This document shows, in pieces, positions 1 to 50,973 of a DNA stretch of 50,973 bases; within the stretch, counting starts at the first letter, position 1; each line of letters begins with the position of its first letter. The stretch is from an alpha proteobacterium SCGC AAA288-N07 (GTDB lineage: Bacteria; Pseudomonadota; Alphaproteobacteria; Pelagibacterales; Pelagibacteraceae). Location: NCBI GenBank assembly GCA_000513055.1, contig AZYB01000006.1, positions 1 through 50,973 on the forward strand, given 5' to 3'. The translations under genes were made by a program, and so were the position numbers. The notes beneath the pieces were generated by a model. It was not told the DNA's origin, searched no databases, and worked only from the letters and a program-made list of their open reading frames with translations.

Positions 1-95
1 TTTATCTCAGGGAAAAGATGTATTATTTGACATAGATTGGCAAGGATCAGAAAAAATAAAAAAAATAAAGTTAAAAAATAAATTAATTTCAATAT
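1..95 (+). repeat. 95-bp inverted duplicate of gmk interior (partner 10969-11063)
   Basis: Bases 1-95 are identical to the reverse complement of 10969-11063; the match stops at base 96 (t against c). The sequence lies inside the gmk coding region. Sequence after base 95 continues gmk correctly, whereas the sequence to the left of 10969 does not. The length equals that of the duplicate at the other window end, which points to an assembly k-mer or chimeric read and not to biology. Confidence 0.95.
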
Positions 96-358
96 TTATT
101 TTACCACCAAATATTAAAACACTTAGGGATAGATTGTCTAATCGTGACATGAAAGATAAATTAATATTAAAGGAAAGAATGAGCCAATTTAAAAAAGATG
201 TTTTGCACTGGAAAGAATATGATCACGTTGTAATAAATAATGATTTAGAAAAATGTTACAAATCAATTATTTCAATAATCGATCATGAAAGAAAAGGAAA
301 AAAATTTTTCTGCAATAAAAATAAAATTAAAGAAAAAATTTCAGAATTAATTAATTAA
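1..358 (+). CDS. gmk: Guanylate kinase, C-terminal part (5' end cut by window start)
   Basis: Guanylate kinase phosphorylates GMP to GDP in the cytoplasm. Reading from base 2, the frame gives [14 protein letters not shown] followed by [14 protein letters not shown], which are the core and lid-side motifs of the family, then a Lys-rich C-terminus ending at 358. Only the C-terminal half is present. The missing N-terminal half lies at 10969-11347 on the other strand, and the first 95 bases here are shared with it. The two pieces together make one normal-length kinase, so this is a displaced part of one gene and not a second copy. It converges on ksgA with an 8-base overlap. Identity is secure; the split is probably an assembly or amplification artefact. 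Confidence 0.88.
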
Positions 359-1139
359 ATTTTTCATACTCTTTTGTAATCTCAAAGTAAATTTCTTTGC
401 TTAAATTTTGTGGTCTTAAATTCAAATTAATTTTTAATCTATTTGAAACTTCATTATTGTTATAAAATAATTGTTTAAACGGCTTATTAATCATCTTTCT
501 TTTTTGAGAAAAGAAAATTCTCGTAACTAACTCTAGATTTTTTACATTTTTAAATTTTATGTATTTCTTTTCAGGAACAAATGACAAAATACTACTTTCT
601 ACTTTTGGTTTTGGAAAAAAACAATTTTTTGAAACGTCAAAATGTTTCGTAATTTTTAATTTCCAATTGCTAATAATAGATAGTCTGCCATAATTCTTTG
701 TATTAGTTTTAGCAATAATTCTTTCTGCCACATCCTTTTGAAACATCAAAATTAGTTTTTTATACCAAAAATTTGAATCATCATTTAATATCCATTTAGT
801 AAGCACTCGAGTAGATATATTGTAGGGTAAATTACCAAATACAATTAACCTTTTATTAGATAAATCCTTTTCATTAGTTTTTAGTATATCTTCATTAAAA
901 ATATTTATTTTATTTTTGAACTCTTTTTTTAATTTTGTATATAGCAATTTATCTTTTTCAATTAAAAATATTTTATTAGGTTTTTTTTTAATTATTTCTC
1001 TTGTTAGATTGCCAGTGCCAGGACCAACTTCTAATACATCTTCTTTTTCATCTACTTTTCCGATATCGACAATTTTATTTATAATATTAGTATCTATTAA
1101 AAAATTTTGTCCCAAACTGTATTTTGGTACAATTTTCAC
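351..1139 (-). CDS. rsmA: 16S rRNA (adenine-1518/1519-N6)-dimethyltransferase RsmA/KsgA
   Basis: KsgA dimethylates two adjacent adenines near the 3' end of 16S rRNA, using S-adenosylmethionine, during small-subunit maturation. The 262-residue protein has the usual length. Visible motifs are the N-terminal YSLGQNFL, the SAM-binding [10 protein letters not shown] (about residues 38-47), the catalytic NLPYNIS loop (about 103-109) and the [10 protein letters not shown] segment. The start is GTG at 1139, whose GTGA overlaps the stop of pdxA, suggesting translational coupling within a pdxA-ksgA transcript. The gene converges on the gmk 3' part and overlaps it by 8 bases. Identity is secure from motifs and gene order. 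Confidence 0.95.
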
Positions 1140-2109
1140 TTTATTTTGTTAAAAAATTTTATTGATTCAATTAAACTAGATGGATCAGCAATTTTTTTCC
1201 CAACAATATCTTTTGCAACACCGTGATCTGGTGAAATTCTTATGAAAGGAAGACCCAAGGTAATATTAATAGCTTTTAAACCCATTATTGTCTTAATTGG
1301 AGTTAGTATTTGATCATGATACATTCCAACAAATACATCAAAATTTTTTCGATTTTTTGGTAAAAACAATGTGTCTGCTGAAAATGGCCCAAAAACATTA
1401 ATATTTTGTTTTTTTAGCTTTTTAATAGCAGGTTTTATTATTTTTTCCTCTTCTGAAAATTTTCCATTAGAAAAAACAGTGAGGATTTAACCCTGTGACT
1501 GCAATTTTAATTTTTTTTCTAAAATATTTTTTATAAAAAAAAACAATTTTCTTTATTTGATTTACTATTTTTTCAACATTTAATTCTGAAGATATTTTTT
1601 TTCACCGGGATATGTGTTGTAATTGGAGTAACAGAAAAATTTTTGCTGTAAATCAACATTGTTGCTTTGTTATGATACCCAATTTTATGTGCAATAAATT
1701 CTGTTATTCCATTGAATTTTTTATTTAGCAAAGTTTCTTTTGATACTGGACCGTTTATAATTCCTAAAATTTTATTTTGTTGTAATAAATATAGACTCTC
1801 AGAAAAACAATTAAAAATAAATTTATTTGATTTTTTAGAAATTTTTTCAAAAATTTTTTTTTGTTTATATTTTATATTAATTACGGGGATAGCTGTGCCT
1901 TTTAAGTTTTCAGATTTGAAATTTTTTTCAATTAATTTTAATTTTAGATTAAATTTAAAATATTTTAAATGTCTGTATAAAAGATTATAATTTCCAATAA
2001 CTATACATGGATGATGTTTAATTTTTTTTTTTTTTATCCAGGATTTAAAAATTATTTCAGATGCAATACTATTAGGTTCTCCAAGAATTATTGCAATTGG
2101 TTTAGTCAT
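1136..2109 (-). CDS. pdxA: 4-hydroxythreonine-4-phosphate dehydrogenase PdxA, two frameshifts
   Basis: PdxA oxidises 4-phosphohydroxy-L-threonine in pyridoxal phosphate synthesis. The N-terminal part starts at 2109 (MTKPIAIILGEPNS) and runs to THIPVKK; the C-terminal part contains GPFSADTLF, FVGMYHDQ and ISPDHGVAKDI, all PdxA hallmarks. The frame is broken twice. At 1595-1602 a run of 8 T (A on the coding strand) has one base too many, and at 1471-1476 a 6-base run shows the same fault. Removing one base at each joins the pieces through VTGLNPHC, the metal-ligand His region, to give a protein of normal length (about 320 residues). It overlaps surA (2102) by 8 bases and ksgA by 3. It is either a sequencing error, a slippage-rescued gene or a young pseudogene. 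Confidence 0.85.
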
Positions 2110-3208
2110 TAAAATATTTGACTTTAATACTGTTTTTAACTTGATTAAAATAATTTGTTGAAAAATTAGTCAACTGCATATTTTTTTCAAATTCAATGAG
2201 CTTTTCCATCTCTCGATTCAAATCTATCTTATTTTCTTGAACTCTTTTGTTTTCAACTTTTAAAATTATAACACCCCCAGAAATAGAAATAGGTTCAGTG
2301 ATCGAACCTACTTTTGTTTTTTTTACAGAATTTAATAGTAGTTTAGAAAAATTACTTTCACTGACCCAACCTAATCTTCCGCCCTGTCCCGCAGTTGACG
2401 ATGAACTAAATTCATTTGCTGTATTTTCGAATCCTTCTTCTTTTATATTTTTTATTAAATCTTCTATTATAATTTTACTACTAGTCTTGACTTGAACAAT
2501 TTCCTCATTAGTTTTATCTGTATCTAAAATTTTTTTCTTATTATAAGAAGCGATTTCAGCTTCAATTATTATTCCGCCTTGTTCTTCAACAACAGTATTA
2601 TATTCTGTAACGATTTCTTCACTTTCTTTATTTGGTTTTTTTATTGCCGTATTTTCAATAAATATTTCATAAACTAGAAATTCTTCCATTTTTTTTTGTT
2701 TAGCTATTAATGTTTTTAATTGTTTATCAATTTTTTCTTTATCAATGATAATTTGATTTTTATAAAATTGATAAACTAACTGGTTCCATCGTAATTCAAT
2801 TAAAATCTTTTTTTCAAATTCATCAAGTTCAAATTCTTCAAGTAGTAAATATTTTTTAAAATCATCTAGGTTTTGAAATCCAATTTTTAGAGCGGATTGG
2901 ACAATCTGATTATTAATTGTTTCATTTTTTATAGTTATATTATCGTACCTTTCTAGAGTATCGACTTTTATTTTATCTTTGATTAAGGAATCAATGGCAA
3001 TCTTTCTTAATTCTTTTTTATCCATGTTTTTAAATCGTCCGGCAGTTATGATATTTAAATATTTTTTTTCTCTGGCTAGATCGTAATCAGTAATAATTTG
3101 ATTTCCTACTGATATAATTACTTTATTTTTTAGTTCTGCTTTTGAACTAGTCAACAAAAGTATTGAAAGAAGAATTATGTTTATTAATGATTTAATGTTT
3201 TTCCTCAC
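2102..3208 (-). CDS. surA: Periplasmic chaperone / peptidyl-prolyl isomerase SurA
   Basis: SurA chaperones outer-membrane proteins, including LptD, across the periplasm. The 368-residue product begins with a signal peptide (hydrophobic residues 9-20, cleavage near SSKA), then the SurA N-domain (VISVGNQIITDYDLAREKKYL), and one parvulin/PpiC-like domain near residues 245-340 (ENTANEFSSSSTAGQGGRLGW). Between them, residues about 186-244 form an unusual insert. Its centre (211-231, IIIEAEIASYNKKK) closely resembles the LptD N-terminal beta-repeat encoded just upstream. It starts one base after the lptD stop and overlaps pdxA by 8 bases, so surA is part of the lptF-lptG-lptD-surA-pdxA-ksgA transcription unit. 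Confidence 0.88.
   Translation of the reverse strand: MRKNIKSLINIILLSILLLTSSKAELKNKVIISVGNQIITDYDLAREKKYLNIITAGRFKNMDKKELRKIAIDSLIKDKIKVDTLERYDNITIKNETINNQIVQSALKIGFQNLDDFKKYLLLEEFELDEFEKKILIELRWNQLVYQFYKNQIIIDKEKIDKQLKTLIAKQKKMEEFLVYEIFIENTAIKKPNKESEEIVTEYNTVVEEQGGIIIEAEIASYNKKKILDTDKTNEEIVQVKTSSKIIIEDLIKNIKEEGFENTANEFSSSSTAGQGGRLGWVSESNFSKLLLNSVKKTKVGSITEPISISGGVIILKVENKRVQENKIDLNREMEKLIEFEKNMQLTNFSTNYFNQVKNSIKVKYFND
2516..2578 (-). repeat. LptD-repeat-like segment inside surA
   Basis: The segment encodes GGIIIEAEIASYNKKKILDT in SurA. LptD has two related stretches: NGITIEAEIATYDKKANVID (about 5403-5471) and NGVTIETEIASYNNRSKIIK (about 5220-5285). At DNA level the surA segment shares the 13-base word gaagcgatttcag (plus strand) exactly with the second LptD copy and differs from the first at about 7 of 41 positions by eye. 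A local duplication from lptD into surA is inferred. Confidence 0.6.
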
Positions 3209-5633
3209 TTAATTAACGGTGAGACCCGTTGCAGATATTGGTATCTTTCCAAAAGGTATAATTGTCAATGTAAACATCAAATTTTCACCAGGTTCTAAAT
3301 CATTATCTGAGTAAAAACTTTTATTATATTCTACCGCAGCTCTTAAACAATCGTTTTCATATTGGTAGCTTATATTATAAAATTCCCTCGAGTCTGTTTG
3401 AAAGTTTTCACGAGTTTTAAACTTTAAAGAATTTGATTTATTTAACTCTAAAACTAGTCCAGCGTTAACATAATGATTATTTCCTATATGATTATTTTCT
3501 TCAAGATATTCAAAGTTTGTAACTAATTTATTAATTTTAAAAATACCTGAAATTTCGTTGTAATTTAAAGTATTATAATTGTCATCTAATGAAAATTTAT
3601 AACCAACTTTACTAAATTCATTTATATTGTAATTTACATTACCAACCAAATTAGAAGTTTTTTCATTCAAGCTACTTTGCTTGGACATATCAATATTATC
3701 ATCATAGTTAAAAACTTGACCTACTGATAAATTGAATTTTTCAAAATCACTTCTATTCTTGTAGCTATAATCTGCCCCTAAAGTTAAACTTGTGCCAGTT
3801 TCTATTACATCCATTGCGCTCAATTTGTTTAAAGCATACAAGTTTTCCATTCCCAATTTTAGTTGGCTATCACTCATATTTCTCATATGACCGGGGGCAG
3901 TTCTTAACATAAGTTTCGGTGTTAGTGTTTTTTTATAATTTTCTGACTGTTTTTCCAGAGGCAGAGAGCTTAATAAAGATACCGCTCCCATAAGTTCAAT
4001 ATTATTTTTGTCGTTTTTATGATCCGCGGTATTCTCTGCTCTATAATTTGAATTTTTCAAATTACTTTCAAATTTTGTTATAATGCCAGAACTGCCAATG
4101 AAATTATTTGAACTCCAAAAAAAAATCGTTAACTAATTTTGTTTGCTTTTTGTTAGTTTCATAATTTTTGTAGTAACCTCTAGATTGAAAATCTAGCGTT
4201 CCATGTTCTTCAAAAGTAGATAGTTTATTTTTATAATCATAATTTGGTGCAACAAATTCATATCTTTCGTCAGTTTCATCTAAATTTTCATATGCATCCA
4301 TGTTTATATCCATACTCGTATCATTTTTTGCAAAATTCATTATTATTGAGGAATGCATAACGGTGTTGCTAGTCATTAATTTAGAATTAATGTCATGAAC
4401 TTTAAGGTAAGTATCATTTGATGCATTTTGATAATTTACTACTAGTTTGCTTTCATCAAACCCCTCGTAGCCTAAGTCAATATTAGTTTTTGCAAAAATA
4501 TGATTTCTACTACCAGCAGTTTTTTTGCCAGATATTTTTTTATAACCTTGGTTAAAACTTGCATCTAGCATTGAATAACTATTTTTTGTTACATGTCGAT
4601 ATTCTGTTTGAATTACAGGGTTTTCATCTGTGTAGAATTTTGGATTTAGTGTTGCGTCTCTATTCTTTGCTAAAGCGAAATAATACGGCAAATTTACGCC
4701 AGATCCTAATAAAGTAGAATTTGTGATACTTGGAGTTAGGAATCCAGATTGTCTTTCCACCGTTGGATCAGGATGATAAAACCAAGGAGTATATAATACA
4801 GGAAAACCATATAAATATAGTTTTGCTTTTTCATAACTAATTTTTTGTCCTTCTTTATCATGAATTATCTTTTTAGCTGTCAGTTTCCATGGTGGACATT
4901 TATCACCTCTTTTTTTACATGTCGTAAAAACTCCTCCCTCAATGTAACTTTTATTTTCAGTAATGACCGCTGATTTTCCAACTAATCTTGGATCATTTTC
5001 AATATTTCCAAGCATATTTTTATTAAATTTTAATTTTACGTTTGATCCTGCCATTCTTTTCTTTTCGACATCAATAAATATGTCATCAAAAAAATATTTA
5101 TTTTCGTATTTATCAGTCATTTCAATATTACCTTTTGATCTTAAACTTTTATTTTTAGTGGAGTAATTAAACATATCTAGTAAAATTGAATTTCCGGATC
5201 CATCATTCATTTTTGTTAATTGATTAGATTTTATAATTTTACTCCTGTTGTTGTATGAAGCGATTTCAGTCTCAATAGTTACTCCATTGCTACCTTTAAA
5301 AAGAACATTGCCTTCAGCCAATATTTCTTCTTTTTTTTTAAAATATCGTATCCTATCTGATATAAGTTGATCTTTTGTATTTGTATCAGTGACTTTTACA
5401 GATTTTTTTGCATCTATAACATTTGCTTTCTTATCATAAGTTGCAATTTCAGCTTCAATTGTAATACCATTTTGTCCCACAATAAAAACATTACCTTCTG
5501 CAAGAATTTTTTTATTGTCCTGAAATAACTTTATATTTGAAGCACTAATATCAAATTCATCAGCAGCTAAAGTTTGAGTCAAAGAAAATATAATTAATAT
5601 TAAATATAACAGTGTATTTTTATTATTTTTCAT
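3209..5633 (-). CDS. lptD: LPS-assembly outer-membrane protein LptD, one frameshift
   Basis: LptD is the outer-membrane beta-barrel that inserts lipopolysaccharide into the outer leaflet. A signal peptide (cleavage near TLAA-DEF) is followed by a periplasmic OstA/LptA-like beta-jellyroll with repeats such as LAEGNVFIVGQNGITIE (residues about 45-60 and 105-120), then the barrel (PVLYTPWFYHPDPTVERQSGFLTP). The frame breaks at 4117-4125, a 9-base A/T run. Deleting one base restores NDFFWSSNNFIGSSG and joins the C-terminal part (MLRTAPGHMRNMSDSQ, strand-rich to 3209). The joined length of about 808 residues suits the family. The gene is normally essential in LPS-bearing bacteria, so a true loss is unlikely. 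It overlaps lptG by 11 bases. Confidence 0.9.
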
Positions 5634-6714
5634 TAATCTGAATCATTCCTATTGTAGTAATAATCAAAACTGTAGTTAGAGGTGTCCAAACGGACATTAT
5701 AAGCGATATTCGTTCCGTTTCTCCCAACGCTCGAGAAAAGTCATTAAGATAATAAATAATAACAGAAATAATAATAGTAAGGATAATATAAACTAGAGGG
5801 CTTCCCCTATATTTTATATTCATAACAACAACACCAGCAAGGAGTGTCATGGACATTAAAAAAAGAGGAAAGGATAAAGATCTTTGAAATTCACTTTCAA
5901 CTTCCTTAGTGGAATAACCTAAGTATTTGTAATTTTCTTTTAATTTATTTAGTTCCCAAAAAGAGACAGCATCCAAATTAGAAAAAATGTTTTTTATGCT
6001 GTTAATTTCAAAGTTGCTTATGAAAGAATGAGTAGCAAGATAAGTAGAGACATTGTTACTATCTCTATAATAAATTTTTACATCACTTAATTTCCATTCG
6101 GTAGTACTGATGTCGGCTTTGCGTGTTTCAATTCTTGATTGAGCATCATTATTTTCATCAAAATTGTAAATAGAGACATCTATCAAATTGTTTTGATTTA
6201 ATTTTTTTGCCCTAATTATACTTGTGTATTCGTCAATCTTATCTTTTATCCAAATACCATTTTCAGTTAGTGCAGCTAAATAATCATTACCTTTAGTATA
6301 TTGATTTTTTATATCTAAATAACTATGTGTTAGTTTTGATGTTATGGTATTTACACCTGTCACAATAACCACACCAAATACCAATGATATTAATGCTGGA
6401 AAAAAAATAATTCTAAAGTTTGATATGCCAGCTATCTTTAAAGTAATTATTTCTTCTGATTGAATTATTTTTATAAATAATATGATTGATGAAATCAGAA
6501 AGATAAATGGAAAAAGTTTATATATCATTGCAGGTACTTTTAAAAGAGTCAGTGACAGTGGTAATAAGATTCCAACTGCATGATCCTTAAAAAAATTTAC
6601 TTCTTCAAATATATTAAGAATAATGCCTAAAGACAAAAATGCTAAAGTAACATTGAGTACTATTTTAGAGTATTCAAGAAAAAAATATTTTTTAAATATA
6701 TTAAATTTAAACAT
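5623..6714 (-). CDS. lptG: LPS export ABC transporter permease LptG
   Basis: LptG is one of the two inner-membrane permeases of the LptB2FG complex that extracts lipopolysaccharide and pushes it along the LptC-LptA-LptD bridge. The 363-residue protein has the YjgP/YjgQ layout: an N-terminal block of three membrane helices (residues about 12-110), a periplasmic jellyroll domain (about 130-270), and three C-terminal helices (about 275-360). It is assigned LptG and not LptF because it follows the other permease in the operon, is nearest lptD, and carries NGIWIKDK and EFQRSLSFPLFLMSM. It lies 4 bases after lptF and overlaps the lptD start. Confidence 0.88.
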   Translation of the reverse strand: MFKFNIFKKYFFLEYSKIVLNVTLAFLSLGIILNIFEEVNFFKDHAVGILLPLSLTLLKVPAMIYKLFPFIFLISSIILFIKIIQSEEIITLKIAGISNFRIIFFPALISLVFGVVIVTGVNTITSKLTHSYLDIKNQYTKGNDYLAALTENGIWIKDKIDEYTSIIRAKKLNQNNLIDVSIYNFDENNDAQSRIETRKADISTTEWKLSDVKIYYRDSNNVSTYLATHSFISNFEINSIKNIFSNLDAVSFWELNKLKENYKYLGYSTKEVESEFQRSLSFPLFLMSMTLLAGVVVMNIKYRGSPLVYIILTIIISVIIYYLNDFSRALGETERISLIMSVWTPLTTVLIITTIGMIQINEK

Positions 6715-6718
6715 TTAA

Positions 6719-7846
6719 TTATTTCAGATTTTCATATTTAAATATTCTAACTAAATACAGGTAATTCAATAACATTAATGTAGGGGGCAATGAATAATAA
6801 ATTACTGAATATAAAAAAGATTGCCCTGAGTATCTAACCATGATTTCTGCAAATACTAAAACAGTGAAGGCAATTAAAAAAATAATATATTTATTTAAAA
6901 AATAATATTTAGTTTCTCTTTTTGTAGATAATAAGTAACAAATAATAATGGACACAATTGGAATATAAAGAGGCATTCCCAATCTTCTATTTATTTCAGC
7001 TGTAATGTCATCAATCCTGGATCTACATTGATATTTTTTAAGTGTAGTATTGGCTTCACTTAAAAATGGTTTAATACAATTTAATAAAACAAGAGTACCT
7101 CTTTCCTGTATTTTTGGATAAGTTGTAGTTTTAGTAGAGAATGATGATAAATTAATTTCCGTTTGGTTAAAATTTAAAAAATTAATTTTACTGTTTTTTT
7201 TCTCAGTTTGTATTGTTCCATCATATAAAACTAAAATATTTTGTCCATTTCTTTTGGTCATATATCCTTTTTTTGCAATAATTGTTTTTGATGCTTCGGT
7301 ACTTGAAGTGTCATCTCTTAAAAAAATATTTTGCATTTCTCCATTTTGTTTTTTCTTTTCAACAAATACAGTTAAATCTTTAACAGTATCATTAAATTTT
7401 TTTTCTTTTACCAAAGAGGGTAAAAGACTTATACTAGATGATTTTAAAATAGACCTAGCAAAATTTAGAGACGAATGACTTACAACAAGTGATAGGAATA
7501 ATTGAAATAGTGTAATTAAAATTGAAATTTTAAAAGCAAGGTTCACCAGTTTAATTTTATTTAAGCCAGATGTCCAAAAAACTAATAACTCATTATTTTT
7601 TTCAAATTGCAAAATTATAACTAGTAAACTAATCAAAAAAACTAAAGGAATTAACCTATTTAGAACCTTGGGAATATTTAAAACTGAGTATGCAAAATAA
7701 ACATTAAAAGCATGTCCATCCTCGGTAACAAAGTCCAGATAGTTTACAGCCTGAACAATCCAAACAATTACGCTTATTGATATTAATATTAGCACAAAAA
7801 AAGAAATAAATTCTTTAAAAAAATATCTATAAATTGTATTTCTCAT
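6719..7846 (-). CDS. lptF: LPS export ABC transporter permease LptF
   Basis: LptF is the partner permease of LptG. The 375-residue protein opens with IYRYFFKEFISFFVLIL, has helices near residues 14-35, 50-80 and 100-125, a periplasmic domain about 130-270 and C-terminal helices from about 290 with RRLGMPLYIPIVSI. The ATG at 7846 gives the usual family N-terminus. It is the first gene of the leftward lpt unit and is divergent from pepA across 51 bases, which must hold both promoters. The ATPase LptB and the adaptor LptC are not in this window. Confidence 0.88.
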   Translation of the reverse strand: MRNTIYRYFFKEFISFFVLILISISVIVWIVQAVNYLDFVTEDGHAFNVYFAYSVLNIPKVLNRLIPLVFLISLLVIILQFEKNNELLVFWTSGLNKIKLVNLAFKISILITLFQLFLSLVVSHSSLNFARSILKSSSISLLPSLVKEKKFNDTVKDLTVFVEKKKQNGEMQNIFLRDDTSSTEASKTIIAKKGYMTKRNGQNILVLYDGTIQTEKKNSKINFLNFNQTEINLSSFSTKTTTYPKIQERGTLVLLNCIKPFLSEANTTLKKYQCRSRIDDITAEINRRLGMPLYIPIVSIIICYLLSTKRETKYYFLNKYIIFLIAFTVLVFAEIMVRYSGQSFLYSVIYYSLPPTLMLLNYLYLVRIFKYENLK

Positions 7847-7897
7847 TATGGTTGACTTAATATATATGTTAATTTAATTCAACTGTAACAAGAAAAT

Positions 7898-9385
7898 ATG
7901 AAAAATACTATTATTTTTGACAACAAAACTGGTTTTAGACAAGGAGAAACGTTAACTTTTTTCCTAAATGAAAATTTAGATTTTAAATTAGAAAGCAAAA
8001 TCTTTTCTGCCCAAATATTAGATAAAATTAAAGTTTTTTTGAAAAATTTAAAATCAAAAAAAAATAAAGAAAAAATTATAAGTTTTGATATATCGGAAAA
8101 AAATAGAGCTTTATTTATTATAGTAAAAGAAAAGTTGCCCCCAAATGATTTTGAAAAAATAGGAGCAAATTTTTTTTCTTATGTTAAAACAAACAAGATA
8201 AGCAAGATAAGCTTTTATTCTGATACGCTTGAATTAGTTAATTCTTACAAAAAAAATATAAATTTAACTCTAAATTTTATTCATGGATTCAATTTAAAAT
8301 CATATTCTTTTGATAAATATAAAACAAAAAATAAAAATGATTATTCTTTTTCATTAAAAACAATATCCTCTGAAAAAAATTTATTAAATAAAAATTACTT
8401 TAAATACAAAGCAATAGAGGCAGGTGTTTTTCAAACAAGGGATCTAGTATCAGAACCTCCAAATATTTTGTTTCCAAAAAAATATGTGGAAATAATAAAA
8501 AAACTTTCTTCTTTGGGTCTAAAAATCCAAGTTTATAACGAATTGAAAATGAAAAAATTGGGAATGAACTCTCTTTTAGGAGTAGGTCAAGGGAGTGTTA
8601 ATGAATCTTTTCTAGTCACCATTGAATGGAAAGGAAACAAGAGATCAAAAGAAAGACCGTTAGCATTTGTTGGAAAAGGTGTTTGCTTTGATACAGGAGG
8701 AATTTCTCTAAAGCCAGCTAGGTTCATGGAAGAAATGAAATATGATATGGCAGGATCAGCGGTAGTAGTTGGATTATTGAAAACTTTAGCTCTTAGGAAG
8801 GCAAAAATAAATGCCGTTGGAATAGTTGGACTAGTTGAAAATATGCCCGGTGGTAATGCACAGAGACCTGGAGATATTGTAAAATCCTATTCTGGTAAAA
8901 CCATCGAAGTTCTTAATACAGATGCAGAAGGAAGGTTAGTCTTAGCAGATGCCTTAAGTTTTACCGAAAAAAATTTTAAACCTAAATTTATAATTGATTT
9001 AGCTACTCTTACCGGGGCAATCATTGTGTCATTAGGAGAAGAATATGCGGGATTATTTTCAAACAATGATGATCTATCAAATAAAGTTTTTAAAGTTGGT
9101 AAAAAAATTGGTGAAAAAGTTTGGCGACTACCTTTAGATGAAAACTATAATAAATTAATGAATTCAAATGTAGCTGATATGCAAAATATTAATTATTCAG
9201 GTGGCGCTGGATCAATAACTGCAGCCCAATTTTTACAAAGATTCATAATTAATAAAACTCCTTGGGCACATTTAGATATTGCTGGGATGGCCTTTTCAAA
9301 AAAAGCTGCAAATCTAAATCCCAGCGGCGCAACAGGTTTTGGTGTACGACTTCTAAATAAATTAATAGAAGAATGTTATGAGTAG
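7898..9385 (+). CDS. pepA: Leucyl aminopeptidase (M17)
   Basis: Cytosolic M17 aminopeptidase releases N-terminal residues from peptides with two catalytic metal ions. The 495-residue length is normal. The divergent N-terminal regulatory domain (residues 1-160) precedes a catalytic domain with FVGKGVCFDTGGISLKP, KYDMAGSA and the family signature NTDAEGRLVLADAL, all intact with their metal-ligand Asp and Glu residues. The C-terminus reads NPSGATGFGVRLL. It is divergent from lptF and its end overlaps the ndk start by 8 bases, so the two are co-transcribed. Pairing of pepA with the lptFG block is common in proteobacteria. Identity is secure. Confidence 0.95.
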   Translation: MKNTIIFDNKTGFRQGETLTFFLNENLDFKLESKIFSAQILDKIKVFLKNLKSKKNKEKIISFDISEKNRALFIIVKEKLPPNDFEKIGANFFSYVKTNKISKISFYSDTLELVNSYKKNINLTLNFIHGFNLKSYSFDKYKTKNKNDYSFSLKTISSEKNLLNKNYFKYKAIEAGVFQTRDLVSEPPNILFPKKYVEIIKKLSSLGLKIQVYNELKMKKLGMNSLLGVGQGSVNESFLVTIEWKGNKRSKERPLAFVGKGVCFDTGGISLKPARFMEEMKYDMAGSAVVVGLLKTLALRKAKINAVGIVGLVENMPGGNAQRPGDIVKSYSGKTIEVLNTDAEGRLVLADALSFTEKNFKPKFIIDLATLTGAIIVSLGEEYAGLFSNNDDLSNKVFKVGKKIGEKVWRLPLDENYNKLMNSNVADMQNINYSGGAGSITAAQFLQRFIINKTPWAHLDIAGMAFSKKAANLNPSGATGFGVRLLNKLIEECYE

Positions 9386-9791
9386 CAATTCAATAGAAAG
9401 AACATTGTCTATTATCAAACCAGATGCAATTGAAAGACAACTAGAGACAAAAATAAAAAAAATTTTCTTAGATAATAAATTGAATATTGTTGATAGTAAA
9501 AAAGTACAATTATCTAAGAAAGAAGCAGAAGAATTTTATAAAGTACATCAAACAAAACCATTTTACGAGAAATTATGTTCTTATCTTTCTTCTGGGCCAA
9601 TAATTGCAATGATTTTAGATGGTGAAAATGCTATTCAAAGAAACAGGGACCTAATGGGTGCTACAGATCCTGAAAATGCAAAAGATGGTACAATTAGAAA
9701 AGTTTATGGAATTTCTATTGATAAAAATTCAGTACATGGGTCAGATAGTCTTATAAATGCTAAAGCAGAAATAGATTTTTTTTTTAGTTAA
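9378..9791 (+). CDS. ndk: Nucleoside diphosphate kinase
   Basis: Ndk balances nucleoside triphosphate pools by a ping-pong transfer through a phosphohistidine. The 137-residue protein shows RTLSIIKPDAIER at the N-terminus, RDLMGATDPENA in the nucleotide site and NSVHGSDS with the catalytic His near residue 117. The start overlaps pepA by 8 bases. The last residues are coded by a 10-base T run (DFFFS), but the frame is not disturbed. Identity is secure. Confidence 0.95.
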   Translation: MSSNSIERTLSIIKPDAIERQLETKIKKIFLDNKLNIVDSKKVQLSKKEAEEFYKVHQTKPFYEKLCSYLSSGPIIAMILDGENAIQRNRDLMGATDPENAKDGTIRKVYGISIDKNSVHGSDSLINAKAEIDFFFS

Positions 9792-9879
9792 TTAATATAT
9801 TTTATTAAATTATTAACATTGGAGGCCTTTTTCCATTATTTTTATAGGTAAAGTATTCTTTTTTAACTACTATTAGAAA

Positions 9880-10954
9880 ATGTTTATTTCTTTTTTGAAT
9901 ATATTTAAAAAAATTACCTATATTGTATTTATTTTTACATTCCTAAATATTATTTTATCGCAGCACTCTTCGGCTTCAAATCATATATTGGCTGTAAAAA
10001 AATTAGAAATTTCCAAAAAAATAGATTTAGAATTTTCAAGAAGTAAGATTATTGATGAAGCATTTAATAGAGCATTTTATAGACTATTAAGTCAAATTCT
10101 AAACTCAACAGATATCAAGAAATTAAAAAATGTTCATATGAAAGAAATAAAAGCTTTGATAGAAAATTTTAAAATTAAAAATGAAATTTTTAGGGAAAGC
10201 AAATATTATGCAAATTTTGATGTATATTTTAATAAAAATAAAATAAAACTTTTTTTAGAAAAAAAAAACTTATTTTATTCAAATCCAAGAAAAATATCAG
10301 TTTTATTTTTTCCGATTATTATTGAACAAGAAAATTTATATCTTTTTAATGAAAATATTTTCTATAAGTATTGGCTAAACAATAAAGATCAAAGCGGATC
10401 AATAAATTATATTATGCCTCTGGAGGACGTAGATGAAATGATGAAATTAATTAGTTCTCAAGAAAAACTAGAAGATTTAGACATAATTGATATTGCTGAA
10501 AAATATAACACAGAAAATTATATTTTAAGTTTAATATATTTAAAAAAAAAAAAAATTGAATTTTTTTTCTAAAATTAAATTTGAAGAATATAAAAAAAAT
10601 TCAAATTTAATTTTTTATGAAGTAGACATAAAAAATAAAGATTTAGTGGCCAATATAATAAAAAAAGCGAAAGTACAATTAAATGATATATGGAAAGATT
10701 TCAACGAAATAAATACTTCTATTAAATTATCAATAAATTTAATTTTAAACAGTAGAGACCCAGATAAAATTTCTAATTTTGAAAATATTTTAGCTAAAAT
10801 TGATGATATTGACACCTTTTTAATTAAAAAATTTGATTTAAACAAAACAGAATATGAAATTATTTATAATACAGATCCAAATAAACTTATAAAACAATTT
10901 TCTATTTATGGTTTCAAAATAGTTAATAATGAAAGTGGTTGGATAATTCAATGA
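9880..10954 (+). CDS. DUF2066-family exported protein, one frameshift
   Basis: The protein belongs by appearance to the DUF2066 family of alphaproteobacterial exported proteins of unknown role. It starts at 9880 with a hydrophobic signal sequence (residues 10-27) followed by [33 protein letters not shown]. The frame closes at 10572 and the second part continues in another frame to 10954. The break sits in a 14-base A run (10542-10555) followed by an 8-base T run (10561-10568); dropping one base from either gives a continuous protein of about 357 residues. The stop at 10954 lies just before the chimeric junction at 10968. The family name is from memory of the sequence pattern, so confidence is moderate. 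Confidence 0.6.
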
Positions 10955-10968
10955 ATAATAAAAATCAG

Positions 10969-11063
10969 ATATTGAAATTAATTTATTTTTTAACTTTATT
11001 TTTTTTATTTTTTCTGATCCTTGCCAATCTATGTCAAATAATACATCTTTTCCCTGAGATAAA
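10969..11063 (-). repeat. Internal partner of the 95-bp inverted duplicate at 1-95
   Basis: The segment matches bases 1-95 in reverse complement with no mismatch. To its right the sequence is gmk; to its left it joins the end of the DUF2066 gene in the wrong orientation. The junction near 10968 is therefore the suspicious one. Confidence 0.95.
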
Positions 11064-11347
11064 TTTTTAATAACAGGTTCCTTTAGCGTGCCATAAAGAT
11101 TATTAAAGACTCTTGCATATTCATAAAAAGACTTTGTTTTAATTAAGTCTTTAAATTCTTTCTCATTGACAAAATAATAATCTTTACCATCGACTTCATT
11201 TTTCCTAGGTATTCGCGTTGTATTTGAAATTGAAATTTGAAAATTATTATTTCTTTCGGCTAATAATTTAACAAGCGTAGTTTTCCCCACTCCGGAAGGC
11301 GAAGATATGACTATCATCATCACTTTACGATCAGTAAGCATACACAA
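10969..11347 (-). CDS. gmk: Guanylate kinase, N-terminal part (3' end displaced)
   Basis: This is the nucleotide-binding half of guanylate kinase: [15 protein letters not shown] (P-loop), [22 protein letters not shown] (GMP-binding region) and [13 protein letters not shown]. The frame stays open to 10838, but after 10969 the translation no longer resembles the family and runs antisense to the DUF2066 gene. The correct continuation is at bases 96-358. Possible starts are ATG 11347, 11341 and 11320; the last matches the usual family N-terminus best, but no clear ribosome site decides it. It follows acpP by 22 bases. In many alphaproteobacteria fabF lies between acpP and gmk; here it is absent. 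Confidence 0.88.
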
Positions 11348-11369
11348 AATTGTAAAACAGACTTTGGTT

Positions 11370-11603
11370 TTATGTTTTCTCTATGTATTTTATTGCATCA
11401 CCAACGGTTAATATTTTTTCGGCTTCACTGTCAGAAATTTCAGAACCAAATTCTTCCTCGAAAGCCATAACTAGTTCTACCGTATCCAAGCTGTCTGCCC
11501 CTAAATCATCTATAAAACTGGCTTCTTCGGTGACCTTTGCCTCTTCAATTCCCAAGTGATCGGCTACTATTTTTTTTACTTTATTTCCTACGTCATCCGC
11601 CAT
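11370..11603 (-). CDS. acpP: Acyl carrier protein
   Basis: AcpP carries growing acyl chains on a 4'-phosphopantetheine arm during fatty acid synthesis. The 77-residue acidic protein has the modification motif [10 protein letters not shown] with the target Ser near residue 38, followed by the usual [10 protein letters not shown] helix. Family length and charge are normal. It is the third gene of fabD-fabG-acpP, 57 bases after fabG, and is followed closely by gmk. Identity is secure. Confidence 0.97.
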
Positions 11604-11660
11604 GTGATTCCTTAAAATTAATTGGTAATAAACAACTTAATAGATTAATCATAAATTTTG

Positions 11661-12395
11661 TCAAGCCATATACATGCCGCCATTAACATGTAATGTTTCA
11701 CCTGTCACATAGGAAGCTGAGTCCGAAGATAAAAAAGCCACACAATTTGATACATCTTCTCCTGAACCAAGTTTACCCATAGGTATTCTTGATGTTAAAA
11801 ATAACTTTACTTTTTCTGCAATATTACTTGTCATGTCTGTAGCTATAAAACCTGGAGAAACACAATTAACAGTTATATTTTTTTTCGCGTATTCAATTGC
11901 AAGGCTTTTGGACATACCAATAATACCAGCCTTAGAAGCTGAATAGTTTGACTGACCTAAATTTCCTGAATGACCTACTATTGAAGCAATATTAACAATT
12001 CTACCAAATTTATTTTTTAACATTATTTTTATGGAATGTTTACACAATAAAAATGTAGAATTTAAATTTACATCAATTACTTTTTTCCATTCTTCATCCT
12101 TCATTCTTATAGATAGGTTATCCTTATTTATTCCTGCATTATTAATTAGTATATCCAATCCACCCAAATCTAGAACGACATTGTCTATAAATTCTTCTAT
12201 CCCTGAATGATTCGAAATATCAAATTTTTGAATTTTCACATTTGAATATTTTTTTTTTATAATATCCAATTTTTCTGATTTTGTTCCTGTGGCTACAACT
12301 TTTCCACCTAAATTTATAAATTTTCTTACAAGTTCATTGCCAATTCCTCCAGTTGCACCTGTAATTAATATTTTTTTATTTTCAAAACTAATCAT
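11661..12395 (-). CDS. fabG: 3-oxoacyl-[acyl-carrier-protein] reductase
   Basis: FabG reduces 3-ketoacyl-ACP with NADPH in fatty acid elongation. The 244-residue short-chain dehydrogenase has the cofactor motif TGATGGIG (residues about 11-18), NNAGI, the catalytic Ser in NIASIVGHSGN, the YSASKAG Tyr-Lys pair near 151-155, and the C-terminal TLHVNGGMYMA typical of FabG. The start at 12395 overlaps the fabD stop by 4 bases, implying coupling. Identity is secure from sequence and neighbours. Confidence 0.96.
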   Translation of the reverse strand: MISFENKKILITGATGGIGNELVRKFINLGGKVVATGTKSEKLDIIKKKYSNVKIQKFDISNHSGIEEFIDNVVLDLGGLDILINNAGINKDNLSIRMKDEEWKKVIDVNLNSTFLLCKHSIKIMLKNKFGRIVNIASIVGHSGNLGQSNYSASKAGIIGMSKSLAIEYAKKNITVNCVSPGFIATDMTSNIAEKVKLFLTSRIPMGKLGSGEDVSNCVAFLSSDSASYVTGETLHVNGGMYMA

Positions 12396-13321
12396 TTTTT
12401 TATGTAATTTGTTATATCATCAATAGAATTAATATTAAAAATATTTACATCTTTGTTAATTCTCTTTACTAGACCTGAGAGAACTTTGCCAGGTCCAATT
12501 TCAACAAATTCATTAACACCATTGTTAATCATATATTCTACGCTTTCTCTCCATTTAACTTGTGAAGTAATTTGTTTAATTAATAATTCCTTTATTTTGT
12601 TGACTTTATTTTCAGCTTTCGCACTAACATTAGATATTATAAATGGTTTTGGATCTTTAAAAAAAGATTCTGTAATTTTTTGACTCATTTTTTTTTCTGC
12701 ACTTTTCATTAAAGAACAATGAAATGGCGCACTTACTGGTAAAATAATTCCGCGTACGGATTTTTTTTTAAGACTATCTTGTAAAATTTGAATACTATCC
12801 TTGTCTCCACTAACAACAATTTGACCTGGACTGTTATCATTGGCTATTTCACAAGTTCCATTTATTGAAATTGAATTTATTTGTTCTATAATTTCTTCTA
12901 TTTTTAAACCTAATACAGCTAACATCGCTCCTTTACCAGATGGTACTGCTTCTTGCATAAACTTACCTCTTGCATATAGTAAACGTATAGCATCCTCAAA
13001 TTGCAAAGCATCGGCACAACTTAAAGCTGAATACTCCCCGAGTGAATGACCAGCAAAATAATTTGCTTTGTTCAGATCAATATTAAATTCCTTTTTCATT
13101 ACAGAAAAAATTGAATAACTTGCAACAAATATAGCTGGCTGTGTGTTCTGGGTTAAATTAATTTCCGAAAGTGGACCGTTTAAAATAATTTTGCTTAAAT
13201 TAAAATTTAAGGCTTCATTTGCTCTAGAAAATATATTTTTTACAAGAGAATATTTATTGTAAAATTCTTTTGCCATTCCTACAGACTGAGAGCCTTGCCC
13301 TGGAAAAATTATTGAAAACAT
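12392..13321 (-). CDS. fabD: Malonyl CoA-acyl carrier protein transacylase
   Basis: FabD loads malonyl groups from CoA onto ACP. The 309-residue protein begins FSIIFPGQGSQSVGMAKEFY, carries the nucleophile motif GHSLGEYSA (Ser about residue 94), and the His-bearing PVSAPFHCSLM. It is the first gene of the leftward fabD-fabG-acpP unit and is divergent from rpsF; the 128 bases between the two translation starts must contain both promoters. Identity is secure. Confidence 0.96.
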   Translation of the reverse strand: MFSIIFPGQGSQSVGMAKEFYNKYSLVKNIFSRANEALNFNLSKIILNGPLSEINLTQNTQPAIFVASYSIFSVMKKEFNIDLNKANYFAGHSLGEYSALSCADALQFEDAIRLLYARGKFMQEAVPSGKGAMLAVLGLKIEEIIEQINSISINGTCEIANDNSPGQIVVSGDKDSIQILQDSLKKKSVRGIILPVSAPFHCSLMKSAEKKMSQKITESFFKDPKPFIISNVSAKAENKVNKIKELLIKQITSQVKWRESVEYMINNGVNEFVEIGPGKVLSGLVKRINKDVNIFNINSIDDITNYIKK

Positions 13322-13449
13322 ATGATTATTTCTATTTTAGAAAATAATTTATATATTGTAAATTAGAAGCATAAATAGTATAAAACCTTTTTTTTCTCAA
13401 TGCAGGAAAAAATGTATTGCATTTACAATTAAAGATTATAAGACAAAAA

Positions 13450-13842
13450 ATGAATTTATATGAGCATACAATTATAGCCAAACAGAGTCTATATGAGCAT
13501 ACAATTGTAGCTAAACAGAGTCATTCTGCTAGTCAGTTAGATAGTTTAAAAACAAAATATTCAAAAATTATTGAAGAAAATGAGGGAGAAGTTGTAAAAA
13601 TTGATGATTGGGGCCTCCTAAATTTATCCCATAAAATAAATAAAAGTAAGAAAGGCAACTATATACACTTTAAACTTAAAGGAAATGGCTTAACCATTTC
13701 AGAATTAGAAAAAACTGAAAAAATTGATAATAACCTGCTAAGATTTTTAACAATAAAAGTAAAAAAATTTGACTTAGATAAAAATTATTTCAAACAAGAG
13801 TCAAGCTCTGATAAAGAAGATTGGAAAAAAAAGAAAGAATAA
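13450..13842 (+). CDS. rpsF: 30S ribosomal protein S6 with duplicated N-terminal strand
   Basis: S6 binds S18 on the platform of the small ribosomal subunit. The ATG at 13450 gives MNLYEHTIIAKQS, the expected S6 start; an upstream ATG at 13417 would add 11 unrelated residues. After that start the coding sequence repeats: codons 3-13 and 14-24 both encode LYEHTI(I/V)AKQS, so the first beta-strand is doubled. The rest (KIDDWGLLNLSHKINKSKKGNYIHF) is ordinary S6. It begins the rpsF-rpsR-rplI cluster, 3 bases before rpsR. It is unclear whether the doubled strand is real or an artefact. Confidence 0.95.
   Translation: MNLYEHTIIAKQSLYEHTIVAKQSHSASQLDSLKTKYSKIIEENEGEVVKIDDWGLLNLSHKINKSKKGNYIHFKLKGNGLTISELEKTEKIDNNLLRFLTIKVKKFDLDKNYFKQESSSDKEDWKKKKE
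13456..13521 (+). repeat. 33-bp in-frame tandem duplication in rpsF
   Basis: Bases 13456-13488 and 13489-13521 are two adjacent 33-base units differing at three positions by eye (first base of the Leu codon, one Ile/Val difference, one silent Ala change). The frame is kept. The differences suggest the duplication is not a fresh copying error. Confidence 0.9.
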
Positions 13843-13845
13843 ATA

Positions 13846-14127
13846 GTGCCGAAAAGAAAAAATTTTAAAAGAAATAAAAAAAAAAGTCATAACAGTAATT
13901 TTGGTAGATTAAATTTATTTCATGTTCCAAAATATGGATTCAAAAAAAAATGTCCCTTGTCAGGAAAAAATGCCCCTGAAATTGATTATAAAAACGTTAA
14001 ATTATTAAAAAAATATATAACTGAAAATGGCAAGATATTACCTTCAAGAATTACATCTGTTTCACAAAAAAAACAAAGACAACTTACTTTGTCAATTAAA
14101 AGAGCAAGATTTTTAGCACTCATATAA
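13846..14127 (+). CDS. rpsR: 30S ribosomal protein S18
   Basis: S18 pairs with S6 in the small subunit. The 93-residue basic protein contains the family core [25 protein letters not shown] and ends [17 protein letters not shown]. The GTG at 13846, 3 bases after rpsF, is the most likely start ([12 protein letters not shown]). It lies between rpsF and rplI as in most bacteria. Identity is secure. Confidence 0.96.
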
Positions 14128-14136
14128 ATTTGATTT

Positions 14137-14598
14137 ATGCAAGTTATTTTGTTGGAAAATATTATAAACCTTGGAAAAATTGGAGATATAGTTAAAGTTA
14201 GAAAAGGTTACGCTAGAAATTATCTAATTAAATTTGAAAAAGCTCTTATTGCATCAAAAGAAAATATTAAAATCGTTAATAATAAAAAAGAACAACTAAA
14301 TAAAAAAGATTTAGTACTTAAAAAAGATGCTAAGAGGGATTTTGGAATATTAAATAACAAAAAATACAAATTGAAAAAGTTGGTTACCGAAAATAATGAT
14401 CTTTATGGATCTGTAAAACCTACTGAAATAGCAAAAATTATAAAAGAAGAAGACAATTTAGATATAAAACCATCACAGATTGTTTTAGAAAAACAAATTA
14501 AATCAATTGGTGCCTATAAAACAACTGTTAATCTACATTTGGAAATAAAAGCAATAATTCTTATTGAAGTTGAAAAATATGAAGAGAAAAAATCTTAA
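14137..14598 (+). CDS. rplI: 50S ribosomal protein L9
   Basis: L9 stabilises the L1 region of the large ribosomal subunit. The 153-residue protein starts MQVILLENIINLGKIGDIVKVRKGYARNYLI, the canonical N-domain, followed by the long linker helix and a C-domain with LYGSVKPTEIAKII. It is 9 bases downstream of rpsR in the same operon. Identity is secure. Confidence 0.97.
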   Translation: MQVILLENIINLGKIGDIVKVRKGYARNYLIKFEKALIASKENIKIVNNKKEQLNKKDLVLKKDAKRDFGILNNKKYKLKKLVTENNDLYGSVKPTEIAKIIKEEDNLDIKPSQIVLEKQIKSIGAYKTTVNLHLEIKAIILIEVEKYEEKKS

Positions 14599-14689
14599 TT
14601 TTTATACTTTGTTAAGATTTTTTACACATAAAAAAATAATTTAGATAATTATTTTTAAAGAGCTAAAAAACAGATATATACTTTTGTTT

Positions 14690-16117
14690 ATGTCTTTAAA
14701 CAAATTTGACTTAGTTAAAAACCATCCTAACGAATTACCTAATAATATTGAAGCAGAGCAATCAGTAATTGGTTCTATACTTGTTTCTAATGATATATTT
14801 GATGATGTGAGTCCAATAATTAATTACACAAAATTTTACGACCCTATTCATCAAAAAATTTTTTTAGCAGTTGAAAATTTGATTTCTAAAGGAATGTTAG
14901 CAAATCCAATAACTTTAAAAAATTATTTCGAAAATGACAAGAGTCTAGTTGAACTCGAAGGTCATGAATATCTAGTAAAAATTACTAAATTTTCTACAAG
15001 TTTAAGACAAGCAATTGAGTATGCAAAAATAATTTATGATATGCATGTAAGAAGAGAATTAATAAAAATTTCTGAAACAACTATAGATAATGCATCAAAT
15101 AAAAATATTGATTTACCTGGTGAGAAAATAATAGAAGACTCAGAAAAATTATTATTTGATTTAGCTGAAAAAGGATCTTTTAGTAAATCATTCGTTAAGT
15201 TTGATATTGCTCTCAATCAAACTATTGAAATGGCATCTAGAGCTTTCAAAAGTACTGAGGGTATTGTTGGAGTTCCTACAGGGTTAACTGACTTAGATGA
15301 TCGTTTAGGAGGACTACACAATCAGGATTTAGTTATAATAGGAGGAAGACCTTCGATGGGCAAAACAGCTCTTGCAACAAATATAGCGTTTTACGCAGCA
15401 AAGAATATTCAAAATAAAGGTTTAAAATCTTCTGTAGCTTTTTTTTCCTTAGAGATGTCTTCTGAGCAATTATCAACAAGAATTTTATCAGAACAATCCA
15501 GAATAAAATCAAATGATATTAGAAGAGGAAAAATTTCTGAGGAACAATTTGATAAATTTATTGAAACATCAAAGAATATTTCTGAATTACCACTTTATAT
15601 TGACGAAACCCCAGCAATATCAATTGCTGCCATAAGTAACAGGGCCCGAAGAATAAAAAGATTGTTTGGTTGTGAATTAGTGGTAGTTGATTATATACAG
15701 CTGATGAGAGCAACAAACATAAGAAACGAAGGTAGGGTTCAAGAAATTTCGGAAATTACCCAGGGACTTAAAGCTATAGCTAAAGAACTCAATGTACCAG
15801 TATTAGCTGTCTCTCAACTCTCTCGAGCTGTTGAACAAAGAGATGATAAAAAACCTCAATTATCAGATTTAAGAGAGTCCGGTTCAATAGAGCAAGATGC
15901 TGATGTTGTGATGTTTGTTTATAGAGAAGCATATTATTTAGAAAGAAAAGAACCGAGGCCTGCAACTGTCGAACATGCCGAATGGCAAACCAAAATGAAC
16001 GAAATTTCGACTCTTGCCGAAATTATGATTGGTAAACAAAGACACGGTCCGACAGGCAATGTAAAGGTTGAATTTGAAAGCATGTTTACCAAATTTAGAG
16101 ATATTCAAACTAACTAA
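14690..16117 (+). CDS. dnaB: Replicative DNA helicase DnaB
   Basis: DnaB is the hexameric replication-fork helicase. The N-terminal domain (LPNNIEAEQSVIGSILV, residues about 15-115) is followed by a RecA-fold core with the Walker A motif GGRPSMGKTALATN, the FFSLEMSSEQL segment, Walker B VVVDYIQLM and the LRESGSIEQDADVV region. The ATG at 14690 is preferred over the in-frame TTG at 14684. At about 475 residues it has normal length. It lies downstream of rplI with a 91-base gap, the usual conserved arrangement, and no intein is seen. Confidence 0.96.
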   Translation: MSLNKFDLVKNHPNELPNNIEAEQSVIGSILVSNDIFDDVSPIINYTKFYDPIHQKIFLAVENLISKGMLANPITLKNYFENDKSLVELEGHEYLVKITKFSTSLRQAIEYAKIIYDMHVRRELIKISETTIDNASNKNIDLPGEKIIEDSEKLLFDLAEKGSFSKSFVKFDIALNQTIEMASRAFKSTEGIVGVPTGLTDLDDRLGGLHNQDLVIIGGRPSMGKTALATNIAFYAAKNIQNKGLKSSVAFFSLEMSSEQLSTRILSEQSRIKSNDIRRGKISEEQFDKFIETSKNISELPLYIDETPAISIAAISNRARRIKRLFGCELVVVDYIQLMRATNIRNEGRVQEISEITQGLKAIAKELNVPVLAVSQLSRAVEQRDDKKPQLSDLRESGSIEQDADVVMFVYREAYYLERKEPRPATVEHAEWQTKMNEISTLAEIMIGKQRHGPTGNVKVEFESMFTKFRDIQTN

Positions 16118-16144
16118 ATTAAAATATATATTTTGATTTAGAAA

Positions 16145-18607
16145 ATGTTTTCAAAATCCTATCAAAATATAGTAATTCAAAAACCAAAGATAACTTTGAC
16201 ATTGCTGTTTATAGTTTTGTTAATTTTTAGTTATTTTTCAAAAGATTTTAGGCTTGATGCATCCTCGGACACTCTTTTATTAGAGAATGATCCCGACTTA
16301 AATTATCTCAGAGAAGTAAAAAAGAGATATGGTTCTAAGGATTTCTTAGTATTAACTTACACGCCTAAAAAAAAAATTATAAGTGATGACTCAATTCAAA
16401 ATTTAATAAAACTAAAACAAGATATTCAAAATTTAAACTGGGTGCATAACGTTATCACTATACTTGATATACCTCTTTTAAGTAGTTCAGATGAACCTTT
16501 GGCTGAGAGACTAAAAAATTATAAAACACTTAAAGATGACGGAGTAGATAAAAAAAGAGGAATCAATGAAATAATTAATAGTCCAGTATTCAGGGAATTT
16601 ATTATAAGTAAAGATGGCAAAACAACTGGAATAATTGTTAATTTAAAAACTGATAGTAAATTAAGAGAATTCATTGAAAAAAAAGATTCTTTTTATAGTA
16701 AATTTATAACAAAAAATCTCAATCCAGAAGAGAAAAAAAATTATTCTAAGTTTTTAAATGATTTCGAAATTTATAAAGATTCTATAAAAAAACAAAATCA
16801 TGAAAATATTTTAGAAATTAGAAATATTATTAAAAAACATCAAAGTTTTGCGAAAATACATTTGGGTGGTATCCCTATGATTGCTGATGATATGATAACT
16901 TTTATAAAAAATGACATAATGGTTTTTGGAGCCGGAGTATTTTTATTTATTGTTGCTACACTCTGGTTTATTTTTAGAAAAATTTTATGGATAATAATTC
17001 CATTAAATAGTTGTTTTTTTTCTGTATTAATAATGATGGGACTTCTTGGGTTGCTTGGATGGAAAGTAACCGTAATTTCTTCAAATTTTATTGCGCTTAT
17101 GCTTATCCTAACTATGGCTATGAATATACACATGAGCGTAAGGTATCTACAATTAAGAAGAGACTTTCCTGAGTTAAGTAATAGCGAAACTATATTGCAA
17201 ACAACGCAAAAAATGTTTTGGCCAATTCTATATACAGTTTTAACTACTATTTGTGCTTTTTTATCTTTGATTTTCAGTGATATCAAACCAATCATAGACT
17301 TTGGGTGGATGATGACACTTGGTCTAATTACTTCTTTCACTATCACATTTACACTGTTGCCAGCGACTTTAAATATTATAACAAATAAGACTCTAATTAT
17401 AAAAGATGAGAGTAATTCAAAAATTACTAGCGCTTTAAGCAAAATTTCTCAAAAAAATACCAAATTAATTTTTGGAACAACTTTTATAGTAATTATTTTG
17501 AGCGCATTAGGAATTAGTAGGTTAGAAGTTGAAAACAGTTTTATAAACTACTTTGATAAAAAAACAGAAATATATAAAGGTATGAAATTGATTGATGATA
17601 AACTTGGAGGAACAACTCCTTTGGATATCATAATCAAATTTCCAAAAAAAGAACAAAAAACAAGTTTAGACAATGATGATTTTGACAGTTGGGATGATGA
17701 AGAAGACAAAAATAATCAAAAATATTGGTTTACAAGAGATAAAATTGATAAAATTAATATTGTTCATAATTATTTAGATAATTTAGAAGAAGTAGGAAAA
17801 GTTTTGTCCTTTTCTTCTATAGTTAAAGTAGGTGAACATCTAAATGATGGTAAAAAATTACAAACTTTAGAACTCGGAATATTATACACAAAACTACCTG
17901 ATTCAATAAAAACAGAAATCATTGATCCCTATATTTCTATAGAAGACAATGAAGCTAGAATTAATTTAAGAATTAAAGACTCAAAAGAAAATCTAAGAAG
18001 AAACGAATTAATCAAAAAAATTAACAGTGACTTAGAAAACAAGCTTGGTTTAAAAAAAGAAGAATTTAAATTAGCTGGTGTGCTAATTTTATTCAACAAT
18101 TTATTACAAAGTTTATTTAAATCTCAAATTTTAACATTGGGGTTTGTAATGGCGGGAATATTTACAATGTTCTTGGTGCTATTTAGAAATCTAACGTTAT
18201 CATTTATTGGTGTAGTGCCAAATTTTATTGCTGCATTTTTTATATTAGGAATTATTGGTTTATTGGGAATTCCACTAGACATGATGACAATTACCATAGC
18301 TGCAATAACTATAGGAATAGCTGTAGATAATAGCATACACTATATTTATAGGTTCAGAGAAGAATTTCAAAAAAACAAAAATTACAATCAAACAATTGAC
18401 AAATGTCATTCAACTGTTGGTGTTGCAATTTTAAACACCTCAATTACAATCATTTTTGGTTTTTCTATTTTGTTTTTATCAAATTTTATACCTACCATTT
18501 ATTTTGGTGTTTTTACTGGAATAGCTATGTTGTTAGCTTTAATATCAGTTTTAACGCTTTTACCAAAATTAATTTTAATAATACAACCTTTTGGTAAAGC
18601 AAATTAA
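16145..18607 (+). CDS. RND-superfamily exporter (MMPL/HpnN-like)
   Basis: This is a predicted inner-membrane RND-type exporter whose substrate cannot be told. The 820-residue protein has an N-terminal helix (about residues 16-36), a periplasmic domain (40-250), five or six helices (about 255-430), a second helix near 445-462, a second periplasmic domain (465-655), and a final helix block (660-815). The repeated half structure and RFREEF following TITIAAITIGIAVDNSIHYIY are RND/MMPL features. Relatives include hopanoid exporters, but no hopanoid gene is nearby. It sits between dnaB and cvpA on the same strand. Confidence 0.85.
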   Translation: MFSKSYQNIVIQKPKITLTLLFIVLLIFSYFSKDFRLDASSDTLLLENDPDLNYLREVKKRYGSKDFLVLTYTPKKKIISDDSIQNLIKLKQDIQNLNWVHNVITILDIPLLSSSDEPLAERLKNYKTLKDDGVDKKRGINEIINSPVFREFIISKDGKTTGIIVNLKTDSKLREFIEKKDSFYSKFITKNLNPEEKKNYSKFLNDFEIYKDSIKKQNHENILEIRNIIKKHQSFAKIHLGGIPMIADDMITFIKNDIMVFGAGVFLFIVATLWFIFRKILWIIIPLNSCFFSVLIMMGLLGLLGWKVTVISSNFIALMLILTMAMNIHMSVRYLQLRRDFPELSNSETILQTTQKMFWPILYTVLTTICAFLSLIFSDIKPIIDFGWMMTLGLITSFTITFTLLPATLNIITNKTLIIKDESNSKITSALSKISQKNTKLIFGTTFIVIILSALGISRLEVENSFINYFDKKTEIYKGMKLIDDKLGGTTPLDIIIKFPKKEQKTSLDNDDFDSWDDEEDKNNQKYWFTRDKIDKINIVHNYLDNLEEVGKVLSFSSIVKVGEHLNDGKKLQTLELGILYTKLPDSIKTEIIDPYISIEDNEARINLRIKDSKENLRRNELIKKINSDLENKLGLKKEEFKLAGVLILFNNLLQSLFKSQILTLGFVMAGIFTMFLVLFRNLTLSFIGVVPNFIAAFFILGIIGLLGIPLDMMTITIAAITIGIAVDNSIHYIYRFREEFQKNKNYNQTIDKCHSTVGVAILNTSITIIFGFSILFLSNFIPTIYFGVFTGIAMLLALISVLTLLPKLILIIQPFGKAN

Positions 18608-18637
18608 TTATTTATAATTTTTATAAAATCAAAGTAG

Positions 18638-19183
18638 ATGTCAGAAATAATCGATACTATTTTTAATTTTCTTACATTTTTTGATGTGACGTATGCGGTA
18701 ATAACTTTATTAACTGTAATACAATGTTCGAAAAAAGGCTTTACCTTAAGTCTGCTTTCAACCTCAAAATGGATTTTGGCTATCATTATAACAATAATTT
18801 TCATTCCAAAATTAAAACCTTGGGCAGACAATTATATCAAATCTGACTATGCGATTGATATTGGATTAGGAATTGTTATATTTTTGTTGGCTATTTTTAT
18901 TATCCTATTGGTTAGCAGAGGTATTAGTAAAGTTATAAAATATTCTGGTTTAGGTGGATTAGATTCTTTCTTTGGTTTTTTATTTGGTTTTTTAAAGGGT
19001 TATATTGTCAGTGTTATATTATTTTCACTAGTTAATTGGTTCTATCCCTACGAAAAATGGCCAATAAAAGTAGAGGAATCATTTATCTTTTCATATGTAA
19101 ACAATGGCAGTAATTTTTTAATTGAAGTACTTCCTAACAAAGAAAATTATATTGACACAAAGGACAAAATTGAGAAAATTTAA
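18638..19183 (+). CDS. cvpA: CvpA family membrane protein
   Basis: CvpA is a four-helix inner-membrane protein known from colicin V production and envelope-stress phenotypes; its biochemical role is unsettled. The 181-residue protein has helices near residues 13-28, 45-60, 72-92 and 112-135, with the family-like pattern FDVTYAVITLLTVIQCSKKGF and GGLDSFFGFLFGFLKG. It follows the RND exporter by 30 bases and precedes the HD protein by 30 bases. The family call rests on fold pattern and conserved glycines. Confidence 0.78.
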   Translation: MSEIIDTIFNFLTFFDVTYAVITLLTVIQCSKKGFTLSLLSTSKWILAIIITIIFIPKLKPWADNYIKSDYAIDIGLGIVIFLLAIFIILLVSRGISKVIKYSGLGGLDSFFGFLFGFLKGYIVSVILFSLVNWFYPYEKWPIKVEESFIFSYVNNGSNFLIEVLPNKENYIDTKDKIEKI

Positions 19184-19213
19184 TTCTAAATTAGAAGAAA
19201 ATAAATAATTGTT

Positions 19214-19768
19214 ATGAGGAAAGTTAAATTTACAGAAATGAAAAAAGGTTCGAAGGAAGACTACCTTCTCTTAAACAAATTAGAAAAAAGATTTATCGAT
19301 GGTACTGCTGATCGTATTCTTAAAACAATGCAAGGATTAACTTCGGGTCTTGTTGGTTATCAAATTAATAGACTTGAACATTCTTTACAAACGGCAACTA
19401 GAGCTTTGAAAGAAAATGCTTCTAATGAAATGATCGTTGCTGCCTTATTGCATGATATAGGGGATGAACTTGCCCCTAACAATCATGCTGAGTTCGCATC
19501 CGCTATTTTGAAACCCTATGTAAGTGAAAAAACTTCATGGATTGTTGAAAAACATGGAGTATTTCAAATGTACTATTATGCGCACCACTTAAGTTTCAAT
19601 AAAAATGAAAGAGATAAATATAAGGGTCATAAATATTACTCTGCTACTGCAGAATTTTGTGAAAAATGGGATCAATTATCATTTGATCCTAATTACAAAT
19701 CCCTATCTTTAAAAGATTTTGAACCTTATGTTAGAAAAATATTTAGTAGAACTCCATATACGCAATAA
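19214..19768 (+). CDS. HD-domain protein of the PhnZ/MIOX-like oxygenase group
   Basis: This 184-residue cytoplasmic HD protein is closer in pattern to PhnZ/TmpB-type diiron oxygenases than to plain phosphohydrolases. It shares RLEHSLQTATRA, NEMIVAALLHDIGDE and HAEFASAIL. Likely metal ligands are His56, His80-Asp81, His91, His114 and Asp153. PhnZ cleaves the C-P bond of 2-amino-1-hydroxyethylphosphonate after its iron pair activates O2. The residues aligned by eye with the PhnZ substrate-gating Tyr and Glu are Leu and Tyr here, so a different substrate is likely. No phosphonate gene (phnY, phnW) is adjacent. A hydrolase function is not excluded. Confidence 0.65.
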   Translation: MRKVKFTEMKKGSKEDYLLLNKLEKRFIDGTADRILKTMQGLTSGLVGYQINRLEHSLQTATRALKENASNEMIVAALLHDIGDELAPNNHAEFASAILKPYVSEKTSWIVEKHGVFQMYYYAHHLSFNKNERDKYKGHKYYSATAEFCEKWDQLSFDPNYKSLSLKDFEPYVRKIFSRTPYTQ

Positions 19769-19777
19769 AATTTTGCT

Positions 19778-20104
19778 TTAATGACTGTGCTCTTCAATTC
19801 CATGTTTTTTTAATAATTGGTGCATTCTCTCGTGTTCTTTGTGGTTTAAGCTATAGAAAATAATTATTGTCACTATTGAACCAACTACAACACCTTGAAC
19901 AAATCTGAATACAATTCTTTTATTTCTTTTTTTTGTTTCAACAGTCATTTTTTTTCCACGCTTTTTAGCTTCATAAAATTTATAAATTGAATAAGCAATT
20001 AACGCTAACCCTAAAGCCCAAGAAATTGGATGATTAACTGTTGCTATAAAAGATCCTCCGAAAAGAATTGCTATGAAACCACTTATCCAACAGATGGGAC
20101 ACAT
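19778..20104 (-). CDS. Small membrane protein with N-terminal CPICW motif, unknown function
   Basis: I do not recognise a family. The 108-residue protein begins MCPICWISGF, has hydrophobic segments at about residues 7-24, 28-44 and 68-86, a basic loop (KKRGKKMTVETKKRNKR) and a His-rich tail (HKEHERMHQLLKKHGIEEHSH). The Cys pair and His tail could bind metal, but this is inference. It lies 6 bases downstream of the YeeE/YedE pair on the same strand, so it is probably co-transcribed with sulfur-transport genes. Confidence 0.7.
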   Translation of the reverse strand: MCPICWISGFIAILFGGSFIATVNHPISWALGLALIAYSIYKFYEAKKRGKKMTVETKKRNKRIVFRFVQGVVVGSIVTIIIFYSLNHKEHERMHQLLKKHGIEEHSH

Positions 20105-20110
20105 TATTAT

Positions 20111-20545
20111 TTAAATACTTTTTTGAGTTGTAATAATTATTTTATTCACCAATTTAGTTAACATAAACCCTCCTAACATAGATAATACAAAAAACACTGA
20201 ATAAGTATTTAATAATGCTAGAGATGATATTGCTGGCCCCGGACAAAATCCAACCATCCCCCATCCAACACCAAACATACCAGAACCTATAATTAAATTT
20301 TTATCAATAGATTTTAGAGCTGGAATAGCAAAATTGTCAGCAAATAAAGGTTTGCTTTTATTTCTAAATAAAAAAAATACCGGAGCACTTACAATAATTG
20401 CGCCCATCATCACAAAAATTAAGGAAGGATCCCATTGACCAAATAAATCTAGAAATCCTAGAACCTTTTCTGGATTGATCATATTAGAAACGGACAAACC
20501 AACACCAAAAATTATTCCACTGACTAAAGAAATTATTTTAGACAT
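20111..20545 (-). CDS. YeeE/YedE family (DUF6691-type) membrane protein, second half-subunit
   Basis: YeeE/YedE proteins move sulfur compounds such as thiosulfate across the inner membrane, using conserved cysteines. This 144-residue half-size protein has four hydrophobic segments and the signature GWGMVGFCPGPAISSLA, including the conserved Cys-Pro. It follows its partner by 9 bases. Paired half-size proteins of this kind often sit beside rhodaneses or sulfur-metabolism genes, as cysE, a rhodanese and cysK do here on the other side. The transported compound is inferred only. Confidence 0.82.
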   Translation of the reverse strand: MSKIISLVSGIIFGVGLSVSNMINPEKVLGFLDLFGQWDPSLIFVMMGAIIVSAPVFFLFRNKSKPLFADNFAIPALKSIDKNLIIGSGMFGVGWGMVGFCPGPAISSLALLNTYSVFFVLSMLGGFMLTKLVNKIIITTQKSI

Positions 20546-20554
20546 TGTTGTTTT

Positions 20555-20968
20555 TTATCCAATCAACTTAACTGTTATAATTGCTGTAATCATAAAAATG
20601 ATTGTTGCCGTAATAGATCTTATCGACAAAAGACTAATACCACAAATGCCATGACCACTTGTACAACCTCTTCCAACTTTTGTTCCTATGCCAACTAAAA
20701 AGCCAGCAATAACAATGATTGGTAGCGACGAGGTTATTAAAAAAGGAATATTATTTTTTGTAAAAAATGCATAAAAAATGGGGCCCAAAACTAACCCAAC
20801 AATAAATAAAAAGTTATCAGTTCTATTTTGTTTTGAAACAAAAGCATTATTTACAATGCCGCTAACGCCCGCTAATCGGCCATTACCAACAAAAAATAAT
20901 ATAACCGCCAAACCAATTATTATGCCTCCTGTAAAAGCTGACTGGGGTGTAAAGTTTATGATATTCAT
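20555..20968 (-). CDS. YeeE/YedE family membrane protein, first half-subunit
   Basis: The partner of the downstream half-transporter. The 137-residue protein shows GNGRLAGVSGIVN near residues 28-40 and the signature GRGCTSGHGICGISLLS near 96-112, the Cys-containing segment that lines the path in YeeE-type transporters. The start at 20968 is divergent from cysE across 91 bases. Together the two halves equal one full-length YeeE. A role in reduced-sulfur uptake fits an organism group that often lacks sulfate assimilation, but no sulfate-reduction genes can be judged from this window alone. Confidence 0.84.
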   Translation of the reverse strand: MNIINFTPQSAFTGGIIIGLAVILFFVGNGRLAGVSGIVNNAFVSKQNRTDNFLFIVGLVLGPIFYAFFTKNNIPFLITSSLPIIVIAGFLVGIGTKVGRGCTSGHGICGISLLSIRSITATIIFMITAIITVKLIG

Positions 20969-21059
20969 AAATTTAATAAACTAAAGTATAGATTATTCTA
21001 TATAAAATTAATATTTAAACTTCATTGTTTTAACAATATTTTCCTTTAAATTAAAAATA

Positions 21060-21650
21060 ATGAATGAATATATAAAATCTATTAAGGATCGGGATCCCGC
21101 GGCTAAATCTAGTCTAAGTATTATCCTGACTTATCCTGGGGTTAAAGCAATTTTTTTTCATCGAATAGCAAACTTTTTTTCTAAAGCTAGATTTGCTTTA
21201 GTTGCAAGAATCGTTTCCCAATTTTCAAGATTTTTAACTGGAATAGAAATACACCCAGCTGCAAAGATCGGAAAAAACTTTTTTATTGATCATGGAATGG
21301 GTGTGGTAATTGGAGAAACTTCCGAAATTGAAGATAATGTAACACTTTACCACTCTGTTACTCTAGGAGGAATATCACCTAGCATTAATTCAGACGGACA
21401 AAGAGGAATCAAGCGTCATCCAACTTTGAAAAATAATGTTGTGGTGGGATCTGGAGCACAAGTTTTAGGACCAATCATAGTTGAAGAATTTGCTAAAATT
21501 GGTGCAAATGCAGTGGTCACACACGATGTACCTGAGCATGCTATCATGGTTGGAGTTCCTGCAAAAAACATTAGGACCAAACCTGAAATTAAAGATACTT
21601 CATTCAAACCCTATGGAATCATCGATGAAGATGATATTCCTACTTGTTAA
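21060..21650 (+). CDS. cysE: Serine O-acetyltransferase
   Basis: CysE makes O-acetylserine from serine and acetyl-CoA, the carbon acceptor for cysteine synthesis. The 196-residue protein is a short-form enzyme: [60 protein letters not shown] and the left-handed beta-helix repeat region ending [21 protein letters not shown]. The long N-terminal helical domain of the enterobacterial form is absent. It heads a rightward pair with the rhodanese gene (11-base gap) and is divergent from the YeeE/YedE genes. Identity is secure. Confidence 0.94.
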
Positions 21651-21661
21651 GGTAAAAATTT

Positions 21662-22030
21662 ATGATTAAACAAATAACCTGTAAAGAAATAAATGATTAT
21701 GTAAAAAATAATCCTAAGAGTGTATTACTAGATGTTAGGACTCAGGGAGAATTGAACAATGTCGGCAAACCAGATGGAGATAAAATAGGATTAAAAACTT
21801 ATTTTTTGGAAATACGAAGAGATGCTTTCTTCGACTTTATACAAGAATTTAAAAATTTAGATATTAGTCAAGACAAAGAAGTATTGATTATTTGTGCGTC
21901 AGGCGAAAGATCTCAAATTACTGCAGAATTATTAACTAGAGAAAATTATAAATCAATAAATATTTCTGATGGTTTTATGGGTAGTCAAGAAGGTATAGGT
22001 TGGAAAAAAAACGGTTTACCATGCTTATAG
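21662..22030 (+). CDS. Rhodanese-like single-domain sulfurtransferase
   Basis: A single rhodanese domain of 122 residues, predicted to carry sulfur as a persulfide on one Cys. The active-site loop reads LIICASGERSQITAELL, with Cys near residue 79 in the CxxGxRS pattern. The N-terminal LLDVRTQGELNNVG is the CH2A-like motif. It follows cysE by 11 bases and overlaps the convergent cysK by 6 bases. Its place among cysE, cysK and sulfur transporters suggests handling of sulfane sulfur, which is inference. Confidence 0.88.
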   Translation: MIKQITCKEINDYVKNNPKSVLLDVRTQGELNNVGKPDGDKIGLKTYFLEIRRDAFFDFIQEFKNLDISQDKEVLIICASGERSQITAELLTRENYKSINISDGFMGSQEGIGWKKNGLPCL

Positions 22031-23026
22031 CCACTTTGGACAAGGAAGTCCTTTTTCCGTTAAAAATTTTTTGTTGAACAGTTTACTGCGATATATATCA
22101 GATTTATCGCACAGAATTGTTACAATGGTATGATTGGGACCTAAATCCTTAGCTAATTTTATAGCACCAGCAACATTGATACCCGTGCTTGTACCTAAAC
22201 TTAAACCTTCTTTTTCCAATAATTCAAACAAAACTGTTAAGGCATCATGATCATTGATGGAATATGCATCATCAATTGGAGCTTGTTCAAAATTTTTAGT
22301 TATACGACTAGACCCTATACCTTCAGTAATTGACTTTCCTTCTATTTTTAATTCACCATGCTTGATGTGATTATGAAGAGCAGATCCTTTTGGATCCGAT
22401 AGGACAATTTTAATATTCTTATTTTTTTCCTTAAGAGCTTTACCTACTCCAGCGATAGTTCCTCCCGTTCCCGAGGCACAAATAAATGCATCAACTTTAC
22501 CTTCTGTTTGATCCCAAATTTCTGGGCCAGTTGTTTCGTAATGGCCCTTATGATTAGCTATATTGTCGAATTGATTTGCCCAAAATACACCTTGAGTGTG
22601 TTTCTTTTTTAAATCCTCTGCAAGTTTGCCTGAATATTTCACGTAATTATTTGGATCCTTATAAGGTTTTGCCGGAACTAAACGTAAGTCAGCACCAATA
22701 GATTTAAGAATATCTTTTTTTTCTTGAGTTTGAGTTTCGGGCATTACAATAATGCTTTTGTAACCTCTGGAATTTCCAATCAAACATAAACCAATCCCAG
22801 TATTTCCTGCAGTTCCTTCAACAATAGTTCCTCCTTTAGAAATTAATTTTTTCTCCTCTGCATCTTTAATTAAGGCCCAGGCCGCTCTATCTTTAACTGA
22901 ACCGCCCGGGTTTAAAAATTCGGCTTTTCCATATATATTACAACCGGTTAATTCCGAAGGTCCATTTAATTTAATGAGAGGTGTATTTCCTATACCATCA
23001 ACAAAATTATTTAATACATTTTTCAT
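22025..23026 (-). CDS. cysK: Cysteine synthase (O-acetylserine sulfhydrylase)
   Basis: This PLP enzyme joins O-acetylserine and sulfide to form cysteine. The 333-residue protein shows IGNTPLIKLNGPSE, NPGGSVKDRAAW with the PLP Lys (about residue 46), EGTAGNTGIGL, GTGGTIAGVGKALKE and the C-terminal TSTGINVAGA. CysK and CysM subtypes, and the cystathionine beta-synthase catalytic core, are hard to separate by eye; the neighbouring cysE favours cysteine synthase. It converges on the rhodanese gene. It begins 51 bases from the end of bhmT on the same strand, so bhmT-cysK could be one transcript. Confidence 0.9.
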   Translation of the reverse strand: MKNVLNNFVDGIGNTPLIKLNGPSELTGCNIYGKAEFLNPGGSVKDRAAWALIKDAEEKKLISKGGTIVEGTAGNTGIGLCLIGNSRGYKSIIVMPETQTQEKKDILKSIGADLRLVPAKPYKDPNNYVKYSGKLAEDLKKKHTQGVFWANQFDNIANHKGHYETTGPEIWDQTEGKVDAFICASGTGGTIAGVGKALKEKNKNIKIVLSDPKGSALHNHIKHGELKIEGKSITEGIGSSRITKNFEQAPIDDAYSINDHDALTVLFELLEKEGLSLGTSTGINVAGAIKLAKDLGPNHTIVTILCDKSDIYRSKLFNKKFLTEKGLPCPKWL

Positions 23027-23076
23027 TTAATTATGATCAATAAATTTTTTTGTGTTTTTAAATAAATTAAATAGAA

Positions 23077-24153
23077 TTAAGCTTTATCTGTGTAATCTTT
23101 TTGATGTTTAGGAATTCTTTCATGAGTTCCAAACAAGAAATGACTAGACATTTTTTCTTTATATTTACTAGCTGGAACTTTTAATCCAACCGCTTCTGCA
23201 ACCTCTCTAATTAACATTGGATTTGCTCCACAGCAAACACCTAAATAATTTATACCAAGATCAAACGCTTCCTTTGCAAATTTACCAATTTCATATCTAT
23301 TGCATTGTATAGGATCCAGGGCTGTAGGAAATGGTGTTTTGTGAGGTGTGTGACAGCTACATCCATTATTATCTGGTAGATTAAAAAAAGTAGGATGTTC
23401 TTTTGTTGTACGATAATTAATAGGCAAAGCAGCTACGTGACATTTTAATGCTTTTCTAATTTCTTTAAGGTAAGGCATCATAGTAGCTGGGCCTCTAAAA
23501 CAATTCATTCCCACCACATCTCCTCCTCTTTGTTCTAATTCTTTGCAAGTGTCTAAAATAGAGACACCATCTCTCATAATGTTTTCACCCATAGGAGCAA
23601 TTGTAATAACGCTGGGAAGTTTTGATTGTTTCATTACATTCAAAGCTGCATAGGCTTCCTTTGCATAGTAAAAAGTTTCACCAATTAATATATCTGCACC
23701 TTCATCAACAGCCCATCCGACCATTTCTGAAAACATTTTTTCAACTTCTTTGTTTTGGCTAGTATCTTTATCATTCCAAATATTTGAATTAGAAATGTTA
23801 CCAGCCATTAAGTTGGGCTCGATTCCTTTTGGTGTATCGAGAGCAACTTTTTTCGCGATTTTTAAAGCTGATCTATTTAATGGCTCTAATAGTTCTTCTT
23901 TACCAATAACACGCATCTTTTCTCTGTGCCCATTATAAGTAAAAGCTTGAACTATATCAGAGCCTGCATGTTGAAAATCTCTGTGCAAATTTTCTAGAGC
24001 TTCTGGATGATCTAGTGAAACCATCGGAACAAATTCTCCGGATGCCATATATCCTCTTTTTTCAATTTCAAAAAGAAATCCCTCAGCACAAATCACGGGA
24101 CCAGAATTTAATCGTTCCATTAAGCTTCTTTTTTTTTCTTTTTGGTTATTCAT
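23077..24153 (-). CDS. bhmT: Betaine-homocysteine methyltransferase
   Basis: BhmT regenerates methionine by moving a methyl group from glycine betaine (or DMSP-type donors) to homocysteine. The 358-residue protein has the homocysteine methyltransferase barrel with three zinc-ligand cysteines: Cys218 (GMNCFRG) and Cys307-Cys308 (GVCCGANP). A further CSCHTPHKTPF segment near 265-275 is seen. The ATG at 24153 overlaps the stop of a 45-codon leader ORF as ATGA, implying coupling. Upstream lie tandem SAM-II-like and SAM-V-like aptamers with an intrinsic terminator, so expression should fall when S-adenosylmethionine is abundant. This control is known for bhmT in Pelagibacter. Confidence 0.92.
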   Translation of the reverse strand: MNNQKEKKRSLMERLNSGPVICAEGFLFEIEKRGYMASGEFVPMVSLDHPEALENLHRDFQHAGSDIVQAFTYNGHREKMRVIGKEELLEPLNRSALKIAKKVALDTPKGIEPNLMAGNISNSNIWNDKDTSQNKEVEKMFSEMVGWAVDEGADILIGETFYYAKEAYAALNVMKQSKLPSVITIAPMGENIMRDGVSILDTCKELEQRGGDVVGMNCFRGPATMMPYLKEIRKALKCHVAALPINYRTTKEHPTFFNLPDNNGCSCHTPHKTPFPTALDPIQCNRYEIGKFAKEAFDLGINYLGVCCGANPMLIREVAEAVGLKVPASKYKEKMSSHFLFGTHERIPKHQKDYTDKA

Positions 24154-24287
24154 ATTTTAATTTTCCTGTTACTTCCAAGGAGAGTAATGAACAATTGGAA
24201 ATCCTGTAAACAGCTCTCGTCATAGAGAGGAAGTATAAGCTTAATACTATAAGAGCAACTATTTACTCGAATTTTCATATTGCCCAT
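24150..24287 (-). CDS. 45-codon leader ORF between SAM-V-like aptamer and bhmT
   Basis: An ORF starts with ATG at 24287, 3 bases after the AAAAAGGAG that closes the SAM-V-like aptamer, and reads MGNMKIRVNSCSYSIKLILP and on to GSNRKIKI. It ends in a TGA that overlaps the bhmT ATG (ATGA). The protein resembles nothing I know and the region also holds a small hairpin (CTCTC-tatgac-GAGAG). Either the ORF is translated and bhmT is coupled to it, or the ORF is chance and bhmT uses its own weak AACAGGA site. No homologue evidence is available. Confidence 0.45.
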   Translation of the reverse strand: MGNMKIRVNSCSYSIKLILPLYDESCLQDFQLFITLLGSNRKIKI

Positions 24288-24290
24288 TTT

Positions 24291-24350
24291 CTCCTTTTTA
24301 GTGCTTCGACACATGTCAGGTGCACAATTTGGTTAAATTACCCGGTCTTT
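24291..24350 (-). promoter_or_regulatory. SAM-V-like riboswitch aptamer with Shine-Dalgarno
   Basis: On the minus strand the stem CGGGT (24344-24340) pairs with ACCTG (24321-24317) around the loop AATTTAACCAAATTGTGC. The loop end GTGC (24325-24322) can pair with GCAC (24304-24301) as a pseudoknot, followed at once by TAAAAAGGAG. This is the SAM-II/SAM-V plan: a one-stem pseudoknot whose 3' strand abuts the ribosome site. Ligand binding should hide AAGGAG. It is called SAM-V because it is the ribosome-proximal member of a tandem pair, as described in marine bacteria. A covariance-model search would settle the class. Confidence 0.75.
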
Positions 24351-24371
24351 TGATGAAAAATAATGACTTCC

Positions 24372-24401
24372 AAAAAAAAACCACCTGCTGAAGCGGTGGT
24401 T
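24372..24401 (-). terminator. Intrinsic terminator controlled by the upstream SAM-II-like aptamer
   Basis: On the minus strand ACCACC (24400-24395) pairs with GGTGGT (24385-24380), extended by an inner GC/GC pair, and is followed by nine T. The right arm CGCTTCAGCAGG can instead pair with CCTGCTAAAGCG in the aptamer's pseudoknot strand (24419-24408), giving a clear antiterminator. Binding of the ligand should free the arm and cause termination. Confidence 0.82.
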
Positions 24402-24403
24402 AT

Positions 24404-24460
24404 AAATCGCTTTAGCAGGAATTTTTAAAGCGCCCGCAATTTGATTCAACTCGGCGCTAG
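24404..24460 (-). promoter_or_regulatory. SAM-II-like riboswitch aptamer
   Basis: On the minus strand AGCGCC (24458-24453) pairs with GGCGCT (24434-24429) around the loop GAGTTGAATCAAATTGCG. Then come a TTTAAAAATT linker and CCTGCTAAAGCG. ATTGC in the loop and GCTAAAG in the 3' strand are SAM-II hallmarks. Its 3' strand doubles as the antiterminator for the hairpin at 24372-24401. Together with the SAM-V-like aptamer it forms a two-stage control: early transcription stop, then ribosome-site masking. Confidence 0.78.
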
Positions 24461-24525
24461 GTAAAATTCTAACTAATGCTATATATATTGTCAAATACAA
24501 TCTTGATTTATTTAAGGAGTTTTAT

Positions 24526-26476
24526 TTGGAAAACTTACTAAAATATGAAAAAAGTCCTTATCTTAAACAGCACGAAAATAACCCTGTTCATTGGTATCCC
24601 TGGGGAGAAAGCTCATTAAAAAAGGCTAAGGAATTAAAAAAACCTATTTTCCTCAGTGTTGGTTACGCTAGTTGCCACTGGTGTCATGTAATGGCTCATG
24701 AAAGTTTTGAAAATACCGAAACAGCAAAAGTCATGAATGAAAAATTTATTAATATAAAAGTTGACCGAGAAGAGAGGCCAGATCTTGATTTTGTGTTTCA
24801 AAAAAGTTTGGCACTTTTAACTGGCACTCCTGGTGGATGGCCTCTATCAATGTTTCTTGATGAAAATGGCGTCCCTTTTTCTGGTGGAACCTATTTTCCT
24901 CCTCAAGAAATGCATGGACGTCCAAACTTTGTAAGTGTGCTTAATAATGTCTCCGATGTTTACAATAAAAACAGAGAAAAAATAATTGACCAAGCAACAC
25001 AAATAAGAAAAGTTTTTGATGAATTAAATAAAAAATCGTCAGTTATAAATCAAAGCCTATTACCTTATGTAGAAAAAGTTTTAACTTATTTAGATTCTGA
25101 TTTTGGAGGTTTTAAAGGAAATCCTAAATTTCCACAATTTTATATCTTTGATTGTTTGTTTTACTATTACAAAAAAACTCAAAAAAAAGAATTTCATCAA
25201 GTTGTGGAAAAATTATTAATGAATATATGCTCGAGAGGACTTTATGATCATTTGGAAGGAGGAATTGCAAGATACTCGGTAGACGATCAATGGATGGTTC
25301 CTCACTTTGAAAAAATGTTATATGACAATGTTCTTTTTATAGACTTGCTCACAAAATTTTATCAAAACAATAAAGAAAATTATTTTAAAGAAAAATTAAT
25401 TCAAACAATAAATTTTATTCATTCAAAATTTATTAATAGTGAGAATTTATTGGGTTCCGCTTATGATGCTGATAGTGATGGTGTAGAAGGAAAATACTAT
25501 GTCTGGAGGTACGAAGATTTAAAAAAAATACTTGCAGAAGATTTTGATTTTTTTTGCACAAAATTTTGAAATTTCAAAAGAAGGAAATTTTGAAAATAAT
25601 AATATTTTAATTGAAAAACCTAGTTTATTTTCTAACGAAAAAGATAGAAAAAAAATTGATATAATTAAAGAAAAACTATTAAAGGAAAGAGAGAAAAGAA
25701 ATAAACCTTTCTTCGATGATAAATCTCAAACGGATTTGAATGTTTTTTGGATCAATGTATTAATTTATGCTTCTGAAGTATTAGAAGAGCCTGAATTATT
25801 TAAAAAGAGTCAAAAATTTTATGAAATCATAAATAAGAAATTTGAGAAAAAAATTTTTCATTGTTACCAAAGTGAAAACAAAGTGACAGTATTTCTTGAA
25901 GATCATGTGTACTATTGTTTAATGTTGATAACTTTTTATGAAGTAACTGGAGAAGATAAATATTTATTAGCATGTGAAAAACTAATGTTAGAAACTTGGG
26001 AATTATTTTTTGATAAAAAAAATAATTTATTACAAAAAAATCCTATTAATAAAAATGATTTATTTGTGAACCCTGTGGATATTAACGATGGCAATATCCC
26101 AAATGGCAATAGTGTATATTTATTTATAAGCCAAAAACTAGAATTGATTTTGGAAAAACAAGAATGGCAATCAAAATGTAAGACATTAAAAGAATCTTTT
26201 CATTCACACATCAATATAAATTCTATGCAAATGTTTAGTTATTTAAAATATCTGGATATATCAGATGAGAAAATTAGTTTTACTTTTTTTGGTGATTTTA
26301 AAAAAATTGATGACTTACATAAAATTGTAAAAAAAAATTATCTAAATTTTGCAACAATTATTTATAGAAAAAGTGAAAAAAATTATCTTCTTATATGTAA
26401 AAATCAAACCTGTTCTCTACCAATCCACAATATTGAAGAATTTAATGAATATAGCAAAAAAAATTCAATCAACTAA
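24526..26476 (+). CDS. YyaL/DUF255 (SPATA20-like) thioredoxin-domain protein, one frameshift
   Basis: A large cytoplasmic protein with an N-terminal DUF255 thioredoxin-like domain (SPYLKQHENNPVHWYPWG, GYASCHWCHVM with a CxxC pair near residues 51-54, KVDREERPDLD) and a glycosidase-like alpha/alpha toroid (HFEKMLYDN, YDADSDGVEGKYYVW). The molecular function is unsettled. The TTG at 24526 is chosen because AAGGAG sits 6 bases upstream. The frame breaks at 25548-25555, an 8-base T run; removing one T gives DFDFFAQNFEISKE and a continuous protein of about 650 residues ending at 26476, next to the gshA start. It may be co-transcribed with gshA and gshB. Confidence 0.85.
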
Positions 26477-27769
26477 ATGATAACTACTAATGAAGATATC
26501 ATTCAATACTTTCAAAAGGGAATTAAAAATAAAGACAATTTTAAAATCGGAGTTGAGCATGAAAAATTTATCTTTAATAAGTCAAGAAAAAGAGCGGATT
26601 ATCAAACTATAAATAAAATATTTGATTCACTTAAAAATTTTGGTTGGCGTCCAATTTTTGAAGAAAATAATATAATTGCGTTAAAAAAAAAAGATTGTCA
26701 AATTACACTTGAGCCTGGAAATCAAATTGAATTATCGGGTGCACGATTAAATAATATTCATGACATTTGTAAGGAAGCGCACGATTATATTCTTGATTTA
26801 AAACAAATAAAATCTGAGTTAAATCTAAAAATTATATCTCTTGGTTTTGATCCAATTTCAAAATTAAAAGAAATTCCAGATAATCCCAAAAAAAGATATG
26901 AAATAATGACAAAAGAAATGCCAAAAAAAGGAAAATTGAGTTTAGATATGATGTATAGAACTTGTGGAACTCAAATTAATCTTGATTATTATTCAGAAGA
27001 AGATTTCACAAAAAAATTTAAACTTTGTTCCTACTTAGTACCGCTGTCTATAGCATTATTCGCGAATTCACCGATTGTTGAAAAAAAAAATAGCAATTAT
27101 TATTCTTACAGATCAAAAGTTTGGCAAAAAACTGCAAGAGGAGGTTTGCCTGTTGAATTCTTAGATAATATGGATTTTGAGCAATATGCAAAATTTGTAA
27201 TGAAATTTCCCATTTTATTTATTCAAAAGAAAAATAATTATATAGGAGTAGTTAGTAAAAATTTTGAAGACTTTATGAATGGAAAACTGGATGAAATAAA
27301 TAATGAATTGCCTGATGAGAATGATTTATCAATTCATTTAAGTACAATTTTTACTGAAAATAGACTCAAACAATATATCGAGATTAGATCGGTTGATACT
27401 TGTGATTGGGATTGTTTATGTAATGCTCCTGCTTTCTATGTTGGTCTCTTGTACAGCAATCTTGATGAGTCGCTTGAAATCATATCAAAATGGGGTAAAA
27501 AAAATTTGCTAAATGCTTACGCTGATGCACCAAAGAAAGGATTAAAAACTGAACTTGAAGGAAAGAATATTGGAGAGTGGAGTAAAATATTTCTGGACTT
27601 ATCAAAAAAAGGTCTGGAAAAAAGAAATCAATTAAACAAAAGTCAAAAAAATGAAACTATCTACCTAAATTATTTAAACCAGATTTTAAATTCAAATCAA
27701 ACAAATGCTGAATTAATGTTAGGTAAATTTAAAGAAGACAAGGATCTAAATTACTTGTATGAAAATTAA
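26477..27769 (+). CDS. gshA: Glutamate-cysteine ligase (plant/alphaproteobacterial type)
   Basis: GshA makes gamma-glutamylcysteine, the first step of glutathione synthesis. The 430-residue protein is of the GCS2-like type with FKIGVEHEKFIF at the N-terminus, LEPGNQIELSGA, MYRTCGTQINLDY, KTARGGLPVEF, IEIRSVDTCDWD and GLLYSNLD. The start directly follows the DUF255 stop, and the end overlaps gshB by 11 bases. Identity is secure from motifs and the gshB neighbour. Confidence 0.9.
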   Translation: MITTNEDIIQYFQKGIKNKDNFKIGVEHEKFIFNKSRKRADYQTINKIFDSLKNFGWRPIFEENNIIALKKKDCQITLEPGNQIELSGARLNNIHDICKEAHDYILDLKQIKSELNLKIISLGFDPISKLKEIPDNPKKRYEIMTKEMPKKGKLSLDMMYRTCGTQINLDYYSEEDFTKKFKLCSYLVPLSIALFANSPIVEKKNSNYYSYRSKVWQKTARGGLPVEFLDNMDFEQYAKFVMKFPILFIQKKNNYIGVVSKNFEDFMNGKLDEINNELPDENDLSIHLSTIFTENRLKQYIEIRSVDTCDWDCLCNAPAFYVGLLYSNLDESLEIISKWGKKNLLNAYADAPKKGLKTELEGKNIGEWSKIFLDLSKKGLEKRNQLNKSQKNETIYLNYLNQILNSNQTNAELMLGKFKEDKDLNYLYEN

Positions 27770-28691
27770 AATCTTGGCTATTCAGGGTGATAATTTAAAT
27801 AAACTGAATCCAAAAACTGATACGACAATTTTATTTGCTCTTGAAGCTCAAAGAAGAAATTATCAAATATATTACTATAAAACGAAAAACCTAAGCTACG
27901 TTAAAAACAAAGTAACCGCGAAATGTGATGAAATTTCATTCAGAGAGAATAGTAAAAAGTTTTATAAAATAAAAAGAAAAACCAATTTAAATCTTTCAGA
28001 AGCAAAAGTAATTTTAATGAGGCAAGATCCCCCTTTTAATATGGATTACATCACTGCTACTTATTTGTTAGAAAAAATATCAAAAAAAGTAAAAATAATT
28101 AATAATCCAAAATCTGTTAGAGATATTTCTGAAAAACTATATTCAACTAATTTTATTGAATTTATGCCTCCTACAATTTTTACCCAAGATATAGAAGTTA
28201 TCTTTAAATTTTTTAAAAGGTTCAAAAAAATTGTTATCAAACCAATTCATGAATATGGCGGAAATAATATACTATTAATTAAAAATCACTTTAATAAAAA
28301 ATTAATCCAAAATTTTATAAAAAAGAATAAACACATTATGATACAAAAGTTTCTCCCCGGAATAATAAAAGGAGATAGAAGAGTTTTTATAATTGGAGGA
28401 AAAATTAAAGGCGCAATATCTCGGGTTCCAAAAAAAGGTTCTATTTTAAGCAATATCAGTAAAGGAGCAAAAGCTAAAATGATTAATCTAAATAAAAGTG
28501 AAAAAAAAATTTCTAGTTTAATCGCGAAAAAATTAATTAAAAATAAAATCATTTTTGCCGGAGTTGATTTTATTGGAGGAAAGCTAATTGGAGATATAAA
28601 TATTACTTCACCAACTGGATTAAAAACATATAAAGACCTTTGTGGTAAGGATTTGTCTAAGGATTTTTGGAACTATGTTGAAAATAAATAA
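27759..28691 (+). CDS. gshB: Glutathione synthase
   Basis: GshB ligates glycine to gamma-glutamylcysteine with an ATP-grasp fold. The 310-residue protein shows MRQDPPFNMDYITATYLLE (about residues 87-105), KPIHEYGGNNILLI, GDRRVFIIGGKIKGAISRVP and FAGVDFIGGKLIGDINITSPTG near the C-terminus. Length is normal. It overlaps gshA by 11 bases and the following transporter start by 17, so the three are one transcript. The identity is secure; codon use matches the A/T-rich neighbours. Confidence 0.93.
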   Translation: MKIKILAIQGDNLNKLNPKTDTTILFALEAQRRNYQIYYYKTKNLSYVKNKVTAKCDEISFRENSKKFYKIKRKTNLNLSEAKVILMRQDPPFNMDYITATYLLEKISKKVKIINNPKSVRDISEKLYSTNFIEFMPPTIFTQDIEVIFKFFKRFKKIVIKPIHEYGGNNILLIKNHFNKKLIQNFIKKNKHIMIQKFLPGIIKGDRRVFIIGGKIKGAISRVPKKGSILSNISKGAKAKMINLNKSEKKISSLIAKKLIKNKIIFAGVDFIGGKLIGDINITSPTGLKTYKDLCGKDLSKDFWNYVENK

Positions 28692-29547
28692 GCAGCTAAC
28701 TGATCAAAAAAAGGGAACATTGTTAGCTTTTATTGCTATAATGTTTATTACACCAGACAGTCTACTTATTCGCTTATCAAGTATTGAATCTTGGGGTCTC
28801 ATTTTTTACAGAGGAATTATCCCCTTTTTTGCAGTTTTTATTGGCCTATTAATTATTCAAAAAGGCCAATTCATTTCTGCCCTCATAAATAACGGATGGC
28901 ACGGTGTTGCCTATGTTTTTACTTTCGCCATAACAAACATCCTTTTTGTTATTTCAATTGAAAATACCAATGTTGCAAACACCTTAATTATGCTCTGCTT
29001 AGCTCCTATGCTTTCTGCGGTCATAAGTTTTATTTTTTTAAAAGAAAATCCTGATAAAAAAACATGGATAGCTATTACAGTCACAACGCTGGCTGTTATT
29101 TATATTTTTTTTGATTCCGTTGAAAAAGGTGATTTTAAAGGAAATTTTTTTGGATTTATTTGCGCAATGGGTTTGGCTGCCGGAACTGTAATAATAAGAT
29201 CTGTAAAACAAATAAACTTAGTTCCCTCTGCCATGATGGGTAAATTATTAGTTGCATTAATAGCACTAATTTTTGTGGATAAATTTAACTTAACAGGAAA
29301 AGATCTAATTATTATTCCAACTATGGGCATTTTTTGTGTAGCAATACCTTTTGTTCTTATAACCTTGGCTCCAAGATATATTACTGCACCTGAAGTTAAT
29401 CTTTTCTTTTTGCTTGAGACTATTTTAGGCCCTATATGGGTTTGGCTAGTGATTCATGAACAGCCTAGCATAGAGACGATTGTGGGGGGGTTGGTAATCA
29501 TTTCTACAATTGCAGTTCACTCTTTTTTAGCCTTAAAAAAAACATAA
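28675..29547 (+). CDS. EamA/DMT-family transporter
   Basis: A ten-helix drug/metabolite transporter of about 290 residues with two EamA repeats (helices spread over residues 10-285). The ATG at 28675 is preferred to the longer frame from 28642 because MLKINKQL leads directly into the first helix (GTLLAFIAIMFITP). It overlaps the gshB end by 17 bases. The substrate is unknown; linkage with gshAB might suggest a thiol or amino-acid compound, but that is inference. Confidence 0.82.
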   Translation: MLKINKQLTDQKKGTLLAFIAIMFITPDSLLIRLSSIESWGLIFYRGIIPFFAVFIGLLIIQKGQFISALINNGWHGVAYVFTFAITNILFVISIENTNVANTLIMLCLAPMLSAVISFIFLKENPDKKTWIAITVTTLAVIYIFFDSVEKGDFKGNFFGFICAMGLAAGTVIIRSVKQINLVPSAMMGKLLVALIALIFVDKFNLTGKDLIIIPTMGIFCVAIPFVLITLAPRYITAPEVNLFFLLETILGPIWVWLVIHEQPSIETIVGGLVIISTIAVHSFLALKKT

Positions 29548-29601
29548 TATTTTTCGATACCTCATTGCAATTCTCCTAAAAAAGAATATTTACTCCTGAC
29601 C

Positions 29602-30912
29602 ATGATCAAAATGATGAAAAATTCCTGGGCACTATTTATCGGAATCGGAATCATGATGATTGCCCATGGCCTACAAGGAAACTTAATGGGAATTAGGTCA
29701 GTAATCGAAAATTTTAATTTTATAGCTACAGGTATAATGATGTCAGGATATTACGTGGGATATTTTTTTGGTTCCAATATAGCTCCAAAACTGGTTTCAA
29801 GAGTCGGTCATATTAGAGTCTTTGCAGCTTTTGCATCCATGGCATCTCTAAGTATTTTAATTGTCGCTGCTTATGTAAATCCTGTTGTATGGACTTTTGC
29901 AAGATTTATAACAGGAATGTCCGTGGTAAGTTGTTTTGTTGTTGCTGAAAGTTGGCTCAATGATCGAGCAAACAATAGAACACGAGGCAAACTATTATCT
30001 GTCTACATGATCATAACTTTTTTAGGTTTGGCAGTGGGAATGCTTTTATTAAATTTTGATAGTCCAGAAAACTATAAACCTTTTATTTTAGTTTCAATTT
30101 TATTATCAATTGCGTTGGTGCCAATCCTGCTTACAAAACGTAAAGCTCCTAAATTCAAAAAAATAGGTACTTTGAAATTGAAAGAACTTTATAAAATTTC
30201 ACCCCTAGGCTGTGTTAGTTCTTTTTGCACAGGTATAATTCATTCGGCATTGTTTACATTGGCTGCCGTTTACGCTGCCACAGTGAACTTTAGTATTTTT
30301 GAAATTTCGTTATTATTATTTTTGATTACAATTGCGGGAGCTTTATTCCAATGGCCCATAGGTTATCTTTCTGATCAATTTGATCGAAGAGTCATTATAG
30401 TTTTATGTACTACAGTTAGTGCCGTTTTTTGTGTTTTATCAATTTTTGCATCAGGACATACATTTACTTCATTTCCAACAATGCAATATATAAATGTTGT
30501 TGTAGATCCTGGTGCTGACAAATTAATGTTTTTTATTTTTGTAACAGTCTACGCTGGTGCATCACTTTCTTTGTTCCCACTTAATATTGCACACACAAAT
30601 GATTTTGTTCCAAAAGAAAAATTCGTAGCCGCTGGAGGTGGTTTAAACTTTGTTTTTGGAATGGGAGCAATGGGTGGACCAATAATTTGTTCTGTTTTTA
30701 TGAACGAATATGGACCCAATAGTTTCTTTATTTTTCTACTTATTTTTCATATTATTATTGCTTTATTTGCTCTTTATAGGATTACTAAAAGAAAAACTGA
30801 AGATAATCCTGAGTCAACATTTACACCATTACCTAAAAATATTACTCCATTGGGTATGGAGCTTGATCCAGATACTGGTGTTAATTTATCAAACGTTGAT
30901 AAAAAAAAATGA
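29602..30912 (+). CDS. Major facilitator superfamily transporter
   Basis: A 436-residue twelve-helix MFS protein (segments from about residue 8 to 395). It includes ESWLNDRANNRTRGKLLSVYM between helices 4 and 5 and YLSDQFDRRVIIV after helix 8, an MFS motif-A-like loop, resembling the YcaD group. The substrate is unknown. Its TGA overlaps the ATG of the truncated small ORF at 30909 (ATGA), so the ancestral small gene was probably coupled to it. It is the last core gene before the island. Confidence 0.85.
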   Translation: MIKMMKNSWALFIGIGIMMIAHGLQGNLMGIRSVIENFNFIATGIMMSGYYVGYFFGSNIAPKLVSRVGHIRVFAAFASMASLSILIVAAYVNPVVWTFARFITGMSVVSCFVVAESWLNDRANNRTRGKLLSVYMIITFLGLAVGMLLLNFDSPENYKPFILVSILLSIALVPILLTKRKAPKFKKIGTLKLKELYKISPLGCVSSFCTGIIHSALFTLAAVYAATVNFSIFEISLLLFLITIAGALFQWPIGYLSDQFDRRVIIVLCTTVSAVFCVLSIFASGHTFTSFPTMQYINVVVDPGADKLMFFIFVTVYAGASLSLFPLNIAHTNDFVPKEKFVAAGGGLNFVFGMGAMGGPIICSVFMNEYGPNSFFIFLLIFHIIIALFALYRITKRKTEDNPESTFTPLPKNITPLGMELDPDTGVNLSNVDKKK

Positions 30913-31046
30913 ACAAAGAAAACGCAGGTAAACTCTGGAAAATCATACAGGAAGCTGGTGATTATTTACTGTGTCAGCGGTTCACCTTGGTTGACCTTTA
31001 CTCACCTTGGTTCACACTAGTTACGCGGACAATTTACAATTCATAA
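30909..31046 (+). pseudogene. 5' remnant A of the island target gene
   Basis: The ORF starts MNKENAGKLWKIIQEAGDYL, matching the first 20 residues of the intact 75-residue protein at 40523, then departs into LCQRFTLVDLYS. The DNA match ends at base 30969 after GATTATTTAC. Residues 3-7 differ from copies B, C and D, which agree with one another. The ATGA overlap with the MFS gene suggests this is the native 5' end of the target gene, cut off from its 3' part (now at 40584-40750) by the island. Confidence 0.8.
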
Positions 31047-31158
31047 AAAATTAATCGCATAAAGATTCACTAAAAATACCTCTGAAACTCGAAACAAACT
31101 CGAAACAAAAGAGATAAATCAAATGGTCAATTTCTACGCCTTTTGATAGCATTTGATT
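30970..31158 (+). repeat. Module-start arm, copy A
   Basis: Four 10-base units related to GGTTCACCTT (30979-31018), then TTACGCGG and an imperfect partner CGCATAA, then CTCGAAAC at 31088 and 31099 (11-base period), AAAAGAGATAAATCA, and a leader TTTTGATAGCATTTGATT ending at the cargo ATG. Copies at 34333 and 39112 follow the same order. The leader is shared with copy C, so the arm may also carry the cargo promoter. Confidence 0.85.
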
Positions 31159-31192
31159 ATGAAAAAGCTTTTAGGGATCTTGGTTCTGGGTT
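31159..31192 (+). repeat. Signal-peptide repeat copy 1 (outer type)
   Basis: A 34-base unit starting ATGAAAAAGCTTTTAGGG and ending TTCTGGGTT. It encodes MKKLLGILVLG in frame with the sugar dehydrogenase. It shares AAAAAGC with copy 5; copies 2-4 have AAAAAAC. Confidence 0.95.
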
Positions 31193-32241
31193 TGTTGTTT
31201 ATTTTTGCTTCGAATAGCCCGGAGGTTAAAGCAGAGGATTTTAAATTAACTAAAATTACGGAAAATCTTAAGTCACCGTGGAGCTTATCTTTTATTAATC
31301 AAAATGAAGCCTTAATAACAGAAAAATCAGGGAATATAATTTATATCAATATTGAAAAGCAAGAATTAAAAAATATAAAACATAACCTAAAAGTTCTAGA
31401 ATATGGACAGGGCGGTTTATTAGATATCTTGTATTATGATAAAAATGTATTTGTTTCTTATAATGAAAAAAGAAAAGATTTTGAATCAAGCACATCAATT
31501 GCTAAAGGAAGATTCAATAAGAATAAAATATATTTTAAAAATATATTTCGAGCAGAACCTCCAATAGAATCCAGATATCATTTTGGATCAAGACTTGCCA
31601 TTAAAGACAACTATTTATTTGCCTCCGTTGGAGAAAGAATGCAAGGTGCGATTGCTCAAGATCCAACAAAACATCCTGGAAGCATTATTAGAATTTATTT
31701 GAACGGAAGTATTCCAAAGGATAATCCAAAATTTAAAGGTAAGGACAATTGGTTACCTGAGATATATCAAATTGGTATAAGAAATCCGCAAGGTTTAACT
31801 TTATCTCCATTTGACCATAAAATTTATATGAGCAATCATGGCGCTAAAGGCGGAGACTGGTTTGGGGAGGCAAAATTCGGTGAAAATTATGGATGGCCTA
31901 TTTTAGGCTGGGGTGGAAAAAATTATTCAGGCACCGAAATAGGTCCAAAGTGGAAACCTGGCTTTACCAAAGCAATTCAGTATTGGGTTCCTTCAATTGC
32001 AACAAGTGCCATTACAATCTATGAAGGTGAAGAATTTAAAGAGTGGAATGAGCAAGCTCTAGTTACATCTTTAAAAGACCGGTCCTTGAGAAAATTAATT
32101 TTTAAGGACGTAAAGGAAGTCAAAGAGGATATTATTTTTAAAAACAAAATTGGAAGAATTAGAGATATTCAAGTTCAACCTTATACTGGTAAATTATTTT
32201 TTCTAAGTGATAACGGTTCTTTATGGAAAATGGAGAAGTAG
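31159..32241 (+). CDS. PQQ-type soluble aldose sugar dehydrogenase-like protein (YliI family)
   Basis: A predicted exported beta-propeller dehydrogenase of about 360 residues. The ATG at 31159 opens a signal peptide (MKKLLGILVLGLLFIFASNS, cleavage after VKAE or close). Mature-protein motifs include LKSPWSLSFINQNEALITEKSG, HFGSRLAI, GIRNPQGLTLSPF, SNHGAKGGDW and FGENYGWPILGWG, as in glucose/sorbosone dehydrogenases. The ligand and sugar are not determinable. The first 34 coding bases are signal-peptide repeat copy 1. It is the first cargo gene of module 1, starting at the conserved leader. Confidence 0.85.
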   Translation: MKKLLGILVLGLLFIFASNSPEVKAEDFKLTKITENLKSPWSLSFINQNEALITEKSGNIIYINIEKQELKNIKHNLKVLEYGQGGLLDILYYDKNVFVSYNEKRKDFESSTSIAKGRFNKNKIYFKNIFRAEPPIESRYHFGSRLAIKDNYLFASVGERMQGAIAQDPTKHPGSIIRIYLNGSIPKDNPKFKGKDNWLPEIYQIGIRNPQGLTLSPFDHKIYMSNHGAKGGDWFGEAKFGENYGWPILGWGGKNYSGTEIGPKWKPGFTKAIQYWVPSIATSAITIYEGEEFKEWNEQALVTSLKDRSLRKLIFKDVKEVKEDIIFKNKIGRIRDIQVQPYTGKLFFLSDNGSLWKMEK

Positions 32242-32310
32242 GAAGGAGCGTTCTGTTGTCCTATGGCATTAACCAAGCACCCTGAAACTTGAGGCGAAAT
32301 ATATAAAAAA

Positions 32311-32484
32311 ATGGTACCATATGAAAGAAAGAAAAATATGAAAAAATTATCAAAAAAAAAGAAAATACGACAAATCAAAATGTTAAATAAAAAACTACAA
32401 AAGATTAAGCTAAGAAAAAATAAAAGAGTGAAAGACGAGAAAAAAGCAGCCGAACGAGAACGTACGTTGCCAAAAAATCGTTAG
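32311..32484 (+). CDS. 57-residue very basic small ORF
   Basis: An ORF from ATG 32311 to TAG 32484 encodes MVPYERKKNMKKLSKKKK and continues Lys/Arg-rich to TLPKNR. I do not recognise it. The leader and first codons resemble the region at 33024-33057 (both have AAAATG-TACC-TAT followed by AAGAAAG), so it has a divergent relative in the same module. There is no clear ribosome site, and the strong A bias could produce such an ORF by chance. It lies between the sugar dehydrogenase and the GNAT gene. Confidence 0.4.
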   Translation: MVPYERKKNMKKLSKKKKIRQIKMLNKKLQKIKLRKNKRVKDEKKAAERERTLPKNR

Positions 32485-32499
32485 GTATAGAATTATTAT

Positions 32500-32533
32500 A
32501 TGAAAAAACTTTTAGGGATCTTGGTTCTGGGTT
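32500..32533 (+). repeat. Signal-peptide repeat copy 2 (inner type, orphan)
   Basis: The unit is identical to copies 3 and 4 over 34 bases. Its own frame stops after 14 codons. The GNAT start codon at 32537 follows in another frame, so it is not used as a signal peptide there. Confidence 0.95.
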
Positions 32534-32536
32534 TAG

Positions 32537-32968
32537 ATGATTAGGGAAATTCAATCAAAAGATAAAGAGCAATGGGAAAAACTTTATAGAGGCTATGCAG
32601 ATTTTTATAAAGTAGAAATGAATGACAAAATTCTTCAAATGGTATGGAATTGGTTGCATGATAAAAATCATGAAGTTGAAGGTCTTGTTTATGAAGTTGA
32701 TGGAAATATAGTTGGTCTTACTCATTATAGAAGAATGCCAAGTCCATTAAGAGGACAAGACATTGGTTTTCTCGACGATTTATTTGTAGACCCAAAACAC
32801 AGAGGTCAAAAGATTGGTGAAAAATTAATCAGTAAAATGAAAGAAATATCAAAGTCTAAAGGTTGGAATTTAGTGAGATGGATAACACGAAATGATAATG
32901 TTAGAGCCAAATCTTTATATGATAAAGTTTCAGAAAAAACAAATTGGGATGTATACGAATTAAAATGA
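32537..32968 (+). CDS. GNAT-family N-acetyltransferase
   Basis: A 143-residue cytoplasmic GNAT protein, predicted to move an acetyl group from acetyl-CoA to an amine. The CoA-binding motif is DDLFVDPKHRGQKIGEKLI (about residues 75-93), with GLTHYRRMPSP before it and NVRAKSLYDKVSEKTNW near the end. The acceptor is unknown. The ATG at 32537 lies immediately after repeat copy 2, and the TGA at 32966-32968 is supplied by the first bases of repeat copy 3 (ATGA). The gene therefore sits exactly between two repeats. Confidence 0.85.
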   Translation: MIREIQSKDKEQWEKLYRGYADFYKVEMNDKILQMVWNWLHDKNHEVEGLVYEVDGNIVGLTHYRRMPSPLRGQDIGFLDDLFVDPKHRGQKIGEKLISKMKEISKSKGWNLVRWITRNDNVRAKSLYDKVSEKTNWDVYELK

Positions 32969-32998
32969 AAAAACTTTTAGGGATCTTGGTTCTGGGTT
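32965..32998 (+). repeat. Signal-peptide repeat copy 3 (inner type, orphan)
   Basis: The unit overlaps the GNAT stop codon as ATGA. Its own frame ends after 11 codons at TGA, so it encodes only MKKLLGILVLG. Confidence 0.95.
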
Positions 32999-33054
32999 GA
33001 TTATGAAAAAAATATTATAAAAAATGATACCGTATAGAAGAAAGGAAAAATATT

Positions 33055-33168
33055 ATGTCACAAAGATACAGCGGAAAATCACGTAAAGATTCTAGCACAA
33101 TGAAAAAATCCAAACTTTCTTTGTTAGAAAAAAGGAAAATAAAAAGAGAAAAAAAGAAGAAACGATAG
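33055..33168 (+). CDS. 37-residue basic small ORF
   Basis: An ORF from ATG 33055 to TAG 33168 encodes MSQRYSGKSRKDSSTMKKSK followed by a Lys-rich tail. An AAAGGAAAAA stretch upstream could act as a ribosome site. I do not recognise the product. It may be a nucleic-acid-binding small protein or a chance ORF in A-rich DNA. The upstream bases resemble the leader of the 32311 ORF. Confidence 0.35.
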   Translation: MSQRYSGKSRKDSSTMKKSKLSLLEKRKIKREKKKKR

Positions 33169-33177
33169 ATTTACAAA

Positions 33178-33330
33178 ATGGAAGAAGAAGATAAAAAGGC
33201 CGAGCGCGACCTAGAAATTCTTAAGAACTACCAAAAAAAAGAAGCTAAAAGTATAAAAAAAATATTTATAACACTTTTTTTATTAGGTGCATTGATTTAC
33301 ATAGTGAAATTTCTTATGGGGTTTTTTTAA
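33178..33330 (+). CDS. 50-residue single-helix membrane protein
   Basis: An ORF from ATG 33178 to TAA 33330 encodes a charged N-terminal part (MEEEDKKAERDLEILKNYQK, residues 1-20) and one hydrophobic helix at about 31-46 (IFITLFLLGALIYIVKF). The charge pattern suggests a cytoplasmic N-terminus and a membrane anchor. The family and role are unknown. The stop lies one base before repeat copy 4. Confidence 0.5.
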   Translation: MEEEDKKAERDLEILKNYQKKEAKSIKKIFITLFLLGALIYIVKFLMGFF

Positions 33331-33331
33331 T

Positions 33332-33365
33332 ATGAAAAAACTTTTAGGGATCTTGGTTCTGGGTT
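33332..33365 (+). repeat. Signal-peptide repeat copy 4 (inner type)
   Basis: The unit is in frame with the lyase gene and supplies its signal peptide start. It is identical to copies 2 and 3 over 34 bases. Confidence 0.95.
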
Positions 33366-34174
33366 TATTATGTTTTAATTCAAATGCTATAGCGGAAAGC
33401 AATAAATTTAAATCTAAAGATATAAAAGGTTTTAAAAAAATAAGACTTTCAATGCATAATAAAAAAGTTAATAGAATAAAGCAGGTTAAAAAGTCAGATG
33501 GATTTCCTGTTTATGAGGGAGATACAAGTATTCAATTTACTGTAAATCGAGAAGATGCTGGCTGTGGAGATGGAACATCCAAAGATTTAGAATGTGATGG
33601 CAAAGGAAATAGAAGCAGACAAGAATTAAAATTTGATGATATGAATTTAAAGAATAAAGAACATATTTACGAATATGCAATTTATTTTGATGAAAATTAT
33701 AAAAGTATGGAAAAAGGTGCAGTTTGTGTACTTGGGCAAATGCACACAATAAAGTATTCAAAAAAAGGTTGTCATAGTTGCTGTCATTTTTGGATGCAAG
33801 ATACAAAATATAAAGGAGAACATCAGTACACCTGGGCAAGTAAAGCGGCTACTTCATCAGATCTAGTTATAATTGGAAAAATTGAAGATTTAAAAGGGAA
33901 GTGGACATATATCAAACTTCATGTTTTATATAAATTAGATGATACTGGGCGTTTTAGAATTTATAAAAATAATAAAATAATTGCTGATCTTAAAAATATA
34001 AAAACCTTAGCTGACACATGTGATAGAGGCTATTTAAAACTTGGAATATACAGGCATAGAACCATTGATTATTGGAATTCTGATTGGGAGAGTTTGCAGG
34101 ATCAAACAGTTTACTATGATAGCATTGTATTTAGAAAACCTAAAAAAGATGAAAAATTTAAAAATTTACAATGA
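33332..34174 (+). CDS. Secreted polysaccharide lyase-like protein (heparin lyase/PL20 fold)
   Basis: A predicted exported protein of 280 residues with a signal peptide (MKKLLGILVLGLLCFNSNAIA, cleavage about residue 21). The mature part looks like a beta-jellyroll polysaccharide lyase (Polysacc_lyase group): RSRQELKF with Arg-Glu, a YEYAIYFDE strand, GQMHTIKY with His, GKWTYIKLHVLYK, GYLKLGIYR and YYDSIVFRK. Six cysteines are present, including SCC. The substrate is not determinable; acidic polysaccharides are usual for the fold. The first 34 coding bases are repeat copy 4, and the TGA is supplied by repeat copy 5. Confidence 0.72.
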   Translation: MKKLLGILVLGLLCFNSNAIAESNKFKSKDIKGFKKIRLSMHNKKVNRIKQVKKSDGFPVYEGDTSIQFTVNREDAGCGDGTSKDLECDGKGNRSRQELKFDDMNLKNKEHIYEYAIYFDENYKSMEKGAVCVLGQMHTIKYSKKGCHSCCHFWMQDTKYKGEHQYTWASKAATSSDLVIIGKIEDLKGKWTYIKLHVLYKLDDTGRFRIYKNNKIIADLKNIKTLADTCDRGYLKLGIYRHRTIDYWNSDWESLQDQTVYYDSIVFRKPKKDEKFKNLQ

Positions 34175-34204
34175 AAAAGCTTTTAGGGATCTTGGTTCTG
34201 GGTT
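34171..34204 (+). repeat. Signal-peptide repeat copy 5 (outer type, orphan)
   Basis: The unit overlaps the lyase stop codon as ATGA. It carries AAAAAGC like copy 1. It runs straight into the module-end arm (TATAGGATTATGTGGG), so it marks the end of the cargo. Confidence 0.95.
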
Positions 34205-34271
34205 ATAGGATTATGTGGGATAACTCGAAACATACTCGAAACAAAAGAGATAAAGCAGAATTTGAGTGAGT
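34204..34271 (+). repeat. Module-end arm, copy B (CTCGAAAC type)
   Basis: TATAGGATTATGTGGGATAA is followed by CTCGAAAC at 34224 and 34235 (11-base period), then AAAAGAGATAAAGCA and a short leader to the ATG of fragment B. The box sequence matches the start arm of the same module (31088) and not the start arm beside it (34441). Confidence 0.9.
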
Positions 34272-34373
34272 ATGAATGAAGAAAAGTCGCGCCAGCTATG
34301 GAAAATCATACAGGAAGCTGGTGATTATTTACTGTGTCAGCGGTTCACCTTGGTTCACCTTGGTTCACAGTAG
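34272..34373 (+). pseudogene. 5' fragment B of the island target gene
   Basis: The fragment encodes MNEEKSRQLWKIIQEAGDYL, identical in protein to the start of the intact gene at 40523, then LCQRFTLVHLGSQ and a stop. The DNA match ends at 34332. It is judged to be the element-borne replacement 5' end carried by module 1 and cut off by module 2. Confidence 0.85.
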
Positions 34374-34480
34374 TTATGCGGACAATTTAAAATTCATAAA
34401 AAATCAACCGCATAAAGTTTCACTTAAAACACCTTTAAAACTCGACACACACTCGACACAAAAGAGATAAATCAAAATGG
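34333..34480 (+). repeat. Module-start arm, copy B (CTCGACAC type)
   Basis: It has three 10-base units GGTTCACCTT, GGTTCACCTT and GGTTCACAGT (34342-34371), a perfect 8-base inverted repeat TTATGCGG (34374-34381) / CCGCATAA (34408-34415) with a 26-base loop, then CTCGACAC at 34441 and 34452 and AAAAGAGATAAATCAAAATGG. From 34481 to the methyltransferase start at 34555 I see only A/T-rich leader. Confidence 0.88.
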
Positions 34481-34554
34481 TTTATTTACGCTCTATAATG
34501 AAGACCTAATATAAAATAATCAAAAAATTAAATTTTATTATATTATGGAGTGCA

Positions 34555-36150
34555 ATGAATTTCAAAAAGTACGAAAGTGATCAAAAATTAAGAGGAGGAT
34601 ATTACACTCCCCAAAATCTATGTGATTTTATATCTTCATTTGTCATTGATAATAAATGCAAAGAAATTTTAGAACCAAGTTTTGGAGATGGTAATTTTCT
34701 GCGAAGTGCACTTAGGGGGAAAAAAAATATTATATTAACTGGAATTGAAATTAATAAAGATGAATTTAAAAAGTATAAAAATACAAATAAATTTAAGCAT
34801 AATTTAGTTAATGAAGACTTTTTAGAATGGTATTTAAGTAATGATAATCGTAAATATGATGGAATAATAGGAAATCCTCCATTTGTTAGATATCAATATT
34901 TAGATGATCATTCTCAGTTAAATTCAAAAAAAATTTTTAAAAAATTTAACTTATCATTTACAATGCATACAAATTTATGGGTACCATTTTTTATTGCATC
35001 TATAGACTTGCTAAAACCAGGTGGAAAACTTGGAATGATTATTCCAAATGAAATATTATATTTACCACATGCAAAATCATTAAGGTCTTTTTTGAAACTA
35101 AAAATGTCTAAAATTATTATTTTAGATTGTAATGAGTTATTATTTGAAAATACACTACAAGGCACATCTGTAATATTTGCTACAAAAAAAAGAGATGATA
35201 AAGAAAAATCATTTGTATCAATCAATAGATTAAATAAAGATGACTTGGATAAAAAAAATATCTATAAAATTTTAAAATATTCAACTTTTAAAGAAATTGG
35301 TAATGAAGGCAAATGGATGCTTTATTTGCTAAACGAAGAAGAAATAAAAACACTTAACTATTTAAAAAATAACAAAGAGATTAAAACTTTTAACGATATT
35401 GCTTCTGCGGATGTTGGTATTGTCACTGGGGCCAACAAATTTTTTCTAATCAATAAAGAGGTGGCTGATAAATATCAGCTTGAAAAGTACACCTACCCAA
35501 TGTTTGGTAAAAGTAATCATTGCAAGGGAATTATCTATGATAATGAACAACATAATAAAAATATTGAAAAAAATAATCCTTCTTTTTTTTTAAGAATAAA
35601 AAAAGATACTAAAATTAATTTACCATTAAAAAAATATTTACAAATTGGTGAAAAAGAAAAATTTCAAAAAAGGTACAAGTGTAGAATAAGAAAACCTTGG
35701 TATTCTGTACCATCTGTATACTCAACATCATTAGCATTATTAAAAAGGTGCCATAAATTCCCAAGATTAATATTTAATAAAGCAAAAGCATACACAACTG
35801 ATACGGCCTATAGAATTAAATCTTTTGATATAAATGAAGAAAAATTATCTTTCTGTTTTATAAATAGTCTGACAGCTTTGACAGCAGAACTTGAGGGAAG
35901 ACATTACGCTGGTGGCGTACTTGAGCTTACACCAAGTGAGATTGAAAAATTATTAGTTCCTTTGCCAAAAAAATTAAGATTTAATATTAATAAACTTAAT
36001 AAAGAATTTTTTAATAATAAAGATGAAAATACAATATTAACAATTCAGAACAATATAATTTCTAAATCTTTAAAAATTAATTTAAAACACTTTAAAATTA
36101 TACATAAAGCCTTACTCAAACTTCAAAAGAGACGATTCAGAGATGAATAG
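34555..36150 (+). CDS. Adenine-N6 DNA methyltransferase (Eco57I/TaqI-like)
   Basis: A 531-residue class I DNA methyltransferase. The N-terminal RGGYYTPQNLCDFI is typical of adenine methylases. The SAM-binding motif EPSFGDGNFL is at residues 40-49 and the catalytic NPPF at 107-110. The C-terminal half (about 260-480) is likely a target-recognition region. It overlaps the next gene by 8 bases. As in the Eco57I system, a separate methylase plus a fused nuclease-methylase suggests one type II system that modifies both strands of an asymmetric site. The target is unknown. Confidence 0.85.
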   Translation: MNFKKYESDQKLRGGYYTPQNLCDFISSFVIDNKCKEILEPSFGDGNFLRSALRGKKNIILTGIEINKDEFKKYKNTNKFKHNLVNEDFLEWYLSNDNRKYDGIIGNPPFVRYQYLDDHSQLNSKKIFKKFNLSFTMHTNLWVPFFIASIDLLKPGGKLGMIIPNEILYLPHAKSLRSFLKLKMSKIIILDCNELLFENTLQGTSVIFATKKRDDKEKSFVSINRLNKDDLDKKNIYKILKYSTFKEIGNEGKWMLYLLNEEEIKTLNYLKNNKEIKTFNDIASADVGIVTGANKFFLINKEVADKYQLEKYTYPMFGKSNHCKGIIYDNEQHNKNIEKNNPSFFLRIKKDTKINLPLKKYLQIGEKEKFQKRYKCRIRKPWYSVPSVYSTSLALLKRCHKFPRLIFNKAKAYTTDTAYRIKSFDINEEKLSFCFINSLTALTAELEGRHYAGGVLELTPSEIEKLLVPLPKKLRFNINKLNKEFFNNKDENTILTIQNNIISKSLKINLKHFKIIHKALLKLQKRRFRDE

Positions 36151-38974
36151 TGAAAAGTTAAAATTATTAATTCAAAATTTTAAAGAAAATTCACCTGAAA
36201 TAACTTCAAATAACTCAAAATATACCGAGAGTGATACAAGAAGTGAGTTTATCGATCCATTTTTTAAATTATTAAGATGGGATATGGATAATTCTCAAGG
36301 ATTAAATTCATACCATAAAGAAGTAAAAAGAGAAAATTTTAATTCAATTAATGAAGAGGAAAGCCAAATTCCAGATTATATTTTTAAAATTAAAAATAAC
36401 AAAAAATTTATAATAGAAGCTAAACGAGCCTCAATTAATATCAAAAATAAAAACGATACATTTCAAATTAGGCAATATGGATATTCAGCTGGATTGCCTA
36501 TTTCTGCAATAACAAATTTTAAAGATATAAGAATTTTTGATACAAGAATAGAACCAAAAATTACTGATGAAATTGATAACTCAATATTGTTCGAATGCAA
36601 TTACCAAAATTATATAAATAATATTGAAACTCTTGAACTATTTCTTGGAAGAGAAAATGTTGTTTCACCTGAGTGGAATAAGCTTGTTAAATTTCAAACA
36701 GATAAAAGACCATCTATTAACAAAAACTTTTTAAATCAAATTGACAAATGGAGACTCAAACTAGCAAATTCAATAAATGATACAATTGAGATAATTAATT
36801 TAGAAGAAATTAATTACTTGAGTCAAAAAATTGTAAATAGATTTCTTTTTATAAGAGTCTGCGAAGATAGAGAATTAACCAAATTTACAAAGCTTAAAGA
36901 CTCATGTTTGAATTATAATCAATTAATATTACTTTTTGAAAATTATAATCAAAAATTTAACACTCATATATTCAAATTAGATAACGAGGTAAATTTATTA
37001 AAAAAAGAAAGTTTCTTTAATTTATTAAAAAAGATAATTAATGAACTTTATCACCCGTACTCTCCATATAATTTTTCTGTGTTTTATGCTGATTTTTTCG
37101 GAGATATATATGAAGATTATTTAACCAAAAGTATAAAAAAAGAAAATAATAGCTTAATTTTATCGGAAAAAGAAGAATATTTGGATAGGGATATAGTTTC
37201 AACACCGAATCCAATTGTAGATAATCTTACAGAAAAAACTTTTAAAAATTATTTTAATACAGATATCAACATACCAAGAGTCCTAGATCCAGCAGTTGGT
37301 TCGGGACGTTTCCTTTTATCAGCTTATGACTCAATATTATACAATCTATATGATGATGCAGTAATTACTGTAAAAAAAAAAATAGAAATACTAGAAAATT
37401 TATTCGGGATTGATAAAGATTATCTGGCAATAGATACAACAAAATTTTCTCTCTATATAAAAATTTTAGAAGATGAAAATTATGAGTCGATTAATAATGA
37501 TAATAATTTATTACCAAATTTAGATAAAAACATATTTTTTGGTAATTCTATAATTGATGCAGATTTTCCCGACCAACATAAAGATATACAGCCTTTAAAT
37601 TGGGAAAATATTTTTGAAAATAAAAAATTCAATATTATAATTGGCAATCCACCTTACGTAAAAACAGAGGATATAAAAAAAAATAAAAAAGAATATAATT
37701 ATTTAAAAAATAAATATTTAGCTAGTTATAAACAATTTGATAAATATTTCTTTTTTATAGAAAAATCACTTCAATATTTAAATACCAATGGGCTTTTGAG
37801 CTTTGTTATACCAAATAAATGGATAAATAATGTTGCTGGCTCTAAACTAAGAAAATTATTAAGTAAAAATATATATCAATTAAATAACTTTGGGAATGAA
37901 ATTATTTTTGAGAACAAATCAAACTATATTTGCATTCTATATTTATCTGTAAATCAAAGTAAAAGTTTTAAATACTCTTTTATAGAAAATTACAATGAAT
38001 GGTTAGTAAATGATGCTAAACACATTGAAATTAAAAAAGATTTCATAAATTTTGAAAAACCTCTAGTTTTACCATCAAATCAAGAAGAAAAATTAATACT
38101 TGATAAAATTTTTAATAAATCAAAAACAATTAATAGTGACCTAATACTAACAGGAATACAAACTTCTAAAGATGAAATTTATGTAATTAAGGATTTTATT
38201 TTAAAAAATGATTTTATTTATTTTTCAAAAGAATCTAAAAAATGGAAAATTGAAAAAAAAATATGCAAACCATATATTTTTGACACAATAAATATCATCA
38301 ATTATAAAATTTTTAAAAGTGATTCTTTATTAATATTTCCTTATGATCTAGATGACTCTGGCAATGTGAAGATTATAAATAAAAAAACTATGATAAGTAA
38401 TTTCCCTAACACATTTAAATATTTATCATTTTATAAAGAAAAACTTCTAGAAAGAAATGTCAATCCTCCATTTTCAGATAATGAAGATGATTTTTATAAA
38501 TATGGTAGATCACAAAATATTTTTGTGTTATCAAAAAAGCCAAAAATAATTTTAGCAGTACTCCAAACTGGAAATAAATATGCTTTAGATTATAATGGAT
38601 TATATTATACAGCAGGAGGCACCGCAGGTATAATCTCGATTATAAATAATGAAGACAATGACTATATATTTTTTATTTTAGGACTACTTGATCAAAAAGA
38701 AATTGAACTTTTTCTCAGAAAAAGAGGCAGCACATTTAGAGGAGGCTATTATTCAAGAGGAAAAGATGTAATTAGTGATTTGCCTGTTCCTATAATTGAT
38801 ACACCAGCAGATAAGCAATTCTATAGTGAGATTATCAAAAATGTTAAGATTATTATTGAAGAAAAAAATAAAAATAATTTAGACACTAAAGATAAGCTAA
38901 TTTCTGAAAATTTAATTGGCACTTCTAGACAAAAAGTAAAAAATTTATTTTTATCTCTATGGAAAAGAAGTTAA
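36143..38974 (+). CDS. Type IIG-like restriction-modification enzyme (nuclease plus methylase)
   Basis: A 943-residue fused enzyme. Residues about 34-100 hold a PD-(D/E)xK-type nuclease pattern (Pro77-Asp78, then Glu92 and Lys94 in FIIEAKRAS). A helical linker follows (about 190-330). The methylase core has LDPAVGSGRFLL at 381-392 and NPPY at 502-505. The C-terminal part (about 650-930, with RKRGSTFRGGYYSRG) is probably the target-recognition domain. It is expected to cut unmodified foreign DNA near its site. Start ATG 36143 lies within the end of the upstream methylase. A BREX PglX is less likely because the nuclease motif is intact and no other BREX gene is present. Confidence 0.85.
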   Translation: MNSEKLKLLIQNFKENSPEITSNNSKYTESDTRSEFIDPFFKLLRWDMDNSQGLNSYHKEVKRENFNSINEEESQIPDYIFKIKNNKKFIIEAKRASINIKNKNDTFQIRQYGYSAGLPISAITNFKDIRIFDTRIEPKITDEIDNSILFECNYQNYINNIETLELFLGRENVVSPEWNKLVKFQTDKRPSINKNFLNQIDKWRLKLANSINDTIEIINLEEINYLSQKIVNRFLFIRVCEDRELTKFTKLKDSCLNYNQLILLFENYNQKFNTHIFKLDNEVNLLKKESFFNLLKKIINELYHPYSPYNFSVFYADFFGDIYEDYLTKSIKKENNSLILSEKEEYLDRDIVSTPNPIVDNLTEKTFKNYFNTDINIPRVLDPAVGSGRFLLSAYDSILYNLYDDAVITVKKKIEILENLFGIDKDYLAIDTTKFSLYIKILEDENYESINNDNNLLPNLDKNIFFGNSIIDADFPDQHKDIQPLNWENIFENKKFNIIIGNPPYVKTEDIKKNKKEYNYLKNKYLASYKQFDKYFFFIEKSLQYLNTNGLLSFVIPNKWINNVAGSKLRKLLSKNIYQLNNFGNEIIFENKSNYICILYLSVNQSKSFKYSFIENYNEWLVNDAKHIEIKKDFINFEKPLVLPSNQEEKLILDKIFNKSKTINSDLILTGIQTSKDEIYVIKDFILKNDFIYFSKESKKWKIEKKICKPYIFDTINIINYKIFKSDSLLIFPYDLDDSGNVKIINKKTMISNFPNTFKYLSFYKEKLLERNVNPPFSDNEDDFYKYGRSQNIFVLSKKPKIILAVLQTGNKYALDYNGLYYTAGGTAGIISIINNEDNDYIFFILGLLDQKEIELFLRKRGSTFRGGYYSRGKDVISDLPVPIIDTPADKQFYSEIIKNVKIIIEEKNKNNLDTKDKLISENLIGTSRQKVKNLFLSLWKRS

Positions 38975-38981
38975 TCTATTT

Positions 38982-39050
38982 TATAGGATTATGTGGGATA
39001 AACTCGACACATACTCGACACAAAAGAGATAAAGCAGAAATTGAGTGGGT
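38982..39050 (+). repeat. Module-end arm, copy C (CTCGACAC type)
   Basis: TATAGGATTATGTGGGATAA is followed by CTCGACAC at 39003 and 39014, AAAAGAGATAAAGCA, and a leader to the ATG of fragment C. The boxes match the start arm of module 2 at 34441. Confidence 0.9.
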
Positions 39051-39119
39051 ATGAACGAAGAAAAGTCGCGCCAACTCTGGAAAATCATACAGGAAGCTGG
39101 TGATTATTTACTTGGTTAG
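39051..39119 (+). pseudogene. 5' fragment C of the island target gene
   Basis: The fragment encodes MNEEKSRQLWKIIQEAGDYL, then LG and a stop. The DNA match with the intact gene ends at 39111. It is interpreted as the replacement 5' end brought by module 2, itself cut off by module 3. Confidence 0.85.
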
Positions 39120-39300
39120 CGGTTCACCTTGGTTCACCTTGATTGACCTTGGTTCACAGTAGTTATGCGGGCCATTTAAAATTCATAGAAAATAAATCGC
39201 ATAAAGATTCACTAAAAACACTGTTCAAACTTGAAACAAACTTGAAACAAATGAGATAAATCAAATGGTCTATTCTAGAGCTTTTTGATAACATTTGATC
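39112..39300 (+). repeat. Module-start arm, copy C (CTTGAAAC type)
   Basis: It has four 10-base units at 39121-39160 (GGTTCACCTT twice, GATTGACCTT, GGTTCACAGT), TTATGCGG with a partner CGCATAA, CTTGAAAC at 39230 and 39241, then a leader TTTTTGATAACATTTGATC ending at the cargo ATG. The leader closely matches that of module 1. Confidence 0.88.
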
Positions 39301-39789
39301 ATGAAAAATTTTTTTAGCCTCATAATTGTTGTTTTTTTACTCAACGGATGTGTTGGAGTAGAAAGTAATTTAAAAAAAGGAAATATAAGAATTGGTATGT
39401 ATAAAAGTGAATTTTGTTATGTAGAAACAACTTTATCTGGTCCTTGTTCAGCTACTTTTATGGAAGGTTTTAATAATGTATCTAGAGGACTGTACTATCC
39501 AAAATTAAAAAAAGAAATAATGTGGGCTAAAAAACCTAAATCATTTTTTGTTTTTAAGAATGTAAGTTCCCCATTTAATTATGATACTTTTTCTGTTGGT
39601 GATGGGAAATTGGAAAAAATATTTAAAACTAAAGAAGAAGCTATAAAGTATGTTTCTAGCAAAGATTCATTAATAAAAGAAGATTATATACGTATAGCAA
39701 AACAAGGTTGTAAAGCCTCAGGTTTAGAACCTGGCACAGAAGAGTTTGCTGAATGTGCGCTCAAAAGAATTAAAGAATTATCAGAGTGA
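39301..39789 (+). CDS. Predicted lipoprotein with C-terminal Cys motif, unknown function
   Basis: A 162-residue predicted lipoprotein. MKNFFSLIIVVFLLNGC ends in a lipobox with Cys17. I do not recognise the mature domain (GNIRIGMYKSEFCYVETTL). The C-terminus has GCKASGLEPGTEEFAECALKR, a two-Cys pattern also found in the next gene. The ATG at 39301 directly follows the conserved leader. The TGA overlaps the GTG start of the next gene, implying coupling. Confidence 0.7.
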   Translation: MKNFFSLIIVVFLLNGCVGVESNLKKGNIRIGMYKSEFCYVETTLSGPCSATFMEGFNNVSRGLYYPKLKKEIMWAKKPKSFFVFKNVSSPFNYDTFSVGDGKLEKIFKTKEEAIKYVSSKDSLIKEDYIRIAKQGCKASGLEPGTEEFAECALKRIKELSE

Positions 39790-40445
39790 CTTGTAAAAAA
39801 ATTATAGGGATAATATTTTTAAGTTTTGTAATCTGCAATTATAGCGTTGCTGAAGAAACGATTTTTAATTACTCGTCTGACTCAACATATGGTAATGATG
39901 GAAGAATATCTGGCAATGTGGGAAAAATAGATGTTGCGGTTGCGATTGAAAAAGCAAAAAAAGTTTGTAAAGATTTAGGTTTTGATCCTGAGTCTGAAAA
40001 ATTTACTAAATGTGGATTAGATTTAGTAGAAATAGCAAGTGGTTTTGATATGGCAAGAAATCAAGAATATCTTTTATCTAAAAAATTATATTCAAAAGAA
40101 AAAATTGATATGACATTTAGCTATGAGTCTAAGTCAGGTGAAAAAATGAATGAAGAAAGTAAGTGGACAAAATTCTGGAAAGGTGCTGCTTGGATATTAT
40201 ATGAATATGGTGATGAAATCTTTGCATTAGCTCTTGATCTTAAATACGACACAAATTTAAGCGGTTATAATACAACTAACCAAGTTAGCACTAACAGAGG
40301 AGGCTTGAAATGTGTAGCTCAGAGAGTTGGCACTGTAGTACATCAAAATTGTAAGGGTGCTGATGGAACACATATATATTGCATGTTTCAACAAATTGGA
40401 AAATCGAATGTAAAAAGAACTTGCAGAGATAAATCAAGGTCTTAA
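39786..40445 (+). CDS. Exported protein with shared Cys motif, unknown function
   Basis: A 219-residue predicted exported protein with a signal peptide (KKIIGIIFLSFVICNYSVAE). Residues about 55-85 contain VCKDLGFDPESEKFTKCGLD, the same spacing as the Cys motif of the upstream lipoprotein. The C-terminal part is Cys-rich (LKCVAQRVGTVVHQNCKG, IYCMFQQIG, RTCRD). The start GTG at 39786 lies in the upstream stop (GAGTGA). No family is recognised. The shared motif and coupling suggest the two act together at the envelope. Confidence 0.65.
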   Translation: MTCKKIIGIIFLSFVICNYSVAEETIFNYSSDSTYGNDGRISGNVGKIDVAVAIEKAKKVCKDLGFDPESEKFTKCGLDLVEIASGFDMARNQEYLLSKKLYSKEKIDMTFSYESKSGEKMNEESKWTKFWKGAAWILYEYGDEIFALALDLKYDTNLSGYNTTNQVSTNRGGLKCVAQRVGTVVHQNCKGADGTHIYCMFQQIGKSNVKRTCRDKSRS

Positions 40446-40454
40446 AAAAAGCTT

Positions 40455-40522
40455 TATAGGATTATGTGGGATAACTTGAAACATACTTGAAACAAAAGAG
40501 ATAAATCAAGATTTGTACTGGT
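40455..40522 (+). repeat. Module-end arm, copy D (CTTGAAAC type)
   Basis: TATAGGATTATGTGGGATAA is followed by CTTGAAAC at 40475 and 40486, AAAAGAGATAAATCA, and a leader to the ATG at 40523. The boxes match the start arm of module 3. This arm is now the 5' flank of the intact small gene and may provide its promoter. Confidence 0.9.
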
Positions 40523-40750
40523 ATGAACGAAGAAAAGTCGCGCCAACTCTGGAAAATCATACAGGAAGCTGGTGATTATTTACAAGGACAACTACCCGAT
40601 CATCCTAATCATCCAAAAGGAAGAAATCCCTATGCTCATGTGGCAATATGCGTGAAATCAAAATTCAAGGAGAGTTACAAAGACATAGAAGATAAAAAAT
40701 TTAATGAAGTAGTTGAGTATATTGAGTTCTTAAAAAATAATCCGAGTTAA
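40523..40750 (+). CDS. Small conserved-looking protein, island target gene (75 residues)
   Basis: An intact 75-residue cytoplasmic protein: MNEEKSRQLWKIIQEAGDYL, then QGQLPDHPNHPKGRNPYAHV and a helical C-terminus to FLKNNPS. I do not recognise a family. The first 20 codons are repeated at 30909, 34272 and 39051, each cut at the same place. It is therefore the gene whose 5' end serves as integration site: codons 1-20 appear to come from module 3, and codons 21-75 are the ancestral 3' part. It converges on the creatinase gene with no gap. Confidence 0.75.
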   Translation: MNEEKSRQLWKIIQEAGDYLQGQLPDHPNHPKGRNPYAHVAICVKSKFKESYKDIEDKKFNEVVEYIEFLKNNPS

Positions 40751-41968
40751 CTAATTTTTAATTATATTGTTTTCTGGACCAAAAGGAAAGGTAGTTATAT
40801 TTTCAGCATTATTTTCTTGAACTATAAGTATATCGTGTTCTCTATACCCGCCTGCACCAGGTTCTCCTTCTGGAATGAAAACCATAGGTTCCATTGAAAC
40901 TACCATGCCAGGTTCTAATACTGTATGTATATCCTCCCTAAATTCCAATCCTGCCTCACGTCCATAATAGGGAGATAAAATTCCAAAAGAATGTCCATAA
41001 CCAAAAGTTCTTCTGTGTAAATATCCAAGTTGTGCGAACAAATCATTTAACTCATTAGTAATTTCTGAGCATTTTGCTCCAGGTTTAATAAGTTCCAATC
41101 CTCTTTTATGAACTTTTACATTCGCTTCCCATGCTTTAAGAGAGTCGTCATCGATCTCTTCCAAAAACAATGTTCTTTCTAAAGCTGTGTAATAGCCCGA
41201 TATCATGGGAAAAGTATTCAACGATAAAATGTCTCCTTTTTGAAGTTTTCTACTAGTTACATGATTGTGAGCTCCATCTGTATTTACGCCGGATTGAAAC
41301 CACGCCCAACTGTCTCTTAATTCAGAATCTGGATATAATCTCGAAATCTCTAATTCCATTGCATCTCTTCCAACTTGTGCGATTTCTATTTCCTTTACTC
41401 CAGTTTTTATTTTTTTAACTAGAGTTCTTGCACCAATATCAGCAACTTTTGAACCATTTTTTATAAGCTCAATCTCTTCTTTGGATTTAACCATTCTTTG
41501 TTTCATTGCATCATTGGCAATGTTAATTAATTCAGAGCTAGTAAAAATAGATTTAATTTTTAAATGCATATCAATAGTCAAATGGTCAGTTTCTATTCCA
41601 AGTTTTTTAGGAGGCTGTTTTCTTCCCACAATAGCTACTAAAGCCTTTAAAAAATTATCTCTTTTCCAATCTGTGTAAATTATATTTTCATCAATTGATC
41701 TTCGCCATGGCTGACCAGCATCAAGATTTGCCGAAATTGTGATACATTTTTCATGAGTAACCACACACCCATACGGTCTACCGAACGATGTATATAAAAA
41801 ACCCGAGTAATAGGCTACTCCATGCATAGAAGTTAGTAAGACCATTTCTAAATCATGTTGGTTCATTATTTCTCTTAAACCTTTTAATCTTCTTTCATAT
41901 TCTTTTTTGCTAAATGGTAATTTGGATTTATTTCCATTTTTTAAATTAAAATAATCTGGTCTTTCCAT
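40751..41968 (-). CDS. Creatinase (creatine amidinohydrolase)
   Basis: A 405-residue pita-bread (M24-fold) enzyme that matches creatinase, which hydrolyses creatine to sarcosine and urea, far better than Xaa-Pro peptidases. Shared features are ISANLDAGQPWRR, WFQSGVNTDGAHNHVTSRK with the catalytic His at residue 234, NTFPMISGYYTALERTLFL, FGYGHSFGILSPYYGREAGLEF and EPGMVVSMEPMVFIPEG. The peptidase metal ligands are not needed by creatinase. The sarcosine could feed C1 metabolism, but no sarcosine oxidase is nearby. It converges on the island target gene and follows the EamA transporter by 22 bases on the same strand. Confidence 0.85.
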   Translation of the reverse strand: MERPDYFNLKNGNKSKLPFSKKEYERRLKGLREIMNQHDLEMVLLTSMHGVAYYSGFLYTSFGRPYGCVVTHEKCITISANLDAGQPWRRSIDENIIYTDWKRDNFLKALVAIVGRKQPPKKLGIETDHLTIDMHLKIKSIFTSSELINIANDAMKQRMVKSKEEIELIKNGSKVADIGARTLVKKIKTGVKEIEIAQVGRDAMELEISRLYPDSELRDSWAWFQSGVNTDGAHNHVTSRKLQKGDILSLNTFPMISGYYTALERTLFLEEIDDDSLKAWEANVKVHKRGLELIKPGAKCSEITNELNDLFAQLGYLHRRTFGYGHSFGILSPYYGREAGLEFREDIHTVLEPGMVVSMEPMVFIPEGEPGAGGYREHDILIVQENNAENITTFPFGPENNIIKN

Positions 41969-41990
41969 TTTTATACTCTTTAAATTTTTT

Positions 41991-42893
41991 TCAATTCATT
42001 CCTATAAATCTTCTATTTCTTTTAATAAAGAAACTGTAATAAAAAAGCGCAAAAGTAATAATAACTCCTCCAATTATAGTATTTTCTGATGGAACTTCAT
42101 TAATCCCAAAAATAGGCAGCCAAACCCAAAAAATACCCCCTATTATCTCGGTCAAAGATAACAAAGTAAGATCGGCTGCGGGTAAATCTTTTGAACCTAT
42201 TGAGTATAATATTAAACCACAACATACCAAAAGACCATGCAATGCAGACAATGATGAGTTTTTAAACGTAGTTAAAAAATTTGCATCTAAAACAGTTAAT
42301 ACTAAGGATGAAAAAATTGCACAAAATAAGCCAGCTATTGCAACAGTAGTAAATTTTGGTGTCTCTTTTCTCCACCTTAATGAAACAGAAAAAATTGAAA
42401 ATCCTAATGCAGACATAAGTCCAATTAGTAGTCCAAATAATGTTCCTATCTTATTACTATTTGATGCCATAAAAATAATTCCAATCGCTGCAATAATTAT
42501 TGATGTGAATGTTGTTATTGAAATTTTTTCTTTCAAAATAAAGTAACCTAGAATTGCAGTAATAAATGGCATTGCAGCCAACATTAGAAGTGTAACTGCC
42601 GCTGTAGTGTGAGTTATAGACCAAATAAAACACATCATAGCTGAACCTAAGCTAATACCTCCAATAACTCCTGATAATCCAATTTTTGAATAATTATTTA
42701 AAAATGATTTTCCTTCTTTTAAAAACAAATAAAAATTTAACAGTAAAAAAATAGTTATTCCTCTAAAAAAAACATATTGCCATGGAACAAGTTGGGCATT
42801 TTCTATATATCGTACAACTAATGCACCAAAAGACCATAAAGTTCCGGCTAATAAAACAATTAGAATTGCCAAATTAGTTTTATCTTTTGGCAT
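41991..42893 (-). CDS. EamA/DMT-family transporter
   Basis: A 300-residue ten-helix transporter with two EamA repeats (LAGTLWSFGALVVRYIE in helix 1; LSLTEIIGGIFWVWLPIFG in helix 9). The substrate is unknown; the neighbouring creatinase makes a nitrogenous metabolite possible, which is inference. It follows moaE by 2 bases and precedes the creatinase gene by 22, so it may share a transcript with moaA-moaE. Confidence 0.82.
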   Translation of the reverse strand: MPKDKTNLAILIVLLAGTLWSFGALVVRYIENAQLVPWQYVFFRGITIFLLLNFYLFLKEGKSFLNNYSKIGLSGVIGGISLGSAMMCFIWSITHTTAAVTLLMLAAMPFITAILGYFILKEKISITTFTSIIIAAIGIIFMASNSNKIGTLFGLLIGLMSALGFSIFSVSLRWRKETPKFTTVAIAGLFCAIFSSLVLTVLDANFLTTFKNSSLSALHGLLVCCGLILYSIGSKDLPAADLTLLSLTEIIGGIFWVWLPIFGINEVPSENTIIGGVIITFALFYYSFFIKRNRRFIGMN

Positions 42894-42895
42894 AT

Positions 42896-43357
42896 TTATT
42901 TTATTTCTTTTTTAGGTCTTAAAGAATGACCTGAAAGCCAACCTTCTGTCCCTTCGATATAGTGTTCTTTTTTCCATATTAGAGATTGGTGTTTTACCTC
43001 TTCAAGAATATATCGGCAAATTTTAAACGCTTCATCTCTATGCCCTGCCCCAACTGCAATAATAATGCTTATCTCACCAACGGGAACAAATCCTTTGGCA
43101 TGTTCTAAAAAAATTTTAGCATTTTTATCAAATTTATTAGTCGCCATTTCACATATAGAATTGAACGATTTTAAAACCATTTGATCGTGAGCATCGTAAG
43201 TAACTGCTGTTACTTTTTTTCCACTGTTTTCATTTCTTACCCTTCCAATAAAAACGGATTCTGCTCCGTTTGAATCTGCAGAAATAAACTCAACTGCTTT
43301 TTCTTTTAAGATTTTCTGATCTTTTGTATTAACAACTGCTGTATGGATATTCATCAA
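42896..43357 (-). CDS. moaE: Molybdopterin synthase catalytic subunit MoaE
   Basis: MoaE, with MoaD, inserts dithiolene sulfur into precursor Z. The 153-residue protein shows [54 protein letters not shown] and the catalytic-site WKKEHY. It overlaps the moaA stop by 4 bases. No moaD gene is visible in the window. Identity is secure. Confidence 0.92.
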
Positions 43358-44343
43358 CCACCGGTAACGTTCATGTGGCGAGGAACATATATTTCTTCCT
43401 GTTCCCTATCAATTACAAAATCGTGACCTTTAGGTTTTCTAGAAATTGCTTCATATATGACTTTTTTTAAAAGATCATTATTTTCACTTTTTCTAAGAGG
43501 AGTTATTAAATCCGCTTTATCTTGTTGTCCTAAGCACATGTACATAATACCTGTACAAGTTACCCTTACACGGTTACATAATTCACAAAAATTATGAGTA
43601 TGTGGTGTAATAAAACCAATTTTTTGATCGGTTTCATGACAATGTACATATCTTGCAGGTCCCCCTGTTCTTAAAGGATCATCAGTAAGACTATATTTGG
43701 TTTGAATTAATTCTCTAACTTCGGTTAGTGGCATGTATTGGTCGGCACGTTTTATACCTATTTCGCCCATGGGCATTACTTCAATAAATGTTAGAGAAAA
43801 TTTATTTTCACCACACCAATTCACTAATTTTAAAATTTCATTATCATTAACACCTTTTAAGGCCACAGTATTAATTTTTATTTTTAGTCCTGTTTTTTTT
43901 GCAGCCATAATTCCATTAATAACTTTATCAAAGTCACCAATTCGAGTAATTTTTTTAAATTTATTTTTGTCTAAAGAATCTAACGAAATATTAACTCTTC
44001 TAACTCCATTATTTAATAAATCTTTTGCATAGCGATCTAGTTGAGAACCATTTGTTGTAAGCGTTAATTCTTCTAATCCGTGACCTATTTTTTTTCCAAG
44101 ATTACTAAATAATTTCATTATATTTTTTCGAACTAAAGGTTCACCTCCAGTAATCCTAAGTTTTTTTACACCGAGATCGATAAAGGTATTACAAAGTCTG
44201 TCCAGTTCTTCTAATGATAAAACATCTTTTTTAGGTAAAAATTCCATATCTTCAGACATGCAATAAGTGCATCTGAAGTCACAACGATCTGTAACTGAAA
44301 CTCTTACGTATGATATTTTTCTTTGAAATGGATCTATCAACAT
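43354..44343 (-). CDS. moaA: GTP 3',8-cyclase MoaA
   Basis: MoaA is the radical-SAM enzyme that rearranges GTP in the first step of molybdenum-cofactor synthesis. The 329-residue protein has the N-terminal cluster motif [26 protein letters not shown], the C-terminal cluster cysteines in [14 protein letters not shown] with a third in MCLG, and the C-terminal Gly-Gly (NVTGG) needed for activity. The start at 44343 gives the usual [20 protein letters not shown]. It overlaps moaE. Identity is secure. Confidence 0.96.
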
Positions 44344-44420
44344 AAATAAATTAAATCACAAAAATTATGATTTGTTAATTACTTTATTATATTTAATGCT
44401 TCTCCGATTGTACAATTTTG

Positions 44421-44747
44421 CTACTTTTCAGAACTATGAGTGACATAATATGATACTGCATCAATCTCTTCCGAAGTTAACAAACCTTCCTCTCCAAATG
44501 CTGGCATTACTCCAAGCCCCTCGATTACAACACCTCTTACTTGTTCTTCTGAAGGTTTTAAACTATCTAAATCTGGACCTATATCGCCTGTTGACCCAGC
44601 AGCCTTTAGAACATGACAAGTACCACACATCGCTTTATTGTTGAAAACCTCCAACCCTAAAACCATCTTTTCAGAAACTGCTTTTAGATCTGTCATTAAG
44701 GAAAATGAAAACAATAATATAACAAAAGAAATTTTACAAATTCTCAT
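44421..44747 (-). CDS. Periplasmic c-type cytochrome (SorB-like)
   Basis: A 108-residue monohaem cytochrome c with a signal peptide (residues 1-22) and haem site CGTCH at 41-45; the likely axial Met is in GVMPAF near residue 82. It follows the sulfite-dehydrogenase-like molybdoenzyme by 52 bases on the same strand, so it is probably the electron acceptor subunit, as SorB is for SorA, passing electrons to the respiratory chain. The partner assignment is from context. Confidence 0.85.
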   Translation of the reverse strand: MRICKISFVILLFSFSLMTDLKAVSEKMVLGLEVFNNKAMCGTCHVLKAAGSTGDIGPDLDSLKPSEEQVRGVVIEGLGVMPAFGEEGLLTSEEIDAVSYYVTHSSEK

Positions 44748-44799
44748 TACAGAAAGTTATTTAAGTAAGAAAAATTTAATATCTTTAATGTTTAAATTT

Positions 44800-46023
44800 T
44801 TATACTACTTCAACGTTTACGCTATGATCTTTCCAACCGTTATGGGCGTAGCCTCTTCTATTTTCGTATCTTAGTTCTGGTTGAGTATTACCACCGGCAG
44901 TAGCCTTACTAGCAAGATTGTAACTTCCAAGTCCTAAGTTTGCTTCAAAGATAAACTGTCTCCATGCGTATTTCCCAAGATAGGGACCTACAAATTTTGC
45001 ATTTTTCCAGGTTTGTCCACCATCAATTGAAACTTTAACGTTTCCAACTTTTTTAGTTCCCCCTGTCGCCACGCCAGCAATTTGAACCTTACCAGATTTT
45101 ACCACTCCAGTTTCATCGGTAGGTCTAACAATCCATGATTTAACGGGCATTTCCCAACAAGTAGGATACTCTGGACCCTTTTTTCCAATTGGTGAAATTC
45201 TGTAACTTGTTTTCATGTATTTCACATCTGACTCTGTTTCAGTAAAAGCTAATTTACCTAAATGTTTTACATTATTAATACCAAAATATCCTGGCGGAAT
45301 AGATCTTAGTGGACCTCCATGAGCATTTGGAAGAGGCACACCATTCATCTCCCAAGCTAAAATTGCTTCTTTATAAACCTTAAGCGGAACTGATCTCTCG
45401 ACCGTTGCTTTTTTTGGATCCAAATCTTTTGGTGCATCAACTCCTGTACAAGTCATATATTTTGCACCCTTTGAGATTCCTCCACATGCAGAAACTATCT
45501 TTTTAACTGGGACACCTGTCCATAAAATACACGCAGCAGCACCTGTCCTCCATTGCGATCCTTTTGGTCCATGTTCAAAAAAACCTCTTCCGTTACCTGA
45601 GCATTGTAGCACTGTTGCGATAGTTGTTTGGCCAAGTTTTCTCAACTGAGCCAAAGTAAATGTTTTTGGCTGTTTAACTCCTTCCACAGACAATTTCCAT
45701 TTATTTCTATCTCCAATTTGTGCGTCGGTCATAGTCGGCATATTATTTCTAATATAAATATTTCTCATTGGAGTAATTATACTTTCGCCAATTGCACTTC
45801 TGTGTGCCTCAATACCTTTCTTAGAATGAACAATTAGAGCATCCCTATTTTTCCATTTAATAAAATCTGGCAAACCTTTTGAACCTGAATCTTTATGATT
45901 AGCTTTTGCAATTGATATCGGTAGTACCGATGTTGCGGCAGCTACCCCGGCTAAAGTAACCGAACCTGTTAAAAAATTCCTTTTACTAGTATCAATTTTT
46001 TTTATAATTCTCTTTTTCATCAA
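44800..46023 (-). CDS. Sulfite dehydrogenase-like molybdoenzyme (SorA/SoxC family)
   Basis: A 407-residue periplasmic enzyme of the sulfite oxidase family. The molybdenum-ligand Cys is at 141 (VLQCSGNGRGFFE). Other family motifs are HGGPLRSIPPGYFGINNVKHL, DVKYMKTSYRISP and the dimerisation domain with VSIDGGQTWKNAKF. The N-terminus has a Tat-like signal with SKRNFLTG, a Lys-Arg variant of the twin-arginine pair. Sulfite to sulfate with a cytochrome c acceptor is likely; SoxC-type sulfane dehydrogenase is the main alternative, but no other sox gene is seen. Cofactor genes lie on both sides. Confidence 0.85.
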   Translation of the reverse strand: MMKKRIIKKIDTSKRNFLTGSVTLAGVAAATSVLPISIAKANHKDSGSKGLPDFIKWKNRDALIVHSKKGIEAHRSAIGESIITPMRNIYIRNNMPTMTDAQIGDRNKWKLSVEGVKQPKTFTLAQLRKLGQTTIATVLQCSGNGRGFFEHGPKGSQWRTGAAACILWTGVPVKKIVSACGGISKGAKYMTCTGVDAPKDLDPKKATVERSVPLKVYKEAILAWEMNGVPLPNAHGGPLRSIPPGYFGINNVKHLGKLAFTETESDVKYMKTSYRISPIGKKGPEYPTCWEMPVKSWIVRPTDETGVVKSGKVQIAGVATGGTKKVGNVKVSIDGGQTWKNAKFVGPYLGKYAWRQFIFEANLGLGSYNLASKATAGGNTQPELRYENRRGYAHNGWKDHSVNVEVV

Positions 46024-46181
46024 TTTCTCCTTTTAGCCTCTAAATGTAAGTTTATTATAAATAATTAAGTATTAATTTCAACAAAACAAAAGCTTATTAT
46101 ATATAAACTTTCACTTTCTAATTGAAAAACAAAGCTCTTAAATAATTAGAGCGAAATAGAAAAAACATTTATATAAAGATA

Positions 46182-46403
46182 ATGGTAGCAACAACTGCAG
46201 ATAAAAAGAAATACAAATTTACACACGAACAAGTAGATAAAACTGTAGACTCTCCATGTATCCAAGTTTGCACGTATGATGAAGAAGAAGAATTTTGTAT
46301 TGGATGTTATAGAACTAAAAAAGAATTACAAGATTGGTGGATTATGACTAGAGAACAAAAGCTAGAAGCATTAAAAAAACTTGAGGACGGTTATGATGAT
46401 TAA
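46182..46403 (+). CDS. DUF1289 small Cys-rich protein
   Basis: A 73-residue protein with the DUF1289 Cys pattern: SPCIQVCTYDEEEEFCIGCYRT, four cysteines probably binding a metal or Fe-S cluster, followed by WWIMTREQKLEALKKLE. The role is unknown. It stands alone on the plus strand between the molybdoenzyme and moeA; no operon partner is adjacent. Confidence 0.82.
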   Translation: MVATTADKKKYKFTHEQVDKTVDSPCIQVCTYDEEEEFCIGCYRTKKELQDWWIMTREQKLEALKKLEDGYDD

Positions 46404-46481
46404 CGACAACTGGTACGGCATTTGATTGTTAACCAACGACCCCGAAACCAGAGGTAAAACTGAGATAAAAATTTATCCCTT

Positions 46482-47729
46482 TCAGCTACTAGGAATTAAA
46501 GGTACCCATTCAATAATATCTCCTGATTTAAATTGTTCTTTGCCACCAGGAAAAATACCCCAACAGTTTGCCTTTACAAACGACTCGACTCTATGAGACT
46601 GCTGCCCTTGCAACACCTGCAATTCTCCCAACCCTTTGGCATTAACATTTATTAAACATCTCGCAAAATGAGTAAAGTTCTTTGGTTTTGAATATTTGTT
46701 AATTAGTTGGGCCTTAAATTTTTTTTCTTTTAACATTCCTAAACTATTACGTAGCAATGGATAAATAAAAAAACGAAATCCCGCTGCACACGAAATAGGA
46801 TTTCCTGGCAGTCCAAAAAATAATTTTTCTTTTCTCTTAAATTTAGACAACATTATGGGTCGACCAGGTTTTATAGAAACACCTTTAAAATACGTTTTAA
46901 AACTGGGTTCTTTTATTAATTCTGGAATAAAGTCAAATTTACCTGCAGATATTGCGCCCGAAGTTACAATTATATCAATATCTGATTTAAGTGATTTTTT
47001 AAGTTTTTCTTTAAGCTTACTTTGTTCGCTGTCTTTTATAACTCCACCGTCAATTATTTGGTAATGCAAACTTTTTCCAAATGATGTGATATAATGATTA
47101 TTTGAATTACGAACTTGCCAATTCGATATATTTTTCTTTTTATAATCTACAATTTCATCGCCAGTTCCAAAAAAAATTATTTTAGGCTTTTTTTTTACAT
47201 ACAAGTACCTAATTCCAAGAGTAGTAAGAGCCATAATATGTTTTGGTTGAATTAACTCACCTTTTTTTACTACTACATCTTTTAAATTATAATCTTCTCC
47301 AGCAAATCGAATAAATGAAAATTTTTTTACTTCATGATCTACAACAATATGAGTTGGTTTTTTTTCAGATGGATAATATTTTATCTTTTCAACTGGTATG
47401 ATAGAATCAAAAGGTTTGGAAACTATGCCTCCTGTCATAATTTCTACAGAAGAATTTTTTTGATAATTTTTTATTTTTGGATTATCTCCAGCGCCAATAG
47501 TTTTTAAAATCTTAAATTTTTTAACCCTTTTTTTTGATAAGTCTTTGGTTTCTTTGGCCAAAACTGCAAAACCGTCGAATGCTGTGTTATTAGCTAATGG
47601 ATTTATCGAAGGTGATAAAATGTTTTTTGCACAAACTCTATTTAAAGAATCTGGTATAGAAATTTTTTCATTAGGAAAATTTAAAGAAACTTTATTAATT
47701 AGTTTTATAGCCTGTTGATAGTTGATCAT
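46482..47729 (-). CDS. moeA: Molybdopterin molybdenumtransferase MoeA
   Basis: MoeA inserts molybdate (or tungstate) into adenylylated molybdopterin. The 415-residue protein has the N-terminal NPLANNTAFDGFAVLA, EIMTGGIVSKPFDSIIPVE, GTGDEIVD, SNNHYITS, TSGAISAGKFDFIPEL and FGLPGNPISCAAGFRFF. The last of these is the region duplicated in inverted form at the window end. It follows moaC by 1 base. Identity is secure. Confidence 0.94.
   Translation of the reverse strand: MINYQQAIKLINKVSLNFPNEKISIPDSLNRVCAKNILSPSINPLANNTAFDGFAVLAKETKDLSKKRVKKFKILKTIGAGDNPKIKNYQKNSSVEIMTGGIVSKPFDSIIPVEKIKYYPSEKKPTHIVVDHEVKKFSFIRFAGEDYNLKDVVVKKGELIQPKHIMALTTLGIRYLYVKKKPKIIFFGTGDEIVDYKKKNISNWQVRNSNNHYITSFGKSLHYQIIDGGVIKDSEQSKLKEKLKKSLKSDIDIIVTSGAISAGKFDFIPELIKEPSFKTYFKGVSIKPGRPIMLSKFKRKEKLFFGLPGNPISCAAGFRFFIYPLLRNSLGMLKEKKFKAQLINKYSKPKNFTHFARCLINVNAKGLGELQVLQGQQSHRVESFVKANCWGIFPGGKEQFKSGDIIEWVPLIPSS
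46741..46835 (-). repeat. Internal partner of the 95-bp inverted duplicate at 50879-50973
   Basis: This part of moeA is identical in reverse complement to the final 95 bases of the window. The moeA gene is intact across it, so this copy is the genuine one. Confidence 0.95.
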
Positions 47730-47730
47730 T

Positions 47731-48267
47731 TTAAATATTTAAAGCGTTTTTTATTTTTTTAGGTATTCCATCAGGATTAATCCATAATCCCTTTTTACCT
47801 CCAGATTTAACAAGCAATTTTGTATTGGTAATTTTTAAATTTGGTTCTACAATTTTTGAAAGATCATAAATAGCTAGAAGAGCTGAGTTCACCCCAGATA
47901 AAGCTTCCATTTCAACGCCTGTTTTAGAATTTGCAGAAACTAAACAATAAACAATGATTGAGTGCTTTGATTCATCAATTTCCGTATGAATAGAAATATG
48001 ATCCAAAGGCAAAGGGTGGCAAAGAGGTATTAGCTCACTTGTTTTTTTGACTCCATTAATTCCAGAAATTTCCGCAATAGCAAGTGGATCACCCTTGGGC
48101 ATTTTCTTATTTTTAATCATTTCTATTACTTCTGAACTTAAAATTATTTCCCCAACAGCAAGGGCTTTACGATGGGTAATCTCTTTACTGCTAACATCCA
48201 CCATTTTGTAACTTGTAGATGAAAATATTTTATTTAACGAATTTTCTAAGTTATTATTTTTGTTCAT
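47731..48267 (-). CDS. moaC: Cyclic pyranopterin monophosphate synthase MoaC
   Basis: MoaC completes the formation of cyclic pyranopterin monophosphate after MoaA. The 178-residue protein has MVDVSSKEITHRKALAVGEI, KGDPLAIAEISGINGVKKT, LIPLCHPLPLDHI and TGVEMEALSGVNSALLAIYD, which include the catalytic Lys and Glu-Met region. It overlaps mobA by 14 bases and is followed by moeA after 1 base. Identity is secure. Confidence 0.95.
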   Translation of the reverse strand: MNKNNNLENSLNKIFSSTSYKMVDVSSKEITHRKALAVGEIILSSEVIEMIKNKKMPKGDPLAIAEISGINGVKKTSELIPLCHPLPLDHISIHTEIDESKHSIIVYCLVSANSKTGVEMEALSGVNSALLAIYDLSKIVEPNLKITNTKLLVKSGGKKGLWINPDGIPKKIKNALNI

Positions 48268-48883
48268 TTTTGATCTTTGTGCTTAATTTTTTTGCAAATT
48301 CTAAATCTTCTTTTGTATTAATGTTAAAAAAAGGATCATAATCTTTAAATTTGAATTCCAAATTTTTTATCTTGTTTTTTTCCGTCCAGTCTTGAACTTT
48401 TCTAACTTTTTTGTTAATTAAATCGTCTTTAAGTTTGTCATAAAGATCTAAAGACCACAAACCAAAAATGTTATGTTTACGTCCATGAGAGCTCGCACAA
48501 AGTATTAAAGATTCTTTTTTCTCAGACTCATGAATAAAATTTTTAATAATACTTTCTGGAAAAAAAGGTGTGTCGCATGGAAAAGTGGCAATCCAAGAAC
48601 ATTTGGTTAAATTTTCTTTTGCCCATTTCATTGCTGTAAGAATACCAACTAGTGGACCGAGTTGACCTTCAATACAATCCTTAACTGTTATTAAATTATT
48701 TTTAGAGAAATATTCATTATCTTGATTAGTTATTATAATTACTTCTTTTAAATATTTTTTTACTTTATCTATTGTGTGTTCAATAAGTTTTTTATTATTC
48801 ATCTCTAGAAAGAGTTTATCTTTTCCCATCCTTTTTGATTGTCCCCCAGCGAGAATAGCTCCGAGTATATTGTGTTCGGTCAT
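48254..48883 (-). CDS. mobA: Molybdenum cofactor guanylyltransferase MobA
   Basis: MobA adds GMP to the molybdenum cofactor to make the guanine-dinucleotide form used by DMSO-reductase-family enzymes such as formate dehydrogenase. The ATG at 48883 gives MTEHNILGAILAGGQSKRMG with the nucleotide-binding loop; an upstream ATG at 48913 adds only hydrophobic codons. Other motifs are GQLGPLVGILTAM and ATFPCDTPFFP. It is divergent from the formate dehydrogenase block across about 42 bases. Need for the MGD form fits the fdhD operon next door. Confidence 0.92.
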   Translation of the reverse strand: MTEHNILGAILAGGQSKRMGKDKLFLEMNNKKLIEHTIDKVKKYLKEVIIITNQDNEYFSKNNLITVKDCIEGQLGPLVGILTAMKWAKENLTKCSWIATFPCDTPFFPESIIKNFIHESEKKESLILCASSHGRKHNIFGLWSLDLYDKLKDDLINKKVRKVQDWTEKNKIKNLEFKFKDYDPFFNINTKEDLEFAKKLSTKIKNEQK

Positions 48884-48925
48884 GAAACAAATTATAAATG
48901 TTAAGGAAAACACAATAAAGTTTAA

Positions 48926-49336
48926 ATGATAGACAAAGAAATCATTAAAATAGCTTCAAATACTGAAAATCATGGGGTGCTTGATAATCACACTCATTTT
49001 TCAAAGTTAAAAAACCCTATATGCGGTGATGAAATGAAAATTTACTTAATTGTCAAAAACAACAGTATTGAAAATTTTAAATATGAATGTGAATCCTGTA
49101 TATACTGCCAAGCCTCTGTAAGTTTGTTGTCCAGAAAAGCTAAAAATAAATCAATTGAAAAATTAATAAATTTTGTGGAACATGCAAAAAATTGTTTTGA
49201 AAAAAATAAAAATTCTTTTGATAAAGGGTGGAAAGAATTTGATAAGATAATGACTAAAAAAAATATTTCGAGAAAAGAATGTTTATTATTGCCTCTTAAT
49301 ACAACTCTTAATGCATTAAATAAAAAAACTTTATGA
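48926..49336 (+). CDS. NifU/IscU-like Fe-S scaffold domain protein
   Basis: A 136-residue protein resembling the NifU N-terminal scaffold: LKNPICGDEMKIYLIVKNNSIENFKYECESCIYCQASVSLLS, with Cys residues in the NP-x-CGD and C-x-x-C positions. It begins a rightward block with an HPP protein, fdhD and a NuoE-like gene, overlapping the HPP gene by 4 bases. A role in supplying Fe-S clusters to formate dehydrogenase is inferred from position. Confidence 0.72.
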   Translation: MIDKEIIKIASNTENHGVLDNHTHFSKLKNPICGDEMKIYLIVKNNSIENFKYECESCIYCQASVSLLSRKAKNKSIEKLINFVEHAKNCFEKNKNSFDKGWKEFDKIMTKKNISRKECLLLPLNTTLNALNKKTL

Positions 49337-49842
49337 AGTTTAAAAAAATAATTTGTTGGCCTCCATTATTGGGAGGTATTGGCGCAGGTGTCACTATTGG
49401 AATTCTTACATATATAACTTTCCAGTCTATTCTAGCTGATACCAACTATGGTCTTTGGCTTGCCGCATCTTTTGGTTCATCTGTTGTTGTTGTTTTTGGA
49501 TATCCTGAAAATGAATTCGCTCAACCAAAAAACGTGTTACTGGGTCACCTTTTATGTACTTTGGTTGGAATTATATTTGTAACTTTATTTAATATTACTC
49601 AAGATAGATCGATTTTCTATTTAGCAATTGGATTAGCGGTAGGTATTTCCGTGATGCTTATGATGGCATTTAAAATTACCCATCCGCCAGCTGGTGGTAA
49701 TACAATTGTGGTAATGTTAACACAAAATTCTTTTCAATTTTTAATATTTCCAATAATGGTAGGTGCAATGACAATTATAATTGGTGGAATAATTTATAAT
49801 CGTTTTATTTTGAGAAAAAATTATCCTCTGAAGTGGCTATAG
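49333..49842 (+). CDS. HPP-family membrane protein
   Basis: A 169-residue protein with four or five helices and the family signature KITHPPAGGNTIVVML (His-Pro-Pro near residues 118-120). HPP proteins have been linked with nitrite or other small-anion transport, mostly in plants and cyanobacteria. Inside a formate dehydrogenase block, formate or molybdate movement is conceivable but unproven. It overlaps the NifU-like gene and is 1 base before fdhD. Confidence 0.85.
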   Translation: MKFKKIICWPPLLGGIGAGVTIGILTYITFQSILADTNYGLWLAASFGSSVVVVFGYPENEFAQPKNVLLGHLLCTLVGIIFVTLFNITQDRSIFYLAIGLAVGISVMLMMAFKITHPPAGGNTIVVMLTQNSFQFLIFPIMVGAMTIIIGGIIYNRFILRKNYPLKWL

Positions 49843-49843
49843 C

Positions 49844-50680
49844 ATGAACTCAAAATACAAAACTATTAAATACAAACAAAATAAACCTTTGGATATAGAA
49901 GATTTAGTATCAATTGAAGAACCTCTTGAAATGGTTGTGCGTTATAAAAAAAAAAACGAATGGATTGATAATTCTATTTCAATAACAATGAGGACACCAA
50001 AAAATGACGAAGATTTAATTGTCGGTTTATTATTCTGTGAAGGAATAGTCCAAAAAAATTCAGAAATAGAAAAAGTTGAATTTTTAGGGGACAAAGTTGG
50101 AAAATTTGATTTACAAAATAAAATTCGAGTTACTTTAAATAGTGGTGAAAATCTTGACCTTAAACATCTAAGAAGAAACTTTTTAACAAACTCCAGTTGT
50201 GGAGTATGTGGAAAAACATCAATGGACTCTTTAGAAATTATTTGTAAGACAAAAATAAATAAAGATGTTCCGAAGATTAAAAATTCATTAATAACAGAAA
50301 TTCCTGATCTTTTAAGACAAAGTCAATCTGAATTTTCAAAAACTGGTGGAATACATGCCAGCGCATTATTTAACAAAGAGGGTAAACCATTAGTAATCAA
50401 AGAAGATGTTGGCCGCCATAATGCTTTGGATAAAGTTATTGGTCACAGCTTTAAAAATTCTCTATTTGATACAAAAAATCAATTCATAGCTTGTTCAGGA
50501 CGATTAAGTTTTGAATTAGTTCAAAAAACTCTTATGGCTAACATTGGACTTTTAATGGGAGTGGGTGCGCCAACAAGTCTTGCGATAGATCTGGCAAAAC
50601 GTTTTGATATGACATTAATTGGTTTTGTAAAAACTGATAGCTTTAATATATATTGTGGTGAAAATCGTATTTTAAAATAA
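49844..50680 (+). CDS. fdhD: Formate dehydrogenase accessory sulfurtransferase FdhD
   Basis: FdhD passes sulfur from a cysteine desulfurase to the molybdenum cofactor before insertion into formate dehydrogenase. The 278-residue protein shows EEPLEMVVRY, NDEDLIVGLLFCEGI, the SSCGVCGKTS motif with the active Cys pair (about residues 122-125), TGGIHASALF, KEDVGRHNALDKVIG and GAPTSLAIDLAKRFDMTLIGF. It is followed 7 bases later by a NuoE-like gene. Identity is secure. Confidence 0.95.
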   Translation: MNSKYKTIKYKQNKPLDIEDLVSIEEPLEMVVRYKKKNEWIDNSISITMRTPKNDEDLIVGLLFCEGIVQKNSEIEKVEFLGDKVGKFDLQNKIRVTLNSGENLDLKHLRRNFLTNSSCGVCGKTSMDSLEIICKTKINKDVPKIKNSLITEIPDLLRQSQSEFSKTGGIHASALFNKEGKPLVIKEDVGRHNALDKVIGHSFKNSLFDTKNQFIACSGRLSFELVQKTLMANIGLLMGVGAPTSLAIDLAKRFDMTLIGFVKTDSFNIYCGENRILK

Positions 50681-50687
50681 ATTTATT

Positions 50688-50973
50688 ATGTCAAGAAATA
50701 TAAGCAAACTTTCAGGAAGAAAAGGTCTTAAAGATAATCTTTTTAAAAGAATGATTAGCACCACAAAAAAATCTGATAATGGAAAACAAATCAAACAATT
50801 GGCCGAAGAATATCATGTGGGAATGTCAACTATCCATGGAGCTGAAAGTTTTTATGAATTTTTAAGGCCAGAACATAAAGAAAAGAAAAATTATTTTTTG
50901 GACTGCCAGGAAATCCTATTTCGTGTGCAGCGGGATTTCGTTTTTTTATTTATCCATTGCTACGTAATAGTTT
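50688..50973 (+). CDS. NuoE/FdsG-like N-terminus of an NAD-linked formate dehydrogenase subunit (partial)
   Basis: From ATG 50688 the frame reads MSRNISKLSGRKGLKDNLFK, then LAEEYHVGMSTIHGAESFYEFLRPEHKEK, like the helical N-domain of NuoE/FdsG 24-kDa-type subunits (VGMSTIHGAESFYEFL matches the family's helix before the 2Fe-2S domain). It may be a fused NuoE-NuoF protein. The true sequence probably ends at about 50878; after this the bases are an inverted copy of moeA and the translation is meaningless. It lies 7 bases after fdhD, which supports an FDH operon. Confidence 0.6.
   Translation, partial: MSRNISKLSGRKGLKDNLFKRMISTTKKSDNGKQIKQLAEEYHVGMSTIHGAESFYEFLRPEHKEKKNYFLDCQEILFRVQRDFVFLFIHCYVIV
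50879..50973 (+). repeat. 95-bp inverted duplicate of moeA interior at window end
   Basis: Bases 50879-50973 equal the reverse complement of 46741-46835. The join falls in an A-rich stretch (agaaaagaaaaa) shared by both partners, a microhomology typical of inverted amplification chimeras. It interrupts the NuoE-like gene. Confidence 0.95.

Follow-up and report, generated by a model that had tools for sequence, protein, structure and literature searches.

The paired 8-bp boxes at the ends of three tandem modules in a contig of Pelagibacteraceae (SAR11) are most probably arm-type sites of P4-like tyrosine integrases, and the modules appear to be non-autonomous, CIME-like att elements, which would be mobilised in trans by integrases with matching arm specificity (we put the probability of this reading at roughly 0.86). 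The sequences contain core repeats, box words that match within modules, an attP layout in integrase-bearing elements, covariation of the words with the integrase arm domain, and exact arm identity between modules and integrase-bearing elements. SAR11 are the commonest bacteria of the ocean, and their streamlined genomes were thought to be poor in mobile elements.

The window, i.e. the whole stretch of 50,973 nt that was analysed, harbours modules of 3.4, 4.8 and 1.5 kb without an integrase, which lie inside the 5' end of a conserved gene of 75 aa. A core of 31 bp is repeated at each module end and is present four times. A double box of approximately 24 bp is alike at both ends of each module, its word differs from module to module, and the arm sites are embedded in repeats of 86-90% identity. 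A third feature, not named in the preliminary description, is a near-core array of 10-bp repeats (TTCACCTTGG...), which does not vary with the word. The features are:

29602..30912, plus strand: host gene for an MFS transporter, forming the left flank; in seven species genomes free of modules, 0-9 bp separate its end from the intact 75-aa gene
30909..30969, plus strand: J0, the host's own 5' end of the 75-aa gene, severed from the remainder by the modules
30938..30968, plus strand: core copy 1, GAAAATCATACAGGAAGCTGGTGATTATTTA
30980..31015, plus strand: module 1, near-core array of 10-bp repeats; candidate excisionase sites
31087..31118, plus strand: module 1 start arm, CTCGAAAC twice plus GAGATAAA
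31153..34174, plus strand: module 1 cargo without integrase: PQQ-type glucose/sorbosone dehydrogenase, GNAT-like protein, polysaccharide lyase, small ORFs
34223..34254, plus strand: module 1 end arm, CTCGAAAC twice plus GAGATAAA
34301..34331, plus strand: core copy 2, within the 5' end of a gene carried by the module
34440..34471, plus strand: module 2 start arm, CTCGACAC twice
34555..38974, plus strand: module 2 cargo: Eco57I-type methyltransferase and a second, Eco57I/MmeI-like protein (restriction-modification)
39002..39033, plus strand: module 2 end arm, CTCGACAC twice
39080..39110, plus strand: core copy 3
39229..39260, plus strand: module 3 start arm, CTTGAAAC twice
39295..40445, plus strand: module 3 cargo: small ORFs of 164 aa and 219 aa without Pfam match
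40474..40505, plus strand: module 3 end arm, CTTGAAAC twice
40523..40750, plus strand: intact 75-aa target gene, MNEEKSRQLWKIIQEAGDYL..., its first codons coming from module 3
40552..40582, plus strand: core copy 4, within the intact gene

The 75-aa target gene had no match in Pfam or PHROG, and there is no tRNA in the window. A search of the window's own genome with PF00589 detected no integrase in an assembly that is 66% complete, and thus a helper is hypothetical for this cell.

All six box pairs were located where the preliminary description had placed them, and its 11-bp repeat was confirmed: exact arm matches start at 31087, 34223, 34440, 39002, 39229 and 40474, and the 8-mers begin one base later and are repeated after 11 bp (11 or 12 bp family-wide). 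The pattern is not a chance product, since the window's genome has six occurrences on the expected strand and 118 family genomes have about 60, while the reversed-pattern control gave one and eight matches, respectively. In all three window modules the start and end words agree in 12 of 12 letters, and neighbouring arms approximately 220 bp apart differ, as had been claimed.

The covariation of start and end words, proposed earlier as a check on arms from other genomes, proved to be strong. For 41 modules with both arms readable, the mean agreement over the 12 word positions compared was 10.5, versus 5.9 after shuffling (0/20,000 shuffles); with one module per distinct start word (n=27) it was 10.6 versus 5.7 (0/20,000). 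It was absent across the core, where facing arms agree at 6.06/12, which is the chance level. Counted around the second ACT, the matched stretch runs from -11 to about +12 and corresponds to both boxes; agreement ends sharply at the box edges, with no excess in the 30 bp on either side. Three modules with mismatched end words (L082, L094 at 8130, and L149) count against the arm-site reading, and so does a fourth exception, L167, with its additional internal arms.

Such modules are widespread. In a sample of 80 species genomes, selected because they matched the target gene best, about half bear a module arm at this one site, often with restriction-modification cargo, and tandem arrays comprise three modules in the window, three in L094 and two in others. 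Matched words were found also at two other integration sites, a tRNA-Leu gene and a terminator-like site; an Rfam search at this third integration site gave no match. For seven modules located at tRNA-Leu or the L193 core, the words match at 11-12 of 12 letters, and the flanking core was located for six of them. A profile search revealed no integrase in the modules, which have lost the integration genes and kept both att sites (attL and attR).

A P4-like tyrosine integrase is encoded on circular virome elements of approximately 9 kb and in two SAR11 genomes; a match to a PHROG integrase in these integrase-bearing relatives had E 8e-23. In L125, L129, L189, L190, L193, L191 and L130 the first codons of the integrase gene hold the boxes, and matching boxes are found beyond the core, which is an attP layout. 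Five of these contigs (L125, L189, L190, L193 and L191) carry end repeats of 29-99 bp and were read as circular. They show one core between matching boxes, as the preliminary description had predicted for a closed module, and the core is single in the circular contigs L125, L189 and L190. Besides the integrase, these relatives encode a primase-helicase, a RusA-like protein and small ORFs, and no relaxase was noticed in the subset of proteins scanned. Small HTH-like proteins are encoded next to the integrases.

Scans of viral contigs for the integrase and for arm patterns added few elements. Among seven stretches with the arm pattern, L125 and L140 are true matches, L139, L141, L142 and L143 all represent the same coding sequence, and the match in L138 is unrelated and due to chance. 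INPHARED phages contained no relative of the integrase.

End arms of 32-33 bp are identical between L129 and the integrase-less modules L052 and L069, between L189 and L094, between L190 and both L156 and L162, and between L130 and L225. Further, module start arms derive from the beginning of an integrase gene, and that of L069 retains GGAGAAAGTATGACAGAAAAACTAGGCCAC of L129. None of these integrases is an exact partner for the words of the window modules; L193 comes nearest (second box CTCGAAAC), and its core is a different one.

Residues 25-131 of the L125 integrase fit the arm-type domains of the HAI7 and HPI integrases (Z 9.8 and 9.7, rmsd 2.1 and 1.8; PDB 3ju0, 3jtz, 3rmp). In seven related integrases the word correlates with the arm-binding domain (r=0.65, exact Mantel p=0.0004) and not with the catalytic domain (r=0.24, p=0.12). 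L125 shares its core and catalytic domain (70-73%) with L129, L189 and L190; with L193, whose core differs, it has the arm domain (64%) and the CTCGA words in common. Judged from these comparisons, L125 is a natural domain swap, in which arm domain and words appear to have been exchanged as a unit, independently of the catalytic domain. We do not claim fast evolution of the arm domain by selection alone: synonymous sites there are saturated too, which points to the exchange of an old domain. The earlier proposal that each module depended on a recombinase of its own specificity is thus upheld insofar as an integrase with an arm domain exists and the word tracks this domain. Its wording that modules "once" depended on such an enzyme is probably too modest, since three elements in attP form share exact arms with modules; the helper elements are probably contemporary.

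Another possibility is that the modules are dead relics, with arms inherited from ancient autonomous elements, and are not mobilised now. The integrase is indeed absent from the modules and from most host genomes, and the start arms of L069 and L086 are among the degenerate ones. However, neutral decay should unmatch the two ends, whereas in most modules the words match letter for letter despite diverged flanks, and three virome or attP-form elements have arms identical to those of present modules. We therefore regard relics as unlikely.

The boxes could also be operators for a regulator of the cargo or of the target gene, or serve an accessory factor of recombination (an excisionase), rather than the integrase. 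Start arms lie 50-80 bp upstream of the first cargo start and end arms upstream of the target gene, an 11-bp double box would fit a dimeric regulator too, and the HTH-like proteins beside the integrases would be candidates. Yet the boxes stand at both ends whichever gene follows, and they do so at cores of three unrelated sequences; they extend into the reading frame of the integrase, where a third copy lies deeper inside, and their word tracks the arm domain, which makes this explanation quite improbable.

A further explanation, in our view very improbable, is that recombination or gene conversion between a module's two arms homogenises them, with no protein exerting selection. Recombination between arms does occur: L083/L117 have a 227-bp module without cargo, and one internal arm of L167 is a hybrid. 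Also, the words of modules are more alike than those of autonomous elements. But the match is limited to the two boxes, the flanks are position-specific and not module-specific, a conversion tract is absent, facing arms only 200 bp apart stay unlike, and homogenisation does not predict that the word follows the arm domain. Gene conversion between adjacent repeats, which had been argued against from the start, is rejected, because facing arms resemble each other no more than arms paired at random do.

If the boxes are integrase arm sites, each module would keep a complete attP consisting of end arm, gene 5' end, core, near-core array and start arm, with the integrase gene lost. An integrase supplied in trans by a related element of approximately 9 kb would recognise the word of one module, bind the two arms that carry it, bend the DNA, and excise or integrate the module at the common core. 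As the cores within an array do not differ, it would be the arm word that determines which module moves. The target gene would receive a new 5' end at each integration, and thus it would stay intact while tandem arrays can grow. An address word per cassette may make many cassettes on one docking site independently movable. As the integrase is normally absent from host genomes (found in 3 of 397 searched), an incoming element would have to provide it.

More tentatively, and at somewhat less than even odds, one can imagine an "addressed" SAR11 mobilome, in which many cassettes without an integrase have a few docking cores in common and an evolving code of arm domain and word, swapped as a unit, gives cassette families orthogonal addresses. 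Different helper satellites would then move the cassettes of an array singly, and helpers may diversify the code to escape hitch-hikers. In practical terms, the matched words allow cassettes to be assigned to their integrases directly by computation. Thanks to the natural swap of arm domains, the code by which tyrosine integrases recognise their arm sites can be put to the test, and the system is a possible source of orthogonal integrases on one common core.

Among known systems, Tn916 and Tn1549 have DR2 arm repeats paired at both ends, which are bound by the Int N-terminus, and DR1 excisionase sites closer to the core. The SAR11 elements likewise have paired arm repeats at each end and a second repeat class, and the catalytic part of their integrase resembles Tn1549 Int (Z 13). 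They differ in being strictly site-specific, conjugation genes were not noticed, and integrase-less copies far outnumber integrase-bearing ones.

Tycheposons are cargo islands linked to tyrosine recombinases in marine, streamlined hosts, some of them at tRNA genes (cited in PMC10872708). The SAR11 modules are similar in being cargo islands linked to a tyrosine recombinase in such a host, but those in the window have no recombinase and no tRNA border and measure 1.5-5 kb. The literature searched contained no description of integrase-less att modules or arm words in SAR11; an earlier account may exist in Hackl 2023 on tycheposons or in work on phage-parasitising elements of marine virus particles.

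As in lambda- and P4-like attP sites, direct-repeat arm sites flank the core and are matched by an N-terminal arm-binding domain of the same fold (PDB 3rmp, 3jtz, 3ju0). In contrast to these, the SAR11 words are extremely diverse among elements with one core, the arm sites run into the integrase gene's first codons, and arm domain and words swap as a unit apart from the catalytic domain.

In organisation the modules resemble the accretion arrays of CIMEs (cis-mobilizable elements) of the streptococcal ICE/IME families, elements without integration genes that have both att sites and are stacked at one target gene (PMC5704250). The SAR11 modules similarly lack integration genes, retain both att sites and accrete in tandem by site-specific recombination. 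However, their integrase-bearing relatives are elements of approximately 9 kb with a primase-helicase, in which conjugation genes were not noticed, and the modules themselves are very small, very common and equipped with matched, diversified arm words.

The source genome of the window is from the Pelagibacteraceae (SAR11), measures 955 kb and is 66% complete. Its three modules are bounded by a 31-bp core which corresponds to codons of a 75-aa gene (MNEEKSRQLWKIIQEAGDYL...), and the same target gene was found in relatives known from SAR11 single-cell genomes. The first core copy lies downstream of a host MFS gene. In seven arm-free species genomes the end of the MFS gene and the intact 75-aa gene are 0-9 bp apart, while in the window the distance is 9,614 bp, and thus the three modules were inserted in the 5' end of this gene. 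Every module supplied a replacement 5' end, and that of the last module now feeds the intact gene. The features in the window are:

30938, 34301, 39080 and 40552: four identical copies of the core
30980-31015, 34343-34370 and 39120-39160: array of 10-bp direct repeats adjoining the core
31158, 32499, 32964, 33331 and 34170: signal-peptide start of module 1, in five near-identical copies
34555-38974: Eco57I/MmeI-type restriction-modification pair, cargo of module 2
40523-40750: sole intact copy of the 75-aa gene

The preliminary description had proposed two boxes near each end of each module, identical in sequence between the two ends. All six box pairs were indeed found at the proposed positions. 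An arm consists of ACT with six variable letters, the same again 11 or 12 bp further on, and then GAGATAAA. Start arms are located approximately 120 bp past the core and end arms approximately 50-80 bp ahead of it, in identical orientation. The 10-bp array lies between core and start arm; it is present in all modules and circles independently of the box word, and is a candidate for excisionase sites.

The proposed covariation of start and end boxes also holds in other genomes. Among 52 distinct core-to-core intervals from 80 species genomes and about 40 further stretches, 41 had both arms readable, and their start and end words agreed in 10.5 of 12 letters, compared to 5.9 after shuffling, where the observed value was not reached once in 20,000 rounds. 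When each distinct start word was represented by a single module (n = 27), the values were 10.6 and 5.7 (again 0/20,000), and in 22 of these 27 the module's own end arm was strictly the best match among 23. For 17 pairs of neighbouring arms on opposite sides of one core, the mean agreement was 6.1 letters. In 20 modules with distinct words, the excess agreement begins at the first box and stops just past the second, and the 30 bp to either side of the boxes show no excess; such a profile is that of a binding-site footprint and not of a copied tract.

Unlike ends were found in modules of the stretches L082, L149 and L094 (8130-10030). The odd module in L094 is crowded with near-identical signal-peptide starts, which could recombine and thereby swap ends. 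The module in L167 (8678-14558) carries two extra internal arms, one of each word, and is therefore composite. A cargo-less module of 227 bp, whose two cores enclose only one arm (L083, 9803-10030; L117, 1531-1758), resembles a solo LTR and is as expected if the two arms of one module recombined.

A degenerate core-peptide pattern matched one viral contig, L125. Its core has a matching end arm on one side and the beginning of a tyrosine recombinase gene on the other, and the first codons of this gene constitute the start arm (MNEKLDIKLELGEIKQ). Relatives bearing an integrase are:

L189 and L190: virome, core as in the window and L125
L129: SAR11 contig, core as in the window and L125
L193: virome, different core
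L191: virome, tRNA-Leu
L130: SAR11 genome, integrated at tRNA-Leu

The words across the core correspond in 7/7 integrase-bearing elements when a third box within the integrase gene is counted. Five have end repeats of 29-99 bp, like circular contigs. Further products of these elements are an AEP/DUF5906 primase-helicase and a RusA-like protein. The six elements of about 9 kb (L125, L129, L189, L190, L191 and L193), which encode HTH-like proteins as well, are candidates for SAR11 satellites not described so far; among the minority of their proteins that were scanned, no capsid protein was noticed. The integrase occurs in 3/397 family genomes, and a profile of the integrases detected none in the modules. 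An arm is present upstream of the 75-aa gene in 42/80 sampled species genomes, a set made up of the best query matches and hence not unbiased. In a genome of the window's genus, integrase N-terminal fragments were seen beside tRNA genes (L174, 5418-6011; L175, 8779-9201).

Circles and modules have exact end arms in common: 33 bp in L129 with L052 and L069, in L189 with L094, and in L190 with L156 and L162, and 32 bp in L130 with L225. In some module start arms (L069 compared to L129), remnants of the lost integrase gene persist, namely its ribosome binding site and its first codons. Across 118 family genomes the arm pattern gave approximately 60 matches, compared to 8 with the reversed control. 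Of 15 such stretches read, seven have modules at other sites, with words matched at 11-12 of 12 positions:

L225, L226, L227, L231 and L232: modules at tRNA-Leu(TAA)
L228: module near a tRNA-Leu, flanking core repeat not located
L224, 8506 and 9975 on the minus strand: module at a terminator-like hairpin (GGCGCTTAAATTAAGCGCC; no Rfam match), which is the third integration site and doubles as the core of circle L193

In the structure model of the L125 integrase (mean pLDDT 73; 84-91 across most of the N-terminal domain), residues 25-131 fit arm-type binding domains of P4-like integrases (3ju0, Z 9.8, rmsd 2.1; 3jtz, Z 9.7, rmsd 1.8; 3rmp, Z 9.2), and the remainder fits Tn1549/lambda integrases. 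Among seven integrases, arm-domain distance, taken downstream of the box-overlapping codons, correlated with the distance between the words of the non-coding arms at r = 0.65 (p = 0.0004 by exact permutation); for the catalytic domain r was 0.24 (p = 0.12). Particularly informative is L125, which is 70-73% identical to the common-core elements L129, L189 and L190 in the catalytic domain and 38-43% in the arm domain. With L193, which has a different core, L125 shares 64% identity in the arm domain, and both have CTCGA-type words. Among L129, L189 and L190, synonymous sites approach saturation in the arm domain (0.69-0.93) but not in the catalytic part (0.30-0.38), and elements therefore probably exchange their arm domains.

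Restriction-modification and helicase types (type I HsdR/M/S, Eco57I/MmeI, SWI2/SNF2) make up the commonest families among 92 module proteins, alongside peptidases, a polysaccharide lyase and numerous short secreted proteins. Restriction systems, as in module 2, are frequent cargo of other modules as well. The signal-peptide starts of module 1 read ATGAAAAA[AG]CTTTTAGGGATCTTGGTTCTGGGTT, MKKLLGILVLGL; the first and last copies sit just within its two arms, and comparable starts occur in the cargo of many SAR11 modules. Possibly these copies serve a second tier of cassette shuffling via homologous recombination.

What the sequences show is how the modules are built, that their words match, which integrase family is concerned and that its arm domain is linked to the word. 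We consider the boxes to be integrase arm-type sites with a probability of roughly 0.9. An integrase would bind the arms, and the module would be excised and integrated in trans; that such mobilisation occurs at the present day is likely. The arm word would select which module moves; that the words within one array are truly independent addresses is possible, though somewhat less likely than not.

The window showed none of the tycheposon features for which it was tested. The modules work like attP arms combined with CIME accretion (PMC5704250) and share the defining features tested for both, with the exception of a demonstrated origin from a conjugative element, which belongs to CIMEs. New in relation to the literature compared are the SAR11 scale, the diversity of words on a common core, and a domain-to-word code that can be seen in natural elements.
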